DNA of 37,284 nucleotides. Origin: a virus. The notes below the pieces were generated by a model. It ran no database searches. It saw nothing but the letters and a program-made list of their open reading frames with translations, and was not told where the DNA came from. Both the position numbers and the translations under genes were made by a program. Positions 1 through 37,284 of the stretch are shown here, piece by piece; the first letter of the stretch is position 1; every line of letters starts with the position of its first letter. The stretch is taken from IMG/VR virus record IMGVR_UViG_3300037137_002360, positions 1 to 37,284 of that record; one strand, given 5' to 3'.

Positions 1-137
1 GTCCCCGTTCTTGCATTCTCGGGATCCGTGGGACAAACCCCGTCATAAATGTCAAGTACGGTGTCCTCCAATGCAGCCCTTACCGATTTACCTCCCGTGA
101 TCTCGTTCAACAATGCTCTCGAATATTTTACTGTCAT
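1..137 (-). CDS. Phage virion-associated protein, N-terminal part (cut by window edge)
   Basis: The start codon at 137 lies 7 bases after a strong AGGAGGT ribosome binding site, and 45 codons are open to the left edge. The visible protein begins MTVKYSRALLNEITGG and continues with a segment (LDIYDGVCPTDPENA) that matches my memory of a common small phage structural protein with the pattern IYxGxxPxxADxA. The exact virion role is unknown. It is the first gene after a terminator hairpin (174-220), with the same hairpin-leader-RBS layout seen upstream of 14519. The family assignment is inference from a short fragment. Confidence 0.6.
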   Translation of the reverse strand, partial: MTVKYSRALLNEITGGKSVRAALEDTVLDIYDGVCPTDPENARTG

Positions 138-173
138 GTCTCTACCTCCTTTTAGGTTTGGGTTTAGGGCAAC

Positions 174-220
174 AAAAAAAGGGGTTATCTGCGAATGTTG
201 CGGCATCCGCAAATGCCCCT
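174..220 (-). terminator. Rho-independent terminator hairpin
   Basis: Read on the minus strand, AGGGG (220-216) pairs with CCCCT, and inside that ATTTGCG pairs with CGCAGAT (one G-U pair). A run of seven T follows (180-174). It lies downstream of the LAGLIDADG gene and 37 bases before the start codon at 137. Confidence 0.75.
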
Positions 221-288
221 TCTTTTGGAAATAAGTTATTTCGCCGTTAAGTGATCAGCCTAACGACTTGCCCTTTTTTTATAAAAAT

Positions 289-738
289 CTAATTAGACAA
301 AGGTACTCCCTTCTCATTAAGTTTTTTTATTTTTAAACAGATACTTTCCCTTGCCATTATGTCAATATCTGGAATTTTCTGGTAACGATATTTTGTTTTG
401 GCCCCATTACTCCATTTCATTGGATAATCTAAAAACAACTGGGCATGTTCTTTTTTGACTATTAAATACGGAAATATTTCCTTTGTTATTTTTATAGCTT
501 CTACACCACTCCATCTCAGTATGTAGCATGGTTTCCATTTTTTCTTGGTATCTTCCGCATTTTTGCCATTAATGCGACCCCCAAATTTATATTGTAAATG
601 TTCTAATAATCTTAAATCTGTATTGGTTATTTTTAAAATTAACTGGAAATAAATCGTATATATATAGGCTAAGAATGCACCTTCTCCATCAATTATTCCC
701 GCAAGATAGGCAATATCCATATCAGTGTAATTTGCCAT
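289..738 (-). CDS. LAGLIDADG homing endonuclease (free-standing)
   Basis: A 149-residue protein. The LAGLIDADG helix is visible at residues 13-22 (LAGIIDGEGA), with the acidic residue used for metal binding. The length suits a single-motif enzyme that works as a homodimer or a compact two-domain enzyme; a weak second motif may lie near residues 90-105. It is A+T-rich compared with its neighbours, a usual sign of a mobile gene. It sits between the tail-type gene at 783-1763 and the partial virion gene at the left edge, downstream of the former and followed by a terminator. The start is supported by a GTGGAG element about 12 bases upstream. No intron core is evident around it. Confidence 0.85.
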   Translation of the reverse strand: MANYTDMDIAYLAGIIDGEGAFLAYIYTIYFQLILKITNTDLRLLEHLQYKFGGRINGKNAEDTKKKWKPCYILRWSGVEAIKITKEIFPYLIVKKEHAQLFLDYPMKWSNGAKTKYRYQKIPDIDIMARESICLKIKKLNEKGVPLSN

Positions 739-782
739 AATTAGTTTTTCTCCACTCGGGAAACCCTTGTTTAATTCGTAGA

Positions 783-1763
783 TTAGCTCGTTATGCGAGC
801 ACTAACCTCTATTGCCGGAATTTCTAATGTTACCTCCATTCCTCCATAGCCAGGTTGCAGGTCATAGACCCCTAAAAATTGTCGAACCTTTACCTGGTTC
901 TTAAGGCTCCGGAGAAGAACCGCCACCCTTCCGCGAGCCGCTCCATTTACCAAGAAATGGTCTCCTGTAACCCTGTTGACCTGCCCACCGGGAAGTCCCA
1001 TGTAGCAGCCATCCTCCGTGGCCCACAATACGACCTTCATGGATATCCCAGATACCTGCTCTATGCTTGAGATAGCCATCCCTTCAAGGGCCGGGAAGCT
1101 ACATACTTCGGTATAATTGAATCGGGGTGGATCTCCCAATCCTCCCTGAAGGAATCCGCAGCGCTTTGTATCACTCACATAAAGACCGTCTTTGACGGCC
1201 CTCAGCATTCTTCCTCTTCCATTAAACGGGATAAAGTTATGCCTCTCATCCCTGACCCAGGGCTCCGTAGCATCGGAATAGATGAGAATACCTTCCTGAA
1301 ACACCCAGAGCCGGGAATCCCAATACTCCATCAGGTGTCCGCCCGCCATTCTTTTTTTAAATTCCTGATCCACTTCTGGGATGCCATGAGCCACGCGGTC
1401 CCTGATGTACCCAAACATATCGCCGTTCGTGAAAAATACCATGTCTGCAACGTCCTGAAAGATCATCTCTGTATCGCCCACATCTGCAAGAAGGGTACTG
1501 TAGGTGAAGGTCATGGTGTTAAAATTTAGAGTCGCTTCTTTAAGATCTCCCGCCTGCACGCAGAGGCAAATGGAGGCGTTTGACCATATGCTATGGGTGC
1601 TTGGGTCATCAATCAGCGTTCGCCCCCTGCGCCGATGGAGTTTCTTGTCATTATCGGAATCGACGTTCATGGCATAGGGGACGTAGCCAACCGGAATCCT
1701 TGTCGGGTCCTTCCGCTTCGAAACACCCACAATGTTTTTATATTCAAAATTGGGTTGAGGCAT
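783..1763 (-). CDS. Phage tail/virion protein, beta-propeller-like
   Basis: A 326-residue protein. The N-terminus (KNIVGVSKRKDPTRIPVGYV, then MNVDSDNDKKLHRRRGRTL) matches the pattern seen in podovirus virion proteins: a short opening, 'P.G' and 'A.NVD.D..G...RR.G'. The rest is rich in short beta strands with repeated W/F/Y-G motifs, as in propeller-like tail or adhesion proteins. It lies downstream of the glycan cassette and just before the left-edge virion gene, consistent with a tail module. The start has GGAG about 10 bases upstream and overlaps the preceding small gene by 20 bases. The precise tail role is not determined. Confidence 0.6.
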   Translation of the reverse strand: MPQPNFEYKNIVGVSKRKDPTRIPVGYVPYAMNVDSDNDKKLHRRRGRTLIDDPSTHSIWSNASICLCVQAGDLKEATLNFNTMTFTYSTLLADVGDTEMIFQDVADMVFFTNGDMFGYIRDRVAHGIPEVDQEFKKRMAGGHLMEYWDSRLWVFQEGILIYSDATEPWVRDERHNFIPFNGRGRMLRAVKDGLYVSDTKRCGFLQGGLGDPPRFNYTEVCSFPALEGMAISSIEQVSGISMKVVLWATEDGCYMGLPGGQVNRVTGDHFLVNGAARGRVAVLLRSLKNQVKVRQFLGVYDLQPGYGGMEVTLEIPAIEVSARITS

Positions 1764-1980
1764 CCGGTTTCTCCATTGTTTCTGTGGTCTGTTTGTATTC
1801 TTTCAATTTCTCATGCATTTTCTTTGCCATGGCCACCGCCACACGACACTTCATCTTTATCCCTTCATCCTCTGTTGCCATGTAAATCTCTCTAAGTGTC
1901 TCACAGATGGAGTGATGGCCCTGATATCGCTGTTTCAGCATTACATGAATTGGAACGGGATCAACATGTTTATACGGCAT
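1744..1980 (-). CDS. Small hypothetical phage protein
   Basis: A 78-residue protein starting MPYKHVDPVPIHVML. The start at 1980 was chosen because GGGAGG lies 6 bases upstream and it overlaps the previous gene's stop by only 11 bases; the open frame continues upstream only as a shadow of the glycosyltransferase gene. The middle (CETLREIYMATEDEGIKMKC) looks helical and the C-terminal third is lysine-rich. I do not recognise the family. Its position between the last glycosyltransferase and the tail-type gene does not reveal a role. Confidence 0.6.
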   Translation of the reverse strand: MPYKHVDPVPIHVMLKQRYQGHHSICETLREIYMATEDEGIKMKCRVAVAMAKKMHEKLKEYKQTTETMEKPDASTQF

Positions 1981-3739
1981 CTGTCGCCTCCCGTAAGAAC
2001 TCCGTGAAGCGGTCCTTGCTAACCCCCCACCCAGGCACAAAATCCTGGAGTGTCCAGTCCACAACTTGACCCCTGTATCCTGAAGGGTCAAATATGTTTC
2101 TGGTTACACAAGTCTCGTGCCTGATATCCACGTATGGAATCTCGGAAAACCAGGTATCAAATCCATGAGCAGTAAGTTTATTGTATCCTTCTTCTCTATA
2201 TTGATGGCGACCACCTGGTTCAAAATGTCTCCTACCGCCTATCTCACCACTCTCCATCATCGCGACCCTTTTCCGGTAATAATCCACCAGGATATCCCTG
2301 TATGCGCATAATCCTGATACCTGCTTTGCCTTGAAGTGGAGAGCCTGACCGTCTGAGGATCTGCACTTCCACCAGTTTAAGTTGTAATAAAACACATCCT
2401 TTCTTGGAGGAGTGAAGTCAAAGTGGCATGGAGGATATAGGATATCGTGTTCCACCATAAACGCTATATCTGTGTCGAGCCTCTCAAGTCCTGCAAGCTG
2501 CTGTTTAGCCATGGCGAGATATCCACGTCGAAGGTTCAGGACGATGTTTTCTCCGAAATCGAGAGGTTTAAGGGAGACAGTGACGAGGCGATATCCATTC
2601 AAGGATGCTTCCAGCCTTGCCCGCACTGCATTTAGAATGCCTGGGGCTACCCTGTTGTCGGTATAGAAGCAAAGTCCCTTTGTGAGCCCTCCTGTGGACT
2701 TATGTGAGGGATCCGGAAGCCCTTTCGAGCTACTTTGAACACCTCCCTCAATATCTCCTGAAGCAAATCTTCCTTCCATGCCAATAAATCCCTTTCCTTG
2801 TTCCTTCACCGCCATCCTTGCATCATCACTCCATCCGGGAACGGGCCAAAACTTATCGATAAGCCATGATAAAGGATGAACCTGTTTGGGCCATTTATTA
2901 TTGAAAAACAGGTCTCTGGCATACTTTTTGGCACGACTCACTTGCCTACCAGAAATGTCGTATGGAAATCCGAAATCTCCCCCCTGGGTTCTAAACATAT
3001 GACCATACCAGGTCTTCTGATTGCACACGACTCTTCCACCCGATAGCCATGTCTTTACTGCAACCTCTATGCCTTGAGATCCCCATGAGCCGAATGTTTC
3101 ATCGGAGAGATTGAGTTCAAAGTATTTATCCCTCGTTACCATGAAGCATGAACCTTGAAGAGACATTGTTTCCGTTATATCCCCTTGTCCTTCGGGACGT
3201 TTCTTGAACTCGCGGAAGTATTGGAAATGCGGTTCTGAATCAAAACAATATGTGGTACTTTGGGGATTATTCTTGGCGAACCAGACAATATCCCTCTCAA
3301 AATCGGTAGTATTGTCGCATTTAGGACAACTTGTTGGAGTTGGACTTTGATATCTCCTATCCCCACATTTTTTACAGATCCAATCGAAAACATGGAAGTT
3401 CTTCATCAGGGGAACCATCGTCCAATCATCTTTCATTTCCTGCATCATCTTGACATCGAATCCTTCATCGAAGGAACAGTGCGCATCACACTTCATCAAG
3501 TATTTTGCCCTCGATAACTTGGCGCATTCGTTGGTTATAGCCCTCTGGCCGATGGATTTACTATGGTGAATGATATGCACCTTGGGGTGATCCTTTAAGG
3601 GGGGATCAGCCCAGGCACCATCTAATCCCGCGATTATTTCAGTATTCCCTCTCATGTTTTTGAGAATGTCGTCAACTGTCCGGCTCAAAAACAGTTCATT
3701 GCGACTCGGGATTATTACGCTTAAATCAGGTTTTGACAT
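1970..3739 (-). CDS. Two-domain glycosyltransferase (GT2 fused to a second GT-like domain)
   Basis: About 589 residues. The N-terminal GT-A/GT2 domain opens with LSVIIPSRN (residues 6-14), has a DxH-type motif KCDAHC (83-88), an inserted zinc ribbon CKKC...CPKC (122-141), and a late GSWGSQGIE...WLSGG block (218-234) like polypeptide GalNAc-transferase-type enzymes. A second domain begins near residue 356 (LCFYTDNRVAPG) with an acidic EHDILY motif (430-435). Each half has a separate paralogue in this window: 9233-10231 for the first and 7976-8638 for the second. The start at 3739 (ATG after GGGG) mirrors the paralogue's MSLLSVIIPSRN; a GTG at 3766 is an alternative. The substrate is unknown; a role in virion or host-surface glycan modification is inferred. 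Confidence 0.8.
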   Translation of the reverse strand: MSKPDLSVIIPSRNELFLSRTVDDILKNMRGNTEIIAGLDGAWADPPLKDHPKVHIIHHSKSIGQRAITNECAKLSRAKYLMKCDAHCSFDEGFDVKMMQEMKDDWTMVPLMKNFHVFDWICKKCGDRRYQSPTPTSCPKCDNTTDFERDIVWFAKNNPQSTTYCFDSEPHFQYFREFKKRPEGQGDITETMSLQGSCFMVTRDKYFELNLSDETFGSWGSQGIEVAVKTWLSGGRVVCNQKTWYGHMFRTQGGDFGFPYDISGRQVSRAKKYARDLFFNNKWPKQVHPLSWLIDKFWPVPGWSDDARMAVKEQGKGFIGMEGRFASGDIEGGVQSSSKGLPDPSHKSTGGLTKGLCFYTDNRVAPGILNAVRARLEASLNGYRLVTVSLKPLDFGENIVLNLRRGYLAMAKQQLAGLERLDTDIAFMVEHDILYPPCHFDFTPPRKDVFYYNLNWWKCRSSDGQALHFKAKQVSGLCAYRDILVDYYRKRVAMMESGEIGGRRHFEPGGRHQYREEGYNKLTAHGFDTWFSEIPYVDIRHETCVTRNIFDPSGYRGQVVDWTLQDFVPGWGVSKDRFTEFLREATDAV

Positions 3740-3759
3740 TCTTTTCCCCATCTTTTTAC

Positions 3760-3788
3760 TTGACACGTATTACGTCCTGTGTTACAAA
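3760..3788 (+). promoter_or_regulatory. Sigma70-type promoter for the plus-strand Tad2-like gene
   Basis: TTGACA (3760-3765), a 17-base spacer, then TACAAA (3783-3788, 4 of 6 matches to TATAAT). It lies 22 bases upstream of the start codon at 3811, inside or against the start region of the minus-strand glycosyltransferase gene. Confidence 0.6.
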
Positions 3789-3810
3789 ACCTCCGAAAGG
3801 AGGAAAAAAT

Positions 3811-4053
3811 ATGGATCATTCCCCTACCCCAAACAGTAATCATTGTATGGACCTTGGCTCTTGTCTCAAGCAAATGATAAAGGGTGGAAAATTTAGGCGC
3901 CTGGAATGGGAAGACGAAGGAACATATATCACTGTTCGAGACGCTCAGGTCATGATTTTTAAGACAGATGACAATATGGTTCACCCATTGATTGTCTCTG
4001 AAGGAGACATTCTTGGAGAAGATTGGGTGAAAATCGAAGATTCCAAGAGTTAG
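3811..4053 (+). CDS. Tad2-like (DUF2829) putative anti-Thoeris protein
   Basis: An 80-residue protein on the plus strand, surrounded by minus-strand genes. The pattern LKQMIKGGKFRRLEW (19-33), a variable beta-rich middle, and the ending GDILGEDWVKI (65-75) fits the DUF2829/Tad2 family (remembered pattern: AL..L..GK...R.GW, ending D(I/M)LAEDW). Tad2 proteins of phages bind the signalling nucleotide of the Thoeris defence system. The start at 3811 has AAAGGAGG upstream, and a promoter is visible at 3760-3788; longer upstream frames lack support. The gene runs convergent to the methyltransferase at 4068. The assignment rests on a short motif pattern, so it could be another DUF2829 protein without anti-defence activity. 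Confidence 0.6.
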   Translation: MDHSPTPNSNHCMDLGSCLKQMIKGGKFRRLEWEDEGTYITVRDAQVMIFKTDDNMVHPLIVSEGDILGEDWVKIEDSKS

Positions 4054-4067
4054 TCTTAAATCAGGCG

Positions 4068-4610
4068 TCATATCTTTACACAAATCTTTGTACCCTTTCC
4101 AATATGACCAAAATCATCAAACGTATAGACATCCCATCCTGTATAGTCAAATCTATTCATGTATCTCTTCGCGTAATTATCTATAACCAGAAAACCACCT
4201 TTCTTAAGTTTTGGAATAGATTCTCTCATCAACGCAAATCTGACCCCGTAAGATGGCCCCGTATCAGCAAGAAGCCAATCATAATATTCATTGGGTTCTT
4301 TTCTGATAACTTCAACCAATACTTCGGGTTCTCCACAAGTCATGGTTACATTGGAGGGTTCGGGTAGTTTAACTTTAACCTTCTCCATCCACTCTTTATT
4401 TAATTCATAAGACTTGACACTATTGCACCTTTTAGACCAGAAAATAGTAGAACCCCCACTACCAAGTTCCAAAACATTATGCTCTGGTTTCAACATTGCC
4501 TCTATCGCCATGATAGATCCATAGGTTATCCATGGATAACCTATCTCAATGGCATACTTACCCTGAAGAAAATTTCTTCTATTTGGCATCTGTGTGATAA
4601 TTGTCTTCAT
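4068..4610 (-). CDS. Class I SAM-dependent methyltransferase-like protein
   Basis: A 180-residue protein with a Rossmann motif I, VLELGSGGSTIFWSK (46-60), and a motif IV/V-like DWLLADTGP (112-120) followed by LKKGGFLVIDN. This is the layout of small class I methyltransferases that act on sugars or small molecules. It overlaps the upstream GT-B gene by 32 bases and belongs to the glycan cassette, so a sugar O-methyl transfer is likely but inferred. Its 3' end meets the convergent plus-strand Tad2-like gene with 14 bases between. Confidence 0.7.
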   Translation of the reverse strand: MKTIITQMPNRRNFLQGKYAIEIGYPWITYGSIMAIEAMLKPEHNVLELGSGGSTIFWSKRCNSVKSYELNKEWMEKVKVKLPEPSNVTMTCGEPEVLVEVIRKEPNEYYDWLLADTGPSYGVRFALMRESIPKLKKGGFLVIDNYAKRYMNRFDYTGWDVYTFDDFGHIGKGTKICVKI

Positions 4611-5553
4611 TTAATTCCTCGAGATGTTTTTGTATCCTTCTGGCAGTTGGTTCATAGCCATGGACCTTGCAAACCCAATCCCTTGTTCGCTTTTGAATCT
4701 CAATAATCTCTTCTGGTGGAATATCGAGAAGCCACATGATTTTCTCTTTTAGCTCTTCAGGAGTATTTGAAATAACGAAAGGACACTCACATTCAAACTC
4801 CCTTTCGTATCTCTCCTTGCTTTCGAACTGTGTTATCACTACTTTTCCAAGGGCTGCGGCCTCCATCGCCGTAATCCCCCATTCCTTACATGACCGACTC
4901 AATCGCTCAATATAAATATCTGGCTGAGACATTCGCTCCATATTCTCAACCCAAAGTTTCGGTTCCAAACCATAACTCCACCTGAAATTCTCTCGTAACC
5001 TTTCTACATCGCAAGCAATTTTAACAATCCCCTTCGTTCCCTTCTTTACAATTCCATTTCCAGCAACCCTTGGATAATGAGCAAACCGTAAACCATCCTC
5101 ACTGATTCTCCTGGGGTCACTAAAATGAGGTTGTAAATATTCTGTGTCTATCGCTGGCATCATCCAGTGCTCATTCTTACAGCCAAAACCAAAAAGTTCC
5201 CCAGTTTGAATCCAAGTCATATCAACCAATGGATTCTGCGTGCTGATATGGGTCGCTGGATCTCTCCGAAACCTTGATCCTCCATGAAAGACAATCCATT
5301 TCTGACCTGGCACTCTTTTGATTGGGGCAATATGGGTATGCATATGAACCACTACGTCAGCACCATCGGATATTCTTTGTAATTCGTCATTATCATGGAT
5401 TTGCACCGACCCATGGATGTAGTGCCACATTGCTCTTTGCCAACAGATAGCAAGAGATTTCATTCCTATGGATTGGCAAGCGAGCGCCCACTCGGTCCCA
5501 ACATTACACCAATCGTCATGAGCGATGAAAATGATATTATACTTTACGTCCAT
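4579..5553 (-). CDS. GT-B type glycosyltransferase
   Basis: About 324 residues. The C-terminal half shows the GT4-like donor-binding block SCKEWGITAMEAAALGKVVI, in which the E of EWGITAMEA corresponds to the EX7E region. The N-terminal half has the first Rossmann-like strand YNIIFIAHDDW and a later WIVFHGG. The start at 5553 has GAGGAG 5 bases upstream; the frame extends to 5580 but overlaps the preceding gene more. It sits among sugar enzymes with short overlaps on both sides, indicating co-translation. Sugar donor and acceptor cannot be inferred. Confidence 0.75.
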   Translation of the reverse strand: MDVKYNIIFIAHDDWCNVGTEWALACQSIGMKSLAICWQRAMWHYIHGSVQIHDNDELQRISDGADVVVHMHTHIAPIKRVPGQKWIVFHGGSRFRRDPATHISTQNPLVDMTWIQTGELFGFGCKNEHWMMPAIDTEYLQPHFSDPRRISEDGLRFAHYPRVAGNGIVKKGTKGIVKIACDVERLRENFRWSYGLEPKLWVENMERMSQPDIYIERLSRSCKEWGITAMEAAALGKVVITQFESKERYEREFECECPFVISNTPEELKEKIMWLLDIPPEEIIEIQKRTRDWVCKVHGYEPTARRIQKHLEELNEDNYHTDAK

Positions 5554-6217
5554 TAAACTCCTCGAACATCTTCCTATCAAAATCTATATTGTGACTTGTC
5601 GGATAATGTTTCTTCAAATTCCCAAACTCCAATGCTTTTAGGGCCAACTCATACATTGGATTACCATTTGCCAATGCGTTCAGTATTCTTCCAAAGTTGC
5701 GCCAATCCCTCTTTATTCCACGGGCATAGAACCGTCTAAATACCTGAAATTCATCAGGAGAATCAAAATGAGTGCCAATTACAATGTCCTGTAAATCCTT
5801 TCTAATCAAACCTTGTCTTAATAATCTTCTCCCAGCCCATATATCATCGGACAACACATCTCGGAATGGCACTGATTTGTAAGCTGAAGCACGAGATACG
5901 CTGCAACCACAAAGATCACATTTCAAAAAAGCATCGTACACCTGGTAGGTGTATGTAAAGATCTTATCATCGTGATATTTCTCCATATTCTCTATTGCGA
6001 CTGCGACTGCATTTTCGTAAAGAATAAAATCACCGGCTATGTGCATTACCCACTCTTCAGTAATTAGACTCATTCCACGATTGAATGCCACAGATTCAGG
6101 GACAACACCGTTTATATGGACAATGTTTGAAAAAGGAATCGTCTGGTTTTTAACCGATTCCAAACATCTTTCCAGTTGGGGTTCATCTGTAGAAATAATT
6201 AATGCTTCAATATTCAT
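5537..6217 (-). CDS. GT2-family glycosyltransferase-like protein
   Basis: A 226-residue protein starting MNIEALIISTDEPQLERCLE, a typical first strand and helix of GT-A enzymes (ISTxxPxxLxxCLxS). It continues QTIPFSNIVHINGV and MHIAGDFILYENA, where the aspartate could serve as the metal or nucleotide ligand. The start at 6217 has CAGGGA upstream; the open frame up to 6250 would start with TTG and overlaps the acyltransferase gene. It overlaps the GT-B gene downstream by 17 bases. It may set up or extend the same glycan; the acceptor is unknown. Confidence 0.65.
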   Translation of the reverse strand: MNIEALIISTDEPQLERCLESVKNQTIPFSNIVHINGVVPESVAFNRGMSLITEEWVMHIAGDFILYENAVAVAIENMEKYHDDKIFTYTYQVYDAFLKCDLCGCSVSRASAYKSVPFRDVLSDDIWAGRRLLRQGLIRKDLQDIVIGTHFDSPDEFQVFRRFYARGIKRDWRNFGRILNALANGNPMYELALKALEFGNLKKHYPTSHNIDFDRKMFEEFNGRKV

Positions 6218-6758
6218 GGCGTTCCCTGAGAAACCTTGCCGGGTTTCCAACCCATACCGAATTGAGTTCCCTAATATCCCTTACAACATTTGAACCCTGT
6301 CCTATGAACACTCCATCCACGATTGAAGCATGGTCTATAATCGTAGAGTTAAGGCCTATATAAACGTTGTCTCCTATCGTAGAACTTCCCCCAAGAATGG
6401 AATGAGCCGTTATGAGACAATTCTTTCCAATCTTGACATTATGACCGACATGGCAAAGGGCATCTATCTTGGTCCCTTTGCCAACCACAGTATCTTCAAC
6501 AGTACCTCTACAGAGATTGCAACCTTCAAATATTTCCACATCATCCTCGATGATAAGTTTTCCGATATGGGGAATATGTAAATAAACTCCATTCTCATCC
6601 CTTTCAAATCCGAATCCCTGCGTTCCAAGGGTCACTCCCTTATGAATAACAACCCTTTCTCCAATCTCTACCCAGGAAGGAACTTCAACGCTATGATGAA
6701 CGCCATAAACCTCTGGGTATTCCCTTCGCATCTTTAGGGCAAATTCAAGTCTTGACAT
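6207..6758 (-). CDS. LpxD-like left-handed beta-helix acyltransferase
   Basis: A 183-residue protein. It carries the characteristic block GTQGFGFERDENG...HIPHIGKLIIEDDVEI, followed by hexapeptide-repeat turns with the catalytic-type histidine in CHVGHNVKIGKN. This is the pattern of LpxD, the UDP-3-O-acyl-glucosamine N-acyltransferase of lipid A synthesis. Cellular LpxD is about 340 residues with an N-terminal uridine-binding domain; that domain is missing here and replaced by a short helix (MSRLEFALKMRREYPEV). So this is a core-only relative that probably acylates an amino sugar. The start at 6758 has AGGAGAAGGA upstream. It sits next to a second hexapeptide acyltransferase at 6935-7414. Confidence 0.8.
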   Translation of the reverse strand: MSRLEFALKMRREYPEVYGVHHSVEVPSWVEIGERVVIHKGVTLGTQGFGFERDENGVYLHIPHIGKLIIEDDVEIFEGCNLCRGTVEDTVVGKGTKIDALCHVGHNVKIGKNCLITAHSILGGSSTIGDNVYIGLNSTIIDHASIVDGVFIGQGSNVVRDIRELNSVWVGNPARFLRERHEY

Positions 6759-6954
6759 TTCCTTCTCCTGGCTGATATCTTGGCATACCAGTAACACCGC
6801 ATTCCTTTAAAGATACCCCTTTGTCAAAATCTAAATTTTCTCGAAGTTTATAAAATAGGTTCCTATCGGTATCTTTTGTTTTCATGTTACCCCTAAAGAC
6901 CTCGTACCAAAACAGCAAACAAGTAAGTTCTTCTTCACTTATTTCTATTTTCAA
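6745..6954 (-). CDS. Small hypothetical protein in the glycan cassette
   Basis: A 69-residue protein, MKIEISEEELTCLLFWYEVF at the start, mostly helical and charged. It overlaps the upstream acyltransferase by 20 bases and the downstream LpxD-like gene by 14, so it is translationally coupled to both. AAGG lies about 8 bases before the start. No family is recognised. It might be an accessory subunit of either acyltransferase, but this is only context. Confidence 0.55.
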   Translation of the reverse strand: MKIEISEEELTCLLFWYEVFRGNMKTKDTDRNLFYKLRENLDFDKGVSLKECGVTGMPRYQPGEGNVKT

Positions 6955-7414
6955 ACCTTGCCCTCGCGGGAGAACCTATGACCGTAGTTCTCGAAGGAAC
7001 GTTTCTCGTCACCACCGCTCCGGCTCCTACCATCGCATAACTGCCAATTCTGACACCTGGCAATACCGTAGCGTTTGCTCCTATCGAACATCCCATGCCT
7101 AAGATTGGGGATAATGCTTCATACCTCGGATTATTTACCACAGGATATTTATCATTTGTCGTAACAACACAGGGACCCACAAATACTTCATCTTCTATAA
7201 TCATCCTATCCACGATAAAGGCTTTGTCCTGTATCCTTACGTTATTTCCGATTTTACAATCTCTTCCAATAAAGACCCCAGATCCAATCACGCAGTTGTT
7301 CCCTATTTCTACTCCCTCACAAATTACAGCAAACGACCAGACATAGGTATTTTTCCCGAATTTGACGGTCGGGTGGACATCAGCAATAACTCCCTTTAAC
7401 CATGGATGTTTCAT
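6935..7414 (-). CDS. Hexapeptide-repeat N-acetyltransferase (WlbB/QdtC-like)
   Basis: A 159-residue left-handed beta-helix protein. Repeats of the form (I/V/L)GxxxxI run from residue 12 on (VKFGKNTYVW, GVEIGNNCVIGSGVFIGRDC, KIGNNVRIQDKAFI), with a late VLPGVRIGSYAMVGAGAVVT and the ending GSPAR. This arrangement matches acetyltransferases acting on amino-sugar nucleotides, such as the WlbB and QdtC families. The start at 7414 overlaps the upstream stop in an ATGA-like junction, with GGGTGA upstream. Together with the LpxD-like gene it suggests an N-acylated amino sugar in the phage-directed glycan. Confidence 0.8.
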   Translation of the reverse strand: MKHPWLKGVIADVHPTVKFGKNTYVWSFAVICEGVEIGNNCVIGSGVFIGRDCKIGNNVRIQDKAFIVDRMIIEDEVFVGPCVVTTNDKYPVVNNPRYEALSPILGMGCSIGANATVLPGVRIGSYAMVGAGAVVTRNVPSRTTVIGSPARARFENRNK

Positions 7415-7989
7415 GGTTTCACCCAAAAAAAACTGTCGTCTCTCGTTACATACCATGGAGAAATGCCATGTCCGTCAGTATAACCTCGGACGGCTTGAGT
7501 TACCTGAAGACTTGGGTGATATGAAAAATCGTGACCCGACACTATTCCTCCAGAATGAACCTTTTTACTCCATCCGATCAGGTCACTCATCGCATTATCG
7601 AAGTCGTGAAGACCATCTATATAAACAAAATCCAACGAATTGTCAGGAATATCTAAAAGTGCTTCCATGCTTGTCTTTTTAATAAACTCAGCATTATAAG
7701 GGGCCAGTCTTAATTGAGCCCACCTAAAATGCCTATCCAGTGTCCATTGACTATTTCGACCGAACTGAACCCAAGGATCTATGCAGAAAAGTTTCAGACC
7801 AGGGTTCTTCTGTAGTAATACCAATGCATTTGCTCCCTTCGCTACTCCTATTTCAGCTCCAATCTTATATCCTAATTCATAAAATAACTCGGCAAGATGC
7901 CCCCGGTTACTATCTAACCACCCAGAAAGGGGAAGCAGAACTTCTCCTTTAACCCTGAATTTTTCACGAATATGTCTATTTATGTCCAT
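7411..7989 (-). CDS. SAM-dependent methyltransferase (Methyltransf_24-like)
   Basis: A 192-residue protein with motif I IGAEIGVAKGANALVLLQ (43-60), an acidic LFCIDPW at the end of strand 2, then FVYIDGLHDFDNAMSDLIGW and GGIVSGHDF. This is the pattern of class I methyltransferases of the Methyltransf_24 type, common in sugar-modifying clusters; the histidine/aspartate pair HD may bind a metal. The start at 7989 has GGAG 7 bases upstream and overlaps the preceding gene by 14 bases. The product probably methylates a sugar hydroxyl in the cassette's glycan (inferred). Confidence 0.75.
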   Translation of the reverse strand: MDINRHIREKFRVKGEVLLPLSGWLDSNRGHLAELFYELGYKIGAEIGVAKGANALVLLQKNPGLKLFCIDPWVQFGRNSQWTLDRHFRWAQLRLAPYNAEFIKKTSMEALLDIPDNSLDFVYIDGLHDFDNAMSDLIGWSKKVHSGGIVSGHDFSYHPSLQVTQAVRGYTDGHGISPWYVTRDDSFFWVKP

Positions 7990-8638
7990 AGAATCTGCTC
8001 CATAATTCCGTAGCTTGGCCCCAACAGGGAAGTTCTCTTTCCGTCAGATCTCCGGGCAATAACTTTCTTCTTCCACCCAAACTCGGTTCATGACTAAATG
8101 TGAGTGTTGGAATTTCGGTCTTAAAAACACCTATCTTTACGATCGGGAGTCCCATTTGCCTTTCATATCTTCCGGGTTCTCCGAAATGAGGTACACACTC
8201 TGAATATTTTGCGAAACGTGTTTCCAAGGTATCAATCATAAGCTGAGTGGGCGCAACGCACATGGACATCAATCTTCTCTGCCTGTAGAAATAAAAATCA
8301 CGAGTGACGCCCCAGCGATTAACATTGTATAAAAACGTATCATCCGGAGGTTTACATTCAAAATGTTCTGAAACGTAAAGGGCGTCGTCCTCTGCGCAAG
8401 CCACATATTTTGTCTTTGCCCGCTTAGCTCCCATCAGGATTTGCTTATAAACACTGTAGACTGATATTTCCATCCCACTCACGCAGATATTTTCCTCAAA
8501 GTCCATTGGTTTATGGGAAATACTAATGATAGGAATTTTACCTCCAGATGATTCCAACAGATGATTCCTCACATTATTGGAGAAGAAATCACTAATACGG
8601 TTACAGGTGTAGTAAAGAATACTAATCGAGTCATCCAT
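7976..8638 (-). CDS. Glycosyltransferase-like protein, stand-alone version of the 1970-3739 C-terminal domain
   Basis: A 220-residue protein. It opens with ISILYYTCNRI and contains KPMDFEEN and an acidic motif AEDDALYV, matching in order the second half of the fusion protein at 1970-3739 (LCFYTDNRV, KPLDFGEN, VEHDILYP). The acidic triplet probably has the role of a GT-A DxD motif. Its start codon lies inside the last codons of the HNH gene (8-base overlap), and no good ribosome binding site is visible, so it likely depends on coupled translation. Together with 9233-10231 it forms a split version of the two-domain enzyme. Substrate unknown. Confidence 0.65.
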   Translation of the reverse strand: MDDSISILYYTCNRISDFFSNNVRNHLLESSGGKIPIISISHKPMDFEENICVSGMEISVYSVYKQILMGAKRAKTKYVACAEDDALYVSEHFECKPPDDTFLYNVNRWGVTRDFYFYRQRRLMSMCVAPTQLMIDTLETRFAKYSECVPHFGEPGRYERQMGLPIVKIGVFKTEIPTLTFSHEPSLGGRRKLLPGDLTERELPCWGQATELWSRFYGHK

Positions 8639-9236
8639 TGAAGTATTTAATCCATTTCCCTCTGTTAAAATTTGTTTTGCGATGACAAATCTTGCACAGT
8701 GTAATTAGATTCTCTGGATTTAAGTTCTGCTTATCGTAATCAATATGGTGAACATCATGTTTCTTATGAAAAGAATTTAACTCGTTCTGGCGTTTACCAC
8801 ATCCCTCCATTTGACAGATATATTTATCTCGCTTCCTAATACTTTCCTTAAGGTCTTCTGTCCAATCTGAGCCGTAAAGCTCAAACGATTTCCCCCCTAA
8901 CCAATTGCCACTTTTTTCTCCTTTATTTGACAGACCAATTTTCTTTTTATGTTCTTCAGTTAATTTATATTTTTTGTGTATTTGGATTTGTTTTTCCCTA
9001 AAACTTTTGTCTTGCCATTGCGTTAATGCCCTCTCAGATGCTTGCTTTCTTCTCCATTCAGGATGTTTTTTCCCAAGCTTTACCTCTGATAACTTCTTTT
9101 TATGCCCTTCAGAAAACTTAATGCCTTCTCTACCAGTAGGTTGCCCTTTTCTATTATGGTGATTAACAAACATATTCCCTGGTTTGACGTAGTTGCCACA
9201 TCCACAAGCACAATATTTTAAGGTATCGTTTTTCAT
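8631..9236 (-). CDS. HNH homing endonuclease with NUMOD3-like region
   Basis: A 201-residue protein with three parts: an N-terminal Cys cluster (CACGCGNYV, residues 9-17), repeated SEGHKKKLSE/TEEHKKKIG segments that look like the NUMOD3 DNA-binding module, and a C-terminal HNH domain (CQMEGCG...HDVHHIDYDKQNLNPEN...LCKICH, from about residue 143). It is A+T-rich against its neighbours. It lies exactly between two genes that are fused elsewhere in this window: its ATG overlaps the upstream stop (ATGA) and its last codons AAT GGA TGA contain the downstream ATG. It is a mobile element that inserted without disturbing either neighbour's frame. Confidence 0.9.
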   Translation of the reverse strand: MKNDTLKYCACGCGNYVKPGNMFVNHHNRKGQPTGREGIKFSEGHKKKLSEVKLGKKHPEWRRKQASERALTQWQDKSFREKQIQIHKKYKLTEEHKKKIGLSNKGEKSGNWLGGKSFELYGSDWTEDLKESIRKRDKYICQMEGCGKRQNELNSFHKKHDVHHIDYDKQNLNPENLITLCKICHRKTNFNRGKWIKYFNG

Positions 9237-10231
9237 TTTAGTGGAAGTCCATCTATCCCATCAGAATCAAAGACTCTGAAATTCGTGTTCACCTCGGGTT
9301 TCTCTCTATTCCATCTTTCACGTTCTTCAATCCAGTTAGATGGCCACGATGGAATCGGCCAAAAATGGTCAACAAACCACTCAATGTTGCGGTCTTTAGC
9401 AATTCCAGACCAACGATTGTTCATCCAGATATGTGTCTGAAAGCGTCCAGTCTCCCTCATTGCGTTCCATGAAAGTTTCCAACCCCTTCCATGGTCATCA
9501 AGCTCTCTTTCGTTCTTGTGCATGTGAGCGTACCAGGTGTTCTTATTTACCACACACCTCCCACCGGATAGCCAAACCTTGAAACCAAGTTCCTGGGGTT
9601 CGTTCTCCATCAGGTCGCAATGCTTTTCATCCAGACACCCAATCCTGAAATAATGTTCCCTACTCATAAACCAACATGAACCCTGAAAGGTCATCATATC
9701 GTCAATAAGTTTGTCCTTAGAATGATTTTCCCTCCAATAGAATTGGGCCTTCCCCATATCAACACCAAACCCATTCTCTCCAATCCACTTTCGGCCATGT
9801 AACCCATTCCCATACATATTGTCCTTGGTGTAAGGATAGGTAATAAACAGGTACTCGGTCGGTCCTCTACCCCTCTCCCACTTCTCGGCATCCATACTGT
9901 ATCGGCTGGGGTTTACCAACCAATCGTCCTGCATATCCTTCTGAAGTATTTCATCAAAGCCTTTCCCAAACATGCAGTGATCATCACATTTCATAATGTA
10001 CTTGCCCTTGGCGAGATTGGCCCCCAGGTTGACGCTATTTCGCATTCCCGTAACAACAGGTTTATGAACAATGGTTAATTTAGGATGGTCTTTGATGGGT
10101 GGGTTAGGCCAGTATCCATCGAGGAGGGCTATAACTTCAATTTCCCCCGTGGCGTTCTCAAAAATGTCATCAACGGTTTTAGACACATGCTTGCAATTTC
10201 TGCTTGGTATAATCACGCTCAGTAAACTCAT
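9233..10231 (-). CDS. GT2-family glycosyltransferase, stand-alone version of the 1970-3739 N-terminal domain
   Basis: A 332-residue protein. It starts MSLLSVIIPSRNCKHVSKTV and shares with 1970-3739 the blocks DGYWPNPPIKDHPK (DGAWADPPLKDHPK there), KYIMKCDDHCMFGKGF and GFKVWLSGGRCVVNKNTWY. The CDDHC motif is the probable metal- and nucleotide-binding site. It lacks the zinc ribbon found in the paralogue. The GGGGAG element lies 4 bases before the start, and the gene overlaps the upstream SDR gene by 53 bases. It ends where the HNH gene begins, and its second-domain partner follows after the HNH gene. Confidence 0.8.
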   Translation of the reverse strand: MSLLSVIIPSRNCKHVSKTVDDIFENATGEIEVIALLDGYWPNPPIKDHPKLTIVHKPVVTGMRNSVNLGANLAKGKYIMKCDDHCMFGKGFDEILQKDMQDDWLVNPSRYSMDAEKWERGRGPTEYLFITYPYTKDNMYGNGLHGRKWIGENGFGVDMGKAQFYWRENHSKDKLIDDMMTFQGSCWFMSREHYFRIGCLDEKHCDLMENEPQELGFKVWLSGGRCVVNKNTWYAHMHKNERELDDHGRGWKLSWNAMRETGRFQTHIWMNNRWSGIAKDRNIEWFVDHFWPIPSWPSNWIEERERWNREKPEVNTNFRVFDSDGIDGLPLK

Positions 10232-10733
10232 AATCTCCCCAGGGGTAACAATATTCCTTGACGATATCCTTCACTTTCATTCTTCTGCCCACGATGTTTA
10301 GCTCACACGAAAAATCAGGGATTAAGTCAATCCAATGCAGGAACTCTTCTTTATCTGTTACGTAGCGATAGACATCCTGTATCTCGAACGGCTCACGGTT
10401 CCTGATCTTATTCCTGATAAAGTTTATAAGTGTGTTAGGATTTTCCCCCCATGTAATATTTCCCATCCTGATAATGGTGTAATGCTCAAAGTTCTTCCTA
10501 ACTAAATTTTCCATCATCCTCTTGTGGCGAGCATACCTACAATCAGAATAAAAAATTGACAATGAGCCAAAGTAAACCAAACGTTTGGATTTATCCTGCC
10601 CTAAAAGTAATTCAGCCTCCCTGTAGTATTCAGATTCCCTTGTCTCAGATGAATTGCTCACCCCAGAAGCAAAATAAGTCCTGTCTTCTCGATCCGTTAA
10701 TACAGATGCAATATCTCCATGACCGATGATCAT
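10179..10733 (-). CDS. Short SDR-type NAD-dependent epimerase/dehydratase-like protein
   Basis: A 184-residue protein opening MIIGHGDIASVL (a GxGxxA nucleotide-binding turn), with YFGSLSIFYSDC and then YARHK, the YxxxK catalytic pair of extended short-chain dehydrogenases, followed by HYTIIRMGNITWG. These are the core features of sugar-nucleotide epimerases and reductases. Family members are usually about 300 residues; the missing part is mainly the segment between the Rossmann turn and the catalytic strand, so activity is uncertain. AGGAG lies 5 bases before the start. It is the first gene of the glycan cassette after the head-tail adaptor. Confidence 0.65.
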   Translation of the reverse strand: MIIGHGDIASVLTDREDRTYFASGVSNSSETRESEYYREAELLLGQDKSKRLVYFGSLSIFYSDCRYARHKRMMENLVRKNFEHYTIIRMGNITWGENPNTLINFIRNKIRNREPFEIQDVYRYVTDKEEFLHWIDLIPDFSCELNIVGRRMKVKDIVKEYCYPWGDYEFTERDYTKQKLQACV

Positions 10734-10740
10734 TTGTCTC

Positions 10741-11682
10741 CTAAGAACTCTTCCAGATTCCAGAACTTCCAGGACTTGATTGTCTTTCCGATCGATTCTG
10801 AAAGGTCAGGTCCTTCTTAACCTTCGCCTTGAAAATCTCAAAACGCTTACCATTTCTGTCCGATGCCACCAAATCAAGCGTCTGTGTATCCTCTTTCAGA
10901 AAGGCCTCCCTGCCTATCCCATAGATCAACTCTCGGTGGTACATCGTCTTGATTTCTGGAGTTACTCCGGGACTCGCGGTGATGTCTGCAACAGTAAATG
11001 GGACGAGAGGAAGCCGATTGACAACCATGAGAAGGGTATCACACACCTTCCGGAGCGTAGCACTCGTCAGGGATTCGTCCACTAACGCTTCGTTGGTAGT
11101 GATTTCCGTGGCTGCCACTACGGCGGCCGTCACATACCGATTATTGAGGATTGTCCCAGAGATGTTAATCTCGTCGCCCACTGCATAGTGAGCCGTGAAG
11201 TCTTCTCCCACCTTGGAGATTTTTTTTGTGGAAAGTGTAAAGGTGATATTTGAGACCCCTACCACTTCCCCCGTGGCATCGAACTTAGGATAAATATCGA
11301 GAGAACTCCTGCCACAATCGGGGATATAACGTTGTGGAACAGTATCGGTCACTTCCCTCCAGGTCGGCCTGAGTTGATCCATATAGGCCTCTGAAGCTCT
11401 TTTCAATACGCCATAGTTCCGGTCCGTATTGACGGTGAGCTTGGCGCCCTCCTTGACGTTTAATACCAGGTCGCTTAAATCATGGTTTCCAAGGTTGGAA
11501 AGAAGTTTTAGTTGTGTGAGGGCAACGGTGGTGCGATCCTCGACAAGGAGGGTTTCTTTATAAAGCTCCTCGTAGATGATATTGAGACAATGGATGAGTT
11601 CTGTGCTTGACCACAGAAAAGGTTCTATGGTGTCATCCAAGACAACTGACCGGGTAAGATCAACTATTTCGGCAACATTCAT
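10741..11682 (-). CDS. Head-tail adaptor protein (podovirus SU10-like)
   Basis: A 313-residue protein. The start (MNVAEIVDLTRSVVLDD, then PFLWSSTELIHCLN) is the pattern of phage adaptor proteins of the N4/SU10 type: a short helix, 'D...P.LWS..EL..YLNEA', then TLLVEDRTTV. A beta-rich insert (residues about 125-200) follows and a helical C-terminus ends with a basic tail. Such proteins form the ring between portal and tail. It follows the putative capsid staple gene in the same transcription order as in related phages. The stop is 7 bases before the SDR gene, so the structural operon appears to continue into the glycan cassette. Confidence 0.65.
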   Translation of the reverse strand: MNVAEIVDLTRSVVLDDTIEPFLWSSTELIHCLNIIYEELYKETLLVEDRTTVALTQLKLLSNLGNHDLSDLVLNVKEGAKLTVNTDRNYGVLKRASEAYMDQLRPTWREVTDTVPQRYIPDCGRSSLDIYPKFDATGEVVGVSNITFTLSTKKISKVGEDFTAHYAVGDEINISGTILNNRYVTAAVVAATEITTNEALVDESLTSATLRKVCDTLLMVVNRLPLVPFTVADITASPGVTPEIKTMYHRELIYGIGREAFLKEDTQTLDLVASDRNGKRFEIFKAKVKKDLTFQNRSERQSSPGSSGIWKSS

Positions 11683-11698
11683 AACTTTTCCTCTTCAC

Positions 11699-12049
11699 CT
11701 ATTTCAGGTCGCCTTTCTTGGCCTTTTCAATCGCTCCGATGAGGGTGTCTTTTTTGCCTGAAGGTTCCTGAATCCCAACTTTCTTCAATTGAACCTCCAC
11801 CGTGTACCTCTTCTTACCTTCCTTCTGTTCGTTCATCCGGATCTCGGTCACTTCCCCTATTGCCTGGATGGTGAGACTTTCACCGATCTTCACCTTTTCA
11901 AGTTGGGGAAGTTTCGCAACCTGTTCGGATTCGAACCGGATTTGAAGGTTATATGGATACTTCGGGCCTTCGATTCCAGTTGAGGGCGTCATGTCTGCCT
12001 TCAGTTCCTTTTTCGTCTTTTTCGGTAAAGCAAGATCTGTAAGTTCCAC
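11699..12049 (-). CDS. Small capsid-region protein (capsid-staple-like)
   Basis: A 116-residue protein. The GTG start at 12049 was chosen because AAAGGAGGG lies 6 bases upstream; the longer frame to 12157 overlaps a zinc-ribbon gene. The N-terminus ELTDLALPKKTKKELK followed by KYPYNLQIRFESEQVAKL is the pattern of small phage proteins encoded near the capsid gene (short 'MxLxDLxxxKK', then 'YPYGLxxxLExExLxKL'), known in some phages to staple capsid subunits. A beta-rich C-terminal half follows (EKVKIGESLTIQAIGEVTEI). The role in the capsid is inferred from this pattern and gene order. Confidence 0.55.
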   Translation of the reverse strand: MELTDLALPKKTKKELKADMTPSTGIEGPKYPYNLQIRFESEQVAKLPQLEKVKIGESLTIQAIGEVTEIRMNEQKEGKKRYTVEVQLKKVGIQEPSGKKDTLIGAIEKAKKGDLK

Positions 12050-12063
12050 GTTTTTCCCTCCTT

Positions 12064-12222
12064 TCAATCCTGATCTGGCAAATATCCGCAAGTGGGACAA
12101 CGACCGTCCCAGTCCGGCCATGGATCCGACAAATAGAGCTGTCCGCACTTGTTGCAATGGATTGCATAACTATTCCCTGGATTGGGATCAACTAATCCTT
12201 CGATTACACTTTGATCAGCCAC
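12064..12222 (-). CDS. Small zinc-ribbon protein
   Basis: A 52-residue protein starting with GTG after CAGGAG. It has two cysteine pairs, CNKCG (23-27) and CPTCG (42-46), about 15 residues apart, the spacing of a zinc ribbon. Both neighbours are also in the capsid-region operon: 2 bases separate it from the preceding zinc-ribbon gene and 14 from the capsid-staple-like gene. The aromatic segment LYLSDPWPDWDG between the pairs is distinctive. Function is unknown. Confidence 0.7.
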   Translation of the reverse strand: MADQSVIEGLVDPNPGNSYAIHCNKCGQLYLSDPWPDWDGRCPTCGYLPDQD

Positions 12223-12224
12223 AC

Positions 12225-12350
12225 CTACTCCTGTTTAATATACCCACAGACCTGGCACACCTTGAACCTTCTCTGGCCCTTCCGCACCCTTCTCCAGCTA
12301 CATTCTCCGCAGGATGGGCATTTGTTTTGGGGTTTTGTGGACTTTTTCAC
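12225..12350 (-). CDS. Very small zinc-ribbon protein
   Basis: A 41-residue protein starting with GTG two bases after the previous gene's stop. It has two cysteine pairs, CPSC (11-14) and CQVC (32-35), flanked by basic residues (WRRVRKGQRRFKV), which suggests nucleic-acid binding. The AGGG in the stop region of the upstream gene may serve as ribosome binding site. It forms a tight pair with the zinc ribbon at 12064-12222. The protein is short but both zinc pairs and the operon fit make a chance frame unlikely. Confidence 0.6.
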   Translation of the reverse strand: MKKSTKPQNKCPSCGECSWRRVRKGQRRFKVCQVCGYIKQE

Positions 12351-12352
12351 CC

Positions 12353-12808
12353 CTACCCTGAGATGCCCATGTTCTTCAAAATTTCGGATCCCCTATCAAC
12401 TTTAGATTTTGCCTGAAATCTCCCCTTTGCATCTTTAGTCGCCTGGGTTCCCTTTTCAGGTTCCAAGGATTCTTGATGATCCGCAGACATGGCCGCTATC
12501 TGTGCCTTGAGCGCCTCGTTTTCGGCCATCAGATCTACCACATTTGGCTGAGCCGTTTCTTTCTCGGGGATTTCAATCGTAGCTCCGAATCTATGGTCCC
12601 ACCACGCAAGAGCCACTTGCCTCTGCGGATCGGGCAGGTCCTCCAGGAGAGACCTATCCTCTACCGACTTCCCATTGGGAAGGATGTAATTTCCATCCAT
12701 CGTCTCAAAGATATTGCCTCGTTCCGTCGTGAAATTGTGGCGTGTGTAAACCTCCACTCCGTTCAAAACTTTTCTTGATCCTTCTGGTACTGCTGGTTTC
12801 GGTAACAT
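12353..12808 (-). CDS. Hypothetical phage protein with coiled-coil segment
   Basis: A 151-residue protein. The N-terminal half contains a repeated-looking aromatic region (VEVYTRHNFTTERGNIFETM) and the segment PDPQRQVALAWWDHRFG. A coiled-coil-like run VVDLMAENEALKAQIAAM (about residues 89-106) is followed by a charged tail ending SEILKNMGISG. AAAGGAG lies 6 bases before the start. It is the first gene after the terminator at 12842-12867 and heads the short unit that contains two zinc ribbons, the capsid-staple-like gene and the adaptor. No family recognised. Confidence 0.6.
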   Translation of the reverse strand: MLPKPAVPEGSRKVLNGVEVYTRHNFTTERGNIFETMDGNYILPNGKSVEDRSLLEDLPDPQRQVALAWWDHRFGATIEIPEKETAQPNVVDLMAENEALKAQIAAMSADHQESLEPEKGTQATKDAKGRFQAKSKVDRGSEILKNMGISG

Positions 12809-12841
12809 AAATTCTCCTTTCTTGAGTTTTATTGTGTTTGG

Positions 12842-12867
12842 AAAAGGTGAGGACCGAAGTCCTCACC
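12842..12867 (-). terminator. Rho-independent terminator with UUCG tetraloop
   Basis: On the minus strand GGTGAGGAC, loop TTCG, GTCCTCACC form a perfect 9-base-pair stem, followed by TTTT. It lies between the beta-helix protein and the coiled-coil gene, 34 bases before the start at 12808. Confidence 0.85.
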
Positions 12868-12891
12868 CTCTCAACGTTCTTGGTAAATCCC

Positions 12892-13875
12892 TTACGTGGT
12901 TACGATTGCAACCCCTGTCTTTGTTGCTGCCGCTCCACCACCTGAAGCCCATGTGCATCCATTGGATGCTGTACGATAGGCTGTAACGTTGATTGCGGAG
13001 CAGTCTTTGAATACCATGTCATAGGTCGATGGGACAGCATCTTGGTTGGTGACAACCTGAGCCATCTTGTATACATGGTTTGTAGAGAAGGCGTAGAACT
13101 CACACCGATCGAAGATCCAGTCACGGTCTATGCCATTTGAAGCCACATAGATAAGGCATCGAGTAGTGGCATCTATTGCGGCGGAGACGTTGCAATTCAC
13201 GAACTTGCCATCCGAGCTCATTCCATCAGCAGAAAACAGAATTGGAACAGTTGTGTTAGTGCCGAGTGTGCCAAAATCAGTTGAGCCAAAGTTGCAATCC
13301 TCGGCATAGAAGTAGTATCCCCCCGTCGCTATATCAAGGGAGTTCGCAAGCGCAGTAGCCATCTGAGTTGCTGCCGCATGACCGATAATCTGGCAACCCT
13401 TCATCCTTGTGCCATAGCCTGCATTCTTGAATGCGGAAAGGCAGGTTGCATTCGCTCCAGCGTTCATAACAGTTATGTTATGAAACTGGTTGTTAACACC
13501 TGTATTGTGTATGACATTCGCAACCGTTATGGTCGATGAATACAGGCCCGTACCACTTTCATAGCCTTTCTGCTGAGGACCTCCCAGACCCACCAAGTGA
13601 GTGCGTGTTTTTTCCCAATCCAATTCCGCAATCACTGTTTCAATACCGGGAAGTTTCAGGACTACATCGTTCCTTGCATTTGTCGTAGCAGCGTAGGCAA
13701 CAGCCACTGTGCTAAATATATGATCACCAGGAACCTTCTGCACGTTTGCAAGCCACTTATGGTATTCACTTGAACTCCCGGCCACATAGAACACATCCCC
13801 AATTCCGGGTCCTAACTGAAGGGTACTCATCAGCCAATTCAATAACGATCCTGAAAGGTTTCCTTTTTTAATCAT
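12892..13875 (-). CDS. Beta-helix virion protein (capsid-region)
   Basis: A 327-residue protein. It begins MIKKGNLSGSLLNWL and then shows many short strands separated by N/G turns, with phrases such as NDVVLKLPGIETVIAELDW and HLVGLGGPQQ, and repeated FKDC/FVNC/AEDC positions as in a right-handed parallel beta-helix. The same general type, with 'D.V.....T....LDW.K..THLVG', is found downstream of capsid genes in other phages. The start at 13875 has GGAGG about 10 bases upstream; the frame reaches 13926 without support. A decoration or fibre role is inferred. Confidence 0.6.
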   Translation of the reverse strand: MIKKGNLSGSLLNWLMSTLQLGPGIGDVFYVAGSSSEYHKWLANVQKVPGDHIFSTVAVAYAATTNARNDVVLKLPGIETVIAELDWEKTRTHLVGLGGPQQKGYESGTGLYSSTITVANVIHNTGVNNQFHNITVMNAGANATCLSAFKNAGYGTRMKGCQIIGHAAATQMATALANSLDIATGGYYFYAEDCNFGSTDFGTLGTNTTVPILFSADGMSSDGKFVNCNVSAAIDATTRCLIYVASNGIDRDWIFDRCEFYAFSTNHVYKMAQVVTNQDAVPSTYDMVFKDCSAINVTAYRTASNGCTWASGGGAAATKTGVAIVTT

Positions 13876-13955
13876 GGTTTTTTTCCTCCATAGTTTTCCC
13901 CTACAGTGAAGGTCTTTTAGACACATCCTGTAGGATACTGGTTAAATTGTTAAAG

Positions 13956-14070
13956 GAATGAAGCGTATTGCTTCGCCACTCATTCTTCTTTTCCGATCGC
14001 CCCAAGAGGATACATTTCTCCTAATGAGCATCGGAAAGGTTACACGGGGAAGGGAGATCCCCCTCCCCGG
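13956..14070. other. Hairpin-rich intergenic stretch
   Basis: The 203 bases between 13875 and 14079 hold no convincing gene. They hold several inverted repeats: GAATGAAGC/GCTTC...TCATTC (13956-13985), TTTCCGAT with ATCGGAAA (13990-13997 and 14030-14037), and CGGGG.../CCCCG (14045-14070). None has a T-run on the minus strand, so simple termination is not obvious. A structured untranslated RNA or processing region is possible. Confidence 0.4.
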
Positions 14071-14078
14071 TTAGTTGT

Positions 14079-14519
14079 TTACGCGCTCTTAATGAAATCG
14101 CTATTGTTGTCCTTGGTCTCGGGCCTTGGATAAGCCTCGAACCAGGGCTTCCAGTAACAGCTACCTCCATTGTTTGCGAATACGAACTTTAGTTCGTCCC
14201 CCGCATTGAGCTTCACGGGAGCCTTGACCGTAAGGATGTGACACTCCTTATAAACAATTCTCCCTGCGGGGGTGAGTGTCGGGATTGTGAGAGTAGCCAC
14301 CGCCGTTTCACCGGTAGCACTATACGGAAGGACTCTCCTTGTCACCGTCAGGGCCGCAGCATCTGTATCAAGGGCTACCCTGATCAATGCACCGACTGCG
14401 TATAGATCGCAGGGGTGTCTCACCGTGCAAATAACCGTTTTGTTTTTGAGAAAACCTAACGTAGCTGAGTCCTCTTCTCCTTCACTGATACACAAAATTT
14501 TAGAATCGGTATATGCCAT
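14079..14519 (-). CDS. Putative capsid decoration protein
   Basis: A 146-residue protein located between the major capsid gene and the beta-helix gene. It is almost all beta strands with small residues (LTVTRRVLPYSATGETAVATL, KLNAGDELKFVFANNGGSCYW), as in phage head decoration or fibre-head proteins. GGAGG lies 9 bases before the start at 14519, and a terminator hairpin (14556-14600) lies 37 bases upstream. The decoration role comes from gene order and fold-like composition; no specific family recognised. Confidence 0.5.
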   Translation of the reverse strand: MAYTDSKILCISEGEEDSATLGFLKNKTVICTVRHPCDLYAVGALIRVALDTDAAALTVTRRVLPYSATGETAVATLTIPTLTPAGRIVYKECHILTVKAPVKLNAGDELKFVFANNGGSCYWKPWFEAYPRPETKDNNSDFIKSA

Positions 14520-14555
14520 CGTTTGTTACCTCCTTTTAGGTAATAGTGTCCCAAC

Positions 14556-14600
14556 AAAAAAGCCCTGCTATCCCGTTTGACACGAGACGAACAGAGCTTT
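14556..14600 (-). terminator. Rho-independent terminator hairpin
   Basis: On the minus strand AAAGCTCTG (14600-14592) pairs with CAGGGCTTT (14567-14559; one G-U pair), followed by T residues and TTGTTG. It separates the capsid gene and its HNH fragment from the decoration-like gene. Confidence 0.8.
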
Positions 14601-14650
14601 TAAGTATGGGCGTCCAGCTACGCAGATGCGTATTTGGACTTAAATTGTTT

Positions 14651-14863
14651 TTAGTTAACCCGCATCTCCAATTCAGTTTCGAGCTGGGTGAGGCGGGTGC
14701 GAAGTTGGAAGATCTCGTCAATGTAGATCCGAGATACTTCTGCTCCATTGGGATGGCCTTGAACCCAGAGTTCAAGGTTGTCAGGATCATTGTGAGCCTT
14801 GATCGTATCTTTGTGGTGAACCAATTCCCACGGATAGAGATAGCGACCAAGCATTTTCTCCAT
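14651..14863 (-). CDS. HNH endonuclease, probably missing its 5' end
   Basis: From the ATG at 14863 the product has 70 residues with the HNH core ELVHHKDTIKAHNDPDNLELW (residues 13-33, one phrase split here only by naming it). The usual N-terminal region lies upstream in the same frame (14864-14962): it reads as GYVYVFAPDHP and then PEHRLV, exactly the common lead-in of this HNH family. But no ATG, GTG or TTG lies in that stretch and a TAG closes it. So either the start was lost and the gene is decaying, or a shorter protein is made from the internal ATG. It sits directly downstream of the capsid gene and upstream of a terminator. Confidence 0.6.
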   Translation of the reverse strand: MEKMLGRYLYPWELVHHKDTIKAHNDPDNLELWVQGHPNGAEVSRIYIDEIFQLRTRLTQLETELEMRVN

Positions 14864-14981
14864 AACGAGACGATGTTCAGGAACCTTCTTGTATTCCTTT
14901 CCCTGAACAAATGGATGATCTGGAGCAAAAACGTAAACATATCCCCTACCATTGACGTGCCTCTATTGTCAAGATATTTTT

Positions 14982-15938
14982 TTACGAAGAACTAATAAAA
15001 CAACCCTTTACCTTTCCAGGAGTTGCTGTAAGGGGCCAAACCAAACCGAGACCTACGACCCCATACCATGCGGCGCTATTTACTCTTCCGTGATCCTGCC
15101 CGAAGTTGACCTGCACCCTGACCTCTGGTGTCTCCGCCTCGATCATGGCTGCGAAGTCGTCTCCGAAAATGATGCCCTCTCCAAGAACAGATCCGGTTCC
15201 CTTGGTACCAGAAAGACAGACCGTGTCCTTGATCTCGATGCACCGGATACTCTCGACCTTTCCGACCTCGGAGTTGTGAAGAGTATCGCCCTCACGGAGA
15301 TACTGCTTCCAAGTCTCGAAATCGTCGTCGTTCTTAATGCCCCTCATTGCCTTTGTGCTGAGTAGTCCGATATAATCGTCACCCTCGTAGGGATCGACGA
15401 TATAAGTGTCAGCGAAGGCGTCCCTGATGGCACCCAAGTGCGCGATATTCAGGTTGACGAGGGCTGCTATGTCGATTACTCCATCTTCCATGAAGGTTCC
15501 ACCGGTCAGAGATGTCGGGCCATAGACGAGGTAGGTGGTCTTCATGACCGTTGCCGCGAGTCGATCCAGGGCCTTTGTCATCTGCTTTCTGAGAGCCTTC
15601 TGAATCGGGTCCTGCGGGTCAAATTTCGAAAGCAACTGGCTCATGTGGCTGAATGTCACCGCACGGCCATATTCTCCAACCGTGATCGCCGTGGTGGACA
15701 GAGCAAAGTCATCCACAGGGATCCGGTCGTGCTCGCTAAGAGCAGCACTGGTAGGCTGGGTCAAAAGATCAGCCCGGGTAATGGTTTGTGATTCGCCTCG
15801 TTTTTTTCCAAAACCAGGTTCAGTCCTAACAAAGTCCATGAACTTGGACTCGACAATAGACTGTTCCCGAAGCTTGGCGCTCAAATTGTTGTTTTTATAA
15901 ACTCCGCTCGGTGCGGAAAATTCCCAGGTGAAATCCAT
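14982..15938 (-). CDS. Major capsid protein, N4-gp56 family
   Basis: A 318-residue protein that forms the head shell. It matches the N4-gp56 family pattern: an N-terminal FxxFVRTEPG segment, ITRADLLTQPTSAAL, ITVGEYGRAVTFSHMS (85-100), a helix DPIQKALRKQMTKALDRLA (110-128), a Y.GLLS / DPYEGDDYIG block (182-191), FETWKQYLREGDTLHN (207-222), and ETPEVRVQVNFGQDHGR...AWYGVVGLG near the end. AAGGAGGAA lies 6 bases before the start. It follows the scaffold gene by 13 bases, as in related phages. A divergent second copy is at 25141-25941. Confidence 0.9.
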   Translation of the reverse strand: MDFTWEFSAPSGVYKNNNLSAKLREQSIVESKFMDFVRTEPGFGKKRGESQTITRADLLTQPTSAALSEHDRIPVDDFALSTTAITVGEYGRAVTFSHMSQLLSKFDPQDPIQKALRKQMTKALDRLAATVMKTTYLVYGPTSLTGGTFMEDGVIDIAALVNLNIAHLGAIRDAFADTYIVDPYEGDDYIGLLSTKAMRGIKNDDDFETWKQYLREGDTLHNSEVGKVESIRCIEIKDTVCLSGTKGTGSVLGEGIIFGDDFAAMIEAETPEVRVQVNFGQDHGRVNSAAWYGVVGLGLVWPLTATPGKVKGCFISSS

Positions 15939-15951
15939 TTTTTATTCCTCC

Positions 15952-16977
15952 TTATGGTGAGTGACGGAGTTTCCTCCTTTCCAGGACGGCTCGTTGAGCA
16001 TCGCCCATCGTATGAGAGGCCTCCGGTTCTTTTTTGGTTGTTACTTTCGAACCGCGCCCAAGGACTTCAAGGTCTTCTTGATTCATCTTTTCCTTACGGA
16101 CACGTTCCCTCTCTTTGCCTCTGAGGTTATCAACGAAATCTTTGCATAACTTGGCGGTCTCTTTGATCTGGTCTTCCATGGGAAGTGATTTTGAGACGTC
16201 CACCGATAAGGACCAAAATAGTCGGAGAATACTTTCCTTCTCCTTCGGAGTGGTCTTATCAGAAATCAATTCGGTCTCTTCCAATGCAGTGTCAACAGCG
16301 GATATAACGGCCTCCCTATTTCTCTTGGCTTCTTCATGCTCCTCGAATGCGAGGGTGGCAACCTCGGCCTGTGCATCGGCCCAGACTTTAGCTACCTTTC
16401 CGTTATATTCCTGCATCAGCTTTTGATATGCGCCCCATTTGGCGTCAAACTCCGGATCGTCTCGATCCTGTGGCGGTACGGGAGATGGAATGGCTGCGGC
16501 CCGGGCAATGGTGTCATCGGCAACCTTCTGGCGTTTCACATTCCATGGGTTCTCGGCAGGGGCTGTAATGGGTGCTACCTTGGCGGCTTCGTCCACGCGC
16601 TTTTGAAGATCTGAAACCACAGTTTCGAGCTTCTTAGCCTTCGTGGTAGCCTCCGTCATCTTCTTTTTGGCTTCTTTAACAGCCTTCTCGGCGGCTATTT
16701 GGTCTTTGTACTGAAGGGCCTCTTCTTCGCCCTCTTTCTTGCCTTCGACCTTCTCTAATTCTTCTGCCGCTCTGTCCTCCTCAGCTCTTTTCTGCCTTGC
16801 CTTTGACTCTTCCACTTGCTTTTCAACCGCTTCTCCGCCTATTGCTCCGTGCTCGGAACTTCCCTTAAACTTGGCTTCGGACGAATCCTCACCGGGGCCC
16901 TTGCCAGTCTCGGGATCCACTTCTTCCTCGTACTCGTCGTCCAGATTCAAATCTTTTGCCGTCAATTGCTTTCCCAT
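15952..16977 (-). CDS. Putative capsid scaffolding protein
   Basis: A 341-residue, highly charged protein directly before the capsid gene. The start at 16977 (MGKQLTAKDLNLDDEYEEEV) has GGAGAGGG about 8 bases upstream; the frame extends to 17061 without a ribosome site. Residues about 45-140 are a Glu/Lys-rich coiled coil (EELEKVEGKKEGEEEA, KAVKEAKKKMTEATTKAKK), then a less charged middle rich in Pro, and a basic C-terminus (RKEKMNQEDLEVL...RRKLRH), as expected for a scaffold that binds the capsid protein by its C-terminal end. Assignment is by position and composition. Confidence 0.7.
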   Translation of the reverse strand: MGKQLTAKDLNLDDEYEEEVDPETGKGPGEDSSEAKFKGSSEHGAIGGEAVEKQVEESKARQKRAEEDRAAEELEKVEGKKEGEEEALQYKDQIAAEKAVKEAKKKMTEATTKAKKLETVVSDLQKRVDEAAKVAPITAPAENPWNVKRQKVADDTIARAAAIPSPVPPQDRDDPEFDAKWGAYQKLMQEYNGKVAKVWADAQAEVATLAFEEHEEAKRNREAVISAVDTALEETELISDKTTPKEKESILRLFWSLSVDVSKSLPMEDQIKETAKLCKDFVDNLRGKERERVRKEKMNQEDLEVLGRGSKVTTKKEPEASHTMGDAQRAVLERRKLRHSP

Positions 16978-17122
16978 CGTTTTCACCCTCTCCGAGAATC
17001 CCATTAGGGGTCGGAGTCCTTCCTTGTATTTCCAAGCGCGAGTCCCTACGCATTTGCGCATTTAGGGGCGCTGTGGATGCTATTCATTCCTCCTTCACGG
17101 GAGGGAAATAAATTCCATGTAT

Positions 17123-17218
17123 TCACGTACCAGAAATGATGTTGCCCCAACCATCTGTTGTAAAAGTCATCCATGGAGTTGTTAAGGTTGAATTCAATTC
17201 TTTCCCACAAACACACAT
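17123..17218 (-). CDS. Possible small leader protein
   Basis: A 31-residue frame starting MCVCGKELNS with GGAGAA about 7 bases upstream, the first frame after the terminator at 17243-17282 and ahead of the scaffold gene. The two early cysteines (CVC) are the only notable feature. The rest of the 16978-17242 stretch shows no other convincing gene. It may simply be a chance frame in the scaffold leader. Confidence 0.25.
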   Translation of the reverse strand: MCVCGKELNSTLTTPWMTFTTDGWGNIISGT

Positions 17219-17242
17219 CTTCTCTTCTCCTAACCCCAAAAG

Positions 17243-17282
17243 AAAAGGCTCTGACCGCCTGTATACAGCCAGAGCCTTTTTT
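17243..17282. terminator. Bidirectional rho-independent terminator after the tRNA
   Basis: AAAGGCTCTG (17244-17253) pairs with CAGAGCCTTT (17270-17279), with T-runs on the plus strand and TTTTCTTTT on the minus strand. On the minus strand it ends the transcript that carries the tRNA. Confidence 0.8.
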
Positions 17283-17293
17283 GATCTTTTGGG

Positions 17294-17318
17294 AACTTCG
17301 GCTCGAGACCGAAGTTTT
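17294..17318. other. Perfect hairpin between tRNA and terminator
   Basis: ACTTCGG pairs with CCGAAGT across a CTCGAGA loop, with TTTTTA on the plus strand. On the minus strand it follows the tRNA 3' end by about 11 bases and could guide tRNA 3' processing, or act as a plus-strand terminator. Confidence 0.5.
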
Positions 17319-17328
17319 TATTCCCTAT

Positions 17329-17407
17329 TGGTTGCGAGGGAGAGATTCGAACTCTCGTTGTTACGGCTTATGGGGCCGTCGCTGGAACCGCTCCAGTCCA
17401 CCTCGCG
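17329..17407 (-). tRNA. tRNA-Met (CAT), initiator-like, with encoded CCA
   Basis: The cloverleaf reads on the minus strand: acceptor CGCGAGG with CCTCGCA, anticodon stem ACGGC/GCCGT with loop CCCATAA (anticodon CAT), T arm GAGAG-TTCGAAT-CTCTC and an encoded CCA. The first pair is C1 with A72, a mismatch that is the hallmark of bacterial initiator tRNA; the start CGCG.GG.TGG also resembles tRNA-fMet. Two features differ: position 33 is C, not T, and the D arm pairs as CTGG/CCAG with an extra base. The three G-C pairs of the initiator anticodon stem are only partly kept. It lies 1 base after the stop of the gene at 17409. Confidence 0.85.
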
Positions 17408-17408
17408 A

Positions 17409-17762
17409 TTATCCTAAGTTTGGTATTTCTTTTGCCTGCCTCCCCAATCTCATCCGGGTCAACCTCTGTGCCGCAGCTTGTCCCAACTGGATGTCTCGTC
17501 CAAGTTTATCAAGCATTCCCAAAAGTGTGAGTGCTTCGGGATCATGATTTACCAATTCCTCTATCCTTTTTTGGACCGCCTTCTCGACCATAGTCACAAA
17601 AAACTTACCGCTTTTCGTCCGAAGCTTTTGTTCCGCCTCCAATGCGGCAGCCATTTCGGATTCAAGCTGATTCTCTAACAGTTTTTCTTTCTCGGTAGAA
17701 CCGCCTCTTGGCCTTCCACTCCTAATATCAACTGCCATTCCACCCGTTATGCTATCGCTCAT
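17409..17762 (-). CDS. Hypothetical small phage protein
   Basis: A 117-residue protein with a Gly/Arg-rich start (MAVDIRSGRPRGGS from residue 9) and a long helical, charged region (KEKLLENQLESEMAAALEAE), likely coiled coil, ending with a basic stretch (RLTRMRLGRQAKEI). AGGGGAA lies 5 bases before the start at 17762, and the ATG overlaps the upstream stop. It sits between the small basic proteins and the tRNA in the structural operon. No family recognised; could be internal virion or scaffold-related. Confidence 0.55.
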   Translation of the reverse strand: MSDSITGGMAVDIRSGRPRGGSTEKEKLLENQLESEMAAALEAEQKLRTKSGKFFVTMVEKAVQKRIEELVNHDPEALTLLGMLDKLGRDIQLGQAAAQRLTRMRLGRQAKEIPNLG

Positions 17763-18034
17763 TTGTTCCCCTTCTTCTTCAATTTCTTGGCTTCCGGCAT
17801 GAACCCCGCCAATGCGCTACCCTTCATTTTCATAAGGGATCTTCCAGGAGAGACAGGCCCCCCTTTAGCCCTTGGAATTAATCGATCTTTCCACGGGCGC
17901 GGACCAGTCCAGGGACGAGCAACGCCACCCTTCCCGGGAATACTTTCTCCCTTGCCATAAGGCATCCGAGTCGAAGCTCCTGCTGGACTAATCCCTGCGG
18001 CTTCTTCCATTTTTTCGATATAGGTTTTTGCCAT
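17759..18034 (-). CDS. Small basic protein with LAGFMP-KKLKK C-terminal motif
   Basis: A 91-residue Gly/Pro-rich basic protein. Its end reads SLMKMKGSALAGFMPEAKKL and then KKKG, nearly the same as the end of the next gene upstream (18068-18295), so the two share a C-terminal module. AAGGAG lies 8 bases before the start. The N-terminus (MAKTYIEKMEEAAGI) is helical, followed by a low-complexity Pro/Gly linker. No function known; the shared tail suggests binding to the same partner such as portal, capsid or DNA. Confidence 0.6.
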   Translation of the reverse strand: MAKTYIEKMEEAAGISPAGASTRMPYGKGESIPGKGGVARPWTGPRPWKDRLIPRAKGGPVSPGRSLMKMKGSALAGFMPEAKKLKKKGNK

Positions 18035-18067
18035 GGTCTTACTCCTTCGCTTGCACTCAGTTGCAAG

Positions 18068-18295
18068 TTAAATCATCAGGCCGGATGGAATTTTTGTTCC
18101 CTTCTTCTTCCCCTTCTTTAACTTCTTGGGGCCTGGCATGAACCCTGCCAGAGGCATCCCTTTTGTCTTCATCAACGGAGGGCGCCTGGTAGGTGCCGTC
18201 GGTCTGGCCATCGGAGGTCTCATCATGGGCGGACCCCCCATGCCTCCCATTCCTGGAGTCATTCCCATGCTTCCTAATCCTTTTTTGATTGCCAT
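18068..18295 (-). CDS. Met/Gly/Pro-rich small protein with LAGFMP-KKLKK motif
   Basis: A 75-residue protein. The first half is low-complexity with repeated MG, GG and PP (MGMTPGMGGMGGPPMMRPPM), then the motif PLMKTKGMPLAGFMPGPKKL and a lysine-rich end. It shares this tail with the downstream gene 17759-18034. AAAGGAG lies about 7 bases before the start. Probably a minor or internal virion protein by position, but no family is recognised. Confidence 0.6.
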   Translation of the reverse strand: MAIKKGLGSMGMTPGMGGMGGPPMMRPPMARPTAPTRRPPLMKTKGMPLAGFMPGPKKLKKGKKKGTKIPSGLMI

Positions 18296-18312
18296 AATTT
18301 TCTCCTTTCTGG

Positions 18313-18561
18313 TTATTTGGAATATTTATTTAACTCAACATTCTTTGTTTTAAGTATCGAATAGGGGAGACTCTTCCCCTTTGCTTCCTTAGAATGACTC
18401 CGAAGTTCCTTGAGGGTCATCCCCTTGGCCATCTCTTTGGACGCACCCTTAAGCTTTGACCGTGGGATCTTCCCCTCCCTTACTCCCAATGCGATATTCC
18501 CAGCAATGGTCTGTTTTCCTGATGTATAGGGTGTATGGGGTCGTTTGGATTTGCAGTTCAT
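18313..18561 (-). CDS. DUF3008-like small basic protein
   Basis: An 82-residue protein. The pattern GNIALGVREGKI, then KGASKEMAKGMTLKELRSHS and KGKSLP resembles DUF3008 proteins (a 'GAA..AK.G......S...K.MAKSMT..QL..FA.TK.KGLP' layout), small basic proteins found in phages and bacteria. AAGG lies 5 bases before the start. It lies in the run of small basic genes between the portal and the scaffold, so a virion or DNA-associated role is plausible but not shown. Confidence 0.6.
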   Translation of the reverse strand: MNCKSKRPHTPYTSGKQTIAGNIALGVREGKIPRSKLKGASKEMAKGMTLKELRSHSKEAKGKSLPYSILKTKNVELNKYSK

Positions 18562-18569
18562 TTACCTTA

Positions 18570-19163
18570 TCATCCCGAACTTGGTGACAAACTCGGACTC
18601 GTACTTGGAGATTCCGAGGGCGATTCCGAAGGTGAAACGCTCGGCGATTCCGAAGGCGATACGGAAGCGCTCGGGCTTAGACTGGGCGATTCCGACGGTG
18701 ACTCCGAAGGTGAAACTGACGGCGATAACGACGGTGACTCCGAAGCACTCGGACTTAGACTTGGTGACTCGGACGGTGAAACGGAGGCACTTGGGCTGAG
18801 ACTCGGAGATTCTGAAGGTGACTTGCTCGGAGACCCAGATGGAGAAACCGACGGGGAGATCGAAGGCGACTTGGATTTTGACATACTCCACGATTTTGAA
18901 GGCGACCTACTCGGTGATGCCGAGGGCGAAACGCTTGGTGAAAGACTTGGGCTCACCGATGGTGAAACTGACGGAGAGACTGAAGGACTAACGGATGGAC
19001 TCATACTCAGCGAACCGTATCCTGCAAGCATCACAACGTTGCGTAACTCCTCAAGTCTCTCCATTACCGAACCATCTGCATTCGGTGTTACTGCCGTGCT
19101 ATCATAGCCTGTAACTATCGCGGCTCTCCATGATTCCCCACCAATCGGACCATGTTTTGGCAT
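18570..19163 (-). CDS. Ser-Pro repeat protein
   Basis: A 197-residue protein. The N-terminal 50 residues are non-repetitive (MPKHGPIGGESWRAAIVTGY, DGSVMERLEELRNVVMLAGY) and look like the anchor of a phage structural protein. The remaining 145 are almost only SPS-x units (x = V, A, E, L, K). Such a run would form an extended, flexible or heavily modifiable stalk. AAAAGGAG lies 7 bases before the start. A fibre- or brush-like extension on the virion is the likely role (inferred). A short SPS-like tail is also on the small protein at 36883-37053. Confidence 0.65.
   Translation of the reverse strand: MPKHGPIGGESWRAAIVTGYDSTAVTPNADGSVMERLEELRNVVMLAGYGSLSMSPSVSPSVSPSVSPSVSPSLSPSVSPSASPSRSPSKSWSMSKSKSPSISPSVSPSGSPSKSPSESPSLSPSASVSPSESPSLSPSASESPSLSPSVSPSESPSESPSLSPSASVSPSESPSVSPSESPSESPSTSPSLSPSSG
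18573..19010 (-). repeat. Tandem Ser-Pro coding repeat
   Basis: About 437 bases of short imperfect tandem units that encode SPS-x; on the plus strand they read as alternating GGNGANTCNGANGG-like blocks. It is prone to slippage, so length may vary between strains. Confidence 0.75.
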
Positions 19164-19187
19164 CGTATTTTCTCCTTTTAATAAAGA

Positions 19188-19973
19188 TTATCGTCTATAT
19201 TCAACAGTTAACAACCCAGATGTTGCTCCTGTCCTGATTGCCTTAAACTTCCTGATATCGTCAAAGTTTTCGAAGAGGTAGTTCTGCCCGATCTCAAGAA
19301 GCTGGCCTATTGTCGTAGTTGGGGTATTATTTTTAGAGAACCGGATCTGTCCTGCCTCCAGCACCCCAAATGCTTCAACAGCAGGCAGTGGTCCACGCAC
19401 ATGCGCCTCTATCAACCTAATAGAATCAATGAATATATCGGAAGAAAGTGCGACAAGATTTGCGAAGGTAATGGTGTAGTCAGTATACAAACCGTGCGCA
19501 TTGAAATTCAGGGTAAACTGTGTCCACGCGCCATTGGAATTGGCTAAGGTTATAAAGGTGGGTGCTGTCCGCCATGTTCCCGCATCCATTAGATATTTAT
19601 TCGAACCAGAATCTTTAATCTCTATTTTGGAAGTTTTATCCCCAGCCGAATTTCGATAACAAACATCCAGAGTGTAATATCCACCCGGACTCATACGGAT
19701 CGCCTGTTCTATGCTGGCAAGAGATTCCGAACCGTCAATTGACAATTTCAACCCGTATGTCCCCCCCCTGGTGGTCGTTCCTTCCCTGTTGACGCTGGAA
19801 GTGCCTGCTATTGTTGGTGTCCAATATCGTGGGACTATGGCAGATGTCCAGATCTCAAGTGCCCCATCAATCAGGCAATCGCCGAGTAAAAATTTATCTG
19901 AATTTAAACCAACCGCCGTTGCGCCTACTTCCAATACCTCTGCCGCAAATGGTTCTAATTGCCGTTTCGACAT
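19188..19973 (-). CDS. Decoration-type protein with inserted jelly-roll (CBM-like) domain
   Basis: A 261-residue protein that looks like two nested parts. Residues 1-30 (RQLEPFAAEVLEVGATAVGL) and about 200-261 (EAGQIRFSKNNTPTTTIGQ, LLEIGQNYLFENFDDIRKF, KAIRTGATSGLLTVEY) together form the pattern of small phage decoration-like proteins ('TVGTSAVGLT...VETAPVRF..DGT.PT..VG.LL..GD...L.....I..F.AIRTG'). Between them is a 150-residue beta-rich domain (YGLKLSIDGSES...YYTLDVCYRNSAGDKT...IFIDSIRLIEA) of carbohydrate-binding jelly-roll type. AAGGAG lies 7 bases before the start. It follows the portal gene. Confidence 0.6.
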   Translation of the reverse strand: MSKRQLEPFAAEVLEVGATAVGLNSDKFLLGDCLIDGALEIWTSAIVPRYWTPTIAGTSSVNREGTTTRGGTYGLKLSIDGSESLASIEQAIRMSPGGYYTLDVCYRNSAGDKTSKIEIKDSGSNKYLMDAGTWRTAPTFITLANSNGAWTQFTLNFNAHGLYTDYTITFANLVALSSDIFIDSIRLIEAHVRGPLPAVEAFGVLEAGQIRFSKNNTPTTTIGQLLEIGQNYLFENFDDIRKFKAIRTGATSGLLTVEYRR

Positions 19974-19991
19974 TTTTCTCTCCTTTTCATC

Positions 19992-21848
19992 CTATACTTG
20001 CCCTTCAGGGGCCGTCATTTCCGCCGGAAGTACTTCTCCCACTGGAGCCGCTTCTGGACTAACCACTCCTGCACCGGCCCCCCCATTTCCACCGGCAGTC
20101 ACGCCTCCAGCTTGTTGAGCCGCCATCTCCTCAACTTTCTTTAGGGTCTCTTCAATACGGTCAATGGCTTCTGCCTGATCATCCGTGACAATAAAATCAG
20201 GCTCATAAAAACCGAGTGCATTGACTGATTTCTTAAGTAGCTTGAAGGGCTTAAAATATTTTGAAAATGCCGATTGCTCGGCCTTTCCCATCATCCACTG
20301 AAGGCGCGGGATGAGCTCACTATTTTTGATCTGTGCGCTAATTCCTGAAATTTTAATGTCACAATTCGCACGAAGCATTTCCCTCTTTGCCTCTATAGGC
20401 ATTGCAGCGAATGAAGCGGCAGCAGGGTTATTGGTCATTACCCTACTGACGGTGGGGTTAGAATATTCGGACCAATTCAGGATCAACACTTCAAGGGCAG
20501 CCCTGATCACATTGATAGCCCCCTCCTCGATATCTTCCCCTATACTGTCGAATATGGTCATGCTCTGGCTGGTCTTTAGGTCTACCTCGCCCTTGGTGAT
20601 CTGAGTCCGTGTTCCACGTTGACCCGCAACGAATTGGTTCACAAATGAAGAATTTTCCCGGCGCTGATCCCAGTGCTGAAGTGTCGCGAGGCTCTCATTA
20701 GTTGAGGGGCTCGTGTAGACCTCCTTAACCACCGGTTGACCCGCCGCCGCATTTGAACTACGAAGAACCGTCTTGCCAGGCCACATTGCTGTGTCTGTGG
20801 GGTCCTCCAGGTCCATCCGGTTTAACTCTCGCAACTTATTGACCCGCCACGACAGATCATCGATATGTAGACTCATTAGATTGCAGGTATTGAGCCATAG
20901 GAGAAGGGAGGTCTCAATAACGCCATGTCCCTCAAACGTAAATAAATCTGGAAGGGGAGAAAAAGATACTCCGGGCCATCTCATTGTAACGAAAGGATTG
21001 GGTTCCGGGTTTCTAATCAAAACATCTCCAGCCATGGTAAATCTGGCATTTTCGAGAAGAAGTTCTCCCTGCTTATCCAAAGCCACTCCCCAATGCTCAA
21101 CCAACCTCACGGCATGTCTAAACGTAGTCCTTTGGTAATACTGACCTTTTCTACGAGCCCGCTTCTCCGCAGTTTCCTTGCCCCATCCTGTTTCGTTAGC
21201 TGTGACCTCATCTAACCTGACGTATCGTTTACCAAGTTGTTTAACTTTCCATAAATCAAGCCACTCCACATGGTCCCAGTAATCTCCAGACCATGGCTCT
21301 CGTGGCGTCGCATCTGGGTCACGATAGATCTGCCATGGAGGAACGAGAGAAAAAACCAATCCCTTACCGGGGACCCACCTCGGAATCATCTCATGGGATT
21401 GACCTATAGCAAAACCGAGTTCGGACCCATCAGAGAATGCAGTGTCGAGCCGTGCATGTTGTGGGTTTAGCCAAATAGTCAAGGCCTCCCGGAAAAAAGC
21501 GGCGATCTGTTTATCCTCATCCCCTACTCCCTCGATCGAATACCAATCCGGTTGCCTGAGCGCCTTACGAATGACAGCTACACCCTGCTTGACAGTAGCC
21601 GTCATATCACCGGTAGTCATCTTGGCTTGCCAATCTTCTTTTTCGGAATAATCTATCTGTGCTCGATAAGCTCTATAGCATTGGTCCCAGAGGTGTCTGA
21701 CCTCTAAATTGGCGTCTTCACTTTCCTTTATGCAACTGTGGGCGAAATCTACAAATATATCAGGATCTTCAATGCCGTAAGCCGTAGCGGCCTCTTCCCT
21801 TTCTGACAGCTCTTGATCATCCCACCCCTGCGTACTTGCATCAGCCAT
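19992..21848 (-). CDS. Portal protein
   Basis: A 618-residue protein of the N4-like portal type: a long N-terminal helix region, DWQAKMTTGDMTATVKQGVA, the FSLVPPWQIYRDPDATPREP motif (about 168-187), then HVEWLDLW, a stem-like region, and a long C-terminal helix (EETLKKVEEMAAQQ) followed by a Gly/Ala/Pro-rich tail. The portal forms the ring through which DNA enters the head. The start lies inside the last codons of the HNH gene at 21841-22386, with AGGAAGAG upstream. Gene order TerS, TerL, portal, scaffold, capsid fits. Confidence 0.9.
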   Translation of the reverse strand: MADASTQGWDDQELSEREEAATAYGIEDPDIFVDFAHSCIKESEDANLEVRHLWDQCYRAYRAQIDYSEKEDWQAKMTTGDMTATVKQGVAVIRKALRQPDWYSIEGVGDEDKQIAAFFREALTIWLNPQHARLDTAFSDGSELGFAIGQSHEMIPRWVPGKGLVFSLVPPWQIYRDPDATPREPWSGDYWDHVEWLDLWKVKQLGKRYVRLDEVTANETGWGKETAEKRARRKGQYYQRTTFRHAVRLVEHWGVALDKQGELLLENARFTMAGDVLIRNPEPNPFVTMRWPGVSFSPLPDLFTFEGHGVIETSLLLWLNTCNLMSLHIDDLSWRVNKLRELNRMDLEDPTDTAMWPGKTVLRSSNAAAGQPVVKEVYTSPSTNESLATLQHWDQRRENSSFVNQFVAGQRGTRTQITKGEVDLKTSQSMTIFDSIGEDIEEGAINVIRAALEVLILNWSEYSNPTVSRVMTNNPAAASFAAMPIEAKREMLRANCDIKISGISAQIKNSELIPRLQWMMGKAEQSAFSKYFKPFKLLKKSVNALGFYEPDFIVTDDQAEAIDRIEETLKKVEEMAAQQAGGVTAGGNGGAGAGVVSPEAAPVGEVLPAEMTAPEGQV

Positions 21849-22386
21849 TATTTATCTCTTCCTTTAGGCGAAGATATTTCCCTAATAAAGTCAAATGCCA
21901 TCCTCGGTCTATAGCTTCCACAAATCTATGACACTGGAAACAAACCCAAATCCCCTTACGCATATTTTCATCGTCCCAATGATGATAAAGAAGTTTTTTC
22001 CCAGACTCTCCGTTAAGCTCGCATTTTCCATCTTCTGGATATTTTCTCTTTGGAACCCTAAAAACACCGTTTACCGTATGGAGATAACGTTCTCGCTGTT
22101 TGTAATTTCCCACCCTTCGGTGATAAGCCCTTGCCTCTTCACGACAGGTACGACATGTTCTAAATTGTTCGTCCTCTCTAACTTTTCCACATCGGCAAAG
22201 ACCCTGGCCGGAGTTTCTGTCACGTTTTTCCCTCTGTCTCTTTGTAATTCCTGGCCGAGCCTTTTTGTTGTATTCTCTTATTTTGTTTGGATTATTCTTT
22301 CTCCATTCATGCTGCCATGCTGCATTCTTTTTTCGACTTTTTATCTCACTCTGATCTATCCCTTGAAGTCCTTCGTCAAGTGCCAT
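21841..22386 (-). CDS. HNH endonuclease upstream of the portal gene
   Basis: A 181-residue protein. It has a basic helical start (KNAAWQHEWRKNNPNKIREY), a cysteine cluster (CRCGKVR...CRTCREE), and an HNH-like C-terminal domain (CELNGESGKKLLYHHWDD, then ENMRKGIWVCFQCHR), where YHH supplies the catalytic histidine. The DNA is A+T-rich. Its final codons AAT GGC TGA contain the portal's ATG, an 8-base overlap identical in form to that at 8631/8638. AAGGGA lies about 8 bases before its start. It is a mobile gene placed next to a conserved gene without cutting it. Confidence 0.8.
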   Translation of the reverse strand: MALDEGLQGIDQSEIKSRKKNAAWQHEWRKNNPNKIREYNKKARPGITKRQREKRDRNSGQGLCRCGKVREDEQFRTCRTCREEARAYHRRVGNYKQRERYLHTVNGVFRVPKRKYPEDGKCELNGESGKKLLYHHWDDENMRKGIWVCFQCHRFVEAIDRGWHLTLLGKYLRLKEEINNG

Positions 22387-22418
22387 GAATCATCCCTTTA
22401 CATTTGCGAATAAAGAAA

Positions 22419-22464
22419 CAAAAAAACCCCTTACTCAAGGACTTTTGGTCCTCAAATAAGGGGT
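22419..22464 (-). terminator. Rho-independent terminator hairpin
   Basis: On the minus strand ACCCCTTA with AGGAC, loop CAAAA, GTCCT with TAAGGGGT, then seven T. It lies 33 bases before the HNH/portal unit starts, after the small gene at 22496. Confidence 0.85.
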
Positions 22465-22495
22465 CTCAAATATCTCACTGGAGTGAGGTCGGAGA

Positions 22496-22711
22496 CTATC
22501 CTTTTAGATTAATTCTCTTCCTCAGTCCCTTCTCGTTTTTTTCGTAATCACTAATTCCTCCCTGATTTAAATGAATGGTCACTGAACCAGTGTAATCAGT
22601 TCCGATGATTCCAAGCATTAAGAGAGAATTTACAATACTAAGTTCATGTTCATCCCTCCCATTTTGTATCCCGCGATCCCTATACCCTGATAATGTTTTA
22701 TTCTTTACCAT
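22496..22711 (-). CDS. Small hypothetical protein
   Basis: A 71-residue protein containing NSLLMLGIIGTDYTGSVTIH and a charged end (YEKNEKGLRKRINLKG). The start is supported only by AGG about 8 bases upstream. It is the last gene before the terminator at 22419-22464 and the first minus-strand frame after the divergent region with the plus-strand HNH gene. A minus-strand TATAAA (22769-22764) upstream might be its promoter. No family recognised. Confidence 0.45.
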   Translation of the reverse strand: MVKNKTLSGYRDRGIQNGRDEHELSIVNSLLMLGIIGTDYTGSVTIHLNQGGISDYEKNEKGLRKRINLKG

Positions 22712-22757
22712 TTCTAAACCTATCTGTCAAGAAAATAATTATTTTTTGGGTAAAAAA

Positions 22758-22786
22758 TTGACATTTATACGAAGTTGCGTTAAAAT
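22758..22786 (+). promoter_or_regulatory. Sigma70-type promoter for the plus-strand HNH gene
   Basis: TTGACA (22758-22763), 17-base spacer, TAAAAT (22781-22786, 5 of 6 matches). It is the strongest host-type promoter I see in the window and points at the HNH gene at 22817. Confidence 0.75.
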
Positions 22787-22816
22787 TTGAAAAATCAAAG
22801 GGAGATTAATAAAGCC

Positions 22817-23449
22817 ATGAGGAAGTGCAGCGTGCCTGGATGCGGCAGAAAGCATCTTGCTAAAGGTTTTTGCAACACACACTACACAAGGGTCAAGAAA
22901 CATCCTTTATCCCCAAACCTTACTCCCCTTTTATTACCCTGGCCAAAAAAATGCTCGGTCCTGGGATGCAACCGTAAGTATTGTAATAAGGGTTTTTGCC
23001 GAACTCACCTCAAAAGACATCATGCTAAATTACCATTAGATCTTCCAATATTCAGACCAAACGAGCGTATTGGCCCGTTAAACTCAAACTGGAAAGGTGG
23101 TATTTCAGAATACCAAAACCATTCCAAGATGAAGCGAATGAGAAACATAGTTTTAGAAGAGGAAAATTACACATGTCACTATTGCGGTAAACCTACTAAT
23201 AAAATTCATCACAAGGATCTTTCAAAAGACAATCACAAAAGAGAGAATCTTACCGCTTGTTGCAATAGTTGTAATTTGAAATTCCCAAGATCTCGTAAAA
23301 GTAAATATATTAAATTATATGGTAGAACCTTGGCCGAAATTTCAAAGTTACTTTCCATATCTATCCCCACCGTCTGGAAGCTTCATAAAGTTGGTAAACT
23401 TCCAAACATCCTCGCTAAGAAGGCTTTAGCATTAAGTAGTCCCATTTGA
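22817..23449 (+). CDS. HNH endonuclease with double zinc motif and C-terminal HTH, plus strand
   Basis: A 210-residue protein. The N-terminus has two copies of a C-C-C-H motif (CSVPGCGRKHLAKGFCNTHY and the similar CSVLGCNRKYCNKGFCRTH). An NxxWKGG segment precedes the HNH domain (CHYCGKPTNKIHHKDLSKDN, then CCNSC), and the C-terminus is a helix-turn-helix (RTLAEISKLLSISIPTVWKL). The start at 22817 fits the promoter at 22758-22786; a TTG at 22787 is in frame but lies before the expected transcript start. GGGAG lies about 12 bases upstream. The gene runs against the surrounding minus-strand genes and overlaps the 3' end of 23383-23745 by 67 bases. Confidence 0.85.
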   Translation: MRKCSVPGCGRKHLAKGFCNTHYTRVKKHPLSPNLTPLLLPWPKKCSVLGCNRKYCNKGFCRTHLKRHHAKLPLDLPIFRPNERIGPLNSNWKGGISEYQNHSKMKRMRNIVLEEENYTCHYCGKPTNKIHHKDLSKDNHKRENLTACCNSCNLKFPRSRKSKYIKLYGRTLAEISKLLSISIPTVWKLHKVGKLPNILAKKALALSSPI

Positions 23450-23745
23450 CCTCCAGTCTCAATAAGCCGGAACGATTCTACTATCTGAATGTCTTCAAAC
23501 TGGTCATCCACCAATTTCCTAAAGTTCCTCGGATTCTTCCTCCACTTCTTCTGGATCCGCTTCTTCTTGGACCGAGGGAATCTGAACTGAATCGGGGTGG
23601 TGAGCATTCTATCAATCAGATGGTCGATCGTATTCTCAATATCTTGCCGTAACCGACCTATTGATCGATTAAACTCACCTATCCTAAGCCGAACTTCCGT
23701 GGTTGTTATTGGAATCCCCCTGGGTTTGTCACCCCCTGAACGCAT
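23383..23745 (-). CDS. Hypothetical protein, 3' end overlapped by the HNH gene
   Basis: A 120-residue basic protein with RIGEFNRSIGRLRQDIENTI, then a KKKRIQKKWRKNPRN basic patch. Its ATG overlaps the upstream stop (TAATG), so it is co-translated with the zinc-ribbon gene. The last 22 codons overlap the end of the convergent plus-strand HNH gene, so the C-terminus may have been replaced when the HNH gene inserted. No family recognised. Confidence 0.55.
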   Translation of the reverse strand: MRSGGDKPRGIPITTTEVRLRIGEFNRSIGRLRQDIENTIDHLIDRMLTTPIQFRFPRSKKKRIQKKWRKNPRNFRKLVDDQFEDIQIVESFRLIETGGQMGLLNAKAFLARMFGSLPTL

Positions 23746-24299
23746 TAGGCGAAGGCCTCCTCGATCATCCTTGGTAGATCGTTCTTCACAAAATCGAGAA
23801 TGGCACTCTTCTTTACTGCCTTGAGGAGCTGGGCATCGAGTGTCACAGCCTCTGAAATGACGGATTTCACGGATGGGGGATCAGAGGAGGGCAAACGGTT
23901 CGGCCTGGGCTTCTGGATATTCGAAGGTCTGTGTTTCCGCCCGGCGCCCCGCTGTATTGCAACTTTACGATCCCTCTGGGCCTGAGCCGTACAGGTTCTG
24001 CACCGACTTTTATGACCGGAAGGCCGTGCGGCATTCTTATTGAACTCGCCAATCAACTGTGGATTCTGCTTTGGGCATTGCGGATTTGAGCAAACTTGCG
24101 TCTCTTCTACCTTTGTCATGATTTCTTGACCTCCTTCGGCTTTAGATTCCTCAAAAACGACTTCCGATGGATAAACCAATCTCCCGCACATGATGCAACT
24201 CCAATGCCCCGGATCTTCGCCAGCATGGGTCCATGAACGATCTTTCCAATCCAATCTTCCATTACATTTAGGACAAGGCACGGCTATTCCCCATGGCAA
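23745..24299 (-). CDS. Zinc-ribbon protein, possibly two in-frame products
   Basis: A 184-residue frame with two parts: residues 1-50, a zinc ribbon (CPKCNGRLDW...CIMCGRL), and residues 61-184 with another cluster (CSNPQCPKQN...CRTCTAQ). An internal ATG at 24119 (MTKVEETQVC) has AGGAGGTC 9 bases upstream, a stronger signal than that of the first start, so a 124-residue protein may be made as well. The first start is TTG at 24299 (or GTG at 24281, the codon before CPCPKC). It overlaps the next gene. Function unknown; nucleic-acid binding is plausible. Confidence 0.55.
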   Translation of the reverse strand: MPWGIAVPCPKCNGRLDWKDRSWTHAGEDPGHWSCIMCGRLVYPSEVVFEESKAEGGQEIMTKVEETQVCSNPQCPKQNPQLIGEFNKNAARPSGHKSRCRTCTAQAQRDRKVAIQRGAGRKHRPSNIQKPRPNRLPSSDPPSVKSVISEAVTLDAQLLKAVKKSAILDFVKNDLPRMIEEAFA

Positions 24300-24306
24300 A
24301 ATTCAT

Positions 24307-24528
24307 CTAATATCCCCACCTTGAAGGATTCAATTCTTTTAATACCTTTTCTCGTGCCCTGAGAAGACGTTTTCTCCACCTCTCTATTCTAAAAAAAGTT
24401 ACACGATTCCACTTTCGCCGAACCCTTTGGCAGTTTAGGTAGACCTCATATTCAAAACTCACCAAAATAAACTTATCCAACAGTTTAAGTCTCTTCTCGT
24501 ATGGAATGTCGTTAGCGAATAGTCTCAT
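24307..24528 (-). CDS. Small basic hypothetical protein
   Basis: A 73-residue, arginine- and lysine-rich helical protein (RLKLLDKFILVSFEYEVYLN, then RKWNRVTFFRIERWRKRLLR). The start overlaps the end of the small gene at 24512-24661. A weak GAG lies upstream. No family recognised. Confidence 0.5.
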   Translation of the reverse strand: MRLFANDIPYEKRLKLLDKFILVSFEYEVYLNCQRVRRKWNRVTFFRIERWRKRLLRAREKVLKELNPSRWGY

Positions 24529-24661
24529 CTTTGCGTCTCAACCTTTTGCTTTTGTGGGCCTTGCGCTCCCGTAACCGTTTCTCCCGCATTAATTTAGCGA
24601 GGTCTTTTGATTCGGCGAGACAGCCGTTAGTATATTCTTCGACTCTTCTTTTGGTAGACAT
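24512..24661 (-). CDS. Very small basic protein
   Basis: A 49-residue protein, MSTKRRVEEYTNGCLAESKD and then a strongly basic helix (LMREKRLRERKAHKSKRLRR). AGGAGC lies 6 bases before the ATG, a good ribosome site, and the gene overlaps both neighbours, as is usual in this operon. Likely nucleic-acid binding by charge; no family recognised. Confidence 0.6.
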   Translation of the reverse strand: MSTKRRVEEYTNGCLAESKDLAKLMREKRLRERKAHKSKRLRRKDETIR

Positions 24662-24930
24662 TCTTTGCTCCTATGAACAAGTAAGAACCCGATGACTCGC
24701 TTGGCGACGTAGCCCCAAAGGCGAATGAGTAGGGTCTGGCCACGGTGATCCCCACACCAAAGTTCAGGCCTCGTATTGCACCAATAGCCGAGCACCATTA
24801 CCCCCTTCTGTTGGGTGATGGGAGAAGTAACCATTTGAAGGAATGGAACTGGGGGATTTCGCCGACAAGCCCCATCCAAAGATTCTTCTTTTTCCTTGAC
24901 CCAGAACCTACATCTATCACACCTTTTCAT
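24589..24930 (-). CDS. Small cysteine-rich (zinc-binding) phage protein
   Basis: A 113-residue protein. The N-terminal half has the pattern CDRCRFWVKEKEESLDGACR (4-23) and later GYWCNTRPELWCGDH, the layout of small phage proteins with four cysteines (CxxCxFW...GxCRR.PP...WCGxH). The C-terminal third is basic and unlike the family; it overlaps the next gene by 73 bases. AAAGGAGGA lies 7 bases before the start at 24930. A metal-binding fold is likely; its function is unknown. Confidence 0.65.
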   Translation of the reverse strand: MKRCDRCRFWVKEKEESLDGACRRNPPVPFLQMVTSPITQQKGVMVLGYWCNTRPELWCGDHRGQTLLIRLWGYVAKRVIGFLLVHRSKECLPKEESKNILTAVSPNQKTSLN

Positions 24931-24949
24931 AAAAGTTATCCTCCTTTAA

Positions 24950-25144
24950 TCAAGAACTGGTCGGTATTGTCATGCTCGACCTACTTATGAATACAACTCT
25001 CTTTCTGGGATTGTATTCATAAATCCAACCGGAATATTCTCTGCGTTCCCATCCTTCGATCCTACGGGCATCTGCGTAGACCTCCTCGAGAGAGCGCCTC
25101 CTCCTGCATAGACGACCAAATGAGATCCCAAACCCGAAGCTCAT
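24950..25144 (-). CDS. Small hypothetical protein
   Basis: A 64-residue protein, MSFGFGISFGRLCRRRRSLE, then YADARRIEGWERREYSGWIY and a basic end. The start at 25144 overlaps the stop of the capsid-like gene in an ATGA junction with AAGG upstream; the frame up to 25213 would run deep into that gene. No family recognised. Co-translation with the capsid-like gene is the only functional hint. Confidence 0.5.
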   Translation of the reverse strand: MSFGFGISFGRLCRRRRSLEEVYADARRIEGWERREYSGWIYEYNPRKRVVFISRSSMTIPTSS

Positions 25145-25941
25145 GCCCACCTTCGCTTTCTCTCCGGAATGTGAAGAACATTTTGGCTGCCAATAGCAAG
25201 AAGACCGTACCAAGCAATCATCCCTTCGAAGATTCTAAGTTCAGGTGTCTGGACTTCATTCAACAACAACCCCTGGTGGCCGAAGACAACAGCCTCATTC
25301 TTTAAAAGCGATGTGTCGCTAAGTTCAATCCAGCGAATGTTGTTTATCTTACAAATTTCACCATTCCATAATACATCTCCCTCGTTTAGATATTCTTTCC
25401 AAGAGTGGACCTTGGGATGGCTCTTAACTGCACGGAGAAACCTGACCCCGCCAATACCCATGTAGTCAATTCCACAATATGGCTGCATACAAGAAGACAG
25501 ATATCCTGAAACAATGCCGCAAAGGGCTTCAATCCCGGTCCATTTTGCCCGTCGGATTACGCTCCCTAGAACAGTCGCAGAGGTGATGATCTCCATGCTT
25601 CCCTGTTTAAGTGCAGCCATGGACAAATGATCAAGGACGTTTCTTATCTGCCACACAAGATGTTTCTGAACAGGGTCTTTTAGGTCGAATAATTGAAATG
25701 GAACGTAGTTTGGTAACAACTCTATGGCTCTCCCAATTTTGGTTATCTTGATTTTAGGAGGTATCATTTTTCGTTGCACCCCCTCTTCCGTCATATTTTT
25801 CACCTGCATTTCTGGTTCATATACCGCGTGCGCAAATTGAACGACCCTGGCTTCTAAAAGCGCGGCATAACGGAGCTGGGTGCTTGCGGCTTTACATGTC
25901 AGATACGCTTTGCTTGGTTCTTTCTTCCATCGCCACGTCAT
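25141..25941 (-). CDS. Divergent second copy of the N4-gp56-like major capsid protein
   Basis: A 266-residue protein whose order of motifs matches the capsid gene at 14982-15938: IKITKIGRAI (ITVGEYGRAV there), DPVQKHLVWQ (DPIQKALRKQ), then YCGIDYMGIGGVRFLRAVK (YEGDDYIGLLSTKAMRGIK), WKEYLNEGDVLWNGEICKI (WKQYLREGDTLHNSEVGKV), NIRWIELSDT (SIRCIEIKDT), QTPELRIFEG (ETPEVRVQVN) and AWYGLLAIG (AWYGVVGLG). The N-terminal arm of the true capsid protein is replaced. Identity is low, so it is an old duplication or transfer. GGGAGGTAGG precedes the start and it overlaps both neighbours. Role unknown: minor capsid part, decoy or regulator. Confidence 0.75.
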   Translation of the reverse strand: MTWRWKKEPSKAYLTCKAASTQLRYAALLEARVVQFAHAVYEPEMQVKNMTEEGVQRKMIPPKIKITKIGRAIELLPNYVPFQLFDLKDPVQKHLVWQIRNVLDHLSMAALKQGSMEIITSATVLGSVIRRAKWTGIEALCGIVSGYLSSCMQPYCGIDYMGIGGVRFLRAVKSHPKVHSWKEYLNEGDVLWNGEICKINNIRWIELSDTSLLKNEAVVFGHQGLLLNEVQTPELRIFEGMIAWYGLLAIGSQNVLHIPERKRRWA

Positions 25942-26135
25942 TTTCCTACCTCCCTTTCTTCCTTAATTTTTCGTAGACTCCCATCCTTGGCCACATAGTA
26001 CTTCCGGCCGTTCGGATCGGTATAATTGTCCCCAGGCCTCAAGAATTTACATTTTCCACGGAAGTCCAGGGTACAACCCTTCTCTCGAGGATCGTGCCTA
26101 TGGGGATGGAAGGGTTTTTCATCCTTTGGCAGCAT
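25938..26135 (-). CDS. Small hypothetical protein
   Basis: A 65-residue protein (MLPKDEKPFHPHRHDPREKG, then CTLDFRGKCKFLRPGDNYTD) with a His-rich start and two cysteines. AAGGAGGCG lies 6 bases before the start. It overlaps the capsid-like gene downstream (ATGA) and the zincin-like gene upstream by 17 bases. No family recognised. Confidence 0.55.
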   Translation of the reverse strand: MLPKDEKPFHPHRHDPREKGCTLDFRGKCKFLRPGDNYTDPNGRKYYVAKDGSLRKIKEEREVGK

Positions 26136-26508
26136 CTTTCGCCTCCTTCAACTCAAACATCCCGCTCGCCAGAAGTGCCGTCAGTAGGTTTGGACCAACT
26201 CCTTGAAGATAGTCATGATCAAAAACGAAAAGATAGCGGCTGTGGTCGCCTGCCTGTTGCCAGTTTGGACGATACCTTTTTTCGTCCGTCGATAATATGA
26301 TTTCCACAACTTCATGAATCAACATTTCTGCCGTATACCTGGGATCATTATCTACGGTACCGAGAACAATCGTCCGTCTCTTCCGGTTCATTGGATCCCC
26401 ATGGCTAAACGAAGATCCACCCTGTTTCGGGTCTTCCCACAACTCCCACTCCCGAGAGCAGATCATCATCTTGCCAATAAATTTACGGGTGGTCTTCTTT
26501 GACTTCAT
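26119..26508 (-). CDS. Zincin-like metallopeptidase-type protein
   Basis: A 129-residue protein. The segment MLIHEVVEIILSTDE contains HExxE, close to the HExxH zinc motif, and is followed by SRYLFVFDHDYLQG. This matches my memory of small phage proteins with an 'LIHEIVEaI' helix and a later 'F.H..' strand, whose enzyme activity is unproven. The strand TIVLGTVDNDPRYTAE precedes the motif as in zincins. GGAGG lies 4 bases before the start, and it overlaps both neighbours. The second histidine replaced by glutamate makes catalysis uncertain. Confidence 0.5.
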   Translation of the reverse strand: MKSKKTTRKFIGKMMICSREWELWEDPKQGGSSFSHGDPMNRKRRTIVLGTVDNDPRYTAEMLIHEVVEIILSTDEKRYRPNWQQAGDHSRYLFVFDHDYLQGVGPNLLTALLASGMFELKEAKDAAKG

Positions 26509-26900
26509 TGGTCCTCCGACTTCTTGGGATGCTCACAACTAAAACAGACATGCCTGGCAATTTTATACTGTTTGCCCCCGCATTTATCGCATCTGACATC
26601 AATCAACCGATTCAGGACAGCCAACTTGCTTGTAGCCTCTTTCCATAGGTCGCCAGTATTACAAAAAAAACGGATCATTCCTTTAAGGGGGGTGTAATAA
26701 CAATGGGAAAGATCGTTCTCGTGTAGAATTTCTCTTTCCCTGAAAGTATGGACTTCTTTAAGTTTTCCAAAACAAAAGAAGCTAAATCCTTTCGCAAAAT
26801 TGTCCTCGTTCCATGTCGAATAGATCACATTACATCCCTGGTCATAGCAGAATCGTGGACGCACCAACTTCTCATCCACCTTGTTTACTACTTCTTCCAT
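26505..26900 (-). CDS. Hypothetical protein with C-terminal zinc finger
   Basis: A 131-residue protein. The C-terminus has CDKCGGKQYKIARHVCFSC, a treble-clef or zinc-ribbon type arrangement (104-122). The first 100 residues contain a Phe/Tyr-rich region (FAKGFSFFCFGKLKEVHTF). GGAGGG lies about 10 bases before the start. The stop overlaps the zincin-like gene's start (ATGA). No family recognised. Confidence 0.55.
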   Translation of the reverse strand: MEEVVNKVDEKLVRPRFCYDQGCNVIYSTWNEDNFAKGFSFFCFGKLKEVHTFREREILHENDLSHCYYTPLKGMIRFFCNTGDLWKEATSKLAVLNRLIDVRCDKCGGKQYKIARHVCFSCEHPKKSEDQ

Positions 26901-27007
26901 CTAAGCTTGCCCTCCTGGCATTCAAGACATCTTCAAGCGTCCCGATCGGTGGACCGAGTCTTTCCGATACAATTCTGGCAATGTGTTCTACAAACCTGGC
27001 ATACCAA
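26888..27007 (-). pseudogene. Interrupted zinc-ribbon frame (in-frame TGA)
   Basis: From a TTG at 27007 the frame encodes CQVCRTHCQNCIGKTRSTD and then meets TGA at 26935-26933, followed in the same frame by RCLECQEGKLRWKK and a TAG. The cysteine pairs CQNC and CLEC would form one zinc ribbon if the TGA were an arginine CGA. So this looks like a small zinc-ribbon gene broken by one base, or a chance frame. Confidence 0.3.
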
Positions 27008-27037
27008 TTCTTTCCCCCCCACTTCTCCTTGAATCGC

Positions 27038-27133
27038 TTAGATGTTATATGGCTTTCGTGCCCAATATTTGTGCATTAGATAGTAAGCAGGATGTGATTC
27101 CGCAATGAGTGAACGATCAATTGGTTTCTGCAT
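27038..27133 (-). pseudogene. N-terminal remnant of a DNA methyltransferase
   Basis: A 31-codon frame starting 2 bases after the stop of the methyltransferase at 27136. It encodes SHPAYYLMHKYWARKPYNI (13-31), the near-invariant opening of a class of DNA methyltransferases (YY(L/M)MHKY(W/F)ARKP(H/W/Y)N(I/V)V). It stops exactly where the conserved segment should continue. The rest of the gene is gone, so this is the stub left by a deletion of a second methyltransferase. Confidence 0.6.
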
Positions 27134-27135
27134 TG

Positions 27136-28407
27136 TTACGAGGAAACCCTCTGCATTACAATTAAATGATCTGAAAGTTTAACTCCAACGTTTTCCTTAG
27201 TCCTGCGTTGTGTAGCTGCATACGATGCTTCTGTAAATTTCGGGTGTCTGACAATTATTTTGCAAAGCCGTAAACCCATATTAGATTCTGTGATACGACG
27301 TATAGTAAAAGCAGTTGTGTTAATTCGCTCACCACGGAGTATGGTATCCCCCATCATAAATACACACCAGCCTCCTCGCACCAAAATTCGAGCGATATTC
27401 CTGAGAATGGCTTCTAAATCGCTAACATATAAGTTGACGAGTTCCTTTTTCCCAATTTTAAATCCCTCCCGGACTTCATTTTGTCTTGTATCTTTATAAT
27501 CGTAGCCAAGCCAAAGCATCTCGTATTTGAAAATACTTGAATATCTGTAAAGATTGAAGTAAGGCGGGTGACAAATAACGAGATTCGTCATGGCCGGTGA
27601 AAGAAAAGGTTCCCGTGCATCGTGTAGTAAAACCTGAACCCTTGGCTTTAGGTGAAGAAGTTCATTACATACTTTAGACATTTGCATAGCTTTCTTCGTT
27701 AGGTGTTCCGAAACATCCTGGGGTGGAATAGCGGGATCGAGGAACATCCTTCCCATCCCATTACTTGCTCGTGATAACCTACGTATAATAGCGGCAAGGG
27801 CAACATTAAAGAAATTTTTGGTATTTTCATCTTTGATATACTTGTCTATAAAGAACCGTGTGCGAGCGATTCCTTGCTGAGTTTCGGGATAAAACCAATG
27901 ATCCAGATAACGATCATTCGGAATGTAGGGCGTTAGGCCTTCAGACAATTCTGCTTTATAGAAATGATTATATGCTGTAAGGGATTTAAGAACGTTTTCT
28001 CTGGGAATTGGAGTGGTTTTTACTTTTGAGATTAAACATGCTAATGGGTTTACATCCAAGCCAATCGCTACCCGTTTTAAAAGTATGGCTTCTACCAAGG
28101 TTGTTCCGCTACCCACCATCGGATCGACTACGGGCCCCCCTTCAGGATCATGGAACTCAAGGATAAAACGTTTCGCAACGGGAGGAGGAAATTTACCAAA
28201 AAAACGGAAGAATCCATGCGACAAATAATTGAGCTCGGCACTTGATCCTTCTATCTCCCAGCTTTCATAGTCACATCGTAACTGATCGAGATCCGCTTCA
28301 GCGAGGCATGAATGCAACCGTGAATTTTTGCCCCGATTATTAAAAGGTCTCTCATCGGGAAGGTTTGATAGAAAGGCTAATTTATTCTGATGATACGATT
28401 TTTTCAT
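27136..28407 (-). CDS. DNA amino-methyltransferase (N4/N6 type)
   Basis: About 423 residues. The AdoMet motif I is DPMVGSGTTLVEA (95-107), with GLDVNPLA after it, and the catalytic motif IV is CHPPYF (279-284), the (D/N/S)PP(Y/F) class with C in place of the usual first polar residue. An opening segment SHGFFRFFGKFPPPVAKRFI matches this methyltransferase class. The start at 28407 (MKKSYHQNKLAF) is used; a TTG at 28416 overlaps the upstream stop. No restriction gene is nearby, so it probably protects phage DNA from host enzymes. A stub of a partner methyltransferase follows it. Confidence 0.8.
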   Translation of the reverse strand: MKKSYHQNKLAFLSNLPDERPFNNRGKNSRLHSCLAEADLDQLRCDYESWEIEGSSAELNYLSHGFFRFFGKFPPPVAKRFILEFHDPEGGPVVDPMVGSGTTLVEAILLKRVAIGLDVNPLACLISKVKTTPIPRENVLKSLTAYNHFYKAELSEGLTPYIPNDRYLDHWFYPETQQGIARTRFFIDKYIKDENTKNFFNVALAAIIRRLSRASNGMGRMFLDPAIPPQDVSEHLTKKAMQMSKVCNELLHLKPRVQVLLHDAREPFLSPAMTNLVICHPPYFNLYRYSSIFKYEMLWLGYDYKDTRQNEVREGFKIGKKELVNLYVSDLEAILRNIARILVRGGWCVFMMGDTILRGERINTTAFTIRRITESNMGLRLCKIIVRHPKFTEASYAATQRRTKENVGVKLSDHLIVMQRVSS

Positions 28408-28412
28408 ACTTA

Positions 28413-28616
28413 TCAATCGTGCCCAAACGTAGCCCGGTAATTATCCCGATACGCCTCGGAGACGGTCTTTCCTTTGCAGGCCGGGCACTGACAAACCTTA
28501 TTGGGAGGTCCTTCTGAATGGCTACCATCCCAAATCTGGCCGCAGCCGGTGCAGGCAAATTTTTCATCCTGTGGCCTTCTGAATTTACTTCTATAAACTG
28601 CTTTCCATTTGGACAT
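28413..28616 (-). CDS. Zinc-ribbon protein
   Basis: A 67-residue protein with FACTGCGQIWDG (20-31) and CQCPACKGKTVSEAY (43-57), two CxxC pairs as in a zinc ribbon. AAGGAG lies 6 bases before the start. The solitary CRISPR-like repeat lies 25 bases upstream of its start codon, in its leader region as read from the minus strand. No specific family recognised. Confidence 0.65.
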   Translation of the reverse strand: MSKWKAVYRSKFRRPQDEKFACTGCGQIWDGSHSEGPPNKVCQCPACKGKTVSEAYRDNYRATFGHD

Positions 28617-28640
28617 CTCGTACTCCTTGAAATTGTTTTA

Positions 28641-28672
28641 GTCGCTCCCCGCACGGGAGCATGGATTGAAAC
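28641..28672 (+). CRISPR. Solitary type I-C-like CRISPR repeat (possible RNA anti-CRISPR)
   Basis: A single 32-base unit: GTCGCTCCCC (28641-28650), GCACGGGAGC (28651-28660), ATGGATTGAAAC (28661-28672). This is the classic type I-C repeat layout: GTCG start, a GC-rich stem (GCTCCC with GGGAGC, 6 pairs, loop CGCAC) and the TGGATTGAAAC end that becomes the 5' handle of I-C crRNAs. No second copy is seen within the window and no cas gene is near. It lies in a 79-base gap between two phage genes. Phage-borne solitary repeats can act as RNA anti-CRISPRs that bind Cas proteins. No clear plus-strand promoter is visible. Confidence 0.8.
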
Positions 28673-28695
28673 ATTCTATCCACATACGGTCTTCC

Positions 28696-28968
28696 TTACC
28701 CCACCCTAACCGTTGACCCCGAAGAATCTGGTATAACGAACTGCCCACCAGCCACCATCTCGGCCTCTTGGAGGGTCATCTTCCGATGGGTCCGCTCGAA
28801 GGTTTCCTTCTCGGACCAATCGACATCGTTATCCTCGGCATATCTCACCCGATAGCCATGTCGATTAGGCTTCTCTTCGTCCCAGGCCTGACCTTTACTA
28901 AAGGCAAAATCCCTTTCGTCCATTGGTTCGGCCGCCACAACCTTCGTGCCTATAAAAATCTCTTCCAT
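28696..28968 (-). CDS. Phage Gp49/66-like small protein
   Basis: A 90-residue protein. The layout KVVAAEPMDERDFAFSKGQA, GYRVRYAEDNDVDWSEKETF and ERTHRKM resembles the phage Gp49/66 family ('I..KVV.A.PM......Y.GY.V.YEDGY.SW.PKE.FE..YR'). The start at 28968 has AAAAGGAGGA 6 bases upstream; the frame to 29007 has none. Members are of unknown role. It precedes the solitary CRISPR-like repeat. Confidence 0.6.
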   Translation of the reverse strand: MEEIFIGTKVVAAEPMDERDFAFSKGQAWDEEKPNRHGYRVRYAEDNDVDWSEKETFERTHRKMTLQEAEMVAGGQFVIPDSSGSTVRVG

Positions 28969-29037
28969 CAGATCCTCCTTTTGACCCATTCTTTTATCCG
29001 GATCCAAACAACCATGACTTTCCTCGTCCAGAATAGC

Positions 29038-29124
29038 CTAAAAAACTGCCGCCAGGAACGCCAGGACATTCAACTTCCGTAGTACCGTAGTGCTGACCTC
29101 TTTCTCACCTAATTTCTTATTCAT
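29038..29124 (-). CDS. Very small hydrophobic-tailed peptide
   Basis: A 28-residue frame, MNKKLGEKEVSTTVLRKLNV ending in LAFLAAVF, with AGGAGG 8 bases before the ATG. The charged start and hydrophobic end suggest a membrane-tail peptide. It overlaps the upstream gene's stop. Short, so coding is uncertain. Confidence 0.35.
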   Translation of the reverse strand: MNKKLGEKEVSTTVLRKLNVLAFLAAVF

Positions 29125-29326
29125 CCAGCCGACCTCCTCTCTTGGGGTTCACATTCACTGCATAACTCTTTGCCAGATTTGGCACCTCTACTCGGTCCAC
29201 CTTTGTCGGTACCTGCCCACACTTCGAACATCGGTACGGGAATGGATTGTCTTTGTCCACCTCGAGGATCTCCATCTGGCCACCACAGTAATTACAGAAT
29301 CCCTGCACTATGCCATCATCGTACAA
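29117..29326 (-). CDS. Zinc-ribbon protein with a TerL-like tail
   Basis: A 69-residue protein starting with TTG (GAGGAA 5 bases upstream). The zinc ribbon is CNYCGGQMEI...YRCSKCGQVPT (11-40). Its end, PNLAKSYAVNVNPKRGG, repeats the C-terminal end of the large terminase (QNLAKSYAVNVDFNQRYKG), and the DNA is also similar over about 35 bases. So a piece of the terL 3' end was copied onto this gene, or the reverse. No specific function; it sits 2.5 genes downstream of terL. Confidence 0.65.
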   Translation of the reverse strand: MYDDGIVQGFCNYCGGQMEILEVDKDNPFPYRCSKCGQVPTKVDRVEVPNLAKSYAVNVNPKRGGRLDE

Positions 29327-29624
29327 GTTTTTCCTCTATTGGGAGGCTACTCACCTTCCACTCACGATAGAAAGACAAAACATTTTCCCTAAGTATAGAT
29401 AAAACCTCATCGTAAGCCTTAACGGGATTATCGCTTTCAATCCCGTGCTGACCAAAAAAGAAAATGGTTATATATTGCAGTGCGTCGGCAAATTCAACAC
29501 CAGACCAATCGTCTTTCTCAATCGCTACCTTAATGATATTAATGCTGTCTAATAGTCGTAATTTCCCTTTTTTCACATCTTCTGGATATACCAATTTTAT
29601 AATCTCTTTGAATTTGTTACTCAT
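29316..29624 (-). CDS. Hypothetical protein
   Basis: A 102-residue, mainly helical protein (KLRLLDSINIIKVAIEKDDW, SGVEFADALQYITIFFFGQH). GAGGAGG lies 7 bases before the start. It overlaps the zinc-ribbon gene downstream by 11 bases. No family recognised. Confidence 0.55.
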   Translation of the reverse strand: MSNKFKEIIKLVYPEDVKKGKLRLLDSINIIKVAIEKDDWSGVEFADALQYITIFFFGQHGIESDNPVKAYDEVLSILRENVLSFYREWKVSSLPIEEKLVR

Positions 29625-29626
29625 AA

Positions 29627-29920
29627 TTAATCCTCCTCTTTCCGGTATCGCCCACCCTTGCGTGCAATACCATTCTCATATGAAAATTTCATCGCCTCGA
29701 CATTTGGGTAAAACAACCATTCTGTCATATCCTCGATGCGCACGAGTCGTCGTACGTTTGGTGTACCCGTGAACCATTCAAACAATTCTATGAGATACCA
29801 CCCCACTTCCGGCCTTCTGATAACTATTCCCTGCCATTCGATATTGCCAGTGTCTTTGTTAATGGAATGGAAAAATTCACCAAGTAGGCAGAAGTCGTCT
29901 ATATTTTTATTTGATTTCAT
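29627..29920 (-). CDS. Hypothetical protein
   Basis: A 97-residue protein. The start at 29920 (MKSNKNIDDFCLLGEFFHSI) has AGGAGA 8 bases upstream; the frame to 29965 would overlap terL. It is beta-rich in the middle (IEWQGIVIRRPEVGWYLIEL, FEWFTGTPNVRRLVRIEDMT) with a repeated aromatic pattern. It follows terL and is followed 3 bases later by the next gene. No family recognised. Confidence 0.55.
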   Translation of the reverse strand: MKSNKNIDDFCLLGEFFHSINKDTGNIEWQGIVIRRPEVGWYLIELFEWFTGTPNVRRLVRIEDMTEWLFYPNVEAMKFSYENGIARKGGRYRKEED

Positions 29921-29924
29921 ATAA

Positions 29925-32900
29925 CTATCTCCTATCCCCTTTATACCTCTGGTTGAAATCAACATTCACGGCATAACTTTTGGCCAGATTCTGAGGCGGT
30001 GGTAGATCCGTCGGCTTTACCCTCCTTGGAGTTGTGATCGAACAGTACAAAACCGCCTCACCTTTGTCGGGGGATCTCCCCAACCTCCTCTTGAGTCCAG
30101 CAATCTTCACCCCGTCGGCCCCTACTTTGTCCTCTTTCGACTCAACCAAAATCCCTCCGGGGGTAAGTGTCCATAGAGCGGCGCAAAGGTCGGCTTTCAG
30201 TTCTGGGTCTGGAGGTAGAGCCACGTTGTCACCCGTCTTTGGATCCAAACTTTCTCTGAATCTCCAATAAATGAAGGAGCGCATATTCCGAAACCTAAGC
30301 TTTTGAGTGAGTTTGTCGGTTTTCCCCTCCGGCGCAGCCTCCGAACTGTTCACGGCAATGACGTGGATCTTATTGGACCTCAGATGGTCAAAGACAGAAC
30401 TATTTCCAGACCAAAAACATTTTCCATTTCTTCTGGTATATAGCAAATGCGACGGTCCTACCTCAACACAATAAACCTTCCCGCGATATTTCCTGGTCTT
30501 CACACTTTTTAATCGCAACAACATATCGCAATTATTTCTTTTCCACTCTACGATTCCATATCCATCGGTCGTTCTGGTTATCGTCCTATTTTCGATTACG
30601 GAGGTGCTTCCCTTAAAGTGTCTTTTTGTGATAGAAGCATATTTCCCTGTTTTCAGGATCAACTCTTGTAGACCGTCCGCCAAAACTTTTGATGAGGTTG
30701 AAAAATATCTTACGCCCTCACTTGTCCAACCATCTCCCTTATGGAATGCATCCAGAAATATCTCGATCTGTCTCGGTGATAATTTTCCTATAGATTCTGG
30801 GATTCTTTTATTGGTAGCCCCCTCCCCGAGAGACCGAACGTATTGATACAGTTGTTTTGAATTTATTAAGAAGTTGTGGGTATCTTTCTGTATTTTTTCT
30901 CGAAAGTGAAAGCCAAGCGACCGAAGCATCTCCCCTATTTCTCCTATGTGATCTTTTTTTTTCTGAACTATACCAACAGTGTAACCATCCCGGGTTGTAT
31001 ACCCTTCGCTTAAAACCCACCCAAGAAACTTACAGAATATATCCATCTCAATTTTTATCTCTGGGACATTATGCTCAACTCTGACATGATTGCCGGTCAC
31101 CGCCTTATTCGTACCCTTCTTTAATCCTGGGAAAATTCTGGTTGTTTTAGGTAACACAAAACATTTTTCCTCAACACCATCCCATAGGAAGGTTCTCTTC
31201 ATTCTTAAATAATCTATTCCGACTTCGTTCGCTGGAGTCATCCTCCATTTGCTCGTTCTGCGATTGTTGTAGCATCTATAAAACAGATTATGATTAGGGG
31301 TTATACAAAAATTGGTATTCTGCCCATTAAAGTAGAGCATTTCTCCATCATATTCATACGTAAAATATTCCGTAGGTTCGGCGTAGAACGCTTTACAGTT
31401 CTTTGGATTCATCGTTAAAACTTTGATGCCTTTTTCAAGATCATCAAAACGCCTCCATCCCAATTCGGTCAAAATATCTGTCTCATCATCAAAACATCCG
31501 ATCCCTATCACATCGACATGGATCGGAGCTCCATCTTTAAGAGCAGTGATGACCAATCCAGCAGCCGTTGCTCCATCAGGTGTTTTGATCCCTGGATAGC
31601 AAATCAGGGGGGAGTACCATGCTCCATATCGCGTGGAGATCACGGTACGGTCACTCCCTCCTCTTGCCACGTCCACCCCTACCGAATCCATGGCTCCCTT
31701 CTTTCCGTCCTCTTTCCAGCGAGCCTGGGCCTCCTCAACCCATGCCGTCGGTATTACCTGCCATTCCGAATCCCGAATACCGGCCTGAAAGTTCCCTTCG
31801 AGCATCTGGGAGCGTAAGGGCTCAGGCAAGGCCTGAAGGACTGCCTCGTAGTTCGTACCCATCAAAAAGGGGTTGTCCTGTACTTTGGAGGGAATGAATG
31901 TTCGGGACATCGGCTTGACCATGACCCCTTTGACCCGGATCGGCTTACCGTCTGGAACCTCCACATCCTTCCCATCGATCGTGGTGTACCAACGGAGCTC
32001 CCCAGGTTCAGCTGGGTGTGGATGCTTAGGATCGAGCCAAGGACCCCAATAAGAGATTACCCATCGGCCATCCTCATTTACTGGGGGGTTCCCGGTACAA
32101 ACGATCCGACAGCGCTGTCCCTGAATGGTGGTTCGTAACCAGGTACACAGGAAGCGGAATTGATGTTCCAGAAAGTTACAAATTTCATCGAAAAAACAGC
32201 CGTCATGAGCGCGCCCTTGCCAACGAGTCTCATCTCCGGGATCTTTACAGCTGCCAAATTCAATTTGACGATCGTGAAGTCTCCAAATCAACTGTTGAGA
32301 ATTCAAACCATCCCGTGTACCGAGAATCTCTGCCATTCGATCAACCAACCCAACCGTTTGAGTGGCCTCACGCCTAAACACTATGGACCGTTTGTGCTGG
32401 GTCAGAGCAAGGCCAAGAAGAAGATCACTGTTATGGGTAGGGATCATTGAACGACTAACAAGGTAAAGCCCTGTCGGATTGTCCACCGTCAAACATCTCA
32501 TTGGCATCGGTTTTGTCGGCTCACAACTAACAATATATCGAGCCCTATTCATTCCTTTGCGAGCAAGATTTATATTTCGCAATTTATTAAGGTTTTTTGG
32601 AGTGGCGAATATATCAAAAACGGGAGAACTCGTACATACCTGCCAGGAATTTGCCACATTCCTTGACTTGGATTTCCCCCGCCGAGTATGTACCTGAATT
32701 CTTGCCCTCATTCCTAAACTAACCAATAATTCAAAAACAGACTCACATAGTTTATAATTTGTATTAGTAAAACTGCATTTCCTTTCTACACAACTTCCAT
32801 CACTATCAAATAAACCGGCCAATAATAATCTTCTTTGTTCTATGGAAGCCCTAAGATATTCTTGAGGAATATATTTACCCAAATGAAGACCATATTTTCT

Positions 32901-33689
32901 CCACGCCTTTCCTATCCCTTTTACAAAGAAATGTTCACTGTCTGACGGCAGGGTGAAACGATAACCATATTTTTGGAAAACGGTAATTATTTCATCTCGC
33001 TCGTTGGAATTGCAGGCTACTCTTCCCTCGCCTTTTGTGTCCCCGTCACCTAACAAATAACCCAACACATACGGATGCATTGGAAGTGAAACTTCTTCAA
33101 GAACAAGAGGCTTTGTGCAAGGGATACAATGACGAAGAGATTTTGATTTATAAATTTCAAGGGTGGTTTTTATCGTTCCAAGTATTCTCCCGGATTTAGT
33201 TTTGAACAAACCCCAATTGTGCGGAAATGTATCACGTTGTTTCAATCTTTCACGATAATACCGTCTATCTGACTTGGTCCAGGTAAGCCAGCGATGATCT
33301 GAAGAGGCATCTATCTCTGTCCCATCATCAAATTTGAGTCGATAGCTAACCGGCGATGGGTTAATAGGATGAATTTGTAAAACTCGAATTAATTTTCCAA
33401 GTTCTGAAAAAACAAGATCTCTCTCTTGAATTTCCCCTATTGTCGTCCATCCACCTTGAGTAGGAATCGGGGTATCAAGGGCTAACGCTTTCGACCCGCC
33501 TGCTGAACCACCAAAAAACACAATATCGGCAGGGTTCTCAAGTGCCTCCATCTGTGGACCAGGCAGCGGCGTCCAGGTTGGATTGTCAAGATTCTCCAAA
33601 ACCTCCCTTTGCAATTCCAGAAGTTCCTCGGAATTTAATCCTTCTAAAATGTGAGAGAGTTCAATTATTTGTTTGGCCGAAGATTGCAA
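29925..33689 (-). CDS. terL: Terminase large subunit with two inteins
   Basis: A 1254-codon gene; without the two inteins the protein is about 536 residues, the normal length for TerL. The ATPase P-loop reads GGSAGGSK (60-67), then intein 1, then SDLLLGLA. Walker B-type CFFDEI is at 498-503, the first nuclease aspartate is in SVGVDVARGGSDRT (669-682), and a second active-site region, HVDVIGIG, is interrupted by intein 2 before SSVFDHL. The late nuclease motif is GRSPDKGEAVLY. The start is TTG at 33689 with GAGGAAAG upstream. TerL cuts and pumps DNA into the head. Both inteins sit in the most conserved sites. Confidence 0.95.
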   Translation of the reverse strand: MQSSAKQIIELSHILEGLNSEELLELQREVLENLDNPTWTPLPGPQMEALENPADIVFFGGSAGGSKALALDTPIPTQGGWTTIGEIQERDLVFSELGKLIRVLQIHPINPSPVSYRLKFDDGTEIDASSDHRWLTWTKSDRRYYRERLKQRDTFPHNWGLFKTKSGRILGTIKTTLEIYKSKSLRHCIPCTKPLVLEEVSLPMHPYVLGYLLGDGDTKGEGRVACNSNERDEIITVFQKYGYRFTLPSDSEHFFVKGIGKAWRKYGLHLGKYIPQEYLRASIEQRRLLLAGLFDSDGSCVERKCSFTNTNYKLCESVFELLVSLGMRARIQVHTRRGKSKSRNVANSWQVCTSSPVFDIFATPKNLNKLRNINLARKGMNRARYIVSCEPTKPMPMRCLTVDNPTGLYLVSRSMIPTHNSDLLLGLALTQHKRSIVFRREATQTVGLVDRMAEILGTRDGLNSQQLIWRLHDRQIEFGSCKDPGDETRWQGRAHDGCFFDEICNFLEHQFRFLCTWLRTTIQGQRCRIVCTGNPPVNEDGRWVISYWGPWLDPKHPHPAEPGELRWYTTIDGKDVEVPDGKPIRVKGVMVKPMSRTFIPSKVQDNPFLMGTNYEAVLQALPEPLRSQMLEGNFQAGIRDSEWQVIPTAWVEEAQARWKEDGKKGAMDSVGVDVARGGSDRTVISTRYGAWYSPLICYPGIKTPDGATAAGLVITALKDGAPIHVDVIGIGCFDDETDILTELGWRRFDDLEKGIKVLTMNPKNCKAFYAEPTEYFTYEYDGEMLYFNGQNTNFCITPNHNLFYRCYNNRRTSKWRMTPANEVGIDYLRMKRTFLWDGVEEKCFVLPKTTRIFPGLKKGTNKAVTGNHVRVEHNVPEIKIEMDIFCKFLGWVLSEGYTTRDGYTVGIVQKKKDHIGEIGEMLRSLGFHFREKIQKDTHNFLINSKQLYQYVRSLGEGATNKRIPESIGKLSPRQIEIFLDAFHKGDGWTSEGVRYFSTSSKVLADGLQELILKTGKYASITKRHFKGSTSVIENRTITRTTDGYGIVEWKRNNCDMLLRLKSVKTRKYRGKVYCVEVGPSHLLYTRRNGKCFWSGNSSVFDHLRSNKIHVIAVNSSEAAPEGKTDKLTQKLRFRNMRSFIYWRFRESLDPKTGDNVALPPDPELKADLCAALWTLTPGGILVESKEDKVGADGVKIAGLKRRLGRSPDKGEAVLYCSITTPRRVKPTDLPPPQNLAKSYAVNVDFNQRYKGDRR
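30402..31496 (-). mobile_element. Intein 2 of TerL (nuclease-domain site, Cys1)
   Basis: 365 residues (732-1096). It starts with the splicing block CFDDETDILTELGWRRFDDL and has the block B-type TPNHNLF (797-803). Two LAGLIDADG-type motifs are LGWVLSEGYT (889-898) and FLDAFHKGDG (978-987), so it encodes a homing endonuclease. It ends HLLYTRRNGKCFWSGN, followed by Ser+1. The penultimate residue is Gly rather than His, as in some inteins. Confidence 0.9.
32430..33488 (-). mobile_element. Intein 1 of TerL (P-loop site, Ala1)
   Basis: 353 residues (68-420). It starts ALALDTPIPTQGGWTTIGEI, so its first residue is Ala instead of the usual Cys or Ser if the host P-loop is GGSAGGSK-S. Block B is DASSDHRW. 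The LAGLIDADG-type motifs are LGYLLGDGDT (209-218) and LLAGLFDSDG (289-298). It ends GLYLVSRSMIPTHN followed by Ser+1. Ala1 inteins splice by a route without the first acyl shift. Confidence 0.9.
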
Positions 33690-33722
33690 GAGAAACTTTC
33701 CTCTTATATGGCATCAACTGTT

Positions 33723-35681
33723 TTAAGAAAATAGAACTTTCTGGTTATTTAAAACCCTTTTGTCCTGTAACTCCTGGTACGCCAGATCAATTCCAACCGC
33801 TTGCCTTCCTAACCTTTCGGATACTCTCAAAACCGTTCCGCTACCGCAGAAGGGGTCGAGAACCACCCCGGGACGGAAGCCAGCGTTACAGCCACAATCG
33901 GTATAAAAATATTCTTTAACTTGGCTCATAGACTCAAGGATTCTTTTCTTTGTTTCGGATGGCTTTTGGGCATTAGCAGAATCATAATTTTTTTGTTCAA
34001 TGCCATCATATTTACCATTTTTATCACAACCAGCTATTTTCATAGATTCAGTAATTTGATGGCCAACAACCTTCTCTATCTTCTCCCTCGCCTTCCCACA
34101 CTTGACACAAATCTCTTTCGGGCATCCTGCCCTAATCATCGGCTCAACAAGGGCTTCCGGGAAGGTGGCGAAGTGGGCCTCAGAATAAGAAGCTGTTGGA
34201 ATTGTCCAGACACAACGACGGTTACGGCCTTGGGGTTGGAGTTTATTATAAGTAAAATTTCCTGCTGGCTTACCCGATGAATGAATGGCTTTCATATAAC
34301 TTGTTTGGGGTCTTATAGCTCTCTTCTCTGAGTAAGGTTCAATGGTGGGGTCATACTGTTGCTCAAACCAGTATTTCCTTGACTTCACAAAGAAGAAAAT
34401 AGGCTCAAAATCCACGGTGAAGCGGTCCTTTGCCGAGGAGGGCATACAATTTGGCTTGTGCCAGATTATCTTTGAGCGCAAAATCCAACGTTCTGGTTTA
34501 TGGAGTTTGAATAATGGAAGAAGTTCTAAGGGGATATCTCGTTTGCGTAGACGAAGGTTCTTTCCTCTTGATGGGGGCAAAATCCAAACTTTCCGATTGC
34601 CCAATTGCAATTCATACACAAAACCCTGAAACCTTCTGGATAATTCATCTTCTTTAGCCACTGATAAACCGATCCACACCTTTTTAGTTCCTTCTTGTGT
34701 TCCGGTGTTTTCCCATTGATGTGATCTATCGTTAGAAATAGATAAATCGTTTCCCCACAGCAAGCGCACTTGGGAGGATTCCCACCATAGTTCGTCATTG
34801 CTTGCATTTTTAATCTTCGGTGTGCTTTTGCATTCCCTTTCATCACCCTCATTATTTCTTCTTCCCGATTCGACCAATAATGCTTCCTGCTGTAAGCTCG
34901 AATTTTGTCTCGGTTCTTCTCTACCCATTCCTTCATTCGTTTTTGAAATTGTCCTCGATGTTCCACTCTCCATTTTCGCTGATACGCCGTGTTGTATTCC
35001 CTTTCCTTGATCGGGTCTTTGTAGGGCATAGTATGTATCCTCCGTAACATTCAAATTATTACATACTATCCATTTCTTGTCAAGTTCATAAATGTCCATC
35101 GTATCTCTTTCAACCATCTCAACAGCGAATCGTTCAGGAATGAGACAAAGGGATTTAGGAGGGATGCCACAATTCACCGTCCCGGGTAAGAAATTTTTAG
35201 GAGGAATGCCTGGACGATCAAAACGATCTTCTTTTACTTCTCTTTGCCCGCCCTCTCGGGATCCATAATTGCCCCATGAACCCGAATAACTATCCCCCAA
35301 ATTCACCCACATTGTCCCGTCATCCCTCAGCACCCTTTTACACTCATCCATAACTTGAAGGAGATGCCTCAGATAGAGGTCGATAGTAGGTTCAAGACCG
35401 AGTTGACCACGCCAGGCAGAACAATGGAGGCAGAACTGACCGGCCTTAGCGTTTTGTCCCTCTGCCGAAGAAGTATTCGTATATTTGGTTTGTGGAACTT
35501 GATTCTCGTAAGGCTTCATTGGGTTGAGTAAAAAATCCCCCCATTCATGCTCGCATCCTTCTGCCCCATCCCAAATTAAATCAGGGATATCATACTTCCT
35601 TAAAGACCAATACGGAGGACTGGTGATGATGCAATTCACGGAATTGTCTTTCAGTGGTAGGGCCCTTGAGTCAGCCAGCAT
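33723..35681 (-). CDS. DNA methyltransferase with an HNH gene nested in another frame
   Basis: A 652-codon frame. The N-terminal part has the catalytic motif TSPPYW (20-25), then EPTIDLYLRHLLQVM...DECKRVLRDDG, LNLGDSY and PKSLCLIPERFAVEM. The C-terminal part resumes with RWILRSKIIWHKPNCMPSS, a KCGKA...DCGC zinc pair, and motif I LDPFCGSGTV (608-617), the beta-type order (motif IV first). Residues 218-386 are an out-of-frame translation of the HNH gene at 34526-35029 and have no methyltransferase character. The frame is open across this stretch, so a long insert-bearing protein could be made. It overlaps the TerS stop by 11 bases and lies between TerS and TerL. Confidence 0.8.
   Translation of the reverse strand: MLADSRALPLKDNSVNCIITSPPYWSLRKYDIPDLIWDGAEGCEHEWGDFLLNPMKPYENQVPQTKYTNTSSAEGQNAKAGQFCLHCSAWRGQLGLEPTIDLYLRHLLQVMDECKRVLRDDGTMWVNLGDSYSGSWGNYGSREGGQREVKEDRFDRPGIPPKNFLPGTVNCGIPPKSLCLIPERFAVEMVERDTMDIYELDKKWIVCNNLNVTEDTYYALQRPDQGKGIQHGVSAKMESGTSRTISKTNEGMGREEPRQNSSLQQEALLVESGRRNNEGDERECKSTPKIKNASNDELWWESSQVRLLWGNDLSISNDRSHQWENTGTQEGTKKVWIGLSVAKEDELSRRFQGFVYELQLGNRKVWILPPSRGKNLRLRKRDIPLELLPLFKLHKPERWILRSKIIWHKPNCMPSSAKDRFTVDFEPIFFFVKSRKYWFEQQYDPTIEPYSEKRAIRPQTSYMKAIHSSGKPAGNFTYNKLQPQGRNRRCVWTIPTASYSEAHFATFPEALVEPMIRAGCPKEICVKCGKAREKIEKVVGHQITESMKIAGCDKNGKYDGIEQKNYDSANAQKPSETKKRILESMSQVKEYFYTDCGCNAGFRPGVVLDPFCGSGTVLRVSERLGRQAVGIDLAYQELQDKRVLNNQKVLFS
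34526..35029 (-). CDS. HNH endonuclease nested inside the methyltransferase gene
   Basis: A 167-residue protein, in the frame one base later than the methyltransferase. It starts MPYKDPIKEREYNTAYQRKW, has a basic helical region, and the HNH domain NPPKCACCGETIYLFLTIDH-INGKTPEHKKE...GSVYQWLKKMNYPEGFRVLCMNC-NWAIGKFG, a very typical family pattern. CGGAGGA lies 7 bases before the ATG, so it has its own translation signal. It is one of the clearest genes in the window, yet sits wholly inside another gene on the same strand. Flanking bases are too few for an intron. Confidence 0.9.
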   Translation of the reverse strand: MPYKDPIKEREYNTAYQRKWRVEHRGQFQKRMKEWVEKNRDKIRAYSRKHYWSNREEEIMRVMKGNAKAHRRLKMQAMTNYGGNPPKCACCGETIYLFLTIDHINGKTPEHKKELKRCGSVYQWLKKMNYPEGFRVLCMNCNWAIGKFGFCPHQEERTFVYANEISP

Positions 35682-36297
35682 TCTTTGGCCTCTCAGTCTC
35701 CTTCTTCCCCTCGATCTCCTTCTTTCTCTCGACCGCCAACTTCACAAGGTAAACAATCTTGGCGCTAAGCTCAAGGGTCGTCAGCACCCGCTCAATACCC
35801 TCATCCCCGTCCTCATCCCGATGCTTCCCGTTGCCGATGATGCCGAGGTTCTTACTGAGAAGTTCGAGAGCTCTAACCTTATCGAAGACCCGGACTTTCT
35901 TTGTATGACCGACAAGGGTCCGGGCCTTTCCTTCGCCAGCAAAAATCTCAGAAACCTCAACCCCTGCAACTGCGGCCGCTGCTTCATCTGACCACTCATG
36001 AGGAAGTTTAAGGCTGCCATCCTCGTTGTAAAGTTTTCGTAGATCTGAGAGGCCAACCCGGGCAACTTCAGTAAGAATCCGCTCTGAATGGACCCCGATC
36101 TTCCGAAGGCGCTCAGCCATCGCTTTTTCGATAGCTTCTTGAACTTGACTTTTCTTGACCAAACGACACGCAATCTCACTGGCCCGATGCTCCTTATATC
36201 CAACTACAATCGCCGCCCTCGTTGCATTCCAGTCCTTCTGGTACTCAGCGACAAAAAGCTTCTGTTTTTTCGTGAGTTTACGTTGCTTATCTTTCAT
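35671..36297 (-). CDS. terS: Terminase small subunit
   Basis: A 208-residue protein. The start KLTKKQKLFVAEYQKDWNAT, AAIVVGYKEHRASEIACRLV and VQEAIEKAMAERL is the DNA-binding domain pattern of the Terminase_2 family (KLTxKQxxFxxEYxxDxNAxxAAIRAGYS). It binds the packaging site and recruits TerL. The middle (GLSDLRKLYNEDGSLKLPHE) matches the family as well. The C-terminal third is charged. TerL lies 2 kb downstream, separated by the methyltransferase gene. A weak GGGT is the only ribosome site before the ATG. Confidence 0.9.
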   Translation of the reverse strand: MKDKQRKLTKKQKLFVAEYQKDWNATRAAIVVGYKEHRASEIACRLVKKSQVQEAIEKAMAERLRKIGVHSERILTEVARVGLSDLRKLYNEDGSLKLPHEWSDEAAAAVAGVEVSEIFAGEGKARTLVGHTKKVRVFDKVRALELLSKNLGIIGNGKHRDEDGDEGIERVLTTLELSAKIVYLVKLAVERKKEIEGKKETERPKNAG

Positions 36298-36320
36298 CTT
36301 TTATACCCAATTTCCAATTA

Positions 36321-36554
36321 CTACCTTGCAAATGGGCGATCCACATCTAATCTCTGGGGTTGTAAGGGTTTATTAAACGTAAGGACCCTCATCCATATTT
36401 TACCGGTGATCAACAACTTGAGTCGTTCCCTTCGGTTCAACTGCCAACACGATACCACGGTGCCATCATCCCCTCTCCATGCGGGCAGCGGAAGGTACTC
36501 TGGTTGATGTATTGCGAAGGTAAAGTTAGCTTCTTTGAACTTAATCGGCTTCAT
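36321..36554 (-). CDS. Conserved small phage protein
   Basis: A 77-residue protein. Its pattern MKPIKFKEANFTFAIHQPEY-LPLPAWRGDDGTVVSCW-LNRRERLKLLITGKIWMRVL-TFNKPLQP is one I recognise from many phages ('MKP..F......A.NQPEYLPLPA......G.V..CW.LS..ER...L.TG..W...L.FG.PLQP'). The function is unknown. AAGGAGA lies 7 bases before the start. It lies just upstream of TerS. Confidence 0.7.
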   Translation of the reverse strand: MKPIKFKEANFTFAIHQPEYLPLPAWRGDDGTVVSCWQLNRRERLKLLITGKIWMRVLTFNKPLQPQRLDVDRPFAR

Positions 36555-36569
36555 TCATGTCTCCTTGTT

Positions 36570-36815
36570 CTATTCTCCTCCTGTCATGTATGCTCCCCAC
36601 GGTGGGCAGAGAGGATCGATCTCCACTTTCATGTCTCCGATCTCAAATATTCTTGTATTCTTTCTTCTCTCACCCTCGACAAGCCAACCATCCCCTTTAT
36701 CGATTTCGCCAACCAAAAGATCGTGAGCGCTAAGGGAAAGATAGATAAGATAAAGCGGGGAAATATTGTTTTCGATCAGTTTGCTTCTTGCCCTCTGGAT
36801 GACATCAATCATCAT
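36570..36815 (-). CDS. Small hypothetical protein
   Basis: An 81-residue protein (MMIDVIQRARSKLIENNISP, YLIYLSLSAHDLLVGEIDKG, MKVEIDPLCPPWGAYMTGGE). CAGGAG lies 9 bases before the start. The closing motif with DPLCPPWGAY looks conserved. It is 16 bases before the conserved small protein gene in transcription order. No function inferred. Confidence 0.55.
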   Translation of the reverse strand: MMIDVIQRARSKLIENNISPLYLIYLSLSAHDLLVGEIDKGDGWLVEGERRKNTRIFEIGDMKVEIDPLCPPWGAYMTGGE

Positions 36816-36882
36816 TTACCGATACTCCTGCCACGCTTTAAATGTCATCCCTCACTACCTCATCCCCCTCCCACGGCTGTCA

Positions 36883-37053
36883 TTACATCTGAGCCTCTTC
36901 CGATGCCGACGGGGACACCGATCCAGATACACTCCCTGACCTTGATGGCGCAAATGCACCGTAACCACCACCATTGAATGATGGTCGGCCACCATCCATG
37001 CGGTGCCTATCTTCTTGCATCAAAACCCTTTCGATAGGATCAGATGCCTTCAT
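36883..37053 (-). CDS. Small protein with Ser-rich end
   Basis: A 56-residue protein (MKASDPIERVLMQEDRHRMD, then GGRPSFNGGGYGAFAPSRSG and a SVSGSVSPSASEE end). The start at 37053 avoids the upstream gene; frames up to 37161 would run inside it. AAGG lies about 19 bases upstream, so start support is weak. The short Ser-Pro end resembles in style the repeat protein at 18570-19163. No family recognised. Confidence 0.45.
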   Translation of the reverse strand: MKASDPIERVLMQEDRHRMDGGRPSFNGGGYGAFAPSRSGSVSGSVSPSASEEAQM

Positions 37054-37084
37054 CAAGCCATTGAGCAGATCCTTCGGAAGTAGG

Positions 37085-37284
37085 TTATTTCCCGAAGATG
37101 AGTTCCTCCACTTTAACATCGTCGTCCCATTGAGAAATGAAAAAGTAATCTTCGCATCCATCTATTCTTCCGAAGATTATAGGGTCCTTGATTTCCTCTT
37201 TCCACTCGATCTTTACAACACCGAACGAGTCGAAGATCCCTCTCTTCTGTGCAACTTCCAGGGCATTAAGGGAATTAACATCTG
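37085..37284 (-). CDS. Conserved phage protein, C-terminal part (cut by window edge)
   Basis: 66 codons open from the right edge, ending with TAA at 37085. The phrase ALEVAQKRGIFDSFGVV and then FGRIDGCEDYFFISQWDDDV-KVEELI is a phage pattern I recognise ('A..LGLFDSFEVAYI..DPILFGRI.GC.DRFFIAQWDDDV..EDLL'), of unknown role. The reading frame is clearly coding; the longer competing frame 36883-37161 overlaps it and was shortened for that reason. Confidence 0.65.
   Translation of the reverse strand, partial: DVNSLNALEVAQKRGIFDSFGVVKIEWKEEIKDPIIFGRIDGCEDYFFISQWDDDVKVEELIFGK

Follow-up and report, generated by a model that had tools for sequence, protein, structure and literature searches.

A solitary repeat between two minus-strand genes

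The DNA analysed here, referred to as the window, is a virus record of 37,284 bases, a metagenome-derived fragment whose genes lie nearly all on the minus strand and encode, among others, terminase subunits, a portal/adaptor protein, a major head protein, a head-closure protein and two DNA methyltransferases. The terminase large subunit (29925-33689, minus strand, 1254 aa) contains two apparent inteins, one following residue 68 in the Walker A region (GGSK/ALALDT...THN/S, with LAGLIDADG) and the other spanning about residues 732-1097 (C...GN/S); the terminase of the related contig L022 is uninterrupted. Elsewhere in the window, a gap of 79 nt (28617-28695) separates two minus-strand ORFs, the first of which encodes a 67-aa protein with a weak match, under the curated cut-off, to FmdB-type zinc ribbons. 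In this gap the plus strand reads GTCGCTCCCCGCACGGGAGCATGGATTGAAAC, a 32-mer resembling a type I-C CRISPR repeat, with GTCG at the 5' start, a GCTCCC/GGGAGC stem (6 bp, loop CGCAC) and TGGATTGAAAC at the 3' end (Table 1).

A preliminary description of the window had reported a 32-base unit with these landmarks on the plus strand, alone in a 79-base gap within a minus-strand phage operon and accompanied by no second repeat, array or cas gene, and all of this was confirmed. When the whole window was scanned on both strands with up to 9 mismatches allowed, no second copy of the unit was found; its 100-nt flanks contain no partial copies, and their resemblance to the unit is no higher than that of shuffled sequence. 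Likewise, no cas gene was present among the window proteins scanned, which were a subset of the ORFs, and the two flanking ORFs place the operon on the minus strand. An Rfam scan of the window returned a tRNA only. One feature absent from that description is base 21 of the unit, which is A where near-identical array repeats have G (A21 hereafter).

Table 1. Positions of the repeat unit and of the features around it in the window.
Feature	Position	Strand	Evidence
Putative zinc-ribbon protein (67 aa); operon gene downstream of the unit	28413-28616	-	tblastn, 69-79% identity in L002, L003 and L024
35-nt stretch between TTC (28603-28605) and the unit	28606-28640	+	Spacer/protospacer length, type I-C PAM
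CTAAAACAATTTCAAGGAG..., last codons (LKQFQG) of an HNH/NUMOD3 ORF	28617-28641	-	BLASTN, translations, alignment
Longer predicted hairpin, upstream flank pairing with the unit's 3' tail	28634-28673	+	Folds
Solitary type I-C-like repeat unit (SRU; Racr candidate)	28641-28672	+	31/32 identity to L005 and L006 array repeats; no second copy
Stem-loop GCTCCC-CGCAC-GGGAGC within the unit	28644-28660	+	RNA fold, -11.4 kcal/mol, z -2.1
A21 (G in near-identical array repeats)	28661	+	Repeat comparison; cut position from PMC3890593
Protein of 103 aa, phrog_9467-like; operon gene upstream of the unit	28696-29007	-	Conserved in L002, L003 and L004

The sequence between the unit and the 67-aa gene is the residue of another gene. 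In the related contig L024, an ORF of the HNH/NUMOD3 type, in which NUMOD3 was found, lies ahead of the 67-aa gene, whose start it overlaps, and the same ORF, frameshifted, occupies this position in L002. Between the unit and the 67-aa start codon, the window retains only the last codons of this ORF, and the BLASTN match to L002 starts at position 28641, which is also the unit's first base; judged from these two observations, the unit marks the truncation point of the HNH gene. A further HNH remnant on the other side of the unit was considered and rejected, its alignment being no better than that of shuffled sequences.

Type I-C arrays, predicted fold and orientation

Solitary repeat units (SRUs) on viruses, and RNA anti-CRISPRs (Racrs) that originate from such units, are known from Camara-Wilpert et al., who reported 2,103 SRUs on viral sequences (SRUFinder), tested nine candidates and established Racrs experimentally, including the type I-C RacrIC1 (PMC10651486); this work is summarised in a 2024 review (PMC11656645). 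An SRU is there intergenic, solitary and similar to a known CRISPR repeat with at least 90% identity and coverage and at least 41.1 bits. The window unit is an SRU by these published criteria, which are the ones stated for the phage SRUs of SRUFinder, because its gap is intergenic and flanked by conserved ORFs, no full or partial repeat lies within 100 bp, and it matches the G21 form of the repeat at 31/32 positions with 56.0 bits (BLASTn-short). Virus-borne mini-arrays (PMC6858448; PMC11656645) also bring a host-type CRISPR repeat onto a virus, but they have a spacer between two repeats, whereas the window has one repeat only.

An exact copy of the 32-mer was found neither in IMG/VR nor in GTDB genome contigs. 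With position 21 left free, the pattern led to three genomes: Cohnella, with an array of 32 repeats, two of them with one mismatch; Ca. Brocadia sapporoensis, with an array of four repeats; and a Nitrospirae MAG (L007, DBS2-1.bin129), with one lone copy. The latter copy (680-711, plus strand) immediately follows a type I-E array, and the genome gave no Cas5d match. Against the array repeats of L005 and L006 the sole difference of the unit is A21 versus G21, and a chance origin of the match is excluded, because a 31/32-position match to real array repeats has an arithmetical expectation of ~4e-13 per repeat in a 37-kb window. Arrays with near-identical repeats, for which the preliminary description had advised a search, therefore do exist. 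They can be assigned to type I-C, which requires arrays in genomes with an I-C cas operon, by Cas5d genes (TIGR01876): Cas5d is encoded in both array genomes, Cohnella and Ca. Brocadia, lies ~7-9 kb from arrays of closely similar repeats on the same contig in G010, G296 and G330, and is also close to the array in G613. In the search for a host of the phage, repeats within two mismatches of the unit were found in 9/396 and 5/392 sampled genomes of two phyla, and an identical repeat in none of them. The 158 spacers taken from arrays with similar repeats gave no convincing match to the phage (the best being 15 nt); a phage record collection yielded short matches only to the repeat, and a plasmid record collection yielded imperfect repeats.

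As RNA, the 32-mer is predicted to fold as ...((((((.....))))))............, which is the hairpin of the near-identical array repeat minus one closing pair. Cas5d recognises the hairpin plus the single-stranded 3' part of the repeat and cuts at the hairpin base, giving pieces of 21 nt and 11 nt (PMC3890593). A21 is the base just 5' of this cut, and with it the C3-G21 pair is lost, which counts against a Racr; the change might favour binding without cutting, and equally could weaken binding. One real array, that of G168, has an A21 repeat, and since this is the next-to-last of its 21 repeats, A21 also fits, on sequence comparison, a captured trailing array repeat. A second point against a Racr is that in the predicted fold the 3' tail, single-stranded for Cas5d recognition, joins the upstream flank to form a longer hairpin, which 2.4% of flank shuffles equal in folding and of which two G-U pairs on the plus strand become A-C mismatches on the minus strand. 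This pairing is probably fortuitous, because the flank is also conserved in L002, which lacks the unit.

The earlier remark that no strong plus-strand promoter is visible also stands. In scans for sigma-70-type consensus sequences no plus-strand promoter rose above chance: the stretch scanned contains a single promoter-like site, at 28365-28394, which agrees with the consensus at 9/12 positions and is of a quality expected 0.8 times by chance, and the best site within 120 nt of the unit is no better than those in shuffled sequence. For the candidates tested in PMC10651486, the choice rested on similarity and on the presence of a promoter no more than 250 bp upstream; the window unit has no evident sense promoter within about that distance. 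Apart from the DNA methyltransferases, no acr, cas or other defence genes were recognised adjoining the unit.

Related phages and solitary units on other contigs

With the flanking genes and the terminase as queries, the following relatives were retrieved: L002, L003/L023, L004/L022, L020, L021 and L024. The unit is absent from all of them, and L002, L003 and L024 extend through the locus; the conservation in related phages that had been proposed as a check on its function is thus lacking. Gene order is kept in L002 and L003, with 3.1 kb and 0.5 kb, respectively, between the two flanking genes. The 103-aa gene was not detected in L024, and in L022 there follow 708 nt of other sequence up to the end of the contig, within which the second flanking gene is not met. 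An HNH endonuclease ORF takes the place of the unit in two of the three locus-spanning relatives (L024 and L002).

Solitary type I-C units are also found on other phage contigs. A looser pattern retrieved them from IMG/VR in L008, L010, L011, L013, L014, L015, L017, L018 and L019; L009 gave a unit of two repeats, L012/L016 gave true arrays, and the A21 pattern added one further contig with a solitary unit, L025. The units of L018 and L025 are, like that of the window, antisense to their neighbouring ORFs. L011 (6902-6933, minus strand) and L017 (3375-3406, plus strand) are related contigs bearing a unit at a shared site, with a sigma-70-like sequence, TTGACA-18-TATGGT, 24 nt upstream, which fewer than 4% of shuffles equal. 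From their sequence, these two look like good Racr candidates, and better ones than the window unit; the window does not share the promoter-like site.

The surroundings of the remaining units are diverse. One contig, IMGVR_UViG_3300032156_001598, has two identical units in opposite orientation, of which L008 (5365-5396, minus strand) adjoins an RRXRR gene (IscB-superfamily-like) and L015 (1144-1175, plus strand) forms an in-frame fusion with a truncated HNH domain. The unit in L010 (1076-1107, plus strand) follows a TnpB (OrfB_IS605) gene at a distance of ~120 nt from its 3' end, close to where the guide part of the TnpB RNA would be expected. In L013 (12871-13347, minus strand), a conserved phage gene belonging to the 'LTLRQLYYQFV...DARLAG' family is cut short by a unit immediately behind DARLAG. 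An interruption of the terminase by the L014 unit was considered and rejected: in both L014 (2314-3445) and the related MW202785.1 (L027, 1381-3013) the terminase large subunit is encoded as two ORFs, and because MW202785 is split at the same place, the L014 unit occupies a natural gap between the two halves. Finally, the virus contig L012/L016 (IMGVR_UViG_3300020112_001167), 51.6 kb long, contains a real I-C array in two stretches, amounting to at least 27 repeats.

Decoy, scar or junction

The most likely account of the unit, tentative as it is, is that of a captured I-C repeat acting as a Racr-type decoy. The phage lineage would have captured a type I-C CRISPR repeat as a solitary unit and kept it in an accessory-gene hotspot from which the HNH endonuclease gene was lost. 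Plus-strand transcription, if any, would then yield a short transcript that contains the hairpin of the I-C repeat and could tie up Cas5c/Cas5d, the crRNA nuclease of the host, and possibly also Cas7, in a non-productive complex. What is established is the sequence of the unit, its solitary state, the near-identical arrays in Cas5d genomes and the similar units on other phage contigs; we infer its transcription, its binding to Cas proteins and the inhibition of immunity. The closest known counterpart is RacrIC1, next to acrIC5 in a Bifidobacterium pseudocatenulatum prophage (PMC10651486), likewise a solitary I-C repeat in a phage intergenic gap and directed at the same kind of host target, type I-C with Cas5-processed repeats. 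However, RacrIC1 is co-transcribed in the sense orientation with acrIC5 and its inhibition was tested, whereas the window unit is a candidate, antisense to its operon and with no evident promoter or acr. RacrIF1, from a Thiocystis violascens prophage (PMC10651486), is again a solitary repeat in a phage intergenic region and serves as a model for the sequestering of Cas proteins, but it belongs to type I-F, involves Cas6f instead of Cas5c, and has its own strong promoter and a proven RNA.

The proposal of a candidate RNA anti-CRISPR, made in the preliminary description, is therefore upheld in part. In its favour are the SRU class of the unit, intergenic and solitary with full-repeat identity, the real I-C arrays in genomes encoding Cas5d, and the solitary I-C units in other IMG/VR contigs, above all those of L011/L017 with their shared site and promoter-like sequence; against it are the lack of a promoter above chance, the antisense orientation, the absence from the locus-spanning relatives, the want of an exact repeat match and of a convincing spacer match, and a neighbourhood in which no acr-like gene was recognised. 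An anti-CRISPR function is plausible by analogy, the unit being a candidate decoy and not a demonstrated one. The main rival, nearly as likely, is an inert scar, in which a repeat, perhaps a trailing one, was gained by recombination when the HNH gene was lost and has neither sense expression nor function. The same lack of promoter and of conservation speaks for a scar, as do the position of the unit exactly at the truncation point of the HNH ORF, the in-frame fusion of the L015 unit with a truncated HNH domain, the gene truncated by the L013 unit, and the place of the A21 repeat in the G168 array, as expected for a decayed trailing repeat. An old neutral insert would decay, however, whereas here 31/32 bases survive, those of the stem and the GGATTGAAAC tail among them, and solitary I-C units recur in several phage contigs.

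A third account takes the locus as a junction with an array, running from the phage through a 35-nt protospacer (28606-28640) into one array repeat and on to a second protospacer in the phage, either as an assembly artefact caused by shared spacer k-mers or as a rare recombination product. Taken jointly, these two versions are unlikely. TTC is the type I-C PAM (PMC8406640), and it stands exactly 35 nt upstream of the unit, as it does at 34 nt in L025, while real spacers are mostly 33-36 nt long; nevertheless, a TTC at 33-36 nt has a chance of ~6% per site, and its presence at 2/12 solitary sites is not significantly above chance. The homology to L002 that stops exactly at the unit would also suit a junction, as would the distances between the flanking genes in L003 and L002 and the L022 stretch that ends before the second gene, but gene order is preserved across the unit, and no array with the flanks as spacers was found among the 158 spacers. 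Should an assembly artefact be the cause, the repeat would be missing from the real phage, in which further sequence would separate the two flanking genes.

Least probable of all is a function on the minus strand, where the operon lies: the reverse complement could form a hairpin in the operon mRNA that controls translation or stability, or an anti-repeat RNA against host pre-crRNA. The predicted hairpin is stable (-12.7 kcal/mol) and is placed ~28 nt upstream of the 67-aa start codon, just before the ribosome-binding site, and the antisense units of L018 and L025 are in keeping with such a role. However, a regulatory hairpin would have no reason to retain the GGATTGAAAC tail, relatives have the 67-aa gene without any hairpin, and the publications examined contained no earlier case of a Racr acting as an antisense anti-repeat. 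Hardly less speculative is a wider idea prompted by the nucleases next to several units, namely HNH remnants in the window and L015, an RRXRR IscB-superfamily-like gene in L008 and TnpB in L010: solitary I-C repeats of phages may recurrently sit at the scars of, or beside, homing or transposon-type nuclease genes, perhaps captured or spread through nuclease-driven recombination and turning into decoys only later, some of them, the window unit included, in antisense or non-cleavable (A21) form.

Some solitary repeats lie at gene truncations and may be scars or array joins instead of working anti-CRISPRs, which bears on the counts of Racr candidates drawn from metagenomic virus collections. The unit adds a candidate to the RNA decoys with which phages may counter type I-C immunity, and two of its features are worth testing, the change at the base where Cas5c cuts and the orientation opposite to the operon.
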